Of a DNA stretch of 64,000 bases, positions 1-64,000 are shown piece after piece. A program made the translations under genes and the position numbers. The DNA is from Strigops habroptila (taxonomy: Eukaryota > Chordata > Aves > Psittaciformes > Psittacidae). The number at the start of each line of letters is the position of its first letter. Position 1 is the stretch's first letter. Below the pieces are notes generated by a model. That model worked only from the letters and a program-made list of their open reading frames with translations. It was not told the origin of the DNA and ran no database searches. Where the stretch lies: the NCBI RefSeq assembly GCF_004027225.2, contig NW_022651105.1, positions 62,001-126,000 on the forward strand, in the 5' to 3' direction.

Positions 1-199
1 GTGTCTTGGGTGTTGGAGGGGTGAAAATGGGGAGTTGGGGGGGGGCTGGAGGTGGGGGGGGCTTTGGGGACAGGCTCAGTGCTTGGGGGGGGGTTTGGAG
101 GCTGGTTTTGGCCCCGGGGGGGGGCTTAGGGGGGTGAATGGGCAGCGGGGGGGGGGGGGCGGGGGGGAGGGTGGGGGTGTGGAGCTTAGGACCCGTGGG

Positions 200-400
200 G
201 GCAGCGTCCGCCTTGGCCACGCCCCCTGCTCTGGTCGCTCCTCCTATCCCAGCGAGGCTCCGCCCATCTCCTGGTGCCCGCGCATGCGCATGCTCGCAGG
301 ACCCGGAAGCGGCTCTCCTGGGCGCCGCCATATTGCGCCCGCTCCCTTCCGTACGGACCGGAGGCGGCGGCGGCGGGGCCCGGCCCGGGCGGCTCCAGCC
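200..400 (+). promoter_or_regulatory. RAB4B: RAB4B promoter and 5'UTR
   Basis: This is a TATA-less CpG-island promoter just upstream of the RAB4B ATG. Visible motifs are GC boxes (CCACGCCCC near 219, CTCCGCCC near 258), an NRF1 palindrome GCGCATGCGC at 280-289, an ETS core CCGGAAG at 303-309 and a YY1-like GCCGCCAT at 324-331. This mix is typical of a housekeeping promoter. The transcription start is inferred to lie around 300-350; no initiator was proven. Confidence 0.7.
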
Positions 401-5100
<4,700 letters not shown>

Positions 5101-5110
5101 GCGCCCCGGT

Positions 5111-6650
5111 GAGCGGGGCTGCCCCAAACTGCCCCAAACTGCCCCAAACTGCCCCAAACTGCCCCAAGCTGCCCCAAACGGCCCCAAAACTGCCCCAAAC
5201 GGCCCCAAAACCGCCCCCAAACAGTATCAAACTGCCCCAAACTGCCCCAAACTGCCCCAAAACTGCCCCAAACGGCCCCAAAACAGCCCAAAACCGCCCC
5301 CAAACAGTATCAAACTGCCCCAAACTGCCCCAAACAGCCCCAAACGTGCCCCAAGCAGCCCCAAACAGCTCCAAACCTGCCCCAAACAGCCCAAACCTGC
5401 CCCAAACAGCCCCAAACCTGCCCAAAACAGCCCGAAACAGCCCCCAAACAGCCCCAAACTGCCCCAAGCAGCCCCAAACCTGCCCCAAACAGCCCCAAAC
5501 TGCCCCAAACAGCCCCAAACAGCACCAAACCTGCTCCAAACAGCCCCAAACCTGCTCCAAACAGCCCCAAACTGCCCCAAACCTGCCCCAAACTGCCCCA
5601 AACAGCCGCAAACTGCCCCAAAACAGCCCCAAACTGCCCCAAACCTGCCCCAAACTGCCCCAAACAGCCGCAAACTGCCCCAAGCAGCCCCAAACCAGCC
5701 CCAAACAGCCCCAAACCAGCCCCAAACAGCCCCAAACCTGCCCCAAACTGCCCCAAACAGCCCTAAACTTCCCCAAACCAGCCCCAAACTGCCCCAAACA
5801 GCCCCAAACCAGCCCCAAACAGCCCCAAACCTGCCCCGAACTGCCCCAGAGAGTCCCAAACTGCCCCAAACAGCCCTAAACTTCCCCGAACAGCCCCAAA
5901 CTGCCCCAAACCTGCCCCAAACTGCCCCAAACAGCCCCAAACCTGCCCCAAACTGCCCCAAACTGCCCCAAACAGCCCTAAACTTCCCCAAACAGCCCCA
6001 AACCAGCCCCAAACAGCCCCAAACTGCCCCAAACTGCCCCAAACTGCCCCAAACCTGCCCCAAACTGCCCCAAACAGCCCCAAACCTGCCCCAAACCTGC
6101 CCCAAACCTGCCCCAAACTGACCCAAACCGCCCCAAACTGCCCCAAACCTGCCCCAAACCACCCCAAACCTGCCCCAAACTGCCCCAAACTGCCCCAAAC
6201 AGCCGCAAACTGCCCCAAACTGCCCCAAACCAGCCCCAAACAGCCCCAAACCTGCCCCAAACTGCCCCAGAGAGTCCCAAACTGCCCCAAACAGCCCTAA
6301 ACTTCCCCAAACAGCCCCAAACCAGCCCCAAACAGCCCCAAACCAGCCCCAAACAGCCCCAAACTTCCCCCAAACAGCCCCAAACCAACCAAAACAGCCC
6401 CACACTGCCACAAACAGCCCCAAACAGCCCAAAACACCCAAAACCAGACAAAACAGCTGAAAACCAGCCACAACCCAGCCCCGAACAGCCCAAACCACCC
6501 AAAACCAGAGTCCAACCCCCCCTGAAACACCCCAAAGCCACCCTGGAAACATCCCATAACACCCCAAAACCAGCCCCAAACACCCCAAAACCACCCCATA
6601 ACACCCCAAACCCCCCCCAGAACCACCCCCAAAACCCCCCGAAACCACCC
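5111..6650. repeat. 10-bp CCCCAAACTG/CCCCAAACAG array in a RAB4B 3'UTR intron
   Basis: More than 100 copies of a decamer (CCCCAAACTG, CCCCAAACAG, CCCCAAACCTG variants), nearly pure to about 6400 and then degenerate. It lies between a good donor (CCCCG|GTGAGC, exon end 5108) and a good acceptor (CCCCTCCAG, exon start 6705), so it should be spliced out of the 3'UTR. Confidence 0.9.
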
Positions 6651-6704
6651 CAAAACACCAAAAACCACCCTAAAACCCTTTTCCCCCCCTTTTCCCCCCT
6701 CCAG

Positions 6705-7065
6705 GACCTCGTGCCTCGCTGCGCCCCCCCCATCCGGACGCTCCAGGATTCCCATTGGGATTCACTCCACGCTCCAACCGGATCCAGCGCCCCCCCCCCC
6801 CCACAACACCCCTTTGGGGGGCCCCCCCCAGCCCCCCGAGGGTATCGGGGGGGGGGGGAGAGTCGGGTTGTACCATTATGTGTGGGGCTGGGGGGGTGTC
6901 CCCAGCACCCCCCTTTGGGGCTCCCCATTGTGGGGGGGGGGTCCTTCTGCTTCATGTTATTTATTGCACTGGGTTTGGGGGGGTTTGGGGGGGTTGGGGG
7001 GGGTCGGGCCGTGTCCCCCCCCCCCGATGGTGTCCCTGGGACATAAAGCGGTGACGTTTTCCAGC
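6705..7065 (+). other. RAB4B: RAB4B terminal non-coding exon (3'UTR)
   Basis: Non-repetitive sequence that follows a strong polypyrimidine acceptor. It contains a CATAAA poly(A)-signal variant at 7042-7047 and TTATTTATTGCA near 6958. The junction lies only 8 nt after the stop codon, so it should not trigger nonsense-mediated decay. Human RAB4B is believed also to have a 3'UTR-only last exon. The exact end is inferred. Confidence 0.55.
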
Positions 7066-7119
7066 CTGAGGCTCCTCCTGGGGGAAACGGGGGGACTTGG
7101 GGGGCGGGGGGGGCTTACA

Positions 7120-7340
7120 CGGGTTTACACGCCTCTACATGTGCTTACACGCCTCTACACGGGTTTACACGGCTCTACACGTGTTTACTTGGCTCTACAC
7201 GGGTTTACATGGCTCTACACGGGTTTACACGCCTCTACCTGTGTTTACACGGCTCTACACAGGTTTACACGGCTCTACATGTGTTTACACGCCTCTGCAT
7301 GTGTTTACATGCCTCTACACGGCTTCACACACTCCGCACA
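7120..7340. repeat. 20-bp minisatellite downstream of RAB4B
   Basis: About 11 copies of a GGGTTTACACGGCTCTACAC unit. Confidence 0.9.
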
Positions 7341-7384
7341 CACGTCTTGGGCTCTGCAGCAGGACCCTGCGTGCACGGGACGGG

Positions 7385-7960
7385 GCACCCCAATGGGAGA
7401 GGGCACCCCATAGACCCTATAGCACCCCATAGAGCCCATAGCACCCCATTGAGCACCCTATGACACCCCATAGACCCCATAGCACCCCATTGAGCACCCT
7501 ATGACACCCCATAGAACCCATAGCACCCCATTGAGCACCCTATGACACCCCGGAGCACCCTATAGCACCCCATTGAGCACCCTATGACACCCCGGAGCAC
7601 CCTATAGCACCGCATTGAGCACCCTATGACACCCCATAGACCCCATAGCACCCCATTGAGCACCCTATGACACCCCAGAGCACCCCATAGAGCACCCTAT
7701 GACATTCCAGAGCACCCCATGCACCCCACCCTATGGCACCCCATAGCACCCCATACACCCCACATCACCCTATGGCACCCCATGGCACCCCATACACCCT
7801 ACATCACCCTATGGCACCCCAAAGCACCCCATGCACCCCAAATGACCCTATGGCACCCCATAGCACCCCACATCACCCTATGGCACCCCATGCACCCCCC
7901 ATCACCCTATGGCACCCCATGCACCCCACATCACCCTGTGGCACCCACTGGCCGCCCCTC
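7385..7960. repeat. Minisatellite between RAB4B and AXL
   Basis: Units built from CACCCCATAGAGCACC and CTATGACACCCC, grading into CACCCCATGCACCCCA. No gene-like sequence is seen in this RAB4B-AXL spacer. Confidence 0.85.
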
Positions 7961-8575
7961 ACCCCCCATGGCGGGGGGGGCCGGAGCCGGTTCCGCCGCT
8001 TCCCCTTTCGGGATGAGACGGGAGGAAGCGGCCGGAGCCGGAACCCCCCGGACCCGCTGCGGGGCGCCCCCTCCCCGCTCGGCTCCCCCCGATCCCGGTC
8101 CCCGCTCGGGGTCCCCCCGGTCCCGTCCCGATCCCACTTCGGGGTCCCCCCGGTCCCAATCCCCGCTCGGGTCCCCCCGATCCTGATCCCCGTTCGGGAC
8201 CCCCGATCCCGGTCTCAGTTCGGGTCCCCCCATTCCCAATCCCAGTTCGGATCCCCCCGATCCCAATCTCCGTTCGGGGTCCCCCCGGTCCCATCCCGAT
8301 CCCACTTCGGATCCCCCCATTCCCGATCCCCGTTCGGGGTCCCCCTGGTCCCGTCCCGATCCCGATCCCCGCTCAGGTCCCCCCGCTCCCATTCCCGGTC
8401 CCGTCCCGTTCCCGGTCCCGTTCCCGTCCCCCCCCTCCCCTTCCCGCCCCCCCCCGCCTCGGGCGCGGTCGCTTCGTCCCGGCACAAACTTCGCTCCTCC
8501 CGCTCCCGGCGCTCCCCCCCCGCTCCCGTTCACCCCGGTCCCGGCGCCGCTGTCCCGGGGGGTCCCGGGGGGGGA
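7961..8575 (+). promoter_or_regulatory. AXL: AXL upstream region with CpG-rich repeat
   Basis: CpG-dense sequence directly upstream of the AXL ATG. From about 8070 to 8420 it is a tandem array of CCCCGATCCC, TTCGGGGTCCCCC and CCGGTCCC elements with about seven imperfect units. The stretch 8460-8575 is unique and probably holds the transcription start and 5'UTR. No TATA box is seen. Promoter role is inferred from position. Confidence 0.5.
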
Positions 8576-11500
8576 ATGGGGGGGCCCGTCCCGGCGCTGG
8601 TGGCGCTTCTGGCGGCCGCCGCCCTGCGAACGGCGGCGGGAACGGAAACGGGGATGGAAACGGGAATGGAAACGGGAACGGCCACGGCCCCGCCCGGTCA
8701 GTTGGGGGGGGCGGTTTGGGGGGGGTGCGGGTTAAGGGGGGGGTGCGGGATCAAGGAGGGGGGACGGGATAACGGGGGGGGCAGGATGAAGAGGGGGGGT
8801 CAGGGTAAAGGGGGGGGGGTGGGGTAAGGGGGGGTCAGGATGAAGGAGAAGTCCGGGATAAGGGGGGGTCCGGGGTAAGGGGGGGTCCGGCATCAAGGGG
8901 GGGGTTCGGGATCAAGGTGGGGGTCGGGATCAAGGGTGGGGTACGGGATAACGGAGGAGTACGGGATAACGGGGGGGTCAGGATGAGGGGGGGGGGTCGG
9001 GATAAGGAGAGGGTCCGGGATCAAGGGGGGGGGCCGGGAGAAGGAGGGGGGCCGGGATCAAGGGGGGTCTGGGATGGGGGGGGGTCCGGGATCAAGGGGG
9101 GGGCAGGGATAACGGGGGGGCAGGATGAAGGGGGGGGTCGGGATAAGGTGGGGTTCGGGATCAAGGGGGGGTCAGGATGAAGGGGGGGGGGTCCGGGATC
9201 AAGGGAGCTCCGGGATCAAGGGGGGGTCTGGGTAGAGGGAGGGGGTCCGGGATCGCTGGGGGGGTCCCGGGGGGGTCCCGCTGTCCCGTTCCCCCCCCCC
9301 GCACATGCCGGGAATGCCGAAGGGTCCCGTGGGAGCGGGGGGGGCCCTGCGGCGGGTCATGACCCCCCAACTTCCCTTCCCACGGCCCCGGGACCCCCGT
9401 CCCACTGCGATGGGGGGCACTGGGGGCGATGGGGGGTGATAGGGGGCAATGGGGCACTGTGAGGGCAATGGGGGGCAGTGGGGGCACTGCCTGCATTGGG
9501 GGTCTCAGAGGGTATTGGGTCAATGGGGGGTATTGGGGGTTCCTGGGGTACACTGGGGGGCACTGGGGATATTGGGTGTCAATGGGGGATGTTGGGGGGT
9601 GCTGGGGTTCAGTGGGGGGGTCACTGGGGGCACTGGTGTTCAATGGTGTTCAGTGGGGTTCGGTGGGGTTCAGTGGGGGGCAATGGTGTCAATGGTGTTC
9701 AATGGGGTTCAGTGGGGTTCAGTGGGGGGCAATGGGGTTCAATGGTGTCAATGGGGTTCAGTGGAGTTCAATGGGGGGCAATGGGGTTCAGTGAGGTTCA
9801 ATGGGTTCAGTAGTGTTCAGTGGGGTTCAAGGGGGTCAGTGGGGTTCAGTGGGGTTCAATGGGGTCAATGGGGTTCAATGGGTTCAGTGGTGTTCGGTGA
9901 CGTTCGATGGTGTCAAGGGGGTTCAATGGGTGTCAAGGGGTTGAATGGGGGTCAATGGGGTTCAGTGGGGTTCAATAGGTGTCAATGGGGTTCAGTGGGG
10001 TTCAGTGGGGTTCAATGGTGTCAGTGGGGTTCAGTGGGGTTCAATGGGTTCGGTGGTGTCAATGGGTATCAATGGATGTCAATGGTGTTTGATGTGGTTC
10101 AATGGGTGTCAATGGGTGTCAGTGGGTGTCGGTGGTGCTCACTGGGTGTCGGTGGGTGTCCATGGTGCTCACTGGGGTTCAGTGGGTGTCCAGGGTATTG
10201 ATGGGTGTCAGTGTGTGTCAGTGGGTGTCCATGGGGATCAATGGGTGTCAATGATGTCAATGGGTGTCGATGGTGTCAACGGGTGTCAATGATGTCAATG
10301 GGTGTCGATGGTGTCAATGGGTGTCAATGATGTCAATGGGTGTCGATGATGTCAATGGGTGTCAATGATGTCAATGGGTGTCAATGGGTGTCGATGGTGT
10401 CAATGGGTGTCAATGATGTCAATGGGTGTCGATGATGTCAATGGGTGTCGATGATGTCAATGGGTGTCAATGGGTGTCGATGATGTCAATGGGTGTCCAT
10501 GGGTATCAGTGGGTGTCCACGGGTGTCGATGGGTGTCAATGATGTCGATGGGTGTCGGTGGGTGTCACTGGTGTCACTGGTGTCCCCGGTGCCCCCCCGC
10601 AGGGCTGTGGCTGCTGGAGCCCCCCCGGAACGTGTCGGCGGCGCCGGGGGCCGCGGTGCGGCTGCGGTGCCGGGTGCGGGGCGCGGGGCCCCCCCCGGAG
10701 CTGGGCTGGAGCCGGGACGGGCTCCCGGTGCCCGCGGACACCGACCAGGCGCTGGTGCCGCTCGGCAGCGGAGGGTGGCTCGGGGCCACCGAGCTGCGGT
10801 GCGTGCCGGGGCGGGATGCGGCGGCACAGAGCCGGGGCACTGCCCTGCGGCGGGATGCAGCGGGGTGCGGCGGGATAGAGCGGGATGGAGCAGGATACAG
10901 TGGGATAGAGTGGGATACAGTGGGGTGCAGCGGGATAGAGAGGGATAGAGTGGGATAGATACAGGGGGATAGAGCGGGATACAGCGGGGTGCGGCACGGT
11001 AGAGCGGGATAGACACACCGGGATAGAGCAGGATAGAACGGGATAGATACAGCGGGATAGAGCAGGATACAGTGGGGTGCAGCGGGATAGAGCGGGATAG
11101 ACACAGTGGGATAGAGCGGGATACAATGGGGTGCAGCGGGATAGAGCGGGATACAGTGGGATAGAACGGGATAGAGCAGGATAGAGCAGGATAGACACAG
11201 TGTGATAGACACAGTGGGATAGAGCAGGATACAGTGGGATAGAGCGGGATGGAGCAGGATACAGCAGGAATGGGGGTGCCTCGGGGTGCCCGAGCTCCAT
11301 TACACGGAGGACACACCGGGATGTACCAGGATACATTGGGATAATGGGATAACTGGGACACAGCACCGGGACACGGGCACTGGGACATGGGCACACACGT
11401 GTGTCCCATGTATCCGTGTCCCGTGTCACACGTGTCCACACGTGCCCCGCAGGCTGGTGCCGGTGCAGGGCTCCCACTCGGGCCGGTACCGGTGCTGGGC

Positions 11501-14500
11501 CCGGGCCGGGGGGCGGCAGCTGCTGTCACCGGAGGCGCATCTGGAGCTGGCGGGTGAGTGACCCCCAACGGCTGGCTCTGCCCCATAGAAGCAGCTCCGC
11601 CCCATAGATGTGGGTCCGCCCCATGGGGATCACCTCATAGATGGTGTCCCATAAGTGTGGGTCACCTCATAGCTGTGGGTCCACCCCATAAGTGTGGGTC
11701 ACCCCACAGCTGTGGGTCTGCCCCAGAAGTGTGTGTCACCCCATAGCTGTGGGTCTGCCCCAGAAGTGTGTGTCAGCCCCATAAGTGTGTGTCACTCCAT
11801 AGCTGTGGGTCTGCCCCATAAGTGTAGGTCAGCCCCATAAGTGTGTGTCACTCCATAGCTGTGGGTCTGCCCCATAAGTGTAGGTCAGCCCCATAAGTGT
11901 GTGTCACCCCATAGCTGTGGGTCTGCCCCATAAGTGTGTGTCACCCCACGGCTGTGGGTCCTCCGTCGCTGTCCCCCCGCAGGGCTGCCGCAGTTCGAGG
12001 AGGAGCCGCAGGACGCGGAGGTGCCGGTGGGGGGCGCGCTCACGCTGCGCTGTGGGGCGCGGGGCCCCCCCGAGCCCGTGCGGATCCTGTGGCTGCGGGA
12101 CGGGGCCCCCCTGGAGCCCCCCGCGGAGCCCGCGGCCAACGGCAGCTCCACGCTGCGGCTGAGCGGTGAGGGGGGGCCACGGACCCTGCAGCCCCCAGAG
12201 AACCCCACAGACCCCTATAGACCCATTGCCCCCATTGCCCCCCATTGCCCCCATTGCCCCATTGCCCCCATTGCCCCCATTGCCCCCCATTGCCCCCATT
12301 ACCCCATTGCCCCATTGCCCCCATTGCCCCCATTGCCCCCCATTGCCCCCATTACCCCATTGCCCCATTGCCCCCATTGCCCCATTGCCCCCATAGCCCC
12401 CATTGCCCCCATTGCCCCCCATTGCCCCCATTACCCCATTGCCCCCATTGCCCCCATTGCCCCCCATTGCCCCCATTACCCCATTGCCCCATTGCCCCCA
12501 TTGCCCCCATTGCCCCCCATTGCCCCCATTACCCCCCTTGCCCCATTACCCCCATTGCCCCCATTGCCCCATTGCTCCCATTGCCCCCATAGTCCCCATT
12601 GCCCCCATTGCCCCCATTCCTCCCATTGCCCCATTGCCCCCATAGCCCCCATTGCCCCCATTGCCTCCCATTGCCCCCATTGCCCCCATTGCCCCCATTG
12701 CCCCCATTACCCCATTGCCCCCATTGCCCCCATTGCTCTCATTGCCCCCCATTGCCCCATTGCCCCCCGTTGCCCCCATTACCCCCATTACCCCCATTGC
12801 CCCCAAGGCCCCCACTGCCCCCCACATCCCCCCATATCCCCGCAGGTCTCACCCGCAGCAGCACGTTCTCCTGCGAGGCGCACAACGCCCGCGGGGTGGC
12901 GACATCCCGGGGCGCGACCATTACAGGTAACGGGGGGGGGGGTGTCACACTTTGGGGGGGGTCCCCCCCTCCTTTGCCTGGTGCCCCCCCTTTTAAGGGG
13001 TGTCCCATTGACCTGTGTCCCCCCCCCATTGCGTGTAACGGGGGGGGTCACACACTGGGGGGGTCCCCCCTGTTTGGGGGGTCCCACTGACCCGTGTGTC
13101 CCCCCCGCAGTGGTGCCGCAGCCCCCCCGGCAGGTGGCGCTGTTGGGGCGCGGCCCCGATTGGCTGGAGCTGGGCTGGGAGCTGGGGGAGGCGGGAGAGA
13201 GTCACGTGACCCAGTGCTGGGTGCAGGTGCTGGCGGGGGGGGCATGGGGGCAATGGGGGCAATGGGGGGCAATGGGGGGCATGGTGGGCTATGGGGGCAA
13301 TGGGGGGCTATGGGGGGCATGGGGGGCTATGGGGGGCATGGGGGGCTATAGGGGGCATGGGGGGCTATGGGGATATGGGGGGTATGGGGGCAATAGGAGG
13401 CTATGGGGGGCATGGGGGGCTATGGGGGCAATGGAGGATATGGGGGGTATGGGGGCATGGGGGGCTACGGGGGGCATGGGGGGCTATAGGGGGCATGGGG
13501 GGCTATCGGGATATGGGGGGTATGGGGGCAATGGGAGGCTATGGGGGGCATGGTGGGCTATGGGGGCAATGGAGGATATGGGGGGTATGGGGGCATGGGG
13601 GCTATGGGGATATGGGGGGTATGGGGGCAATGGGGGGTATGAGGGCATGGGGGGCTATGGGGGGCATGGGGGGTATGGGGGCTATGGGGCTAGGGGGCTA
13701 TGGGGGATATGGGGGCTATGGGTCTAGGGGGGATCTATTGATGGGTTATGGAGGGGTTATGGGGTCTATGGAGGGTCTGTGGGAGTCTCTGGGGGGTTAT
13801 GGGGGGTGGCTGGCAGGCTATGGGGGGTTATGGGGGTCTGTGGGGGGGTTATGGGGGGTTGTGGGTGGTCTGTGGGGTATCTGTGGTCACTCTCTGTGTC
13901 TCTATGGTCACTCAATGCTCTTTCCATGCTCTCTCTATGGTCCCTCTGTGGTCTCTATGGGCGCTCTATGCTCTCTCTATGGTGTCTGTATGGTCACTCT
14001 GTGATATTTCTATGGTCTCTCTATGGTCACTCTATGCTCTCTCTGTGCTTTTTCCATGGTCTCTCCATGGTGTCTCTATGGTTATTCTATGGTCTCTCTA
14101 TGTTCTCTCCATGCTCTCTATGGTCTCTCTATGCTCTCTCTATGGTCTCCCTATGCTCTTTCCATGCTGTCTCTATGGTCTCTCTATGGTCACTCTATGG
14201 TGTCTCTATGGTGTCTCTATGCTCTCTCTATGCTCTCTCCATGGTCCCTCCCCGGTGTCTCTATGGTCACTCTATGGTCTCTCTATGGTCTCTCTCTCTC
14301 TATGCTCTCTCCATGGCGTCTCTATGCTCTCTCTATGGTCTCTCTATGGTGGCTCCGTGCTCTCTCCCTGGTCCGCCCCCGCCGGCTGTGGCGCCCCCTG
14401 CAGGCGGAGGCGGGCGGTCACGTGCAGGAGCGCGCGGCCCCGGTCCCGCCCCCCGCGCTGCGGCTCGCGGGGCTCCGCCCCTTCACGCGGTACCGGGCGC

Positions 14501-17500
14501 GCGTGCGCTGCGGCGCCTCCGCCTGGAGCCAATGGGAGCGCGCCCAGACCCGCGAGGGGGGTCAGCGCGGGGTCAGCGGGGGGCGGGCGGGGTCAGCGGG
14601 GGGTCAATGGGGGGTGAATTGGAGGTCAATGGGGGTGAATGGCGGGTCAATGGGGGGTCAATGGGGGTCAGTGGGGGCTATGGGGGGTCACTGGGGGGTT
14701 ATGGGGGGTCAATGGGGTCAATGGGGGGTCAATGGTGGGTCAATGGGAGGTCAATGGGGGGCCAATGGGGGGCTATGGGGGGTCAACTGGGGGTCAATGG
14801 GGGGCTATGGGGGGGTCAATGGGCAGTGAATTGGAGGTCAATCGGGGGTCAATGGAGGGTAGTGGGGGGTCAATGGGGGATCAATGGGGGGCTATGAGGG
14901 GTCAATGGGGGGTCAATGGAGGTCAATGGGGGTCAATGGGGGTCAATGGGGGGTCAGTGGGGGGTCAATAGGGGGCTATGGGGGGCCATAGGAGGGCTAT
15001 GAGAGGGTCTATGGGGCACTATGGGGGGTCAATGGAGGGTACATGGGGGTGTATGGGGAGCTATGGGGGGCTATGGGGTGTCTGTGGGTCTGTGGGGGGC
15101 TATGGGGTGCTATGGGGGGTCAATGGAGGGTGTATGAGGGGTGTATGGGGTCAATGGGGGGCTATAGGGGTCAATGGGGGTCACTGGGGGGGCTATGGGG
15201 TGTGTATGTGGGTCAGTGGGGGTCACTGGGGGTCAGTGGGGGTCACTGGGGGTCAATGGGGGTCACTGGGGGTCGGTGGTTCCCGCGGGGCCCCCCCGTG
15301 ACCCCTCCCCCCCCCCAGCTCCGGGCGCCCCCCCCGAGAACGTGACGCTGGAACGGGCGGGGCGGCGCGTGCGGGTGCGCTGGGCGCCCCCTAGCGGGCA
15401 GCTCAACGGCGCGCTCCGGGGCTTCCGCCTGCGCTATGGGGGGGACCGGGACCCCCAGGTGAGACCCACAGCGACCCACAGCGACACATAGACACCCACA
15501 GCGACCCACAGAGACCCCACAGAGACCCACAGAGACCCCACAGAGACCCATAGAGACCCATAGGGACACATAGAGACCCATAGAGACCCCACTGCGACCC
15601 ATAGAGACCCCACTGCGACCCACTGCAACCCACAGCGACCCATAGAGACCCCACAGAGACCCACCGCGACCCATAGCGACCCCACAGAGACCCACAGTGA
15701 CCCACAGAGGCCCCACAGAGACACAAAGGGGCACATAGGGACCCATAGAGACCCAGAGACCCACAGAGACACAGACGCCCCATAGCCACCCCATAGCGAC
15801 TCACAGACACACATAGATGCTCTATAGACACCCCGTAACAACCCACAGACACCCTATAGCAAACCATAGAGACCCATAGACACCCATAGACACCCCATAG
15901 TGACCCATAGACGCCCCCCAGAGACCCATAGACACCCCCAGAGCCCCTTAGACACCCCATAGAGACCCATAGAGCCCCATAGGGCCCCATAGACATGCCC
16001 CAGAGCCCCTCAGACACCCCATAGAGCCCCATAGCGACCCATGGAGCCCCACAGGGCCCCATAGACACCCCATAGCGACCCATGGAGCCCCACAGGGCCC
16101 CGCAGACGTGGCGGCGTGTCCCCGCGCAGGTGGAGCTGGACGTGGGGCTGGCGCAGGAGCAGAGCCTGGAGCTGCAGCAGAACCTCTGGGTGCGGGTGGC
16201 CCCGTACACGGGGGGGGGCGACGGGCCCTGGAGCCCCCGAGTGCTGCTGCCCCCCCGTGAGTCCCGCCTGCGCCCCCACCTGCGCCCCAGGGGCCACGGC
16301 CCTTATCCCATGTCCATTATCCCATATCCCACACCCCACACCCCAAATCCCACACCCCTTGTCCCACACCCCTTATCCCTTATCCCACACCCCATATCCC
16401 ACACCCCTTATCCCATATCCCACACCCCATATCCCACACCCCATATCCCACACCCCATATCCCATATCCCACATCCCATACCCCATATCCCTTATCCCAC
16501 ACCCCACACCCCACACCCCATATCCCCAGTGATGTCTCAATGTCCCCACAGTTGGAGAGACGCCCCTGGAGACACAGCCGGGTGAGGGGATGAGGATGAT
16601 GATGATGTTGGATGATGATGATGATGGATGGTGGGTGATGATGATGATGGATGAAGATGATGATGATGGATGATGATGATGGATGATGATGATGATGATG
16701 ATGGAGATGATGATGGATGATGGATGATGATGATGATGGATGATGATGATGGATGATGATGAGGGATGAGGATATGATGATGATGATGATGGATGATGGA
16801 TGATGATGGATGATGATGGACGATGATGGATAATGATGATGATGATGATGGATGATGATGCTGCTGCTGACGGGCACCCTCTGCCCGCTCCCGCAGTGCT
16901 CCCCGCGGTGGCTCTGGCTGGTGACCAGTGGCCGGCCGTGGTGGCGCTGGTGGCGCTGGTGGCGCTGGTGGCACTGGGGGTCCTGGTGGCCCGGCGCTGG
17001 AGGAGGAAGAAGCCTCATTATGGGTGAGCAGCAGCCCCCGAGCAGGGCCAGCCCTGACCCCACATCTCCCCACACGTCCCCACATGTCCCGTGTCCCCCC
17101 AGTGTGGCCTTCGCACCCCATGGGGAGCCCGTGGTGCAGTTCCGGGTGCGGAGCTCCTACAGCCGCCGATCCACCAACGCCATGCGTGAGTGTCCCTGTC
17201 CCTGTCCATGGTGTCCATGTCCATAATGTCTGTGGTGTCCATGGTGTCCATGGTGCCCATGGTGTCCATGGTGTCCGTGGTGTCCATGATGTCCATGGTG
17301 TCCATGATGTCCATGGTGTCCGTGGTGTCCATGGTGCCCGTGGTGTCCATGGTGTCCGTGATGTCCATGGTGTTCATGGTGTCCATGGTGTCCGTGGTGG
17401 CCGTGATGGCCATGATGTCCATGGTGTCCATGGTGTCCATGGTGTTCATGGTGTCCATGATGTCCATGATGTCCATGGTGTCCATGGTGTTCATGGTGCC

Positions 17501-20500
17501 CATGGTGTCCATGACGTCCATGGTGTCCATGGTGTTCATGGTGTCCATGATGTCCATGGTGTCCATGGTGTTCATGGTGTCCATGGTGTCCATGATGTCC
17601 ATGATGTCCACGGTGTCCATGGTGTCCATAGTGTCCATGATATCCACGATGTCCATGGTGTTCGTGGTGCCCATCATGTCCGTGGTGCCCATGGTGTCCA
17701 TGGTGCCCGTGATGTCCGTGGTGTCCATGGTGTCCACAGTGTCCATGGTGTCCATGGTGCCTGTGATGTCCGTGGTGTCCATGGTGCCCATGGTGGCCAT
17801 GGTGTCCATCATGTCCATGGTGCCCATGCTGGCCATGGTGCCCATGATGTCCATGGTGTCCATGGGTGTCTCTGGGGTATCCATGTTATCCCTGTCCATG
17901 GTGCCCATGTCCATGGTATCAATGTGTGTCCATGGGGTATTCATGGTGCCCATGTCCATGGTGTCCATGGCATTGATGTTGTCCATGTCCATGGTACCCA
18001 AGTTATCCATGTCCATGGTGCCCATGGGTGTCTATGGGGTATCCATTATCCCTGTCCATGGTGCCCATGGTGTCCATGTGTGTCCATGGGGTATTCATGG
18101 TACCCATGTCCATGGTGTCCACGGTATCTATGGGTCTCTATGGGACATCCCTGCCCATGGTACCTATGGGTCTCTATGGGACACCCCTGCCCATGGTACC
18201 TATGGGTCTCTATGGGACATCCCTGCCCATGGTACCTATGGGTCTCTATGGGACACCCCTGCCCATGGTACCTATGGGTCTCTATGGGACACCCCTGCCC
18301 ATGGTACCTATGGGTCTCTATGGGACACCCCTGCCCATGGTACCTATGGGTCTCTATGGGACACCCCTGCCCATGGTACCTATGGGTCTCTATGGGACAC
18401 CCCTGCCCATGGTACCTATGGGTCTCTATGGGACACCCCTGCCCACGGTGCCCGTGTCCCAGTGTCCCGCCTGGGCATCAGTGAGGAGCTGCAGGAGAAG
18501 CTCCGGGACGTGACGTTGGATCGACACCGCGTGGCCCTGGGCAAGACCCTGGGCGAAGGTGGGTGCCCCCGTTAGTGACCCCCTATGGGGTGTCCCCCCC
18601 CCATCAGTGACCCCCTATGGGGTGTCCCCCCCCATGGCACCCCCAAACCCCCCATTGCCCCCCAGGGGAGTTCGGCTCCGTCGTGGAGGGGCAGCTCCAG
18701 CAGGAGAGCGGCGTCCTCAGGGTGGCCGTGAAGACCATGAAGAGTGAGTGGGACCCAAATCACCCAAAACCACCCCAAAACCACCCCCGAAGCACCCCCA
18801 AAGCACCCAAACCACCCCAAAACCACCCCCGAAGCACCCCCAAAGCACCCAAACCACCCCAAAACCACCCCAAAGCACCCCAAATCACCCCCAAACCACC
18901 CCAAAACCACCCCCGAAGCACCCCCAAAGCACCCAAACCACCCCAAAACCACCCCCGAAGCACCCCACATCACCCCCAAAGCACCCCAAAGCACCCCAAA
19001 AGAGCCCCCCCCGCAGTGGCCATGGGCAGCCGGGCGCAGCTCGAGCAGTTCCTCACCGAGGCCGTTTGCATGAAGGAGTTCGACCACCCCAATGTCATGA
19101 GCCTCATCGGTGGGTGCTGGGGGGGCTACGGCTGCTGTGGGGCTCAATGGGGCTCTATGGGGTGCCATGGGGGCTATGGAGTGCTATGGAGCTCTATGGG
19201 TGCTATGGAGCTCTATGGGTGCTATAGGGTGCTATGGGGTGCTATGGGGCTCAAAGGGGCTCTATGGGTGCTATAGGGTGCTATGGGGTGCTATGGGGCT
19301 CTATGGGGTGCTGTGGGGCTCTGTGGGGTGCTATGGGGCTCTATGGGTGCTATGGAGCTCTATGGGTGCTATAGGGTGCTATGGGGTGCTATGGAGCTCT
19401 ATGGGTGCTATAGGGTGCTATGGGTGCTATGGGGCTCTATGGGTGCTATGGAGCTCTATGGGTGCTATAGTGTGCTATGGGGTGCTATGGAGCTCTATGG
19501 GTGCTATAGGGTGCTATGGGTGCTATGGGGCTCTATGGGTGCTATGGAGCTCTATGGGTGCTATAGGGTGCTATGGGGTGCTTTGGGTGCTATGGGGCTC
19601 TAAGGGGCAATATGGATGCTATGGGTTGCTATGGGCTCTATGGGGCTCTATGGGGCACTGTGGGGCTCTATAGGTTCTATGGGTTGCTATGGGCTCTATG
19701 GGGCTCTATGGGGCACTGTGGGGCTCTATAGGTTCTATGGGTTGCTATGGGCTCTACGGGGGTCTGTGGGTCTCTCCGGGCGCTGTGGGGCGCTGTGGGG
19801 TGACCCGTGGGGTGACCCATGGGGCAGGCGTGTGCCTGCAGCCGTGGGGCGACGGGGGCCTCCCCGCCCCCATCGTCGTGCTCCCGTTCATGGCACACGG
19901 GGACCTGCACAGCTTCCTGCTGCGCGCCCGGCTCGGCCAGCCCCCCCTGGTCAGTGGGGCGGGGGGCAGCGCGGCGTCCGTGGGGCTCTATGGGGGTCCA
20001 TGGGGCTCTATGGGGTGTCCGTGGGGCTCTATGGGGGTCCATGGGGCTCTATGGGGCGTCCATGGGGTGTCCATGGGGCGTCCATGGGGTGTCCATGGGG
20101 GTCTATGGGGTGTCCGTGGGGCTCTATGGGTGTCTCTGGGGTATCTATGGGGTGTCCACGGTGCTCTCTGGGGCTCTCTGAGGTGTCCATGGTGCTCTCT
20201 GGGGTACCTATGGGGTGCCGTGGGGCTCTCTGGGGTATCTATGGGGCTCTATGGGTGTCTCTGGGGTATCTATGGGGTGCCGTGGGGCTCTCTGGGGTAT
20301 CTATGGGGCTCTATGGGTGTCTCTGGGGTATCTATGGGGTGCCGTGGGGCTCTCTGGGGTACCTATGGGGTGCCGTGGGGCTCTCTGGGGTACCTATGGG
20401 GCTCTGTGGGTGTCTCTGGGGTATCTATGGGGTGCCGTGGGGCTCTCTGGGGTACCTATGGGGCTCTATGGGGCTCTCTGGGGTATCTATGGGGCTCTCT

Positions 20501-23500
20501 GGGGTATCTATGGGGCTCTCTGGGGTATCTATGGGGTGCCGTGGGGCGCAGGCGCTGGCTGCGGGGACGCTGCTGCGCTTCATGCGGGACATCGCGGCCG
20601 GGATGGAATATCTGAGCAGCAGGAACTTCATCCACCGGGACCTGGCGGCCAGGAACTGCATGTGGGGCACGGGGCACATGGGGGGCACATGTGGGGCAGG
20701 GGGGCACATGGGGGGCACATGGGGGGCAGGGGGCACATGTGGGGCACGGGGCACATGGGGGGCACATGTGGGGCATGGGGCACATGGGGGGCGCGGGGCA
20801 CATGGGGGGCACATGTGGGGCATGGGGCAGGGGGACACGTGTGGGGCACAGGGCAGGGGGGGCATGGGGCGGGGAGACACGTGGGGGGGCAATGGGGATG
20901 GGGGACATGGAGATATGGGGCCCATTGGGATGACCATTGAGGTGCCCATTGGGTTGACTTTGGGTTGGCCTCTGGGTGCCCATTGGGTGCTCATTGAGGT
21001 GCCCATTGGGATGCCGACTGGGTGCCCATTGAGGTGCACATTGGGTTGACCATTGGGTGCCCATTGGGTTGAGGATTGGGTGCTCACTGGGGTGCCCACT
21101 GGGGTGCCCATTGGGTGCCCATTGGGTGCCCATTGGGATGCCCATTAGGTTGACCTTTGAGGTGCCCATTGAGGTGCCCATTGGGTGCCCACTGGGGTGC
21201 CCATTGGGTGCCCATTGGGATGCCCATTGGAGTGCCCATTGAGGTGCCCATTGGGTGCCCATTGGGTTGACCTTTGAGGTGCCCACTGGGGTGCCCACTG
21301 GGGTGCCCATTGGGTGCCCATTGGGTGCCCATTGGGTTGACCATTGAGGTTCCCATTGGGTGCCCATTGGGGTGCCCATTGGGATGCCCATTGGGGTGCC
21401 CATTGGGTGCCCATTGGGTTGACCATTGGGGTGCCCATTGGGTGCCCACTGGGTGCCCCTTTGTGAGCGGGTGCCCCGCCGCAGGCTGGACGAGCGCCTG
21501 CGGGTGCTGGTGGCTGACTTCGGGCTGGCCAAGCGCCTGGGGGGGGGGCAGTACTACCGCCAGGGGCGGGTGGCGCCCGTGCCCGTCAAGTGGGTGGCGC
21601 TGGAGAGCCTGGCCGACCGCGTCTACAGCACCAAGAGCGACGTGGTGAGCCCCCAGGCACCCAACACACCCCAAACACCCCCTCAAACACCCCCAAACAC
21701 CCTGAGACACCCCCAAACACCCCCAGAACACCCCCAAACACCCTGAGACACCCCCAAACACCCTGAGACACCCTGAAACACCCCCAAAAACCCCAAAACA
21801 CCCTGAAACACCCCCAAACACCCTGAGACACCCCCAAAACACCCCAAAACACCCCCAAACACCCCGAAACACCCCGAAACACCCCCAGAACACCCCCAAA
21901 CACCCTGAGACACCCCCAAACACCCTGAAACACCCTGAAACACCCCCAAAACACCCCCAAACACCCTGAGACACCCCCAAACACCCTGAAACACCCCCAA
22001 ACACCCCAAAACACCCTGAAACACCCCCAAAACACCCTCAAACACCGAGACACCCCCAAACACCCCCAAATACCCCAAAACACCCCCAAAACACCCTGAG
22101 ACACACCAAGCACCCCCAAAACACCCCAAAACACCCCCGAAACACCCCCAAACACCCTAAAACACCCCAAAGCACACCTCCAACACCCCCAAAACACCCC
22201 AAAGCACCCCAAAACGCCCCCAAAACACCCCCCAAACACCCCAAAACACCCCGAAACACCCCAAATCACCCCCAAAACACCCTACAACGCCCCAAAGCAC
22301 CCCAAAAGCATCCCAAAAAACCCCAAAAGCACCCCAGAACACCCCTACAACACTGCCAAAACACCCTAAAACACCCCCAATCACCCCAAACACCTCCAAA
22401 ACACCCCAAAACACCCACAAAACGGCCCCAGAACACCCCAAATCACCCCAAAATACCCCAAATCACCCCCAAAGCCCCCTGGGACCCCTCAAGCTCCCCC
22501 CCAACACCCCCCACCTTCTTCTAGCCAATGGGAGGGGGAACTTTGGGGCTCCCAGCCAATGGGAGGGAGCGTCTTCGTGGATCCCAGCCCCCAGGCGGTG
22601 GGAGGAGGAAGCAGGGGAGCTCCCAGCCAATGGGAGGGCAGCTCGGGGGCTCCCAGCCAATGGGAGGGCAGCTCCGGGGCTCCCAGCCAATGGGTGCTCG
22701 CGCCCGCAGTGGTCCTTCGGGGTGACGATGTGGGAGATCCTGGCGCGCGGGCGCACCCCCTACCCCGGGCTGGAGAACGGCGACGTCTACGAGTACCTGC
22801 GGGGGGGGCAGCGCCTGCGGGCGCCCCCCGGCTGCCCCCCCGAGCTGTGAGTGCCCCATAGAGCCCATAGCGCCCATAGAGCCCATAGAGCCCATAGAGC
22901 CCATAGCGCCCATAGAGCCCATAGCGCCCATAGAGCCTCATAGCGCCCATAGAGCCCATAGCGCCCATAGAGCCTCATAGCGCCCATAGAGCCCATAGAG
23001 CCCATAGCGCCCATAGAGCCTCATAGCGCCCATAGAGCCCATAGCGCCCATAGAGCCTCATAGCGCCCATAGAGCCCATAGCGCCCATAGAGCCCATAGA
23101 GCCCCATAGACACCCACAGACCCCCCGGCTGCCCCCCCGAGCTGTGAGTGACCCACACACCCCATAGCGCCCCATAGAGCCCCATAGAGCCCATAGCTCC
23201 CCATAGAGCCCATAGAGCCCCATAGAGCCCATAGAGCCCCATAGACCCCCCAGCTGCCCTCCTGAGCTGTGAGTGACCCACACACCCCATAGCGCCCCAT
23301 AGAGCCCATAGAGCCCATAGAGCCCATAGCGCCCATAGCGCCCATAGAGCCTCATAGCGCCCCATAGAGCCCATAGCGCCCCATAGAGCCCATAGAGCCC
23401 ATAGAGCTCATAGAGCCCATAGAGCCCATAGTGCCCCACAGACCCCATAGAGCCCCATAGCGCCCATAGAGCCGCTAGAGCCCCACAGACCCCATAGAGC

Positions 23501-24783
23501 CCCATAGCGCCCATAGAGCCGCTAGAGCCCCACAGAGCCCATAGAGCCTCATAGCGCCCCATAGAGCCCATAGAGCCCACAGCGCCCCATAGACCCTCAT
23601 AGCGCCCCATAGAGCCCATAGACACCCACAGACCCCCCGGCTGCCCCCCCGAGCTGTGAGTGACCCATAGAGCCCATAGCGCCCATAGAGCCCCATAGCA
23701 CCCATAGAGCTCATAGAGCCCATAGCGCCCCATAGAGCTCATAGAGCCCCATAGCGCCCCATAGAGCCCATAGAGCCCATAGAGCCCCATAGAGCCCAGA
23801 GAGCCCCATAGAGCCCATAGAGCCCAGAGAGCCCCATAGAGCCCATAGAGCCCATAGAGCCCATAGACACCCACAGACCCCCCGGCTGCCCCCCCGAGCT
23901 GTGAGTGACCCACACACCCCATAGCGCCCCATAGAGCCCCATAGAGCCCCATAGAGCCCATAGAGCCCCATAGACCCCCCAGCTGCCCTCCTGAGCTGTG
24001 AGTGACCCACACACCCCATAGCGCCCCATAGAGCCCATAGAGCCCCATAGAGCCCCATAGAGCCCATAGCGCCCCATAGAGCCCCATAGAGCCCCATAGA
24101 GCCCCATAGAGCCCATAGAGCCCATAGAGCCCCATAGAGCCCATAGAGCCCATAGACACCCACAGGCCCCCTGGCTGTCCCCCCGAGCTGTGGGTGCCCC
24201 ATAGCACCCCATAGACCCCATAGAGCTCCATAGAGCCCATAGCGCCCCATAGACCCCATAGAGCCCGTAGAGCTCCATAGAGCCCCATATAGCCCATAGA
24301 GCCCCATAGAGCCCGTAGCGCCCCATAGATGCCATAGACCCCCATAGACTCCCATAGTCCCCCAGAGCCCCCATAGCCTCCATACCCCCCCATACCCCCA
24401 TACCCCCCATAGCCCCCGTACCCCCACACCCCCCATAGCCCCACACCCCCCCCGTGCCCCCAGGTACGCGCTGATGCTGCGGTGCTGGGCCGCGGACCCC
24501 CGGGACAGACCAACCTTCACCGAGCTGGGGGGGGCGCTGGGGGGGGCGCTCCGCGCGCTGCCCCCGCCCCCCCCCCGGGCCCCCCGACCCCCTCTATGTC
24601 AACATGGGGGAGGGGGGCGCCGCCGGGGGCCCCCCAACACTGGGCAAGGAGGGGGGGGGCGACCCCCCCGAGCCCCCCCCGCTCCCCCACAGCGAGGGGG
24701 GCCCCGGGCGCTACGTGGTGTGTCCGCCCCCCCCTCCCGGGGACCCCCCCGGGGACCCCCCCGGCCCATTGGGCTGTGCCTGA
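8576..24783 (+). CDS. AXL: AXL, TAM-family receptor tyrosine kinase (20 exons, about 858 aa)
   Basis: AXL is the GAS6 receptor, acting in clearance of apoptotic cells, cell survival and damping of innate immunity. Exons: 8576-8696, 10603-10798, 11453-11553, 11983-12165, 12846-12926, 13111-13226, 14404-14560, 15319-15458, 16130-16256, 16552-16581, 16897-17023, 17103-17185, 18463-18558, 18666-18743, 19017-19109, 19828-19949, 20552-20661, 21485-21644, 22710-22846, 24464-24783. Phases agree throughout. Order: signal peptide (exon 1), two Ig domains (exons 2-5), two fibronectin III domains (6-9), 30-nt juxtamembrane exon 10, transmembrane helix with Ala-Leu-Val repeats (11), kinase (13-20). Kinase motifs: [36 protein letters not shown] activation loop, and TAM-type KWVALES. 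In exon 20 a run of ten C (24567-24576) shifts the frame by one; one C fewer restores the conserved LYVNM tyrosine motif and the tail ending at 24783. Confidence 0.95.
8700..9275. repeat. Minisatellite A in AXL intron 1
   Basis: About 25 units of GGATCAAGGGGGGG, GTCCGGGATAA and CAGGATGAAGG type. Starts within a few bases of the exon 1 donor. Confidence 0.85.
9410..10565. repeat. Minisatellite B in AXL intron 1
   Basis: First half: GGGGTTCAGTGGGGTTCAAT units. Second half (10050-10560): GGGTGTCAATGATGTCAAT units of 15-18 bp. The array runs to about 40 bp before the exon 2 acceptor. The 130 bp between arrays A and B (9280-9409) is unique sequence with no convincing exon. Confidence 0.85.
10855..11270. 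repeat. Decamer-based array in AXL intron 2
   Basis: Repeats of GGGATAGAGC and GGGATACAGT, unit 10 bp with 20-30 bp higher order. Confidence 0.9.
11575..11965. repeat. Minisatellite in AXL intron 3
   Basis: About 15 units of CCCCATAAGTGTGGGTCA and CCCCATAGCTGTGGGTC. Confidence 0.85.
12215..12835. repeat. CCCCCATTGC array in AXL intron 4
   Basis: About 60 copies of a 9-10 bp CCCCCATTG(C) unit filling the intron that splits the second Ig domain. Confidence 0.9.
13235..14370. repeat. Two arrays in AXL intron 6
   Basis: 13235-13870: GGGGGGCTATGGGGGCAT units, G-rich on the coding strand. 13880-14370: TCTCTATGGTCTCTCTATGC units. Together they occupy almost the entire intron. Confidence 0.88.
14575..15285. 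repeat. GGGGGGTCAATGG array in AXL intron 7
   Basis: About 45 copies of a 13-15 bp unit with GGTCAATGGG and GGCTATGGGG variants. Confidence 0.88.
15465..16110. repeat. GACCCATAGAGACCCC array in AXL intron 8
   Basis: 10-16 bp units (GACCCACAGC, GACCCCATAGA), beginning 6 bp after the exon 8 donor. Confidence 0.88.
16300..16530. repeat. CCCATATCCCACACC array in AXL intron 9
   Basis: About 20 copies of a 10-11 bp unit alternating CCCATATCC and CCACACC. Confidence 0.85.
16590..16865. repeat. GATGAT microsatellite in AXL intron 10
   Basis: GATGATGATGGAT trinucleotide-based tract filling the intron between mini-exon 10 and the transmembrane exon. Confidence 0.92.
17190..18455. repeat. Minisatellites in AXL intron 12
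   Basis: 17190-18120: 9-18 bp units of GGTGTCCATGGTGTCCAT type. 18125-18450: nine almost identical 36-bp units containing GGTACCTATGGGTCTCTATG, recently homogenised. The array ends just before the exon 13 acceptor. Confidence 0.92.
18755..19005. repeat. ACCACCCC minisatellite in AXL intron 14
   Basis: About six units of roughly 40 bp (AAACCACCCCAAAACCACCC then CGAAGCACCCCCAAAGCACC). Confidence 0.88.
19125..19800. repeat. GGGTGCTATGGGGCTCTAT array in AXL intron 15
   Basis: About 40 copies of 9-18 bp units (GGTGCTATGG, AGCTCTATGG). Confidence 0.88.
19980..20545. repeat. Minisatellite in AXL intron 16
   Basis: Units containing GGGGTATCTATGGGGTGCC and GTGGGGCTCTCT, preceded by GGGGTCCATGGGGCTCTATG copies. 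Confidence 0.88.
20662..21475. repeat. Two arrays in AXL intron 17
   Basis: 20662-20900: GGCACATGTGGGGCACGGGG units that begin at the donor itself, so the donor sequence CAT|GTGGGGCA recurs inside the array. 20930-21475: GGTGCCCATTGGGTGCCCAT and GGGTTGACC units; closely related units occur in TGFB1 introns 1 and 3. Confidence 0.88.
21655..22495. repeat. ACACCCTGAGACACCCCC array in AXL intron 18
   Basis: 10-20 bp units of CACCCCCAAACACCCTGAGA type, more degenerate after 22150. Confidence 0.88.
22520..22695 (+). repeat. 30-bp repeat with five CCAAT boxes in AXL intron 18
   Basis: Units of about 30 bp, each carrying AGCCAATGGG, a perfect NF-Y site. CCAAT cores are at 22524, 22556, 22627, 22657 and 22687, all on the + strand, just upstream of exon 19. 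No promoter function is shown. Confidence 0.8.
22850..24440. repeat. AXL intron 19 array with copies of the exon 19 donor
   Basis: 1.6 kb built on CCCATAGAGCCCATAGCGCC. Six times the array contains a copy of the last 23 nt of exon 19 plus its 5' splice site (core CCCCGAGCT|GTGAGTG), with extra donor positions at 23144, 23269, 23656, 23901, 23998 and 24190 (the last GTGGGT). The true donor is at 22847. From 24310 the sequence becomes CCCCCATAGCC-type and leads to the exon 20 acceptor. Confidence 0.9.
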
Positions 24784-25713
24784 CGGGGGGGAGGGCGTAA
24801 AGTGGGGACCCCCCCCCTGCACCCCCAAATGCTGCATCACTGCCAGGGACCCCCCCCCGCCGTGCACCCCCTCAATGGGACCCCCCCAAAGGATGGGACC
24901 CCCCCAGTGGGACCCCCCCAGGTACTGGGGTGAACCAGGACCCCCCCCAAACGGATGGGACCCCCCCAAATGGGACCCCCCCCAATGGGATCCCCCCAAC
25001 GGCATCCCCCCCAGGTACTCGGGTGTCTCGGGACACCCCCAAAGGGATGGGACCCCCCCCATAGGGACCCCTCCAAGGTACTCGGGTGTCCCTGGGACCC
25101 CCCCAGAGGAATGAAACCCCCCTAATGGGATCCCCCCCAAAGTGATGGGACCCCCCCAATGGGACCCCCCTGAGAGGTGGGACCCCCCAAGGTACCAGAG
25201 ACCCCCAAAGGGATGGGACCCCCCTCCATAGGGACACCCCCAAGGTACTCGGGTGTCCCCGGGACCCCCCAACGTGATGGGACTCCCCCATTGGGACCCC
25301 CCCCAAGTGATGGGAACCCCCAGGTACTAGGGACCCCCAAAGGGATGGGACCCCCCCATAGAAACCCCCCCAAGGTACTTGGGTGTCCCTGGGACCCCCC
25401 CAGAGGAATGAAACCCCCCTGATGGGATCCCCCCCAAAGTGATGGGACCCCCCCAGGTACTACGGACCCCCAAAGTGATGGGACCCCCGCAATGGGACCC
25501 CCCCAAAGTGATGGGACCCCCCCCAATGGGACCTCCCCAAGGTACTGGGGTGTCCCCGGGACCCCCCCAAAGTGATGGGACCCCCCTATTGGGACCCCCC
25601 CAAAGTGATGGGATCCCCCCCAATGGGACCCCCCCAGGACACTGGGGTGTCCCGGACCTCCAATGGACGGCCCCCCCCATGCCCCCCCATTGCCGCCCCC
25701 CCCCGCACCCCCC
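24784..25713 (+). repeat. AXL: AXL 3'UTR with GGGACCCCCCCAA array
   Basis: About 35 units of GATGGGACCCCCCCAA and GGTACTCGGGTGTCCC type between the AXL stop codon and its poly(A) signal. It is probably transcribed as 3'UTR unless spliced out; no strong donor/acceptor pair was identified. Confidence 0.75.
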
Positions 25714-25719
25714 AATAAA
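25714..25719 (+). terminator. AXL: AXL poly(A) signal AATAAA
   Basis: Canonical AATAAA followed by a GT-rich ACGTGTCCTG stretch and then the CpG-island start of HNRNPUL1. It is the only canonical hexamer between the AXL stop and HNRNPUL1. Confidence 0.7.
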
Positions 25720-25759
25720 CCCACGTGTCCTGCGCCCGGCTCCGCTCCTTTGGGGGTAC

Positions 25760-26377
25760 CGGGGGTGGGGGGGGGGGAGTCCCTGCGCTGAGCCACGCCC
25801 ACAGCGCCCGCCAGCCAATAGGAGCACGGCGCTCCCCGCCCTCCGGCCAATAGGCATGCGGCTCTCGTTGCTAGGCAGCGCGGGGCGTAGACGCCGCCGC
25901 GGCGACTCCAATGGGTGGAGGCAGAACAGCCAATGAGAGAGGGGCGCTGCTTCTCGGCCCGCCCTCCGTGCGAAAGCAGCCAATAGGAAGCGGGCGTCGC
26001 CCGCCCCCGCGCTGACGGACAGGGGAGCCAGCCAATGGGAGGGCGCAGCGTCGCTTTGGCCACGCCTCCTCGTAGACCCGCCTTTTCGCCGTGTCTCCCA
26101 AGAGTGCTGCCCCCGGCTTCCTCTCATCCAATGAGAACCCGCCTTCCATCGTCACTCCCACTGACCCCCCAATCACCTCCCGCTTTGCAAAGCGCGACTG
26201 AGCGGGAGCAGCGCGAGAGAGGCGGAGCCAGGGAAGGGGACCCAATGAGGCGGCGCGTTTTATCCGGCGGCGCGGCGGCGGGCCAATGGCGGCTGGCGTC
26301 GCGGAGCGGCGCGGGCCGGGGAGGGGAGGAGGGCGGTGGCGGCCATTTTGAGCCGGGCCCGGCGGCGGCGATGGGCC
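25760..26377 (+). promoter_or_regulatory. HNRNPUL1: HNRNPUL1 promoter with ten CCAAT boxes
   Basis: CpG-island promoter without a TATA box. Ten CCAAT motifs lie on the + strand at 25815, 25847, 25908, 25930, 25980, 26032, 26128, 26169, 26242 and 26283, most matching the NF-Y context AGCCAATRGG. A YY1-like GCGGCCATTTTG occurs at about 26338-26349, just before the ATG. Several CCACGCC and CCCGCC GC boxes lie between. The start is probably near 26290-26350. Confidence 0.75.
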
Positions 26378-29300
26378 ATGGAGGTGCGGCGGCTGCGGGT
26401 GCCCGAGCTGCGGGACGAGCTGGGCCGGCGCGGGCTCGACACCCGCGGCCTCAAGGCGGAGCTGGCCGAGCGGCTGCAGGCGGCGCTGGAGGCGGAGGGC
26501 GCGCGGAGGGGCCCCGCGCCCGACCCGGCCCCTGATGGACACTGTGAGAGCCGCGCCGCGCGGCCGGCCTGAGGCGGGGAGCCCCCGGCCCTGAGGGGGG
26601 GAGCCGGCCCTGAGGGGGGGAGCCGGCCCTGAGGGGGGGAGCCGGCCCGGAGGGGGGGAGCCCCCGGCCCGGAGGGAGGGAGCCGGCCCTGAGGGGGGCA
26701 CCCCCGGCCCTGAGCGGGGGAGCCGGCCCTGAGGGGAGGGAGCCCCCGGCCCTGAGGGGAGGGAGCCCCCGGCCCTGCCCCTGCCCCCTCCTGGCTCCAG
26801 CCGCCCCCGGCCCTTCGGGTCCCTCCGTTCCTAAAGGAGCTGAGGGGCTCCTTCCCCTGCTCCCCCCTTCCCATTCCCCTTCCCCATCCCTCTCCCCATC
26901 CTATTCCCATCCCATTCCCATCCTTTTCTCTTTCCCCATCCCACTCTCATCCCATTCTCATCGCTCTCCCCTTCCCTTTCCCCATCCCATTCCTATTGCT
27001 CTCCCTTCCCTTTCCCCATCCCATTCCCTTCCCTTTCCCCATTCCCATGGGGTGCCCCGGCCGCCCCCTCCCCCTCCCGCCATTCCCACTCTTCCCCCCC
27101 CCCCCCATCCGGTTGCAGACGCCCCCCCCGAGCCCCAGGGCTACCTCACGCCGGAGCCGGACCCAGGCTATGACCGGAGGCCTTTGGACCAGCCCCCTCC
27201 CGCTCTGCACCCAGGTAATGGGGTGTCCTGTGGGGCCTCCCCCCCCGGGGTGTGTGTGTCCCCCCCAGCGGTGTCACCCATCACCCCCCCCCTCCTCTTC
27301 CCATAGACATGAAGGTGCCGGAAGCGAAGCCAGAAGATCCTCCCCCCCCTCCTCCTCCCCCCCCCACCTACAGCGTCCCCCCCCCCCTCTTACAACACCC
27401 CGACCCCCCCCTACAACATCCCGCCCCCCCCCACCTACAGCGCCCCCCCTTACGGCGCCCCCCCCCACGGGCTACCCCGCGCCCCCCTACACCCCCGGCG
27501 CCTACAACACCCCCCCCCCCCGCTTACAACACGCCCCCCCCCACCTACACCACCCCCCCCCCCACTTACAGCACCCCCCCGCCCCCCACATACAACACCC
27601 CCCCCGCCTACAACCCCCCCCCCGTGCCCCCCACCTACAACCCCCCGCCCGGCGCCTTCCCCGAGCGGGCGCCCCGCAAGCGGCCCTACGAGGAGCAGCG
27701 GGGCCGGGGGTACTACGAGCACCGCGAGGACAAGAGGTGGGTGCCCCCCCCCCCCCCGGTGCCCCCCCCGTCACCCCCCCGCGGGCTGCGGGTGCTGAGC
27801 GGGGGCTGTGCCCGCAGGGGCCGCTCGCCGCAGCCGCCCGCTGAGGACGAGGAGGAGGATTTCGATGACACCTTGGTGGCTGTGGACACTTGTGAGTGGC
27901 TCCAAGGGGGGGGGGGACACGCACGCAGGGCCCCCCCCGGCTGTGCTGACGGTGGTTGTGGGTGTCCCTGTCCCCCCCCAGATAACTGCGACCTGCACTT
28001 CAAAGTGGCGCGGGACCGGTACAGCGGGTACCCGCTCACCATCGAGGGCTTCGCCTACCTCTGGTCCGGGGCCAGGGCCACCTACGGCGCCCGGCGCGGC
28101 CGCGTCTGCTTCGAGATGAAGGTCAGGGGCACCCAGGGGCACCCAGGGGCACCCATTGGCATCAGTGGCACCCATTGGTATCCATTGGTACCCACTGGCA
28201 TCAGTGGCACCCATTGGTACCCAGTGGCATCAGTGGTACCCATTGGCACCCAGGGGCCACTTGCTTCCATTGACTCTCTGCTCACTTTGATCTTCCTGCT
28301 TCTCTTTTCTCTTTTTCCTGCTGCTTTTCCTGTTCCTTTTTCTTGTTTCTTCTTCTTCTCCCTTTTTCCTTTTCCTTGTTCCTGGGTCTTTTCCTTCCCC
28401 TTTTCCCTTTTTCCTTCCCCTTTTTTTCCCTTTTTCCTTCTCTTTCTCCCTTTTTCCTTCACCTTTTCGTGTTCGTTTTCTTGTTTCTGCGCCTTTTTAC
28501 TTTGCCTTTTCCTTTTTCCTGTTCCTTTTTCTTATTCCCCCACCTTTTTCCTTCACTTTTTCCCTTTTCCTTCTACTTTTCCTGTGCCTTTTCTTTGCTT
28601 CCTTCCTCCTGCTTCCGTTCCTACCTCCTCCTTCTCCTCCTTCCCTTTCCCCCTGGCTCCCCCGTGCAGGTGAATGAGGAGATCCCTGTGAAGCACCTCC
28701 CGTGCTCGGAGCCCGACCCCCACGTGGTTCGGGTGGGCTGGTCCCTGGACTCCTGCAGCACCCAACTGGGTGAGACCACGGCACCAATGGGGGGGGTCAG
28801 TTTTGGGTGTCCTGGGGTCAGTTTTGGGGTGTCCTGGGGTCAGTTTTGGGGTCCAAGGGTCAGTTTTGATGTGCAGGGGACAGTTTTGGGTCTCCAGGGG
28901 TCACTTTTGGGGTTCCTGAGTTAGTTTTGGGTGTCCAGGGGTCACGTTTGGGGTGCTCTGGGTCAGTTTTGGGGTGTTGTGGGTCAATTTTGGGGTCCAA
29001 GGGTCAGTTTTGGGTGTGCAGGGGTCACGTTTGGGGTGCTCGGGGTCACTGTTGGGGTCCCCGCCAGGTGAGGAGCTCTTCTCCTACGGTTACGGTGGCA
29101 CCGGCCGCAAGTCGACCAACAGCAAGTTCGAGGCCTATGGGGAGCCCTTCGCAGAGAACGACGTCATCACCTGCCTGCTGGTGGGTGTGCCCCATAGCGC
29201 CCCATAGAGCCCACCCCATAGAGCCCACCCCTGCCCCATAGCGCCCCATAGAGCCCACCCCAAAACACCCCCAAACACCTCCAAAACACTAAAACCCACC

Positions 29301-32300
29301 CCCAAACCCTCCTGAAACACCGAAAACCACCTCGATGCACCCCCAAAACGCCAAGAAACGCCCCCAAAACACAAAAAAGGCCCCAAAACACCCCAGAAAC
29401 AACAAAAAATACACCTGAAACTCCCCAAAATACCCCTGAAACACCAAAAGCACCCCAAAACACCTCCAAAATCTAAGGAAACACCCACAACCCCCCCGGA
29501 GACACCACACAAGACTCTGAAACCCCTGTGAAACAGCACAAAACACCCCAAAACCCCCTGAAATCCCCCTGAAACCCCTCTGAAACAGCCCAAAACGCCA
29601 AAATCATTTCCAAAACACTACTGAACGCCAAAAAACAGCTCCAAAACTCTAATAAAGGCCTCCAAAATGCCAATAAACACCAAAAAACACCTCCAAAATG
29701 CCAGTAAACACAGAAGGAACACCCCCATAACGCTAATAAACACCAAAAGCCACCTCCAAAACACTAAGAAACGCCTCCAAAATGCCAATAAACACCAAAA
29801 AACATTTCCAAACACCAAGAAACGCCCCCAGAACTCCAATAAACCCCCCCAAACACCTCCAAAACACCAATAAACCCCTAAAAGCTCTCTCCAAATGCCA
29901 ATAAACAGGAAAAACCACTTCGAAAATGCCAGTAAACCCCAAAACCCCCTTCCAGACGCCAATACCCACCTCCAAAACGCCAATAAACGCTAAGAAACAC
30001 CTCCAAAACACCAAGAAACCCCAAGAAATGCCCCCAAAACTCCCATAAACCCCCAAACCCAACTTCAAAATGCCAATAAACACCAAAACCCCTCTCCTAA
30101 ACCCCAATACATGCTAAGAAACATCTCCGAAACACCAAGAAACGCCCCCAAAACACCAATAAACACCAAAACCCATCTCCAAAATGCCAGTAAACCCCAA
30201 AAGGCTTTTCCAAACACCAATAAACCCCCAAACCCACTTCTAAAATGCCAAAAACTACCCCCAAAACCCCCTTCCAAACACCGATAAACACCAAAAACCA
30301 TCTCCAAAACGCCAATAATCATCAAAACCACCCCGAAAACGCCATTAAATGCCAAAAATCACCCCAAACACCCCCAAATCACCAATAAACCCCAAACCCC
30401 ACCTCCAAAACCCTAAAACCCACTTCCAAAACACCAATAAGCGCTAAGAAACACCTCCGAACCCCAAGAAACTCCCAGAAACTCCCCCAAACCGCCAAGA
30501 AACACCAAACCCCACCTCCAGAACACCAATGACCACCAAAAGCCCCCTCCCAAGCACCCATAAACCCCTCCCAAGCACCCCTAACCCCCTCCCAAGCCCC
30601 CATTGCCTCCTCCCAAGCACCCATAGTCCCCTCCAAGCACCCCTAGTCCCCCACCAAGCGCCCCCAGCCCCCTCCCAAGCACCCATTGCCCCCTCCCAAG
30701 CGCCCCCAGCCCCCCCCCAAGCGCCCCCAGCCCCCTCCCAAGCACCCCTAACCCCCTCCCAAGCACCCATAGCCCCCTCCAAGCACCCATAGCCCCCTCC
30801 CAAGCACCCCCAGCCCCCTCCCAGGCACCCGTAGCCCCCTCCCAAGCACCCATTGCCCCCTCCCAAGTCCCTGTTGCCCCCTCCCAAGCACCCCTAACCC
30901 CCTCCCAGGCACCCGTAGCCCCCTCCCAAGCACCCATTGCCCCCCCAAGCACCCATAGCCCCCTCCCAAGCGCCCCTAACCCCCTCCCAGGCACCCCTAG
31001 CCCCCTCCCAAGCACCCCTAGTCCCCCCCCAAGCGCCCCCAGCCCCCTCCCAAGCACCCATTGCCCCCCCAAGCACCCATAGCCCCCTCCCAAGCGCCCC
31101 TAACCCCCTCCCAGGCACCCCTAGCCCCCTCCCAAGCGCCCCCAGCCCCCTCCCAAGCCCCCGTTGCCCCTCCCGAGCCCCCCCAGCCCCCTCCCCAGCA
31201 CCCCCAGCCCCCTCCGACGCGCCGCGAGGCCGCCGGCGCAGGCTGCGCTGCCCGCAGGACTTCGAGAGCGGGGAGGAGGTGGAGCTGTCCTTCCTGAAGA
31301 ACGGCAGGTGGCTGGGGGTGGCGTTCCGCGTGCGCCGCGAGGCGCTGGGCGCGCGCGCGCTCTTCCCGCACGTGCTGGTGAAGAACTGCGCCGTGGAGTT
31401 CAACTTCGGGCAGCGCAGCGCCGCCTTCTGCCCCGTCCCGCCCGGCTTCAGCCTCCTGCAGCAGCTCCCGCTCAGCGAGCGCGTGCGCGGCACCGTGGGG
31501 CCCAAGAGCAAGGCCGAGTGCGAGGTGAGCGGCGCCGCGGCGCGGCGGTGGGTGGGTGATGGCTGGAGGTGGGTTGGATGAAGGATGGATGGATGATGGA
31601 TGGATGGATGGATGGATGGATGATGGATGGATGGATGGATGGATGGATGGATGATGGATGATGGATGGATGATGGATGGATGAATGGAGGGATGGATGAT
31701 GGATGATGGATGGATGATGGATGGATGATGGATGAGGGATGGATGGATGGATGGATGATGGATGGATGGAGGCTGGATGGATGATGGATGGATGGATGAT
31801 GGATGGATGGATGATGGATGGATGATGGATGGATGGATGATGGATGGATGGAGGCTGGATGGATGATGGATGGATGGATGATGGATGGATGGAGGCTGGA
31901 TGGATGATGGATGGATGGATGATGGATGGATGGAGGCTGGATGGATGATGGATGGATGGATGATGGATGGATGGATGATGGATGGATGATGGATGGATGG
32001 ATGATGGATGGATGGAGGCTGGATGGATGATGGATGGATGGATGATGGATGGATGGAGGCTGGATGGATGATGGATGGGCGCTGGTGGCCGGTGGCCGGA
32101 GGTTGGCTGATGGCTGACGGTTGGCTGGAGCTGCAGACCCGGCCGTGCTCCTGCAGATCCTGATGATGGTCGGGCTCCCCGCCGCCGGCAAGACCACGTG
32201 GGCCATCAAGCACGCGGCCGCCAACCCCTCCAAGAAGTACAACATCCTGGGCACCAACGCCATCATGGACAAGATGAGGGTACGCTCCGCCCCCCCCCCC

Positions 32301-35300
32301 CACCCCGACCCCCCCGGAGCACCTTTGGGTGCCAGCGCCGGTGTCGCTGTGCCGCAGGTGATGGGGCTGCGGCGGCAGCGCAACTACGCGGGGCGCTGGG
32401 ACGTGCTCATCCAGCAGGCCACGCAGTGCCTCAACCGCCTCATCCAGATCGCCGCGCGCAAGAGGCGCAACTACATCCTCGACCAGGTGCGCGCCGGCCC
32501 CACGGAGCCCTGCCGTGGGGCGGGAGCGCTCGGGGGGCGCGCAGCCCCCGCGGCCTCGTGGGGCAGAGCTGCGCCTGCATCCCGCCCGCGCCCCCCCCTT
32601 CCAGCTCCTCCCCGTCCCCTGCCCAAAGCCCCCCCCCAGCTCCCCCATCGCCCCCTCACTCAGGCTCGGGGGTCTCTGGGGGGCCTCCAGGTTGGGCACC
32701 CCCGACGTTCTCAGCTCCCCGCCACCCTCCTGCCCCTGCTCCACCATCTCCACGTCCTCCTGGGGCTGGGGACCCCCCGAGCAGCCCCACTTCTCGCAGC
32801 GGGGTGTCCCCCGAGCAGAGGCACAGGGTCACCCCCTTGCTGTCCCCATAGGACACAGTGGGGTGCTGGCGGCTTCTCCTCGCCCAGCACCCCAGCTCCT
32901 TCACCCTGGGGCTGTTCTCCAGCCATCCCGGTGGTGGCTTCTCCTCAGCCAACACCTTCTCCTGGGGGTTGTTCTCCCTCCATCCTCCATCCCTCCCTCC
33001 CTCCCTCCACCCATCCATCTTCCATCCCTCCATCCCTCTATCCCTCCTTCCATCCATTCCTCCATCCACCCATCTCTCCATGCCTCCATCCTTCCATCCA
33101 TTCCTCCATCTCCTCCCTCCCTCCATCCCTCCCTCCCTCCATCCATTCCTCCATCCCTCCCTCCATCCCTCCATCCCTTCATCCATTTCTCCATCCATCC
33201 ATCCTCCATCCATCCATCTTCTATCCTTCCTTCCCTCCCTCCGTCCCTCCCTCCATCCATTCATCCCTCCCTCCATCCATTCCTCTATCCTTCCCTTCCT
33301 CCATCCCTCCCTCCCTCCATCCCTCCCTCCATCCATCCCTCCCTCCATCCCTCCCTCCATCCATTCCTCTATCCTTCCCTTCATCCATCCATCCATCCAT
33401 CCCTCCCTCCTTCCCTCCTTCCCTCCCTCATTCTCTCCCTCCATCCCTCCCTCCCTCCCTCCATGCATCCCTCCATCCCTCCATCCATTCATTTCTCCCT
33501 CCCTCCCTCCCCCCCCGCCCCCCCCGCCCCCCCCGTTGCAGACCAACGTGTACGGCTCGGCGCAGCGCCGGAAGATGCGCCCGTTCGAGGGCTTCCAGCG
33601 CAAGGCCATCGTCATCTGCCCCACGGACCAGGAGCTGCGGGACCGCACGGTGCGGCGCACCGACGAGGAGGGCAAGGACGTGCCCGACCACGCCGTGCTC
33701 GAGATGAAAGGTGGGGGTGCCCCACTGCCGCCCCACTGCCTGCCCCACTGCTGCCCCACTGCTGCCCCACTGCTGCCCCACTGCTGCCCCACTGCCGCCC
33801 CACTGCCTGCCCCACTGCTGCCCCACTGCCTGACCTACTGCCGCCCCACTGCCTGACCCACTGCTGCCCCACTGCTGCCCCACTGCCTGACCTACTGCTG
33901 CCCCACTGCCTGACCCACTGCCTGACCTACTGCTGCCCCACTGCCTGACCTACTGCTGCCCCACTGCCGCCCCACTGCCTGCCCCACTGCTGCCCCACTG
34001 CTGCCCCACTGCCGCCCCACTGCTGCCCCACTGCTGCCCCACTGCCTGACCTACTGCTGCCCCGCTGCCTGCCCCACTGCTGCCCCACTGCTGCCCCACT
34101 GCCTGCCCCACTGCTGCCCCACTGCTGCCCCGCTGCTGCCCCCCTGCCTGCCCCACGCCTGACCCACTGCCTGACCCACTGCTGCCCCACTGCCTGACCC
34201 ACTGCCTGCCCCACTGCTGCCCCACTGCTGCCCCACTGCTGACCCACTGCCTGACCCACTGCCTGTCCCACTGCTGCCCCACTGCTGCCCCACTGCTGAC
34301 CCACTGCCTGACCCACTGCCTGACCCACTGCCCGCCCTGCTGGGCCCACTCCTGCCCCATCCGAGCTGTTCCCGCCCCATCCAAGGTGCTCTCGCCCCAA
34401 TTTGTGGTGCTCTCACCCCGATTTAGAGGTGCTTTCACCCCAGTTTGAGGTGCTGTCACCCTGATCTGAGGTGCTCTCACCCCGATCCAAGGTGCTCTCA
34501 CCCCAATTTGAGGTGCTCTCACCCCGATTTGAGCTGCTTTCACCCCAGTTTTAGGCCCACCACAGCCACCTTCCCTGGGGGGGAGATGCAGGAGCTGGTT
34601 TCACCCCATTTTGAGCTGCTTGGGTCATTTTTAAGGTGGTTTCACCCATTTTGGAGGTGCTCTCACCCCATTTTGGGGTGGTTTCACCCCATTTGTGGGC
34701 CCACCACGGCCACCTTCCCTGGGGGCGGTGCTGGAGCTGCTTTCACCCATTGTTGGGCTGGTTTTGGTCATTTTTGAGGTGCTTTCACCCATTTTGACAT
34801 GTTTCCCCCCATTTCCCCCATTCTCTCCTATTCCCATTCCCCCCCTTCCCCCCATTTCTCCCCATTTCCCCCCATTCCCCCCTATTCCCATTCTCCCCAT
34901 TCCCTCCTATTTCCATTTCCTCCATTCCCCCCCAATTCCCGTTCCCATTCCCCCCATTCCCCCCCAATTCCTATTCCTCTTCGCATTCCCCCCCAATTCC
35001 CATTCCCCCCCAATTCCCGTTCCCATTCCCCCATTCCCATTCCCCCCTAATTCCTATTCCCATTCCCCCCCAATTCCCATTCCCCCCCATCCCCATTTGC
35101 ATTCCCATTCCCCCATTTCCCCCATTCCCATTCCCCCCCAATTCCCGTTGCCCCCATTCCCATACCCCTATTCCCCCCCATTCCCATTCCCCCATTCCCA
35201 TTTCTCCATCCCCATTCCCCCCCATTCCCCCCATTCCCATTCCCCCATTCCCCCCAATTCCCATTACCCCCATTCCCCCATCCCCATTCTCCAACCCCCA

Positions 35301-38300
35301 TTCCCCCATTCCCATTCCCCCCCATTCCCATTCCCCCATTCCCCCCCATTCCTATTCCCCTCCATTCCCATTTCCCGACCCCCATTCCCCCATTCCCATT
35401 CCCCCATTCCCATTCCCCCATCCCCATTCCCCCATTCCCCCCATTCCCATTCCCACATTCCCTCCATTCCCATTCCCCCATCCCCATTCCCCCGTTCTCA
35501 TTCCCCCATCCCCATTCCCCCCATCCCCATTCCCCCATTCCCATTCCCCCATTCCCATTCCCCCCATCCCCATTCCCCCCATCCCCATTCCCCCGTTCCC
35601 ATTCCCCCGTTCCCATTCCCCCATCCCCATTCCCCCGTTCCCATTCCCCCGTTCCCATTCCCCCCATCCCCATTCCCCCCATCCCCATTCCCCCGTTCCC
35701 ATTCCCCCATCCCCATTCCCCCGTTCCCATTCCCCCGTTCCCATTCCCCCCCATTCCCATTCCCCCCATCCCCATTCCCCCATCCCCATTCCCCCATCCC
35801 CATTCCCCCGTTCCCATTCCCCCATCCCCATTCCCCCGTTCCCATTCCCCCATCCCCATTCCCCCGTTCCCATTCCCCCGTTCCCATTCCCCCCCATTCC
35901 CATTCCCCCCATCCCCATTCCCCCATCCCCATTCCCCCCATCCCCATTCCCCCCATTCCCATTCCCCCATCCCCATTCCCCCGTTCCCATTCCCCCGTTC
36001 CCATTCCCCCCATTCCCATTCCCCCCATCCCCATTCCCCCATCCCCATTCCCCCATCCCCATTCCCCCGTTCCCCCCATCCCCATCCCCATCCCCGTTCC
36101 CGTTGCGGTCCCCGCAGCGAACTTCACGCTGCCGGAGGCGGGGGACTTCCTGGACTCGGTGGTGTTCGTGGAGCTGCAGCGCGCGGAGGCCGAGGCGCTG
36201 GTGCGGCGCTACAACGAGGAGGGCCGGAGCGCGGGGCCCCCCCCCGACAAGCGCGCCCCCCCCTTCCGCCCCCCCGGCGCCCCCTTCCCGCGCCCCGCGG
36301 CCCCCCCCGGCGCCCGCGCCTCCTTCCCCCCCCCCCGCGGCAGCTTCCGCGCCTCCGGCACCGCCACCGGCACAGGTACAGCCGCACCCCCCCCCCCCGG
36401 CACCCATTGGTGGCACCCATTGGTGGCACCCATTGGCGGCACCCATTGACCTCCCCCCCCAACAGGGTTCCCCCGCGGGGGGTTCCCGGCGCCGCGCTGG
36501 AGCAGCCCCGGGCGCGATGGTGCCGCCGGGTACGGCCGGGGCAGCGCCGGCACCGGCAGCACCGGCACCGGCAGCACCGGCACCGCCCCCCCCGCCACCA
36601 CCGCGCCCCCCTACAGCCAGGGCCAGCAGGTAAGGAGGGCTCCGGGGGTGCCCCTCTGCACCTATGGGTGCTCCTAGCCACCTGTGGGTGCCCCTAACCA
36701 CCTGTGGTTGTCCCCAGTCACTTTATGGGTGTCCCTAATCACTCTACGGGTGTCCCCAAGCAGCCTACGGGTGCCCCTAATCACCTATGGGTGCCCCAAT
36801 CACCTGTGGGTGCCCCTAACCACTAGTGGGTGCCCCCAGTCACTCTGTGGGTGCCCTCAATCACTCTATAGGTGCTCCTCAATCACTCTGTGGGTGCCCC
36901 TAATCACCTGTGGGTGTCCCCAGCCAGCCTATGGGTATCCCCAGTCACTCTATGGGTGCCCCTAACCACCTATGGGTGCTCCCAATCACTCTACAGGTGC
37001 TCCCCAATCATCCTGTGGGTGCCCCCCACCACCCTGTGGGTGCCCCTAATCACCTATGGGTGCCTCCCCTCGCCCCTTAGGTGATCCCCCCATCACTCTA
37101 TGGGTGCTCCCCCCCCCATGGGTGCCCCTAATCACCATATGGGTGCCCCCCACTACCTATGGGTGCCCCCTCCCCACTCTATAGGTCCCACCACCACCAC
37201 TCGATGGGTGCCCCTAACCACCTATGGGTGCCTCCCCCACCCTATGGGTTCCCCCCCCGCCATCCTTTAGGTGACCCCCTCTCATTTGGGTGGCCCCCCC
37301 TTCCCTTGGGTGCCCCCCTCCACCTTATGGGTGCCCACCATCATCTCAGTGCCCCCCCCCCCAAATCCATTGGGTGCCCCCCCATCATTGGGTTGCCCCC
37401 CCCCTCCTTCTGGATGCCCCCACCCATCCTTTGGTCGCCCCCCATGGGTGCCCCCCCCCCCGCTTCGGGTGCCCCCCTTGTCTCACCCCACTCTCTTCAG
37501 GGGGGGTTCTCGCAGGGGGGGGGCTTCACCCCCCCCAGTTACACCTATGGGGGCTACGGGGGCTACGGGCAGAGCTACCCCCAGTGCCCCCCCCCCCGGG
37601 CACGGCTACAGCCAGGGCTACGGCCACTACCAGCAGGTAAGGGGGGGGGCACATTTGGGGGGGGGGAACATCCACTTTGGGGGGGAGGAACCCCTATTTT
37701 GGGGGGAAAAAGCCACCTTTGGGGGAGGAAACTAATTGGGGGGGGGGAAATACCCATTCTGGGGGGGGAACCCCCTATTTTGGGTGGAATCTCCCTTTTT
37801 ATAAGGAGACCCCCATGTTATGTGGGGAAACCCCATTTTTTGGGGGGGAACCCGCATTTTGGGGGCAAACCCCCCATTTTTGGGGTAAGTCCCCCCCCCT
37901 TTTTTGGAGTGGAACCACCCTTTTAGGGGGGGAAACCCGTTATTTTGGGTGGAACCATCATTGGGGGAGGAACCCCCCTTTTTAGGGGTGAATCCCCCTT
38001 TGTTATGGGGAACCCCCCCCTTTTGTGGGTGGAACGAGCCGTTTCGGGGAGGAAACTCCCTTTTTTGGGTTGAACCATTTTGGGGGGGGGGGGACCGCCC
38101 TTTTTAGGGGGAAATTCCCATTTTGGGGGGGGAAATCCACATTTTTTGGGGGGGGGGAGATGGGATTTGGGGAGAAAGGGGGGACTTGGGGGGAAAAACA
38201 CTGATTTTGGGGGGGGAACAGCAATTTAGGGGGGGAAATGCCAATTTTGGGGTGGAAAATGCTGATTTTGGGGTGGAAAATGCCAATTTTGGGGAAAGGG

Positions 38301-39179
38301 GCTGGATTTGGGGGTGAAACACCCATTTTTGGGAGGATGGGGATGGGATTTGGGGGCAGAATTCCACTTTTGGGAGCGTGGGGTTGGATTTGGGGAGGAA
38401 AATGCTGATTTGGGGGTGATGGAGGTGGGGTTTGGGGTGAAAGTCCCTCTTTTAGGGACAAAAGGGGCGGAATTTGGGAGGAAAACTTCATTTTGGGGAT
38501 GATGGAGGCGGGATTTGGGCTGAAACTTCCTATTTCGGGGACAAGAAGGGATGGAATTTGGGAGGAAACCCCCAAATTTGGGAGGATGGGGCTGGGATTT
38601 GGGGCGAAACTCCCCTTTGGGGCTGATGGGGCTGGGATTTGGGGTGAATTTGGGGGATTTGGGGCTGATGGGGCTGGGATTTGGGGTGAATTTGGGGGAT
38701 TTGGGGCTGATGGGGCTGGGATTTGGGGCGAAACTCCCCTTTTGGGGCCGATGGGGCTGGGATTTGGGGTGAATTTGGGGGATTTGGGGCGAAACTCCCC
38801 TTTTGGGGCCGATGGGGCTGGGATTTGGGGTGAATTTTGGGGGATTTGGGGCGAAACTCCCTCTTTTAGGGACAGAAGGGGCGGAGTTGGGGCTGCAGCC
38901 CCCGTTGGGGGATGGCGGAGGTGGGGTTTGGGCTGGAGCCCCCCGTTTTCAGCACCGTTTGGGGGCAGAGCCCTCGGTTCGGGGCACAGGGACTTGGGGG
39001 GCACCCCCTGGCCGCGAGGGGGGGTTTGGGGCGCTCACCCCATTCCCCCCCCCCCCCCCCGGCAGTATTCCCAGCAGTGGAGCCAGTACTTCCCGCCGCA
39101 GGGCCCCTGGCCCCCCTACTACAGCACCTACGACTACGGCAGCTACAGCAGCTCCCAGGGGGGGGCCAGCGCCCAGTGA
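26378..39179 (+). CDS. HNRNPUL1: HNRNPUL1, hnRNP U-like protein 1 (15 exons, about 825 aa)
   Basis: This nuclear RNA-binding protein acts in pre-mRNA processing, mRNA export and DNA-damage responses. Exons: 26378-26543, 27119-27214, 27307-27736, 27818-27891, 27982-28121, 28670-28769, 29068-29180, 31258-31524, 32157-32279, 32358-32486, 33542-33710, 36118-36375, 36466-36629, 37501-37636, 39066-39179. Order: N-terminal SAP domain ([20 protein letters not shown]), Pro/Tyr-rich linker (exon 3), SPRY domain (exons 4-8, [12 protein letters not shown] to [12 protein letters not shown]), P-loop polynucleotide-kinase-like domain ([10 protein letters not shown], exons 9-11), and a Tyr/Gly/Pro-rich tail ending [10 protein letters not shown]. 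The ATG at 26378 matches the human start; an in-frame ATG at 26336 is less likely. C-run frame slips occur in exon 14 (37587-37597) and three times in exon 3. HNRNPU and HNRNPUL2 were excluded by sequence and neighbours. Confidence 0.95.
26580..27060. repeat. Repeats in HNRNPUL1 intron 1
   Basis: 26580-26780: about ten 18-20 bp units of GGGGGGAGCCGGCCCTGA. 26860-27050: pyrimidine-rich TTCCCCATCCCATTCCC repeats. Confidence 0.88.
28122..28665. repeat. HNRNPUL1 intron 5: short array and long polypyrimidine tract
   Basis: 28122-28260: GGCACCCATTGGTA and GGCATCAGT units starting at the donor. 28285-28665: about 380 bp of CTTTTTCCTT-type polypyrimidine sequence ending at the exon 6 acceptor. Confidence 0.85.
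28795..29060. repeat. GGGGTCAGTTTTGGGG array in HNRNPUL1 intron 6
   Basis: About 12 units of 20-24 bp (GGGTCAGTTTTGGGGT, GTCCAGG). Confidence 0.85.
29185..31200. repeat. Three arrays in HNRNPUL1 intron 7
   Basis: 29185-29250: GCCCCATAGAGCCCACC. 29255-30535: A-rich units of AAACACCAATAAACACC and CTCCAAAACGCC type, the least GC-rich stretch of the window. 30540-31200: CCCCTCCCAAGCACCCATAG units of about 20 bp. Confidence 0.88.
31560..32085. repeat. GGATGGATGAT microsatellite in HNRNPUL1 intron 8
   Basis: About 500 bp of GGAT/GATG tetranucleotide and trinucleotide repeats, with a longer-period variant containing GGAGGCTGGATGG that recurs about six times. Confidence 0.92.
32487..32975. other. 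Non-repetitive island in HNRNPUL1 intron 10
   Basis: Nearly 490 bp of GC-rich sequence without a short tandem structure, unusual for this window. On the minus strand it has a reading frame containing [12 protein letters not shown], and an imperfect ~60-bp duplication around 32860-32980. I do not recognise a gene or a known element. No clear splice sites or poly(A) signal support an antisense gene. Confidence 0.4.
32978..33525. repeat. CCATCCCTCC microsatellite in HNRNPUL1 intron 10
   Basis: Pyrimidine-rich CCATCCCTCCCTC tract running up to the exon 11 acceptor, very similar to RAB4B intron 3. Confidence 0.92.
33715..36105. repeat. Three arrays in HNRNPUL1 intron 11
   Basis: 33715-34345: GCCCCACTGCTGCCCCACTG and CCTGACCCACTGC units. 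34375-34790: GAGGTGCTCTCACCCCGATT units with two copies of CCACCACRGCCACCTTCCCT. 34800-36105: 1.3 kb of CCCCCATTCCCATTCCCC, whose complement is a strong G-quadruplex candidate. Confidence 0.9.
36640..37490. repeat. CACCTATGGGTGCCCCTAAT array in HNRNPUL1 intron 13
   Basis: About 35 units of 18-22 bp, becoming more C-rich (GGGTGCCCCCC) toward the exon 14 acceptor. Confidence 0.88.
37640..39055. repeat. Arrays in HNRNPUL1 intron 14
   Basis: 37640-38560: units with GGGGGGAAACCCCCATTTTG of 20-30 bp. 38560-38880: larger units of GATTTGGGGTGAATTTGGGG and GCTGATGGGGCTGG, recently homogenised. 38900-39055 is less repetitive. Confidence 0.85.
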
Positions 39180-39345
39180 CCCCCCCCCGTGTCCGGGCCC
39201 CCCCCCCGTGTCCATCCCTCGGGATCGGGATTTTCTGTTGCTCTGTTTCAAAGGAAAAGAAAAGTTATTTTTAACCTGAACCGTTGGCTCCGGGGCGGGG
39301 GGGGCGCGGCGGCAGCAGCACAGTCGGGGGCCGGGGTTCCCGGTT
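39180..39345 (+). other. HNRNPUL1: HNRNPUL1 3'UTR
   Basis: Short unique sequence after the stop codon containing an A/T-rich stretch (GGAAAAGAAAAGTTATTTTT, near 39250) unlike its surroundings. No canonical AATAAA was found here or in the following arrays, so the cleavage site is undetermined. Confidence 0.5.
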
Positions 39346-41090
39346 GGGGCCAGAATTCCCATATTTGGGGCCAGAATTCCCATATTTGGGGCCAGAATTC
39401 CCATTTGGGGGCAGAATTCCCATTTTGGGGACCAGAATTCCCATTTTGGGGACCAGAATTCCCATTTTGGGGCAGAATTCCCATTTGGGGGCCAGAATTC
39501 CCATTTGGGGCCAGAATTCCCATTTGGGGGCAGAATTCCCATATTTGGGGCCAGAATTCCCATTTTGGGGGCCAGAATCCCCATTTTTGGGGCCAGAATT
39601 CCCATATTCGGGGCAAGAATTCCCATTTTGGGGCCAGAATTCCCATATTTGGGGCCAGAATTCCCATTTTGGGGCCAGAATTCCCATATTTGGGGCCACA
39701 ATTCCTGTTTTGGGACCGGAATTCCCATTTTTGGGGCCGGAATTCCCATTTTTGGGGCCAGAATTCCCATATTTGGGGCCAGAATTCCTGTTTTGGGGCT
39801 AGAATTCCCATTTGGGGGGCCATACTTCCCATTTTTAGGCTGCATTTTGTCTTTTGGAGGCCAGAATTCCCAATTTTAGGGGGGTATGTCTCTTTTTGGG
39901 GGCCAGAATTCCCATTTTGGGGACATTTTCCCATATGTGGGGGCCAGATTTCCCAGTTTGGGGCCAGATTTCCTATTTTGGGGGCCTTATGTCCCATTTT
40001 GGGGGCCAGAATTCCCGTTTTTAGGCTGCATTGCATCTTCTTGGGGCCAGATTTCCCTTTTTTGGGACTTCATGTCCCATTTTTAGGGCCAGAGTTCCCA
40101 TTTTTAGGCTGTTATTGCATCTTTTGGGGGACAAAATTCCCACTTTTAGGGAGGTATTTCTCATTTTGGGGGCCAGAATTCCCATTTTGGGGACATTTTC
40201 CCATATTTGGGGGTCAGATTTCCCAGTTTGGGGGCTTTATGTCCCATTTTTAGGGCCATAAGTCCCATTTTTAGGCTGTATTGCATCTTTTGGGGCCAGA
40301 ATTCCCATTTTTAGGCTGTATCGCATCTTTTGGGGGCCAAAATTCCCATTTTTAGGGGGGTATTTCTCATTTTGGGGGCCAGAATTCCCATTTTGGGGAC
40401 ATTTTCCCATATTTTGGGCCAGATTTCCTATTTTGGGGGGCAGAATTCCCATTTTTAGGCTGCATTTCATCTTTTTGGGACCAGAATTCCCATTTTTGGG
40501 TCTCATTTCCCATTTTGGAGGCAGATTTCCTGTTTTGAGGGCTTCGTTTCCCATTTGGGGGGCGGGATTCTCAATTTTAGGGTCATATTTCACCCTTTTG
40601 GGGCCAGAATTCCCATTTTTGGGCCCGATTTGGGGCCAGATTTCCCATTATGGGGGCCAAAATTCCCACTTTGGGGCCAGAATTCCCAATTTTAGGCTGC
40701 GTTTTATCTTTTTGGGGCCAGAACTCCCAATTCTAGGGCTGTATTTCCCATTTTAGGGCCATATTTCCCATTTTTGGGATCATAATTCTCATTGGGGGCC
40801 ACAATTCCTAGTTTTAGGGCTACGTTTCCCACTTTGGGGGCCATATTTCCCGATTTTGGGGCCAGATTTGCCAGTTTTGGGCCATAATTCCCATCTTTTG
40901 CCCCATCTTCCCACGATTTGAGCCTTATTCCCCAGTTTTGGGGCCACATTCCCCATTTTCGGGGCCGAATTCCCCAAATTTTGTGCTAAATTCCTCATTT
41001 TGGGCCCAAATTCTCCCTTTTTGGTCCTATATTTCCCATTTTCAGGCCATTTTCCCCCTATTTGAGCCTTAGTTTTGACCCCCTCCTTTT
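39346..41090. repeat. GGGGCCAGAATTCCCAT array between HNRNPUL1 and CCDC97
   Basis: About 75 units of 18-25 bp (GGGGCCAGAATTCCCATTTT, later GGCCATATTTCCCATTTT), containing dozens of EcoRI-type GAATTC sites. Degenerates after 40780. Confidence 0.9.
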
Positions 41091-41179
41091 CCACCCCTCC
41101 TCATTCCCCCCATTTTGGGGGTCCCCCCCCATCCCCATCCACTTTTGGGGTGAAATCAGCTCATTTCGGGGTGGGGGGT

Positions 41180-41373
41180 AGGAACCAAAGATCCCCGGAA
41201 CCTTCGCTGCGCGCTTGGGTCCGCCCCGGAAGTGACGCGGCGCGGGCCGGCCGAGGCGCGCAGCGCGGTCGGTGTCGCAGCCAAAGGGGCCCGGGCTGCC
41301 GCGGGGGGGTGTCTCGGAGCTGATTCGGGGTGTCCCCTCCCCCTTTTCCAGCCCCGCGGGAGCCCCCGGCCCG
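41180..41373 (+). promoter_or_regulatory. CCDC97: CCDC97 promoter and 5'UTR exon
   Basis: CpG-rich region with an ETS/CRE-like CCGGAAGTGACG at 41226-41237. A non-coding first exon probably ends at 41373 before GTGAGTG. An internal TTTTCCAG at 41343-41350 could act as an acceptor that leaves a 23-nt exon; this is uncertain. Confidence 0.55.
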
Positions 41374-41449
41374 GTGAGTGCCCCCCGGCCCCCCCCGGCG
41401 CGCTTCGGGGTGTCCCCCCCCGGAATGGGGAGGTTTGGGGTCTCTCCCC

Positions 41450-42200
41450 CTTTTGCACGTGGTAATTGGGGCCTATGAGGTGTGTCCCCCCCCCCTTCCC
41501 GATGGGATTCGGGGGGTCCCCCCCTTCCCCATGGATTTTGGGGTCCCCTTTGGGTGTCCCCCCCCCTTTTCCCGTTGAATTTGGTACGTCCCCCCTTTCC
41601 CTATAGAAATCGGGGTCCCTTGAGGTGTTTCCCCCCCTTTCCCGATGGAATTTGGGGTGTTCCCCCCTTTCCCGATGGAATTCGGGGTCTCTTTGAGTGT
41701 TCCCCCCTTTTCCCTAGGGAATTTGGGGTGTCCCCCCCTTTTCCTATAGAAGTCGGGGTCCCAAGGGGTGTTTTCTCCCTTTTCCAATGGATTTTGGGGT
41801 GTTCCCCCCCTTTCCCTGTGGAATTCAGGGTCCCTTCGGGTGTTCCCCCACCTTTTCCTGTTGAATTTGGGGTGCTCCCCCCTTTCCCTGTGGCATTTGG
41901 GGTGTCCCCACCTTTCCCTGTGGAAATCGGGGTCCCATGAGGTGTTCCCCCCCCATTTCCCTATGGAATTTGTGGTCCCTTCAGATGTTTCCCCCCCTTC
42001 TCTATGGAATTTGGGGTGTCTCCCCCCTTTCCCTATGGAATTTGGGGTCCCATGAGGTGTTCCCCCCCCTTTCCCTATGGAGTTTGGGGTCCTTTGAGCT
42101 GTCTCCCGCTTTTCCCTATGGAATTTGGGTGTTCCCCCTTTTCCCATTGGATTTGGGGTCCCCCCCCCCTTTCCCTATGGAATTCGGGGGGTCCCCCCCC
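41450..42200. repeat. Minisatellite in the CCDC97 5'UTR intron
   Basis: About 20 units of 35-40 bp containing CCCTTTCCCTATGGAATTTG and GGGGTGTCCCC, with GGGGTCCCTTGAGGTGTT variants. Confidence 0.88.
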
Positions 42201-42235
42201 GGGCCCCCCCTAACCCCGCCCTCCCTCCCCAGCCC

Positions 42236-45200
42236 ATGGCCGAGGGGGGGGCCCCGGCCCCCGAAGAGGCGCCCAAAGGCGCCCCCGAAGAGGCGGGGGG
42301 GGCCCCCCTGGAGCGCCCCCCCCCCGGCCCCGCCGCGCCCCCGCCCGCACCCGCCTGCGCAACCGGCGCTTCGCGGCGCTGCGGGCGCTGCTCAGGGGTG
42401 GGGGGGGCGCCGCCGGGGGGGGGCAACGGGATGGGGGCGATGGGATGGGGGGGCAACGGGATGGGGGGGCAATGCAATGAGGGGGCAATGGGATGGGGGG
42501 GCGATGGGATGGGGGGTGATGCAATGGGGGGCAATGGGGTGGGGGCCAATGGGATGGGGGGGGCGATGGGATGGGGGGACACCAGTAATGGGGGGGCAAT
42601 ACACTGGGGAAGCCAATGCACTGGGGGGGCAGTGCGATGGGGGGGGTCCATGTGGAGGGGGCAATGCGGTGAGGGGGTAATGTGGGGGGGGCGACATACA
42701 GTGGAGGGAGCAATGTAATGGGGGGGGGCCATACACTGGGGGGGGGGGTGTGTCTCAATGCAATGTGGGGGGGGAATGCAATGGGGGGACCCATACACTG
42801 GGGGGGGGGGGGGGGGGTAATGCAATGGGGGGCACCAGCAATTGGGGGGGCCCCAGGGGTCTCCAATACCCTGGATGGGGGGGAGGGGAGATTGAGGTCA
42901 TGGGGGTCCCCACTTTCCCCTTTGTGCCCCCCCCCCCCCCATTTTGCCCATTGGGCCCCCCCCAACACCCCCCCCATGTTTTTGGGGGGGCCCCCCCCGC
43001 AGACGGTGACTACTTCAGCGAGGAGGCGATGCGGGCGCGGGAGCCGCTGCTCTACCAGCACTACATCGGGCAGTACCGGGGGGGGCGCCCGCCGCCGGGG
43101 GGGCCGCTCTGCCCCTGGGGGGGCCCCGCCCGGCCCCGCAGCCCCCCCCCGGCGCCGCGCTCGCTCTCGGGGCTGCTGCTGCGCTCCATGGACGAGGCGG
43201 CCGTGCTGGAGCGGCTGCGGCAGCAGCGCCTCAGCCACGGCGGTGAGCGCGGGGGGGCATGGCGGGGCTATTGGGGGGCCATGGGGGGCCATGGGGGGCT
43301 ATGGGGTGACACGAGTGGCCATGGGGGGCTATGGGGTGCCATGGGGGGCCGTGGGGGGGCCGTGGGGGGCTATGGGGGGCTATGGGGGAGCCATGGGGGG
43401 CTATGGGGGGGCCGTGGGGGGCTATGGGGGCTATGGGGGGGCCGTGGGGGGCTATGGGGGGCCATGGGGGGCTATGGGGGGGCCGTGGGGGGCTATGGGG
43501 GGCTATGGGGGGCTATGGGGGGGCCGTGGGGGGCTATGGGGGGCTATGGGGGGCCATGGGGGGCTATGGGGGGCCGTGGGGGGCTATGGGGGCTATGGGG
43601 GGGCCGTGGGGGGCTATGGGGGGCCATGGGGGGCTATGGGGGGGCCATGGGGGGCTATGGGGGGCTATGGGGGGGCCGTGGGGGGGCCGTGGGGGGGCAT
43701 GGGGGGCCATGGGGGGGCTATGGGGGGGCCATGGGGGGCTATAGGGGGGCCGTGGGGGGCTGTGGGGGGCCGTGGGGGGCCGTGGGGATGGGGTTATTCT
43801 GGGATCCCGGTGGATTTAGGGGTTCCTGTTGGATTTCGGGGTTCCTTAGGGGTAGAGGGAGTTCGTAGGGATTTAGGGGGGTCCATATGGATTTAGGGGG
43901 TCCCTATAGATTTAGGGGGTCCCGATGGATATAGGGGGTCCCGATGGATTTAGGGGATCACAATGGATTTAGAGATGTCCCAATGTACTTAGGGGGTCCT
44001 GATGAATATAGGGGTGTCCCAATGGATTTAGGGGGTCCCGATGGATATAGGGGATCCCTGTAGATTTAGGGGTGTCACAATGGATTTAGGGGGTCACAAT
44101 GCATATAGGGGGTCACAATGGATTTAGGGGGTCCCGATGGATTTAGGGGGTCCTGATGGATTTAGGGGGTCCCAATGGATTTAGGGGGTCCCGATGGATT
44201 TTGGGGGTCCCGATGAATTTAGGGGTGTCCCAATGGATTTAGCGGTTCCCTGTGGATTTAGGGTGGTCCCAATAGATTTGGGGGGGTCCTTATGGATATA
44301 GGGGAGTCCTATGGATATAGGAGGTCCCTATGCATATAGGGGGCTCTATGGATATAGGGGTTCTGTATGGATTTAGGGAAGTCCTTATGGATTTAGAGGG
44401 GTCCCGATGGATTTAGGGGGGTCCCATGGGTATAGGGGATCCCTATGGATTAAGGGGGGCCCCAATGGATTTTGGGGTTCCATATGGATTTAGGGGATCC
44501 CAGTGGTTTTAGGAGGGTTTGCATGGATTTAGAGGGTCCCGATGGATTTAAGGGGTCACAATGGATTTAGGGGGTCCCTATGGATTGAGGGGTGTCACAA
44601 TGGATTTAGGGGGTCCCGATGGATATAGGCGTATCCAAATGGATTTAGGGGCATCCGAAAGGATTTAGGGGGTTCCCTATGGATTTAGGGGGTCCCTGTG
44701 GATTTAGGGGGATTATAATGGATTTAGAGGTTCCCTATGGATTTAGGGGGTTCCCTCTGGATTTAGGGGGGCCCTATGGATAGAGAGGGGCCCTATGGGT
44801 ATAGGAGGTCCCAAAATGTTTAAGGGATCCCCATGGTTTTAGGGGGGTCTCTATGGATATAGGGGATCCCTATGGATTTAAGGCGGCCCTATGGATATAA
44901 GGGGGTCCCAATGGATTTAGGGGCTCCGTATGGATTTAGGGCATTCCTTGTGGATTCGGGGGGGTCCCGTGGATTTAGGGGTGTCCCAATGGATTTAGGG
45001 GATCCAAATGGATATAGGGGGTCCCTATGGATTTGGGGGGGCCCTATGGATTTGGGGGGGTCCGCAGTGGTTTGGGGGGGGTGAGGTTGCCGTAAGGGGG
45101 GGTCCCATCCCGCTGCCCCCCCTTTAGAGGAGGAGGGGGGCTCGTCCCCCCCCCCCAGCCCGGACGCGGCCGAGCGGGAGCTGCTTCGGGCCGAGTTCGT

Positions 45201-45432
45201 GTCCCGCATGTTCCAGCGCTTCCTGGACGGGCAGGACGGGGACTTCGACTACAGGTGACCCCCAAACCCGGGGGGGGCCCCCCCAAAGCCGCCCCCCCCC
45301 CCCCCCTGACCCCCCCTTGGCAGCCAGGTGGACGGGAACGCGGAGCTGGACGACCTGGAGCTGGCGGAGCGGGACGCGGAGGAGCGCTACTTCGACGCCG
45401 AGGAGCCCAGCGCCGCCCCCCCGCTCCAATAA
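42236..45432 (+). CDS. CCDC97: CCDC97, coiled-coil domain protein 97 (apparently incomplete)
   Basis: CCDC97 is a conserved nuclear protein linked to the SF3B spliceosome complex; its precise role is little known. Coding parts: 42236-42397 (exon from 42233), 43003-43242, 45128-45254, 45324-45432. The downstream exons match human CCDC97 well: [20 protein letters not shown] (exon 3), [15 protein letters not shown] and GQDGDFDY (exon 4), [14 protein letters not shown] (exon 5). The first coding exon starts [13 protein letters not shown], then [15 protein letters not shown] is encoded in another frame (two bases too many, or one too few). The conserved segment that normally lies between (about 60 residues in human, including an ILAQLYHEKP-like stretch) is absent. 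Coding length is about 212 codons against 343 in human, so either the gene has shortened or the assembly has collapsed this GC-rich exon. Confidence 0.88.
42400..42870. repeat. CAATGGGATGGGGGGG array in CCDC97 intron 2
   Basis: About 25 units of 16-20 bp (GCAATGGGATGGGGGG, later CATACACTGGGGGG), with long G homopolymers. Confidence 0.85.
43250..45075. repeat. Two arrays in CCDC97 intron 3
   Basis: 43250-43790: GGGGGGCTATGGGGGGCCAT units. 43800-45075: about 65 copies of a 19-20 bp GGATTTAGGGGGTCCCGAT unit. The TTTAGGG motif resembles a telomere-type repeat but is only part of the unit. Confidence 0.9.
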
Positions 45433-45433
45433 A
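45428..45433 (+). terminator. CCDC97: CCDC97 poly(A) signal overlapping the stop codon
   Basis: AATAAA at 45428-45433 contains the TAA stop (45430-45432) of CCDC97 (CTC CAA TAA A). The 3'UTR would be only about 15-30 nt. No other AATAAA follows nearby on this strand. Confidence 0.75.
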
Positions 45434-45619
45434 GGGGGACCCCCCCCCCAAAAAACCGGCCCCCCCCCCCCCCCCCCATGGACTGCGGGGGGCGCCCAAA
45501 GGTGTCGGCTCAATGGGGAACGCACACACACACACCCCCCCCCCCCCCAATTCCTGTTGTCCCCAATGGGCGCCAGGGGGTGGCAGCTCTTTGTGCAGCA
45601 CCCCCATTATTGACCCCCC

Positions 45620-46985
45620 CATTGAATGAGCCCCCCATTGATTAATACCCCCTTTAATGACCCCCCCCATTGAATGAGCCCCCATTGAATGAGCCCCCCA
45701 TTGAATGAGCCCCCCATTGACCCCCCCATTGAATGAGCCCCCACATTAATTAATCCCCCCCGTTGAATGGCACCCCTCCCGTGGAAGTGACCCCCCCCCA
45801 TTGATTGACCCCCCCGTTGAATGACTCCCATTGAATGACCCCCCCCATTGAATGAGCCCCCATTGATTGACCCCCCCCATTGAATGAGCCCCCATTGATT
45901 GACCCCCCCTTGAATGACCCCCCATTGAATGACCCCATTGAATGACCCCCCCTTGAATGACCCCATTGAATGACCCCCCCTTGAATGACCCCCCATTGAA
46001 TGACCCCCCATTGAATGACCCCCCCTTGAATGACCCCCCATTGAATGACCCCATTGAATGACCCCCCCTTGAATGACCCCATTGAATGACCCCCCCTTGA
46101 ATGACCCCCCATTGAATGACCCCCCCCATTGAATGACCCCCCATTGAATGACCCCCCCCTTGAATGACCCCCCATTGAATGACCCCATTGAATGACCCCC
46201 CCTTGAATGACCCCATTGAATGACCCCCCCTTGAATGACCCCCCATTGAATGACCCCCCATTGAATGACCCCATTGAATGACCCCCCCTTGAATGACCCC
46301 ATTGAATGACCCCCCCTTGAATGACCCCCCATTGAATGACCCCCCATTGAATGACCCCATTGAATGACCCCCCATTGAATGACCCCCCCATTGAATGACC
46401 CCATTGAATGACCCGCCCTTGAATGACCCCATTGAATGACCCCCCCTTGAATGACCCCCCCATTGAATGACCCCCCATTGAATGACCCCCCCTTGAATGA
46501 CCCCCCATTGAATGACCCCCCCTTGAATTACCCCCCCATTGAATGACCCCCCATTGAATGACCCCCCATTGAATGACCCCCCCATTGAATGACCCCATTG
46601 AATGACCCCCCCTTGAATGACCCCCCCCATTGAATGACCCCCCATTGAATGACCCCATTGAATGACCCCCCCTTGAATTACCCCCCCATTGAATGACCCC
46701 CCATTGACTGACCCCCCCATTGAATGACCCCCCCCTTGAATGACCCCCCATTGAATGACCCCATTGAATGACCCCCCATTGAATGACCCCCCCTTGAATG
46801 ACCCCCCATTGAATGACCCCCCATTGAATGACCCCATTGAATGACCCCCCCTTGAATTACCCCCCCATTGAATGACCCCCCATTGACTGACCCCCCCATT
46901 GAATGACCCCCTTGAATGACCCCCCATTGAATGACCCCCCCATTAATCAACCCCCCCCCATTGATTGCCCCCCCCCATTGAAGTA
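45620..46985. repeat. CCCCATTGAATGACC array between CCDC97 and TGFB1
   Basis: About 75 copies of a 13-17 bp unit (CCCCATTGAATGA, CCCCCCTTGAATGA), with longer higher-order periods of four to six units. Confidence 0.92.
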
Positions 46986-47104
46986 GGTTTGGGGTGTAAA
47001 AGGGGGGTTTTGGGTGCGGGGGGGCCCCATTTCCTGCCCCCCCCGATGGGTGTTTCCAGCCCAAAAACGCAGAAATTGAGCCCAAAGAAAGAGGAAGTTG
47101 GGAG

Positions 47105-48460
47105 ACATTAAATAAGGGGGGGTTGGGGGGGGGTTGGGGTACAAAAGGGGGTGGGGGTGAAAAAGAGGGGGTTTGGGGGTAAAAAAGGGGAGTTTCGGTA
47201 CAAAAGGGGTTTTGGGGTGAAAAAGGGGGTTTGGGAGTGAAAAAGGGGGGTTTGGGGGTACAAAAGGGGGTTTTTGGGTACAAAAGGGGTTTTTTGGGGT
47301 GGAAAAGGGGGGTTTTGGGGTACAAAAGGGGGTTTGGGGGTACAAAAGGGGGTTTGGGGGTACACAGGTGGGGTTTGGGGTTCCAGAGGGCGGGGGGGGG
47401 GCTCCATGGGTTGGGTTTGGGGCACGAAGGGGTGATTTGGGGGTGCAGGGGGGGATTTGGGGGTACAAAAGGGGGGGTTGGGAGTGTAAAAGAGGGTTTT
47501 GGGGTCTCTGTGTTGATTTTGGGGGTATAAAAGGGGGATTTGGGGGTGAAAAGTGGGTTTGGGGTCCAAAGGGGTGCTTTGGGGTGAAAAGGGCTGGGTT
47601 TGCGGTGTTTTAGAGTGGTTTTGGGCTGTTTCGGGGGTGATTTGGGGGGCAGTTTGGGGGTGGTTTTGGGGCTGTTTTGGGTGGGTTTGGGGATAAAAAA
47701 GGGTGTTTTAAGGTGGTTTTAGGGTGTTTGGGGGTGTTTTGGGGCTGTTTTGAGTGGTTTGGGGGATAGAAAAAGGTTTTTGGGGGTGTTTTGGGCTCTT
47801 TTGGGGGTGATTTTGGGGTGGGTTTTGGTGTTTTGGGGTCTGTTTTGGGTGGTTTTAGGGTGTTTGGGGGGTTTTTTGGGCTGTTTGGGGGGGTTTGGGG
47901 GTGATTTGGGGGGTTTGGGCGATTTTGGGGTGAGTTTTGGTGTTTTGGGGGCTGTTTTGGGTGGTTTTGGGGATAGAAAAGGGTGTTTTAGGGTGTTTTT
48001 AGGGTGTTTGGGGCTGTTTTGGGGATGATTTTGGGGTGGTTTGGGCTGCTTTGGGGGGGTTTTAGGCTGTTTTGGGCTGGTTTGGGGGTGTTTTGGGCTG
48101 GTTTGGGGATGATTTTGGGGTGGTTTGGGCTGTTTTGGGGGGGTTTTGGGCTGGTTTGGGCTGGTTTGGGGGTGTTTTGGGCTGTTTCGGGGGTGATTTT
48201 GGGGTGTTTTGGGCTGTTTCGGGGGTGATTTTGGGCTGTTTTGGGGCTGTTTGGGGGTGATTTGGGGTGTTTTGGGCTGTTTCGGGGGTGATTTTGGGGT
48301 GCTCTGGGCTGTTTTGGTCTGTTTTGGGCTGTTTTGGGGTGATTTTGGGTGTTTTGGGGCTGTTTTGGGCTGATTTGGGGTGATTTTGGGGTGTTTTGGG
48401 CGGTTTTGGGGCTGTTATGGGGGGATTTGGGGGGTGATTTGGGGTGCTGGGGGTCGGCGG
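47105..48460. repeat. Two arrays downstream of TGFB1
   Basis: 47105-47600: GGTACAAAAGGGGGTTTGGG units. 47600-48460: TTTTGGGCTGTTTTGGGG units up to the TGFB1 stop codon. The TGFB1 3'UTR must lie here; no AATAAA was found on the minus strand. Confidence 0.85.
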
Positions 48461-48473
48461 GGCAGGCCCGGGG

Positions 48474-51400
48474 TCAGCTGCACTTGCAGGCCCGCACCAC
48501 CATGTCCGAGAGCTGCTCCACGCGCGCCTTGCGCCCCACGTAGTAGACGATGGGCAGCGGGTCCAGGCTCTGCGGCACGCAGCACGGCGCGGCCGAGCCC
48601 CCCGGGTTGTGCTGGTTGTACAGCGCCAGCACCTGCCGCCAGGGGGCGCCGTGAGCGACGGGCCCCCCCGCCCGCGGGTCCAGCCCCGTGGCTGTGGGTC
48701 CCACCCCACACCTATGGGTCCAGCCCCACATCTATAGGTTCAGCCCCACATCTATGGGTCCCAGCCCCACATCTACAGGTTCCAGATCCACATCTATGGG
48801 TCCCAGCCCCACATCTATAGGTTCAGCCCCACATCTATGGGTCCCAGCCCCACATCTACAGGTTCCAGATCCACATCTATGGGTCCCAGCCCCACATCTA
48901 TAGGTTCAGCCCCACATCTATGGGTCCCAGCCCCACATCTACGGGTCCCAGCCCCACATCTACGGGTCCCAGCCCCTCTCTGTGGGTCCCAGCCCCACAT
49001 CTATGGGTGCCAGCCCCTCTCTCTGGGTCCCAGCCCCACATCTATGGATGCCAGCCCCACATCTACGGGTCCCAGCTTCACATCTACGGGTCCCAGCCCC
49101 ACATCTACGGGTTCCAGATCCACATCTATGGGTCCCAGCCCCACATCTATGGGTCCCAGCCCCACATCTACGGGTCCCAGCCCCTCTCTGTGGGTCCCAG
49201 CCACACATCTATGGGTCGCACCGCACACTTATGGGTTCAGCCCCACATCTACAGGTCCCAGCCCCACATCTATAGGTTCAGCCCCACATCTATGGGTCCC
49301 AGCCCCACATCTACGGGTTCCAGCCCCACATCTGTGGGTCTCACCCCACACTTATGGGTTCAGCCCCACATCTACGGGTCCCAGCCCCACATCAGTGGGT
49401 CCCACCTCTCTCTTCTGGGTTCAGCCCCACACTTAGGGGTCCCGCCCCACACTTAGGGGTCCCACCCCCGATCTATGGGTCCCGCCCCACACTTGTGGGT
49501 CCCATCCCCACACTTATGGGTCCCTCCCCCGATCTATGGGTCCCGCCCCACCTTGGAGTACTGCGTGTCCGCGCTCCAGAGGTAGGGGCAGGCGCCGCCG
49601 CAGAAGTTGGCCATGTAGCCGCGGGGCTCGTGGATCCAGCGCCACTGCAGGTCCCGCCGGAAGTCGATGTAGAGCGGCCGCACGCAGCAGCTCTGCTCCT
49701 CCGGCCTGGGGGCGCAGCGGCGGCTGTGGGGCGCTGGGGGGCTGGGGGGCTATGGGGGGGCAATGGGGGCTATGGTGCAATGGGGTAATACAGGGTGCTA
49801 TGGGGGGCAATGGGTCATATGGGGGTGTATGGGGGGCAATGGGGTCCTATGGGGATCTATGGGGGGCAATGGGACATATGGAGGTCCTACGGGGGGCTAT
49901 GAGGGGCAATGGGTCAGATAGGGGTCTATGGGGGGCAAATGGGTCATACAGGGGCAATGGGTAATATAGGGTGCTGAGGGGGGCAATGGGGTCATATGGG
50001 GATCTATGGGGGGCAATAGCTCATATGGGGGCCTATGGGGGGCTATGGGGGCAATAGGTCAGATAGAGGTCTATGGGGGGCAATGGGGTCATATAGGGGC
50101 AATGGGTCATATGGGGGTGTATGGGGGGCAATGGGGTCCTATGGGGATCTATGGGGGGCAATGGGTCATATGGAGGTCCTATGGGGGGCAATAGCTCATA
50201 TGGGGGCCTATGGGGGGCTATGAGGGGCAATGGGTCAGATAGGGGTCTATGGGGGGCAATGGGGTCATATAGGGGCAATGGGGTAATATAGGGTGCTATG
50301 GGGGGCAATGGGTCATATGGGGGTCCTATGGGGGGGCAATAGGTCATATGGGGGCCTATGGGGGGCAGTGGGGTCCTATGGGGGTGCTATAGGGAGCAAT
50401 AGGTCATATGGGGTCCTATGGGGGCAATGGCATCATATGGGGGGCCTATGGGGGTCAGTTGGGTCCTATGGGGTGCTATGGGGGGCAATGGGTCAGATGA
50501 GGGCCTATGGGGGGGGCAATGGGTCAGATGGGGGTCTATGGGGGCACAGCCCGCCCCATAAGCAGCCATGGGGGTGATTTTGGGGTGCCCCTCACCCGAA
50601 GCAGAACTGGGTGTCCCGAGGGGTGGCCTGGGCTGATTTGGGCCAGTTCAGGGTGATTTGGGGGTGATCATTGGGGCAGCCAGTGGGGTGTCACCGAGGG
50701 GCCCATCGGGTGGTTCGGGCTGATTTCGGGGCTGGTTTGGGGCTGTTTGTGCTCACCGGAAGCAGAACTGGGGGTCCATGGGGTGGTTTGGGGCTGGTTT
50801 TGGCTGGTTTTGGGCTGTTTTGGGGCAGTTTCGGGCTGTTTTGGGCCGGTTTGGGGCTGGTTTTGGCTGTTTTGGGGCTGTTTTGGGCCCCTTTTGGGCT
50901 GGTTTGGGCTCACCCAAAGCAGAACTGCGGGTCCATGGCGTGGTTTGGGGCTGGTTTTGGCTGTTTTGGGCCGGTTTGGGGCTATTTTTGGCTGTTTTGG
51001 GGCTGTTTGGGGCCGATTTGGGGCTATTTTTGGCTGTTTTGGGGCTGGTTTTGGCTATTTTGGGGCTGGTTTTGGCTGTTTGGGGCTGTTTGTGCTCACC
51101 CGAAGCAGAACTGGGGGTTCATGGTGTGGTTTGGGGCTGGTTTTGGCTGTTTTGGGGCTGTTTTGGGGCACTTTTGGACTGTTTTGGGCTGGTTTGGGGC
51201 TATTTTGGGGCTGGTTTTGGCTGTTTTGGGGCTGTTTTGTGCCAGTTTGGGGCTGTTTCAGGCTGGTTTAGGGCTATTTTTGGCTGTTTTGGGGCTGGCT
51301 TGGGCTGTTTTGGGGCTGTTTGGGGCTGGTTTGGGGCTGTTTCGGGCCAGTTTGGGGCTATTTTTGGCTGTTTTGGGGCTGGTTTTGGCTGGTTTGGGGC

Positions 51401-54400
51401 TGGTTTTGGCTGTTTTGGGGCTGGTTTCGGCTGGTTTGGGGCTGTTTCGGGCCGGTTTGGGGCTATTTTTGGCTGTTTTGGGGCTGGTTTCGGCTGTTTT
51501 GGGGCTGTTTTGGGCCGGTTTGGGGCTATTTTTTGCTGTTTTGGGCTATTTTTGGCTGTTTTGGGGCTGGTTTTGGCTGTTTTGGGGCTGGTTTCGGCTG
51601 GTTTGGGGCTGTTTCGGGCCGGTTTGGGGCTGGTTTCGGCTGTTTGGGGCTGTTTGTGCTCACCCGAAGCAGAACTGGGGCTCGAGGCCGCGGCGGCGCC
51701 GGGCGCTGCGCAGGTCGTTGCCGCGCTCGGGGGGCAGCACCATGGCCAGCACGTAGGGGACGCGCCGGTGCTTCTGCGCGATGCTCTGCATGTCCCCGCG
51801 CTGCTGCTCGAACCCTGCGCCCGGGGGGGGGGACTCACCACTGGGGGGGCCCCAGCGCACGGCCGGACCCCAAAACCAGCCGAACTCAACCCAAAAGCCG
51901 CCCCCCCCCCCCCCGCAGCGGTACCTTCGATGGTGATCCGCATGGGGGGGGGCGGCCCCGGCTCGTCACAGGGACAATGGACGCTCAGCTTGAAGGTGCC
52001 CAAAGGCTCTGTGGGGAGAAGGGGGTCAGGGGGGGACGGGGGATGTGCGGTGGGGGCATCGTGGGGACACGGGATGACCATTGGGGCAACCATTGGGGCA
52101 AGCATTGGGGTGATCGTTGGGATGATCATTGGGTGCCCATTCAACCATTGCGGTGACCATTGGGGCAACCATTGGGGTGCCCGTTGGGTTGACTCTTGGT
52201 TGACCATTGGGATGACCATTGGGTGCCCATTGGGGTGCCCATTAAGGTACCCACTTGGGCAACCACTGAGGTGCCCATTGGGTTGACCATTAGGATGCCC
52301 ATTAAAGTGCCCGTTGGGACACCCATTGGGACGACCATTGGGGTGCCCATTGGGTTGACTCTTGGTTGACCATTGGGCTGACTCTTGGTTGACCATTGGG
52401 GTGCCCATTGAGGTGCCCATTGGAGCATTCATTGGGGCGACCATTGGGGTGACCATCGGGATGATCACTGGGTGCCCATTGGGTTGACCATTGGGTTGAC
52501 CATCGGGATGCCCATTGGGACACCCATTGGGATGACCATGGGGTGCCCACTGGGGTACCCATTGGGGCGATCACTGGGGTGCCCATTGGGTTGAGTCTTG
52601 GTTGACCATTGGAATGCCCATTGGGGTGCCCATTGGGATGATCATTGGGGTACCCATTGGGGTGCCCATTGGGACACCCACTGGCTGTGGGGCGGCCCCC
52701 CCCCGAGCGTCACCGTTGCCCCTGAGCCATTGCTGCACGGCCTCGGTGACATCGAACCAGAGCCACTCCTCGTCCGGCGCCGCCTGCACCCACCGGCCCT
52801 GCAGGTACCGCCACGAGGCGTTGCCGAAGCCCTGTGGGGAGACGGGATCCCCACATGGCACCGGGGACCCCAAAACCTGCCCCGGGACCCCCACATGGCA
52901 CCAGGGACCCCAAAACCCACCCCGGGACCCCCACATCGCACCAGGCACCCCAAATCCCACCCCGGGACCCCCACATGGCACCAGGGACCCCAAAGCCCAA
53001 CCCGGGACACCCACATCGCACCAGGGACCCCAAAACCCAACCCGGGACCCCCACATCGCACCAGGGACCCCAAAACCCGCCCCGGGACACCCAAAACCTG
53101 CCCCGGGACCCCAAAACCCATGGGGGGGGTCCCAATGCCCTGGGCTGCCCCATTACTCATGGAGGGGGAGGTCCCCATGCCCTGGGCTGCCCCACTGCCC
53201 ATAGGGGGGGGGGGCCCAAGCCCTGGACTGTCCCATTGCCCATGGGGGGGGGGGGTACCTGGTAGAGCTCGAGGCGCTGCTGGTCGCCGCCCTCGGGCGC
53301 CCTCTGCCGGAGCAGCCGCAGCTCCGCGCGGTGCAGGAGCGCGCCCGGGCCCAGCTCCGCGCGCACCCGCGACGCGTTGAACCGCAGCAGCAGAGCGCGG
53401 CCGGGGGGGGCGCCGCGCCCCACAGCGGCTGCGGGGAGAGACAGCGCTGAGCGCCCCACAGCGCCCCACAGCGCCCCACAGCGGCTGCGGGGAGAGACAG
53501 CGCTGAGCGCCCCACAGCGCCCCACAGCGCCCCACAGCGGCTGCGGGGAGAGACAGCGCTGAGCGCTCCACAGCGCCCCACAGCGGCTGCGGGGAGAGAC
53601 AGCGCTCAGCGCCCCACAGCGCCCCACAGCGCCCCACAGCGGCTGTGGGGAGAGACAGCGCTGAGCGCCCCACAGCGCCCCACAGCGGCTGTGGGGAGAG
53701 ACAGCGCTGAGCGCCCCACAGCGCCCCACGGCGGCTGCGGGGAGAGACAGCGCTGAGCGCCCCACAGCGCCCCACAGCGGCTGCGGGGAGAGACAGCGCT
53801 GAGCGCCCCACAGCGCCCCACAGCGGCTGCGGGGAGAGACAGCGCTGAGCGCCCCACAGCGCCCCACAGCGGCTGTGGGGAGAGACAGCGCTGAGCGCCC
53901 CACAGCGGCTGCGGGGAGAGACAGCGCTGAGCGCCCCACAGCGCCCCACAGCGGCTGCGGGGAGAGACAGCGCTGAGCGCCTCATAGTGCCCCAGAGCGC
54001 CCCACAGCGTCTATGGGGGGACAGTGCTATGAGCGCCCCATAGCACCCTTCACCCGGGCTGCATTGGGCCTATGGAGTGACCCGTGTTCACTCTGGAGCG
54101 GAGCGATGGCCACAACCAGCTCCTGCACCCCAAAACCCCCCGTGTTGGGGGGCACAATGGGCACTATGAGGTTATGGGGCGCCCTATAGCGCCCCATAGC
54201 GCCCCGCCCCCCCCTTCCAGCCTCCTGGAGCCCAACAAAGGGCCCTCAGAGCCGGGGATTACTCAGCAAACCACAACGTCCGGATGGGCCGGGACAGGAG
54301 GAGCCTCGGGGGGGGGCACCCAATGGGGGGTGAAGGGGGGCCTGGGATGTGCTTCCCCCCCCATTGAGCACCCATAACCGCCCCCAGCAGAGCTCCCATG

Positions 54401-57117
54401 GGTGCCCCATCCCATAGGGGTGTCCATGACCCTCCCATCGCCCCCCCCCCCAAGCACCCATACCCCCTCATCAGCACCCAGACCCCCCCCATCACCCTCC
54501 TATCACCCCCCTGACTCCCCCATGAGCACCCATAACCCCCCCAGCATTGCTCCCACGGGTGCCCCAACCCATTGGGGTGCCCATTGGGGTGCCCACAGGG
54601 ACACCCACTGCAGTTCCCACTGGGATGTCCATAGGGTGCCCATAAGGATAACCATAGGGATGCCAACTGGGACGCCCATAGTGATGCCCATAGTGGTACC
54701 CATAGGGATGCCCACAGGGATGCCCATTGGGATACCCATGGAGATGCCCATTAGGACACCCATAGGGACACCCATAGTGATACCCATAGCGATGGTCATT
54801 GGGATGCCCACTGGAATGCCCATCTGGATACCCATTGGGATGCCCATCAGGGTACTCATAGGGGTGTCCATAGGGATGCCCATAGCGACACCCATAGGGA
54901 CATCCATAGGGATGCCCATAGTGGTACCCATAGGAATGCCGACAGGGATGCCCATAGCGATGCCCATAGGATGGCTACAGTGGTACCCATAGTGTACCCT
55001 TAGTGGTACCCATAGGGATGCCCACAGGGATGCCCATTGGGTTATCCATAATGATACCCATAGGATGCCCACAGGACACCCATTGGGACACCCATAGCAA
55101 TGCCCACTGTGGTGCCCATAAGGATACCTATAGTGATGCCCATTGGGATACCCATAGCAATGCCCATAGCGACACCCATAGTGATCCCATAGTGTGCCCA
55201 TAGTCGTGCCCATATGGACACCCATTGGGACACCCATAGTGATGCCCATTGGGACGCCCACAGTGGTACCCATAGTGATTCCCATTGGGATGTCCATTGG
55301 GCTGCCCATAAGGACACCCATAGCGACACCCATAGTGATGCCCATAGGGACGCCCATAGCAGTACCCATAGCGTGCCCATATTGGTACCCATTGGGATGC
55401 CCATAGTGATGCCCATAGGACACCCATAGCGACACCCATAGTGACACCCATACGGACACCCATAGCAGGATCCATAGCGTGCCCATATTGGTACCCATAG
55501 GGATGCCCATAGCGATGCCCATAGGGACACCCATAGCAATACCCATTGGGATGCCCATTGGGGTGCCCATAAGGATACCCACAGCGATGCCCATAGGGAC
55601 ACCCATAGCAATACCCATTGGGGTGCCCATAAGGATACCCATAGTGACACCCAAAGCGATGCCCATAGCGGTACCCATAGCGTGCCCAATTGGTACCCCT
55701 AGGGATGCCCACAGGGATGCTCATAGCACATCCATCGGGCACCCACAGTGATATCCATTGGGATGCGCATTGGGTCGCCCATAAGGATATCCATAGCGAT
55801 GCCCATAGCGATGATGCCCATAGGGACACCCATAGTGATCCCCATAGCGTGCCCATAGTGTGCCCATAGAGATGCCCATTGGGTCACCCATAGGGACACC
55901 CCTAGCAATACCCAGAGTGATGCCCATTGGGGTACCCATAGTGACACTCATAGTGACACTCATAGTGACACCCATAGGGACGCCCATAGCGGTACCCATA
56001 GTGGTACCCATAGCGTGCCCACAGGGATATCCACTGGGATGCCCATTGGGGTGCCCATAATGATACCCATAGTGACACCCATACTGATGCCCATAGGGAC
56101 ACCCATAGCGATGCCCATAGCGCGCCCATAGTGCTACCCACAGAGATGCCCATTGGGTTGCCCATAGGGACACCCATTGGGATGCCCATTGGGGTGCCCA
56201 TAAGGATACCCATAGTGATGCCCATTATGACACCCATAGTGGTACCCAGAGAGATGCCCATTGGGTTGCCCATAGGGACACCCATTGGGATGCCCATAAG
56301 GACACTCATAGTGACACCCATAGCGATACCTATAGCACGCCCATAGTGATACCCACAGACATACCCATTGGGTCGCCCATAGGGACACCCATTGGGATGC
56401 CCATTGGGGTGCCCATAAGGACACCCATAGTGACACCCATAGTGATGCCAATAGGGACACCCATAGCGATGCCCATTGGGTTGCCCATAGGGACACCCAT
56501 TGGGATGCCCATTGGGGTGCCCATAAGCATACCCATAGTGACACCCATAGTGATGCCCATAGGGACACCCATAGCGATCCCAGTAGTGCGCCCATAGTGA
56601 TACCCACAGAGATGCCCATTGGGTTGCCCATAGGACACCCATAGTGACACCCATAGCGATGCCCATAGAGCGCCCATAGTGCTACCCACAGAGATGCCCA
56701 CTGGGACACCGATTGGGACACCCATTGGGACACCCATGGTGACCCCCCCCAGTGACACCCCCCCCCCCCCCGGCTCTCACCGTCTCCGGGCGGCTCCATG
56801 GGGAAGCGATGCAGCTCCTTGGCATAATAGTCCTCGGGGGCGGGGGGGGGCGCGCCCCGCGCGCGCTGCTGCAGCAGCTCCCACGTGCTGTTGTAGAGCG
56901 CCCGCACGTCCTCGGGCAGCGCCGGGGGGGCCGAGGAGGAGGATGATGAAGGGGTGTGGGGGGGCGCGGGGGGGGGCGCCGTGAGCCGCAGCTTGCTCAG
57001 GATCTGGCCCCGAACGGCCTCGATGCGTTTCCTGCGCGCGGCCTCCAGGTCCAGCGAGCGGCACGTGGAGAGGGCGCGCGCGGCGCCCAGCACCGCCAGC
57101 AGCAGCGCCAGCTCCAT
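48474..57117 (-). CDS. TGFB1: TGFB1, transforming growth factor beta 1 (7 exons, 390 aa)
   Basis: TGFB1 is a secreted latent cytokine controlling immunity, matrix and growth. Exons in transcript order: 57117-56781, 53428-53259, 52831-52714, 52008-51925, 51814-51664, 49705-49552, 48632-48474. All phases match and give 390 aa, the human length. Features: short hydrophobic signal ([15 protein letters not shown]), latency-associated peptide with LSTC (Cys for LTBP linkage), the Cys pair HCPC, integrin-binding RGD at residues 242-244, furin site RRRR before residue 279, and a 112-aa mature domain with all nine cysteines, ending [12 protein letters not shown] and the [14 protein letters not shown] segments are of the avian type. 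Several lysines are replaced by arginine. The frame is open upstream of the ATG as far as an ATG at 57411, but that extension is low-complexity and is rejected. Confidence 0.96.
48690..49545. repeat. CCCCACATCTATGGGTCCCAG array in TGFB1 intron 6
   Basis: About 36 copies of a 21-24 bp unit, with recent blocks of near-identical multi-unit duplications. Confidence 0.92.
49740..50560. repeat. GGGGGGCAATGGGTCATATG array in TGFB1 intron 5
   Basis: About 35 units of 17-25 bp (GGGGGCAATGGGTCATATGG, GGGCCTATG). Confidence 0.9.
50585..51660. repeat. TGFB1 intron 5 array with copies of the exon 5 donor
   Basis: GGGGCTGTTTTGGGCTGG-type repeats. Four segments duplicate the exon 5 end and donor (on + CTCACCCGAAGCAGAACTGG): near 50591-50610, 50752-50770, 50910-50928 and 51094-51113. 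The true donor is at 51663-51662. Each copy is followed by GGTTTGGGGCTGG, so the exon edge was amplified with the repeat. Confidence 0.85.
52080..52690. repeat. GACCATTGGGGTGCCCATTG array in TGFB1 intron 3
   Basis: About 35 units of 12-18 bp (GGTGCCCATTGGGTTGACC, GGGATGACCATTG), of the same family as 20930-21475 in AXL intron 17. Confidence 0.88.
52845..53250. repeat. Minisatellite in TGFB1 intron 2
   Basis: About eight units of 38-40 bp containing CCCCGGGACCCCCACATGGC and ACCAGGGACCCCAAAACC, followed by TGCCCTGGGCTGCCCCA copies. Confidence 0.88.
53423..53990 (-). repeat. TGFB1 intron 1 array of 12 acceptor-site copies
   Basis: Read on the minus strand, each unit contains TCTCTCCCCGCAG|CCGCTG, the same sequence as the real exon 2 acceptor. 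Copies of the AG boundary lie at about 53429 (true), 53485, 53541, 53587, 53643, 53689, 53735, 53781, 53827, 53873, 53909 and 53955. Spacing is 36, 46 or 56 bp, i.e. a 36-bp core plus zero, one or two 10-bp GCGCCCCACA modules. Confidence 0.92.
53995..54540. other. Mostly unique stretch in TGFB1 intron 1
   Basis: About 54040-54300 is non-repetitive, containing GGGGATTACTCAGC and CAACGTCCGGATGGGCCGGG. 54340-54540 is a weak CACCCATAACCCCCC-type repeat. No exon or known element is recognised. It could hold an intronic enhancer, but nothing in the sequence proves it. Confidence 0.4.
54560..56750. repeat. 2.2-kb GGGATGCCCATAGTGACACC array in TGFB1 intron 1
   Basis: About 140 units of 12-18 bp (GGGATGCCCATTG, GTGACACCCATAG, GTGGTACCCATAG), with higher-order periods of several hundred bases (for example around 56150-56700). 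It is the longest single array of the window and ends just before the exon 1 donor. Confidence 0.92.
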
Positions 57118-57560
57118 CACGGCACCCCAAAAACGCACCCCCCCCCCCCCCCCAAAAAACACACCCCCCAATAACCCCCCCCAAAACACACCCCCCTCCA
57201 AACACCCCCCCCCCCCCCAAAACACCTCCCCCAAAAACACCCCCCCCAAAACACACCCCGCTCCAAACACCCCCCCCCCCCAAAACACCGCCCCCCCCCC
57301 CGCGGGACGCGTTCTGCGCGCTGGGCCCCCCCGCCCGGCGCCGCTCGGAGCTCGCGCAGTTCCCGTTTCGCTCCGTCCCGGCGGGTTTTGAGCGCGACGG
57401 GGCGGCCCCACCCAGGAAACGCCGTGGGGGGGGGGGGGGGGGGGGGAGGGGGGTTGGGGGGGTTAAAGGGGGCCCCCCCTCATCCCCCACCCCCCCCCTT
57501 TTCCGCTCAGTTGGAGGCGGCGAAACTGAGTCATGAAGGAGGAAACGGGACCCCCCCCCC
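57118..57560 (-). promoter_or_regulatory. TGFB1: TGFB1 promoter and 5'UTR region
   Basis: GC-rich region upstream of the TGFB1 ATG, interrupted by a CACCCCCCCCAAAACAC repeat (57140-57300) and long G/C homopolymers (57427-57446). A perfect AP-1 site TGAGTCA lies at 57527-57533, about 410 bp upstream of the ATG. Mammalian TGFB1 promoters are known to be autoregulated through AP-1 sites. The transcription start was not located. Confidence 0.5.
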
Positions 57561-57744
57561 CCCCCCCATCCTCCCCCCCGCTCCGCGTCTGGGCCGTTTC
57601 CGTCCGTTCCCCCCCCCCGCGGGTTTTGGGCCCCCCCCCCCCCCCGGAGCAAACCAACGCGCTGCACAGAGAGGGGGGGAAGGAGCTTTATGGGGGTACA
57701 TGGGGGGAAACGGGGGGTGAAGGGGAGGGGGGGGCACCCCCAAG

Positions 57745-58840
57745 TGTCCTGATCCCAGTTTCCTGCTTTGGGATGTCCCAATCCGAGGGGGGAGGGGCAT
57801 GTCCCACATCGCCCCCCCCCCCCCGCCCCAATGTTTTGGGGGGGATCCCCACATCTCACCCCTGGGTGACCCCAATATCCCATTTCCGGGGGACCCCAAT
57901 GTCCTGTTTGGGGGAACCCCCCCAATACCCCCCCCATAGGCGCAACCCAACACCCCATTTTTGGGAGACCCCAATGTCCCACCCCTATAGGACCCCAATA
58001 CCCCCCCCCGGAGCACCCCAATGTCCCATGCCCATAGGACCCCATGTCCCCGGGTGACCCCAAGTGCCCTGTCTGGGGGGGACACCCCCTGCCTCGCTCA
58101 GCAGCGCACCCCAATACCCCCCCCAGGAGCCCCAAAATGTCCCATTCCATCCCTATAGAACCCCAATAGAACCCCAATACCCCCCCAGGAGCCCCCTAAT
58201 GTCCCATTCCACCCCCACAGAGCCCCAATATCCCCTCCCACCCCTCTAGGACCCCAATACTGCCCCAGGAGCACCCTAATGTCCCATTCCAGCCCTATAG
58301 CACCCCAATACCTGCTCCCACCTCTATAGGACCCCAATAGCCTCCCTCGGTGCACCCCAATACCCCCTCCCACCCTTATAGAACCCCAATCTCTCCCCCA
58401 GGAGCACCCCAACATCCCATTCCATCCCTATAGAACCCCAATCTCTCCCCCAGCAGCCCCCTAATGTCCCATTCCACCCCTATAGGACCCCAATACCCCC
58501 CCCATCTCTATAGAACCCCAATCTCTCCCCCAGGAGCACCCTAATGTCCCATTCCATCCCTATAGGACCCCAATACCCCCCTCGGAGCACCCCAATATCC
58601 CCTCCCATCCCTATAGAACCCCAATACCCCTTCAGCAGCCCCCCAATACCTCCTCCCATCCCTATAGAACCCCAATACCCCCCCCAGGAGCCCCAAAATG
58701 TCCCATTCCATCCCTATAGAACCCCAATACCCGCTCCCGCCCCTCTAGGACCCCAATACCCCCCCAGCAGCCCCCTAACATCCCATTCCCCCCCACAGCA
58801 CCCACCTCCCCGCTCCCGGACCGTACCAACTATGCCCGGG
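57745..58840. repeat. Minisatellite between TGFB1 and the B9D2 3' end
   Basis: About 24 units of 40-47 bp containing AATGTCCCATTCCATCCCTA and TAGAACCCCAATACCCCCCC. It separates the TGFB1 promoter from the B9D2 3' end. Confidence 0.9.
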
Positions 58841-58977
58841 GGGGGGGGTGTGTGTGTGTGAGGGGTGTCCCATTACCCCCCTCAGCCCCCCCTCCCCTCC
58901 CCGCACTCCCCCCGCACCCCCCCCCCGGGGCGATACCAACCGCCCGGTGCCGGGGGGGGGGTTTCCCGCCGCCGCCC

Positions 58978-60668
58978 TCAGCCGCAGCACACGCCGTAGC
59001 GCGCGAAGTGCCGCAGCACCACCCCCAGCTGCAGGTGGACGCTGCCGCCGGCCTCGCAGCGCAGCCGGAAGCGGTCGCAGGCTCCGGCCGCCGCCGCCGC
59101 CGCGGGCTCCGCCAGCCCCGCGCCGCCGCCCACCCAGCGGCGCCGCAGCCGCTCCCGCCGCTCCCCTAGGGGGCGCCACGTGGCGCAGCGCACCGAGTGC
59201 AGCCCCGGCGCCGCCGGCACGTGGCAGAAGCCGTAGCCCAGCACGTGGCGCCGGCCCAGCGCGTCCTGGTGCCAGACCTGCACGTGCAGGCGCGGCCACC
59301 CTGCCGGGGACACGCCAGGGACACGCTAAGCACACGCTAAGCACACGCTAAGCACACGCTAAGCACACGCTAAGCACATGCACTGTGGGGGGGGGCGCAC
59401 GCACCCTGCAGGCCCTTGGTGGCGTAGTGCACGTCGATGGGGTGGCACCAGTAGGTGACGTCATCGGCCTGCGGGTCGTCCACGTGCGTCTGCCCCGCGG
59501 TGAGGCCCGAGAGCGGCCGCCAGGCGGCGCCTGCGGGCACGGGGCGGCGGCGCTCTAGCGCGGCGCTGCGCGGCCTCGGGGGCTCTCTGTGGGCTCTATG
59601 GGAGCTCTGTGGGGGCTCTATGGGCACTATGGGGTCACTATGGAGTCTCTATGGTCTCTCTATGGGGTCTCCATGGTCTCTATGGGGTCTCTATGGCCAG
59701 TATGGGGTCTCTATGGTCTCTCTATGGCGTCACTATGGGGTCTCTATGGTCACTATGGGGTCACTATGGGGTCTCTATGGTCTCTCTATGGTGCCTCCAT
59801 GATCTCTATGGGGTCTCCATGGTCTCTCTATGGTGCCTCCATGGTCTCTATGGGGTCTCTACGGTCTCTATGGTCACTATGGGGTCACTATGGGGTCTCT
59901 ATGGTCACTGTGGAGTCTCTATGGTCTCTCTATGGTGTCTCTATGAGGTCACTATGAGGTCTCTATGGTCACTATGGGGTCTATGGGAGTTCTATGGGAG
60001 CTCTATGGTGTCTCCATGGTCACTATGGGGTATCTATGGTCTCTCTATGGAGTCTCCATGGTCACTATGGGGTCTCTATGGTCACTATGGGATCTCCATT
60101 GTCAGTGTCTTCATGGTCACTATGGGGTCTCCATGGTCCTTATGGGGTCTCCATGGCCTCTCTATGGTGTCTCCATGGTCCCTATGGGAGCTCTATGGTC
60201 TCTATGGGGTCTCTATAGTCTCTCTCTGGGGTCTATGGGAAGATCTCTATAGGGGGGGTCCATGGTGTCAATGGGGGGGTCACTATGGGGGGCTAAATAT
60301 GGAGGGTCCATGGTCTCTATGGGGGTGTCATGGGCACTATGGGGGGTCACTGCGGGGGGACAAGGGCACTATGGGGCGCTATGAGGTCTCTGTGGGGTCT
60401 CTATGGTGTCTATGAGGGGGTCTCTATAGGGGGGTCTATGGTGTCAATGGGGGGTCTCTATGTGGGGGTGTCTCTCTGGGGTGTCTCTATGGGGGGGGTG
60501 TCTCTATGGGGGTCTCTATGGGGGTCTCTATGGGGGGTGTCTCTATGGGGTGTCTCTGGGGGGGCCCCGGCCCCACTCACCCGCCTGCAGCCCCCACTTG
60601 CAGAAGAGGCGGCGCTGGGGGAAGCCGCTGCCCCCCACGATCTGGCCCAGGAGGTGCAGCTCCGCCAT
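58978..60668 (-). CDS. B9D2: B9D2, B9-domain protein 2 of the ciliary transition zone (178 aa)
   Basis: B9D2 is a subunit of the tectonic/MKS complex that gates protein entry into cilia. Coding exons in transcript order: 60668-60581, 59530-59405, 59300-58978, with matching phases; 178 aa against 175 in human. The start [17 protein letters not shown], then [53 protein letters not shown] and the end [11 protein letters not shown] align along the whole B9 (C2-like) domain. A non-coding first exon (about 61230-61168) joins through an intron to an acceptor just before the ATG (exon from 60682). The region around residues 130-150 is Ala/Gly-enriched, as expected from base composition. No frame break. 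The gene lies head-to-tail behind EXOSC5 and ahead of TGFB1, as in mammals. Confidence 0.94.
59312..59380. repeat. 11-bp ACACGCTAAGC repeat in B9D2
   Basis: Six tandem copies in the 104-bp intron between the last two coding exons. Confidence 0.9.
59595..60560. repeat. CTCTATGGTCTCTCTATGGGG array in the B9D2 intron
   Basis: About 70 units of 11-15 bp (GGGGTCTCTATGGTC, GGTCACTATG). Very similar to the TCTCTATGGTC array of AXL intron 6 (13880-14370). Confidence 0.9.
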
Positions 60669-60769
60669 GGGGGGACGGGGGCCTGGGGGGGGCTGTGGGG
60701 GGCAATGGGGGGCTGGGGGGGACACACCCTCAGTGCCCCCCTTTTGTCCCCCTACCTCCCCTGTTGCAG

Positions 60770-61165
60770 CCCCGAACCCCCCCCCAGTGCCCCCCAATAT
60801 CCCACTTTGAACCCCCCAACTGCACCCCCGGGACCCCCATTGCCCCCCATAGCCCCCCATTACCACCCATAACCCCCCCATTGCCCTCCATAGCCCCCAT
60901 AGCACCCCCATAACCCCCCCATAGCCCCCCATAGCACCCCCATAACCCCCCATTGCCCCCCATAGCCACCCATAACCCCCCCATTGCCCCCCATAATCCC
61001 CCATTGCAGCCCATAGCACCCCTATAGCCCCCCATTACCACCCATAACCCCCCCCATTGCACCCCAAACTGCACCCCCATGACCCCCATTGCACCCTCAA
61101 CCCCCTTATGGCCCCCCATTGCCCCCCATAGCCCCCACTGCCCCCCATTGCCCCCCATAGCCCCC
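60770..61165. repeat. CCCCCCATAGCCCCC array in the B9D2 5'UTR intron
   Basis: About 30 units of 10-14 bp (CCCCCATTGC, CCCCCATAACC). Confidence 0.88.
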
Positions 61166-61167
61166 AC

Positions 61168-61305
61168 CTCCAGCGGCCGGCGCTGCGCTCCACGACACCC
61201 CTGGGCGCACACGCACTTCCGGTGCCCGTTGCCGCGGCAACGCGCGCTCCGTCCTAACGCCACCACCCCATTGGCTTGCGCCGCCGCAAGCCCCGCCCAG
61301 GAAGG
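61168..61305 (-). promoter_or_regulatory. B9D2: B9D2 promoter with a perfect X-box
   Basis: Upstream of the B9D2 5'UTR donor (GCTGGAG|GTGGGG at 61168). GTTGCCGCGGCAAC at 61228-61241 is a fully palindromic RFX X-box (GTTGCC, 2-bp spacer, GGCAAC), the hallmark of ciliary gene promoters. An ETS core CTTCCGG lies at 61216-61222 and an inverted CCAAT (ATTGG) at 61270-61274. Confidence 0.8.
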
Positions 61306-62010
61306 GCGCCGCCATCTTGAGAAGGTCCCGTCATGGCGGTTCCCAGCGTTGTAGTGCCGCGATGGGGGCTGCCATCTTGGGTCTGCGAGGTGAAGGCGGC
61401 AGCCAGTCATCGGGGCGCCGCCATCTTGGGGGTAGCAGCATCCGGGGAGTTCTGTACGGCACCTTGGGCGCCGCCATCTTGGGCGTACGGGACAGTAAAT
61501 GAGCGCCGCCATCCTGTCTGTACGAGCATCTAGGGACGGGTGTACGACACTTTGGGGGCCGCCATCTTGGATGCACCAGCATTTAGCCAGTGCTATACAG
61601 CCCCTTGGGGGCCGCCAACTTAGCTGTACGGCACTTGGGGGCCGCCATCTTGGATGTACCTGCATTTAGGCAGTGCTTTACAGCACCTCGGGGCCGCCAT
61701 CTTGGGTGTGGCAGCATTTAGGCATTGCTGTACAGTGCCTTGGGGCCGCCATCTTGGGTGTACAGCACTCGGGGGCCGCCATTTTGGATGCGGCACCATT
61801 TAGGCAGTGCTGTATAGCGCCTTGAGTGCTGTTATCTTGGGTGTACGGCACTTGGGGGCCGCCATCTTGGGCGTACCAGCGTTTAGGCAGTGCTTTAGAG
61901 CACCTTGGAGGCCGCCATCTTGGGTGTACGGCACTTGGAGGTCGCCATTTTGGGTGTGGCAGCATTTAGGCAGCACTGTATAGCACCTTGAGGGCCGCCA
62001 TCTTGGGTGT
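61306..62010 (-). repeat. 16-unit YY1-motif tandem array upstream of B9D2
   Basis: Each unit ends with CCGCCATCTTGG (minus strand CCAAGATGGCGG, the YY1 consensus). Core CCATCTT occurs at 61312, 61372, 61421, 61474, 61562, 61645, 61697, 61749, 61862, 61915 and 61998; CCATTTT at 61779 and 61945; degenerate copies at 61508, 61615 and 61829. Short units (about 31 bp, GTGTACGGCACTTGGGG) alternate with longer ones (about 50 bp, CATTTAGGCAGTGCTTTACA). Confidence 0.88.
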
Positions 62011-62120
62011 CCCGGCAGGACAGGGGGTCCCCACACATCTCTCTGGGGCTCAGCAGCTTTGGGGGGCCCTGTACGGCGCTGGATGGACTCAGAGACACAG
62101 CGTGGGGTGAGGGGGGGTCT

Positions 62121-62126
62121 TTTACT
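62121..62126 (-). terminator. EXOSC5: Candidate EXOSC5 poly(A) signal (AGTAAA)
   Basis: On the minus strand AGTAAA, a known weaker variant of AATAAA, lies about 55 nt after the EXOSC5 stop codon. No canonical hexamer was found nearby. Confidence 0.4.
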
Positions 62127-62181
62127 GTGTGCTGGGGGGGTGCGGGGCAGTCCAGCTGCCCCCGGGGGGGGGTTCCCCATG

Positions 62182-63958
62182 TCACGACTTGGAGTATCTC
62201 CTGCGCACCGAGTCGCGATAGAACTGGAAGATGGTGTCGGCGGCGCTCTGGGCCGCGGCGATGCACTGCTGCATCTGGGGGGGGGGGAAAGGGGGTGCTC
62301 TGAGGGGAGGGAACCCCCCCCATAGGCTTTGCGGGGGGGGTCCTGCCCCCCCAAGCGCCCCCTCACCTCCTCCACGGAGCAGCTGCCCTTGGTGGTGGCC
62401 GTCAGCACCTTCCTGTCCACGCTGCCGATGGCGAAGGTGAGGAGCGCGCGAGCCTCCTGCGAGGGGAATGGGGGTCACAAGGGTTTGGGGGGGGGGGGTT
62501 ACAGGGACTGGGGACCCCCCCGGCCCCCACCTGCTCCTGCCGGGTGTTGGGGTCCAGCACGATGGTGCCGTCGGGCTGCAGGGCGCAGGCGACGCCGCAG
62601 AACAGGGAGGACAGGGGCAGCCCCGCGTCCAGCAGCCCCATGCAGGCGGCGTTCAGGCAGCACGAGAGCAGCTGCGGGGGCTAAGGAGGGGGAACCCCCC
62701 CGGAGACAAACACAGCCCCCAACCCCCCTTCTGCACCCCAAATCCCCCCTTCTGCACCCCAAATCCCCCCTTTTCTGCCCCAAATCCGCCCTTTTCTGCC
62801 CCAAATCCCCCCTTTTCCGCCCCAAAAAGTCCTTTTCCCCCAAAAAATCCCCCTTTTCCCGCACCAAAACCATCCTTTTCCCCCCCAAAATTCCCCTTTC
62901 TACCCTAAACCCCTCCTTTCCCCCCCAATTCTGTTTTCACCCCAAAACACTCTTCCCCCCCAAAAGTTATTTTCCCCCCAAACCTCCCTTGCCCCCCCAA
63001 AACCCCCTTTTCACACCACTGAACCCCCATTTCCCCCCCAAAACCCCCATTTTAAGCCCCAAACCCCCCTTTTCCCACCCCAAACCCCCTCTTTTCCTCC
63101 CTAAAACCTGATTTTTCCACCTAAACCCCCCTTTTTCCACCCTAAATCCCTCCTTTCCTCCCCAAAACACTGAGCCCCCATTTTCCCTAAACCCCTAAAT
63201 CCCCTTTTTGTCCCCCAAATCCTTTTCCCCCCAAAAAAACCCCTTTTCACCCCCAAACCCCCTTTTCCCCTCTCTAAACCCCATTTTTCTCCCCTAAATC
63301 CCCTTTTCCCCCAAAACCCCTTTTTTTCCCGGCTAAACCCCATTTTCCATGTCTCAGTCTCCTTTCCTCCCCCCAAAATTCCTGTTTCCACCCACAAACC
63401 CCTTTTCCCCCCAACCCCGTTTCCCCCCCCAAACCCCATTTCCCCCTCCAAACCCTTTTTTCCCCCCAAAACCCCTTTTTCCCCCCCAAAACCCCCTTTT
63501 TCCCCACTAAACCCCATTTTCCACCTCTCAATCTCCTTTTTCCCCCTCAAACCTACTCTTTCCCCCCCAAACCCCCTTTTCCCCCCCAAAACCCCTCTTT
63601 TTTCTCCATTAAACCCCATTTTCCACGTCTTAATCTCCTTTTCCCTCCCCAAAATTCCTCTTTCCCCCCCCAAACCCCTTTTTTTTCTCCGCTAAACCCC
63701 ATTTTCCACCTCTCAATCCTCTCCCCTCCCAAACCCCCTTTTTTCCCCCCCAAACCCGCTTTTCCCCCCCCCAAACCCCCTTTTTTCCCCCCCAACCCCC
63801 ATTCCCCCCCCAGCCCCGTTTCCCCGCGCAGGATACGGAGCCGTTGTCGCCCAGCACCTGCAGGACGAGGCTGACGGAGGAGCGCGGGTGCAGCCCCCCC
63901 AGCAGCACGGCCTCGCACGTTTGCCTCAGGAGCTGCTCCCGGCTGCGCTCCAGCACCC
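62182..63958 (-). CDS. EXOSC5: EXOSC5, RNA exosome subunit (last four exons; 5' part outside the window)
   Basis: EXOSC5 (RRP46) is an RNase PH-like, catalytically inactive ring subunit of the RNA exosome, which degrades and trims RNA in nucleus and cytoplasm. Exons in transcript order: 63958-63837, 62671-62531, 62456-62367, 62274-62182. Phases agree and encode about 154 C-terminal residues. Matches to human EXOSC5: [88 protein letters not shown], and the end [13 protein letters not shown]. The 63837 donor is GTATCC, a weaker GT site. The N-terminal half lies beyond base 64000. No frame break is seen. Confidence 0.93.
62715..63820. repeat. CCCCAAACCCCCTTTTCCCC array in an EXOSC5 intron
   Basis: About 60 units of 15-22 bp (CCCCAAATCCCCCCTTTT, CCCATTTTCCACCTCTCAATC). 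The longer period near 63330-63730 contains CTAAACCCCATTTTCCACST recurring about every 110-190 bp. Confidence 0.9.
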
Positions 63959-64000
63959 CTGCAACAGCGGCGGCAAACGGGGCTCCAGCGCCGCCCGCAG

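Follow-up and report, generated by a model that had tools for sequence, protein, structure and literature searches.

In the kakapo (Strigops habroptila) the acceptor of TGFB1 exon 2 is the last of twelve near-identical tandem copies (53954-53428, minus strand), each composed of the pyrimidine tract, CAG and the first 14 bases of the exon. This twelve-copy structure is real, and we consider it very probable that it represents exon stuttering, in which a block across the border between intron 1 and exon 2 has been multiplied locally, in tandem and in direct orientation, on a small contig dense in repeats, and that it is carried as a passive load. The window (the whole stretch of DNA analyzed, 64 kb) is C77:62001-126000 of a 684,923-bp contig; coordinates without the prefix C77 are those of the window.

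The Acceptor Array

On its minus strand the 64-kb window contains twelve occurrences of the motif TCTCTCCCC[G/A]CAG, on its plus strand none. The bases directly following AG (minus strand) are 53954, 53908, 53872, 53826, 53780, 53734, 53688, 53642, 53586, 53540, 53484 and 53428, which gives 11 intervals, seven of 46 bp, three of 56 bp and one of 36 bp. Unit decomposition traced the three lengths to one (36 bp), two (46 bp) or three (56 bp) GCGCTGTGGG-type 10-mers per unit, and TRF returned a single array at 53415-53999 with a period of 46, 12.3 copies and a score of 767. Motif count and TRF thus agree with the twelve copies spaced 36, 46 or 56 bp apart that the first-pass annotation had reported; its remark that the spacings are not multiples of three is true of 46 and 56 bp and wrong for 36 bp, which occurs once. 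Over the 40-base core (-26 to +14) only 5 of 480 positions in the twelve copies deviate from the consensus, every copy matching it in 39 or 40 of 40 bases. Twelve members had been counted, which is correct for the near-identical ones; a diverged thirteenth copy, apparently a relic, has its boundary at 54010. The features are:

53415..53999, minus strand: tandem array with a 46-bp period and 36- and 56-bp variants, lying across the intron 1/exon 2 boundary (TRF, unit decomposition)
53429..53954, minus strand: the 11 upstream acceptor modules (motif count, core alignment)
53415..53454, minus strand: twelfth copy, the acceptor giving the intact protein, with CTCAG (the A at -20 being a candidate branch point), TGTCTCTCCCCGCAG, the boundary 53429/53428 and the first 14 exon bases; start of exon 2 in two listed RefSeq isoforms
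53997..54036, minus strand: diverged thirteenth (relic) copy, differing from the core consensus at 9 of 40 positions when aligned ungapped

Chance similarity as the source of the copies was set aside: the acceptor motif was absent from all 100 sequences simulated for the window under a first-order Markov model, and the 26-base acceptor window, with up to 5 mismatches allowed, had no match on the opposite strand and none on the reversed sequence. A dispersed repeat with exact copies elsewhere was likewise set aside. The exact 26-base unit has 11 matches genome-wide, all within the TGFB1 array (the twelfth copy has one substitution), and no exact match was reported outside it in the whole 1.149-Gb genome.

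The copy number was read from one assembly, and GC-rich repeats are prone to error. Moreover, no candidate for a second haplotype was among the exact matches reported. A long-read consensus error that multiplied or altered the unit is nevertheless extremely unlikely, since the copies carry variants and come in three unit lengths, the array of less than 600 bp should be short relative to a long read, and the reading frames on either side are intact. In addition, a structure of the same kind in chicken PHF8 was verified by the authors in raw nanopore reads (Hron et al., 2026; PMC12954441).

Gene Model and RefSeq Isoforms

That the gene is TGFB1, as first annotated, is borne out by a model of seven exons with GT/AG borders, which encodes an intact protein of 390 residues when exon 2 starts at 53428. 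The product matches PDB TGFB1 proprotein chains over almost its full length (residues 2-390, best E 2.1e-121) and is 100% identical to P0001, the RefSeq TGFB1 isoform X2 of Strigops habroptila. The real acceptor had been named as the last member of the array, and the intact protein obtained from 53428 agrees with this. Human exon boundaries were used as general background. The exons of the model are:

56781..57117, minus strand: exon 1, coding part, 337 bp, ending in phase 1
53259..53428, minus strand: exon 2, 170 bp (protein identical to P0001)
52714..52831, minus strand: exon 3
51925..52008, minus strand: exon 4
51664..51814, minus strand: exon 5, likewise copied at its 3′ edge with the donor
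49552..49705, minus strand: exon 6 (for isoform X1 the start that fits is 49749)
48474..48632, minus strand: exon 7, coding part with the stop

The second kakapo isoform, X1 (P0008, 542 aa), is identical to the model through exons 1-5 and therefore also starts exon 2 at 53428. X1 and X2 are the two kakapo isoforms among the best 120 of 776 protein matches; both take exon 2 from 53428 and neither contains an upstream copy. These are RefSeq models, and the apparent preference for 53428 rests on them.

When exon 6 is begun at 49749, at an acceptor-like CCCCCCATAG 44 bases upstream, the model yields 542 residues and agrees with P0008 in the two stretches compared. Position 49749 falls in the TRF repeat row 49735-50492, just inside one end of the repeat in intron 5. 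Isoform X1 is frameshifted through the mature cytokine, and X1 with its array-edge acceptor may be an annotation artefact. Because X1 fits this acceptor, annotation evidently does not always ignore acceptors of arrays, a point against our account of the exon 2 array as a passive load.

What the Upstream Acceptors Would Do

Use of an upstream acceptor would enlarge exon 2 from 170 bp to 226-696 bp. Where the stop precedes the last exon junction by more than 55 nt, a transcript is of the type subject to nonsense-mediated decay (NMD). This would be the case for 8 of the 11 upstream choices, whereas 3 of 11 (53908, 53872 and 53734) keep the frame open and would insert 160, 148 and 102 residues, respectively. 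The prediction that most upstream choices break the frame thus stands, with three of them preserving it when the spacings are added up. The consensus unit itself has no stop in any frame.

To judge from their sequences, all copies seem to hold the full set of signals of a 3′ splice site. Within each core, A occurs at two sites: in CTCAG (in one copy CTGAG), where the A at -20 is a candidate branch point, and in the acceptor, which reads GCAG or ACAG. When branch points were ranked against a general consensus, 54167 and 54030, both upstream of the array, scored above its CTCAG. Among the 52 YAG sites in intron 1, 12 have at least 10 pyrimidines in 12 positions, the value of the real acceptor. 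With local signals so nearly alike in all copies, position and downstream exon context must decide, if 53428 is indeed preferred. In exon definition the splice sites on both sides of an exon are recognized together, and this would be the simplest cue: the exon-proximal 53428, lying beside its donor, gives the shortest exon 2 (170 bp versus 226-696 bp). Transcripts from upstream acceptors would then mostly be culled as NMD type, and the array would probably be tolerated as a near-neutral load rather than act as a switch.

These same properties can be read as a regulatory bank of acceptors: splicing would pick among twelve modules, the non-productive share of TGFB1 transcripts would be changeable, and output would be set by copy number. 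The near identity of the modules, a consensus unit free of stops in all frames and the NMD-type transcripts from most upstream choices speak for such a device. However, both listed RefSeq isoforms use 53428, and another border of the gene and another gene have also been copied (see below), for which no role of TGFB1 is needed. We regard the acceptor bank as quite unlikely. Regulation by acceptor choice is possible, but the proposal of the first-pass annotation that TGFB1 output is tuned in this way found no support. That the number of copies varies between individuals, as was also proposed, is plausible by analogy to the chicken, in which 183 of 192 exon-stuttering introns tested were variable in length (Hron et al., 2026; PMC12954441).

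Other Copied Splice Borders on the Contig

Two of the 12 splice borders of TGFB1 are copied at the thresholds used, the second being the 3′ edge of exon 5 with its donor. A gene-free scan of C77:1-216000, with thresholds set by the analyst and run without a control, gave 51 candidates (24 on the plus strand and 27 on the minus strand) including both TGFB1 sites; 10 candidates were translated and 6 inspected copy by copy. The copied borders other than that of exon 2 are:

50588..51116, minus strand: stretch of intron 5 in which the exon 5 edge and donor (CAGTTCTGCTTCGG followed by GTGAGC...) recur four times, the last exon-like bases being 51100, 50914, 50757 and 50596 (inspected copy by copy)
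22824..24190, plus strand: exon edge and donor of an AXL/TYRO3/MER-like kinase (CCCCCCGGCTGCCCCCCCGAGCT followed by GTGAGTG, donor 22847), repeated six more times downstream as far as the donor at 24190 (gene-free scan, inspected)
C77:148475-149353, minus strand: Nop53-like exon with recurring donor GCTTCCCACCCCC followed by GTGAGTG (L026; 17 rows at up to 4 mismatches, its own included, some of them weak)
C77:5706-6050, plus strand: recurring donor-like CACTTCCAG followed by GTACCCCC after a short open frame (L017; 14 rows, its own included)

The kinase exon is TYRO3/UFO/MER-like (best E 1.4e-15) and has a Pfam kinase match; its donor copies, seven in all, hold up to 23 exon bases and thereby reach the length criterion of the published screen discussed below. 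The Pfam match of the Nop53-like exon is below the cut-off (E 0.13). Two further inspected scan rows are acceptor candidates of putative exons.

In the intron 5 copies the frame of the exon 5 edge (donor at 51664) can be followed: three of the four have D where the real edge (GLEPQFCFG) has E. The parrot proteins P0002 and P0004 also have D at this position, so the copies may predate a change in the kakapo.

Since copying is also observed at the exon 5 donor and in the neighboring kinase gene, the array is not specific to TGFB1, and a TGFB1-specific regulatory device was set aside. The paralogues of the PF00688 family elsewhere in the genome have a single acceptor copy in four of four cases (about 2 kb per exon region). 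The setting is rich in repeats, with a GC content of 0.62 and 409 TRF rows in the window. Some TRF arrays break off within a few bases of TGFB1 exon borders: 48695-49551 ends at the exon 6 donor, and only five bases separate 53122-53253 from the exon 2 donor. If the acceptor array is exon stuttering, as we prefer to read it, its copies may have arisen, and may have stayed so similar, through slippage, unequal exchange or gene conversion.

The Start of Exon 2 in Parrots and Other Birds

For comparison of the exon 1/2 junction 36 proteins were given, of which 19 entries from birds other than parrots were readable, some of them from the same species. Between a conserved R and FN the kakapo protein has 24 residues, and those of the three other parrots listed have 19, 19 and 25. 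Relative to the two parrots with 19 residues the kakapo has AVGRG in addition, the codons of which lie mostly inside the array unit; the third parrot has different residues at this position, and its 25 residues seem to reflect a shift of the exon 1 donor, to which GESGI points. Among the non-parrot entries 15 of 19 have 24 residues, the remainder having 19, 20, 25 and 33. This favors the view that the kakapo kept the ancestral length and that 15 bp were lost in other parrots. The predicted TGFB1 P0024 from Catharus ustulatus has extra residues at the exon 1/2 junction relative to P0025 from the same species, possibly owing to another copied or shifted splice site.

The distribution of AVGRG among the parrots listed raises the question whether an intronic repeat entered exon 2 and supplied these codons, so that sequence would have passed from the array to the exon edge. 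In line with this, intron 1 outside the array contains 25 matches to GCGCTATGGG at up to 1 mismatch, compared with a mean of 0.19 in 200 mononucleotide shuffles, and 3 to GCGCTGTGGG, compared with a shuffled mean of 0.25. However, 23 of the 25 GCGCTATGGG matches belong to a different repeat, a 12-bp minisatellite at 54568-56700, and the spacing of 24 residues shared with most non-parrot birds is more simply explained by retention of the ancestral length. We consider such a rewriting of the exon doubtful. It is very unlikely that twelve full-strength modules compete on each transcript, that the productive share varies with array length between birds and that the array also wrote AVGRG into the latency-associated peptide; if all this were true, a dot-chromosome minisatellite would be a mutator of both splicing and protein coding.

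Significance

With the TGFB1 array, read as exon stuttering, a phenomenon described for the chicken is now found in a parrot and in a gene for a central cytokine. The array also shows that copies can be numerous even when their exonic part is shorter than 20 bases, a size removed by the published screen. A dozen near-identical acceptors in series, differing mainly in position and downstream context, amount to a natural test of splice-site choice. The kakapo is an endangered and closely monitored bird, in which array length could be set against TGFB1 splicing.

Comparison with Known Systems

NAGNAG sites are tandem alternative acceptors spaced 3 nucleotides apart. They have in common with the TGFB1 array that acceptors are arranged in series ahead of one exon; the TGFB1 copies, in contrast, are 36-56 bp apart, are derived from a minisatellite and each have their own candidate branch point and pyrimidine tract. 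In intron gain by tandem genomic duplication, as described in PMC4974935 and PMC2891723, a duplication across a boundary likewise multiplies splice signals, whereas in TGFB1 there are only extra acceptors within an existing intron and no new intron is annotated.

Sequence stuttering, or exon stuttering, was described for the dot chromosomes of the chicken (Hron et al., 2026; PMC12954441), and the literature search on stuttering found this paper alone. According to its main text 115 genes with 236 introns are affected, and dot chromosomes account for 190 of these introns, which is 3.4% of their 5,572; a case has 1 to 44 copies (median 4), coding regions stay intact, other birds show expansions in some instances and GC-rich gerbil genes also have the pattern. 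TGFB1 does not occur in this main text (the list of 115 genes is in the supplement), nor in the main text of the paper on the complete chicken genome (PMC9974502), and searches for kakapo with TGFB1 and for TGFB1 with chicken microchromosome or GC-rich exon found nothing.

The kakapo array agrees with exon stuttering as defined there. The first 14 bases of exon 2 recur 11 times in intron 1 in the same orientation (10 perfect, one substituted), the copies span the border together with the splice site (-26 to +14), the exact 26-base unit is strictly local in the genome as judged by exact copies, and the related PF00688 genes elsewhere in the genome have a single acceptor in four of four cases. 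The published screen kept exonic matches from 20 bp and 42.1 bits upward, a noise filter that is not part of the definition (PMC12954441). The exon 2 matches, with 14 bp and 28.2 bits, and the best exon 5 match, with 17 bp and 34.2 bits, fall short of it, so that such copies may be under-counted. Twenty shuffles per intron gave a maximum of 26.3 bits, and the non-adjacent pair of exon 1 and intron 6 reached 30.2 bits over 15 bp; bit score alone therefore cannot part the exon 2 copies from chance, and it is their number, register and shared intronic flank that set them apart.

In the chicken cases and in TGFB1 alike, an exon edge has been copied together with its donor or acceptor, the copies lying nearby in the adjoining intron, in tandem and in direct orientation. 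Also shared are a GC-rich and repeat-dense setting and a relative without copies, which in the chicken example is the ohnologue PHF2 and here the TGFB1 paralogues. Different are the host, the exonic part of 14 bp as compared with 20-187 bp (median 36) in the chicken, and the twelve complete, nearly identical modules (PMC12954441 for the chicken values). Exon stuttering in the chicken is known; the TGFB1 case in the kakapo, with its complete and uniform modules, is new.
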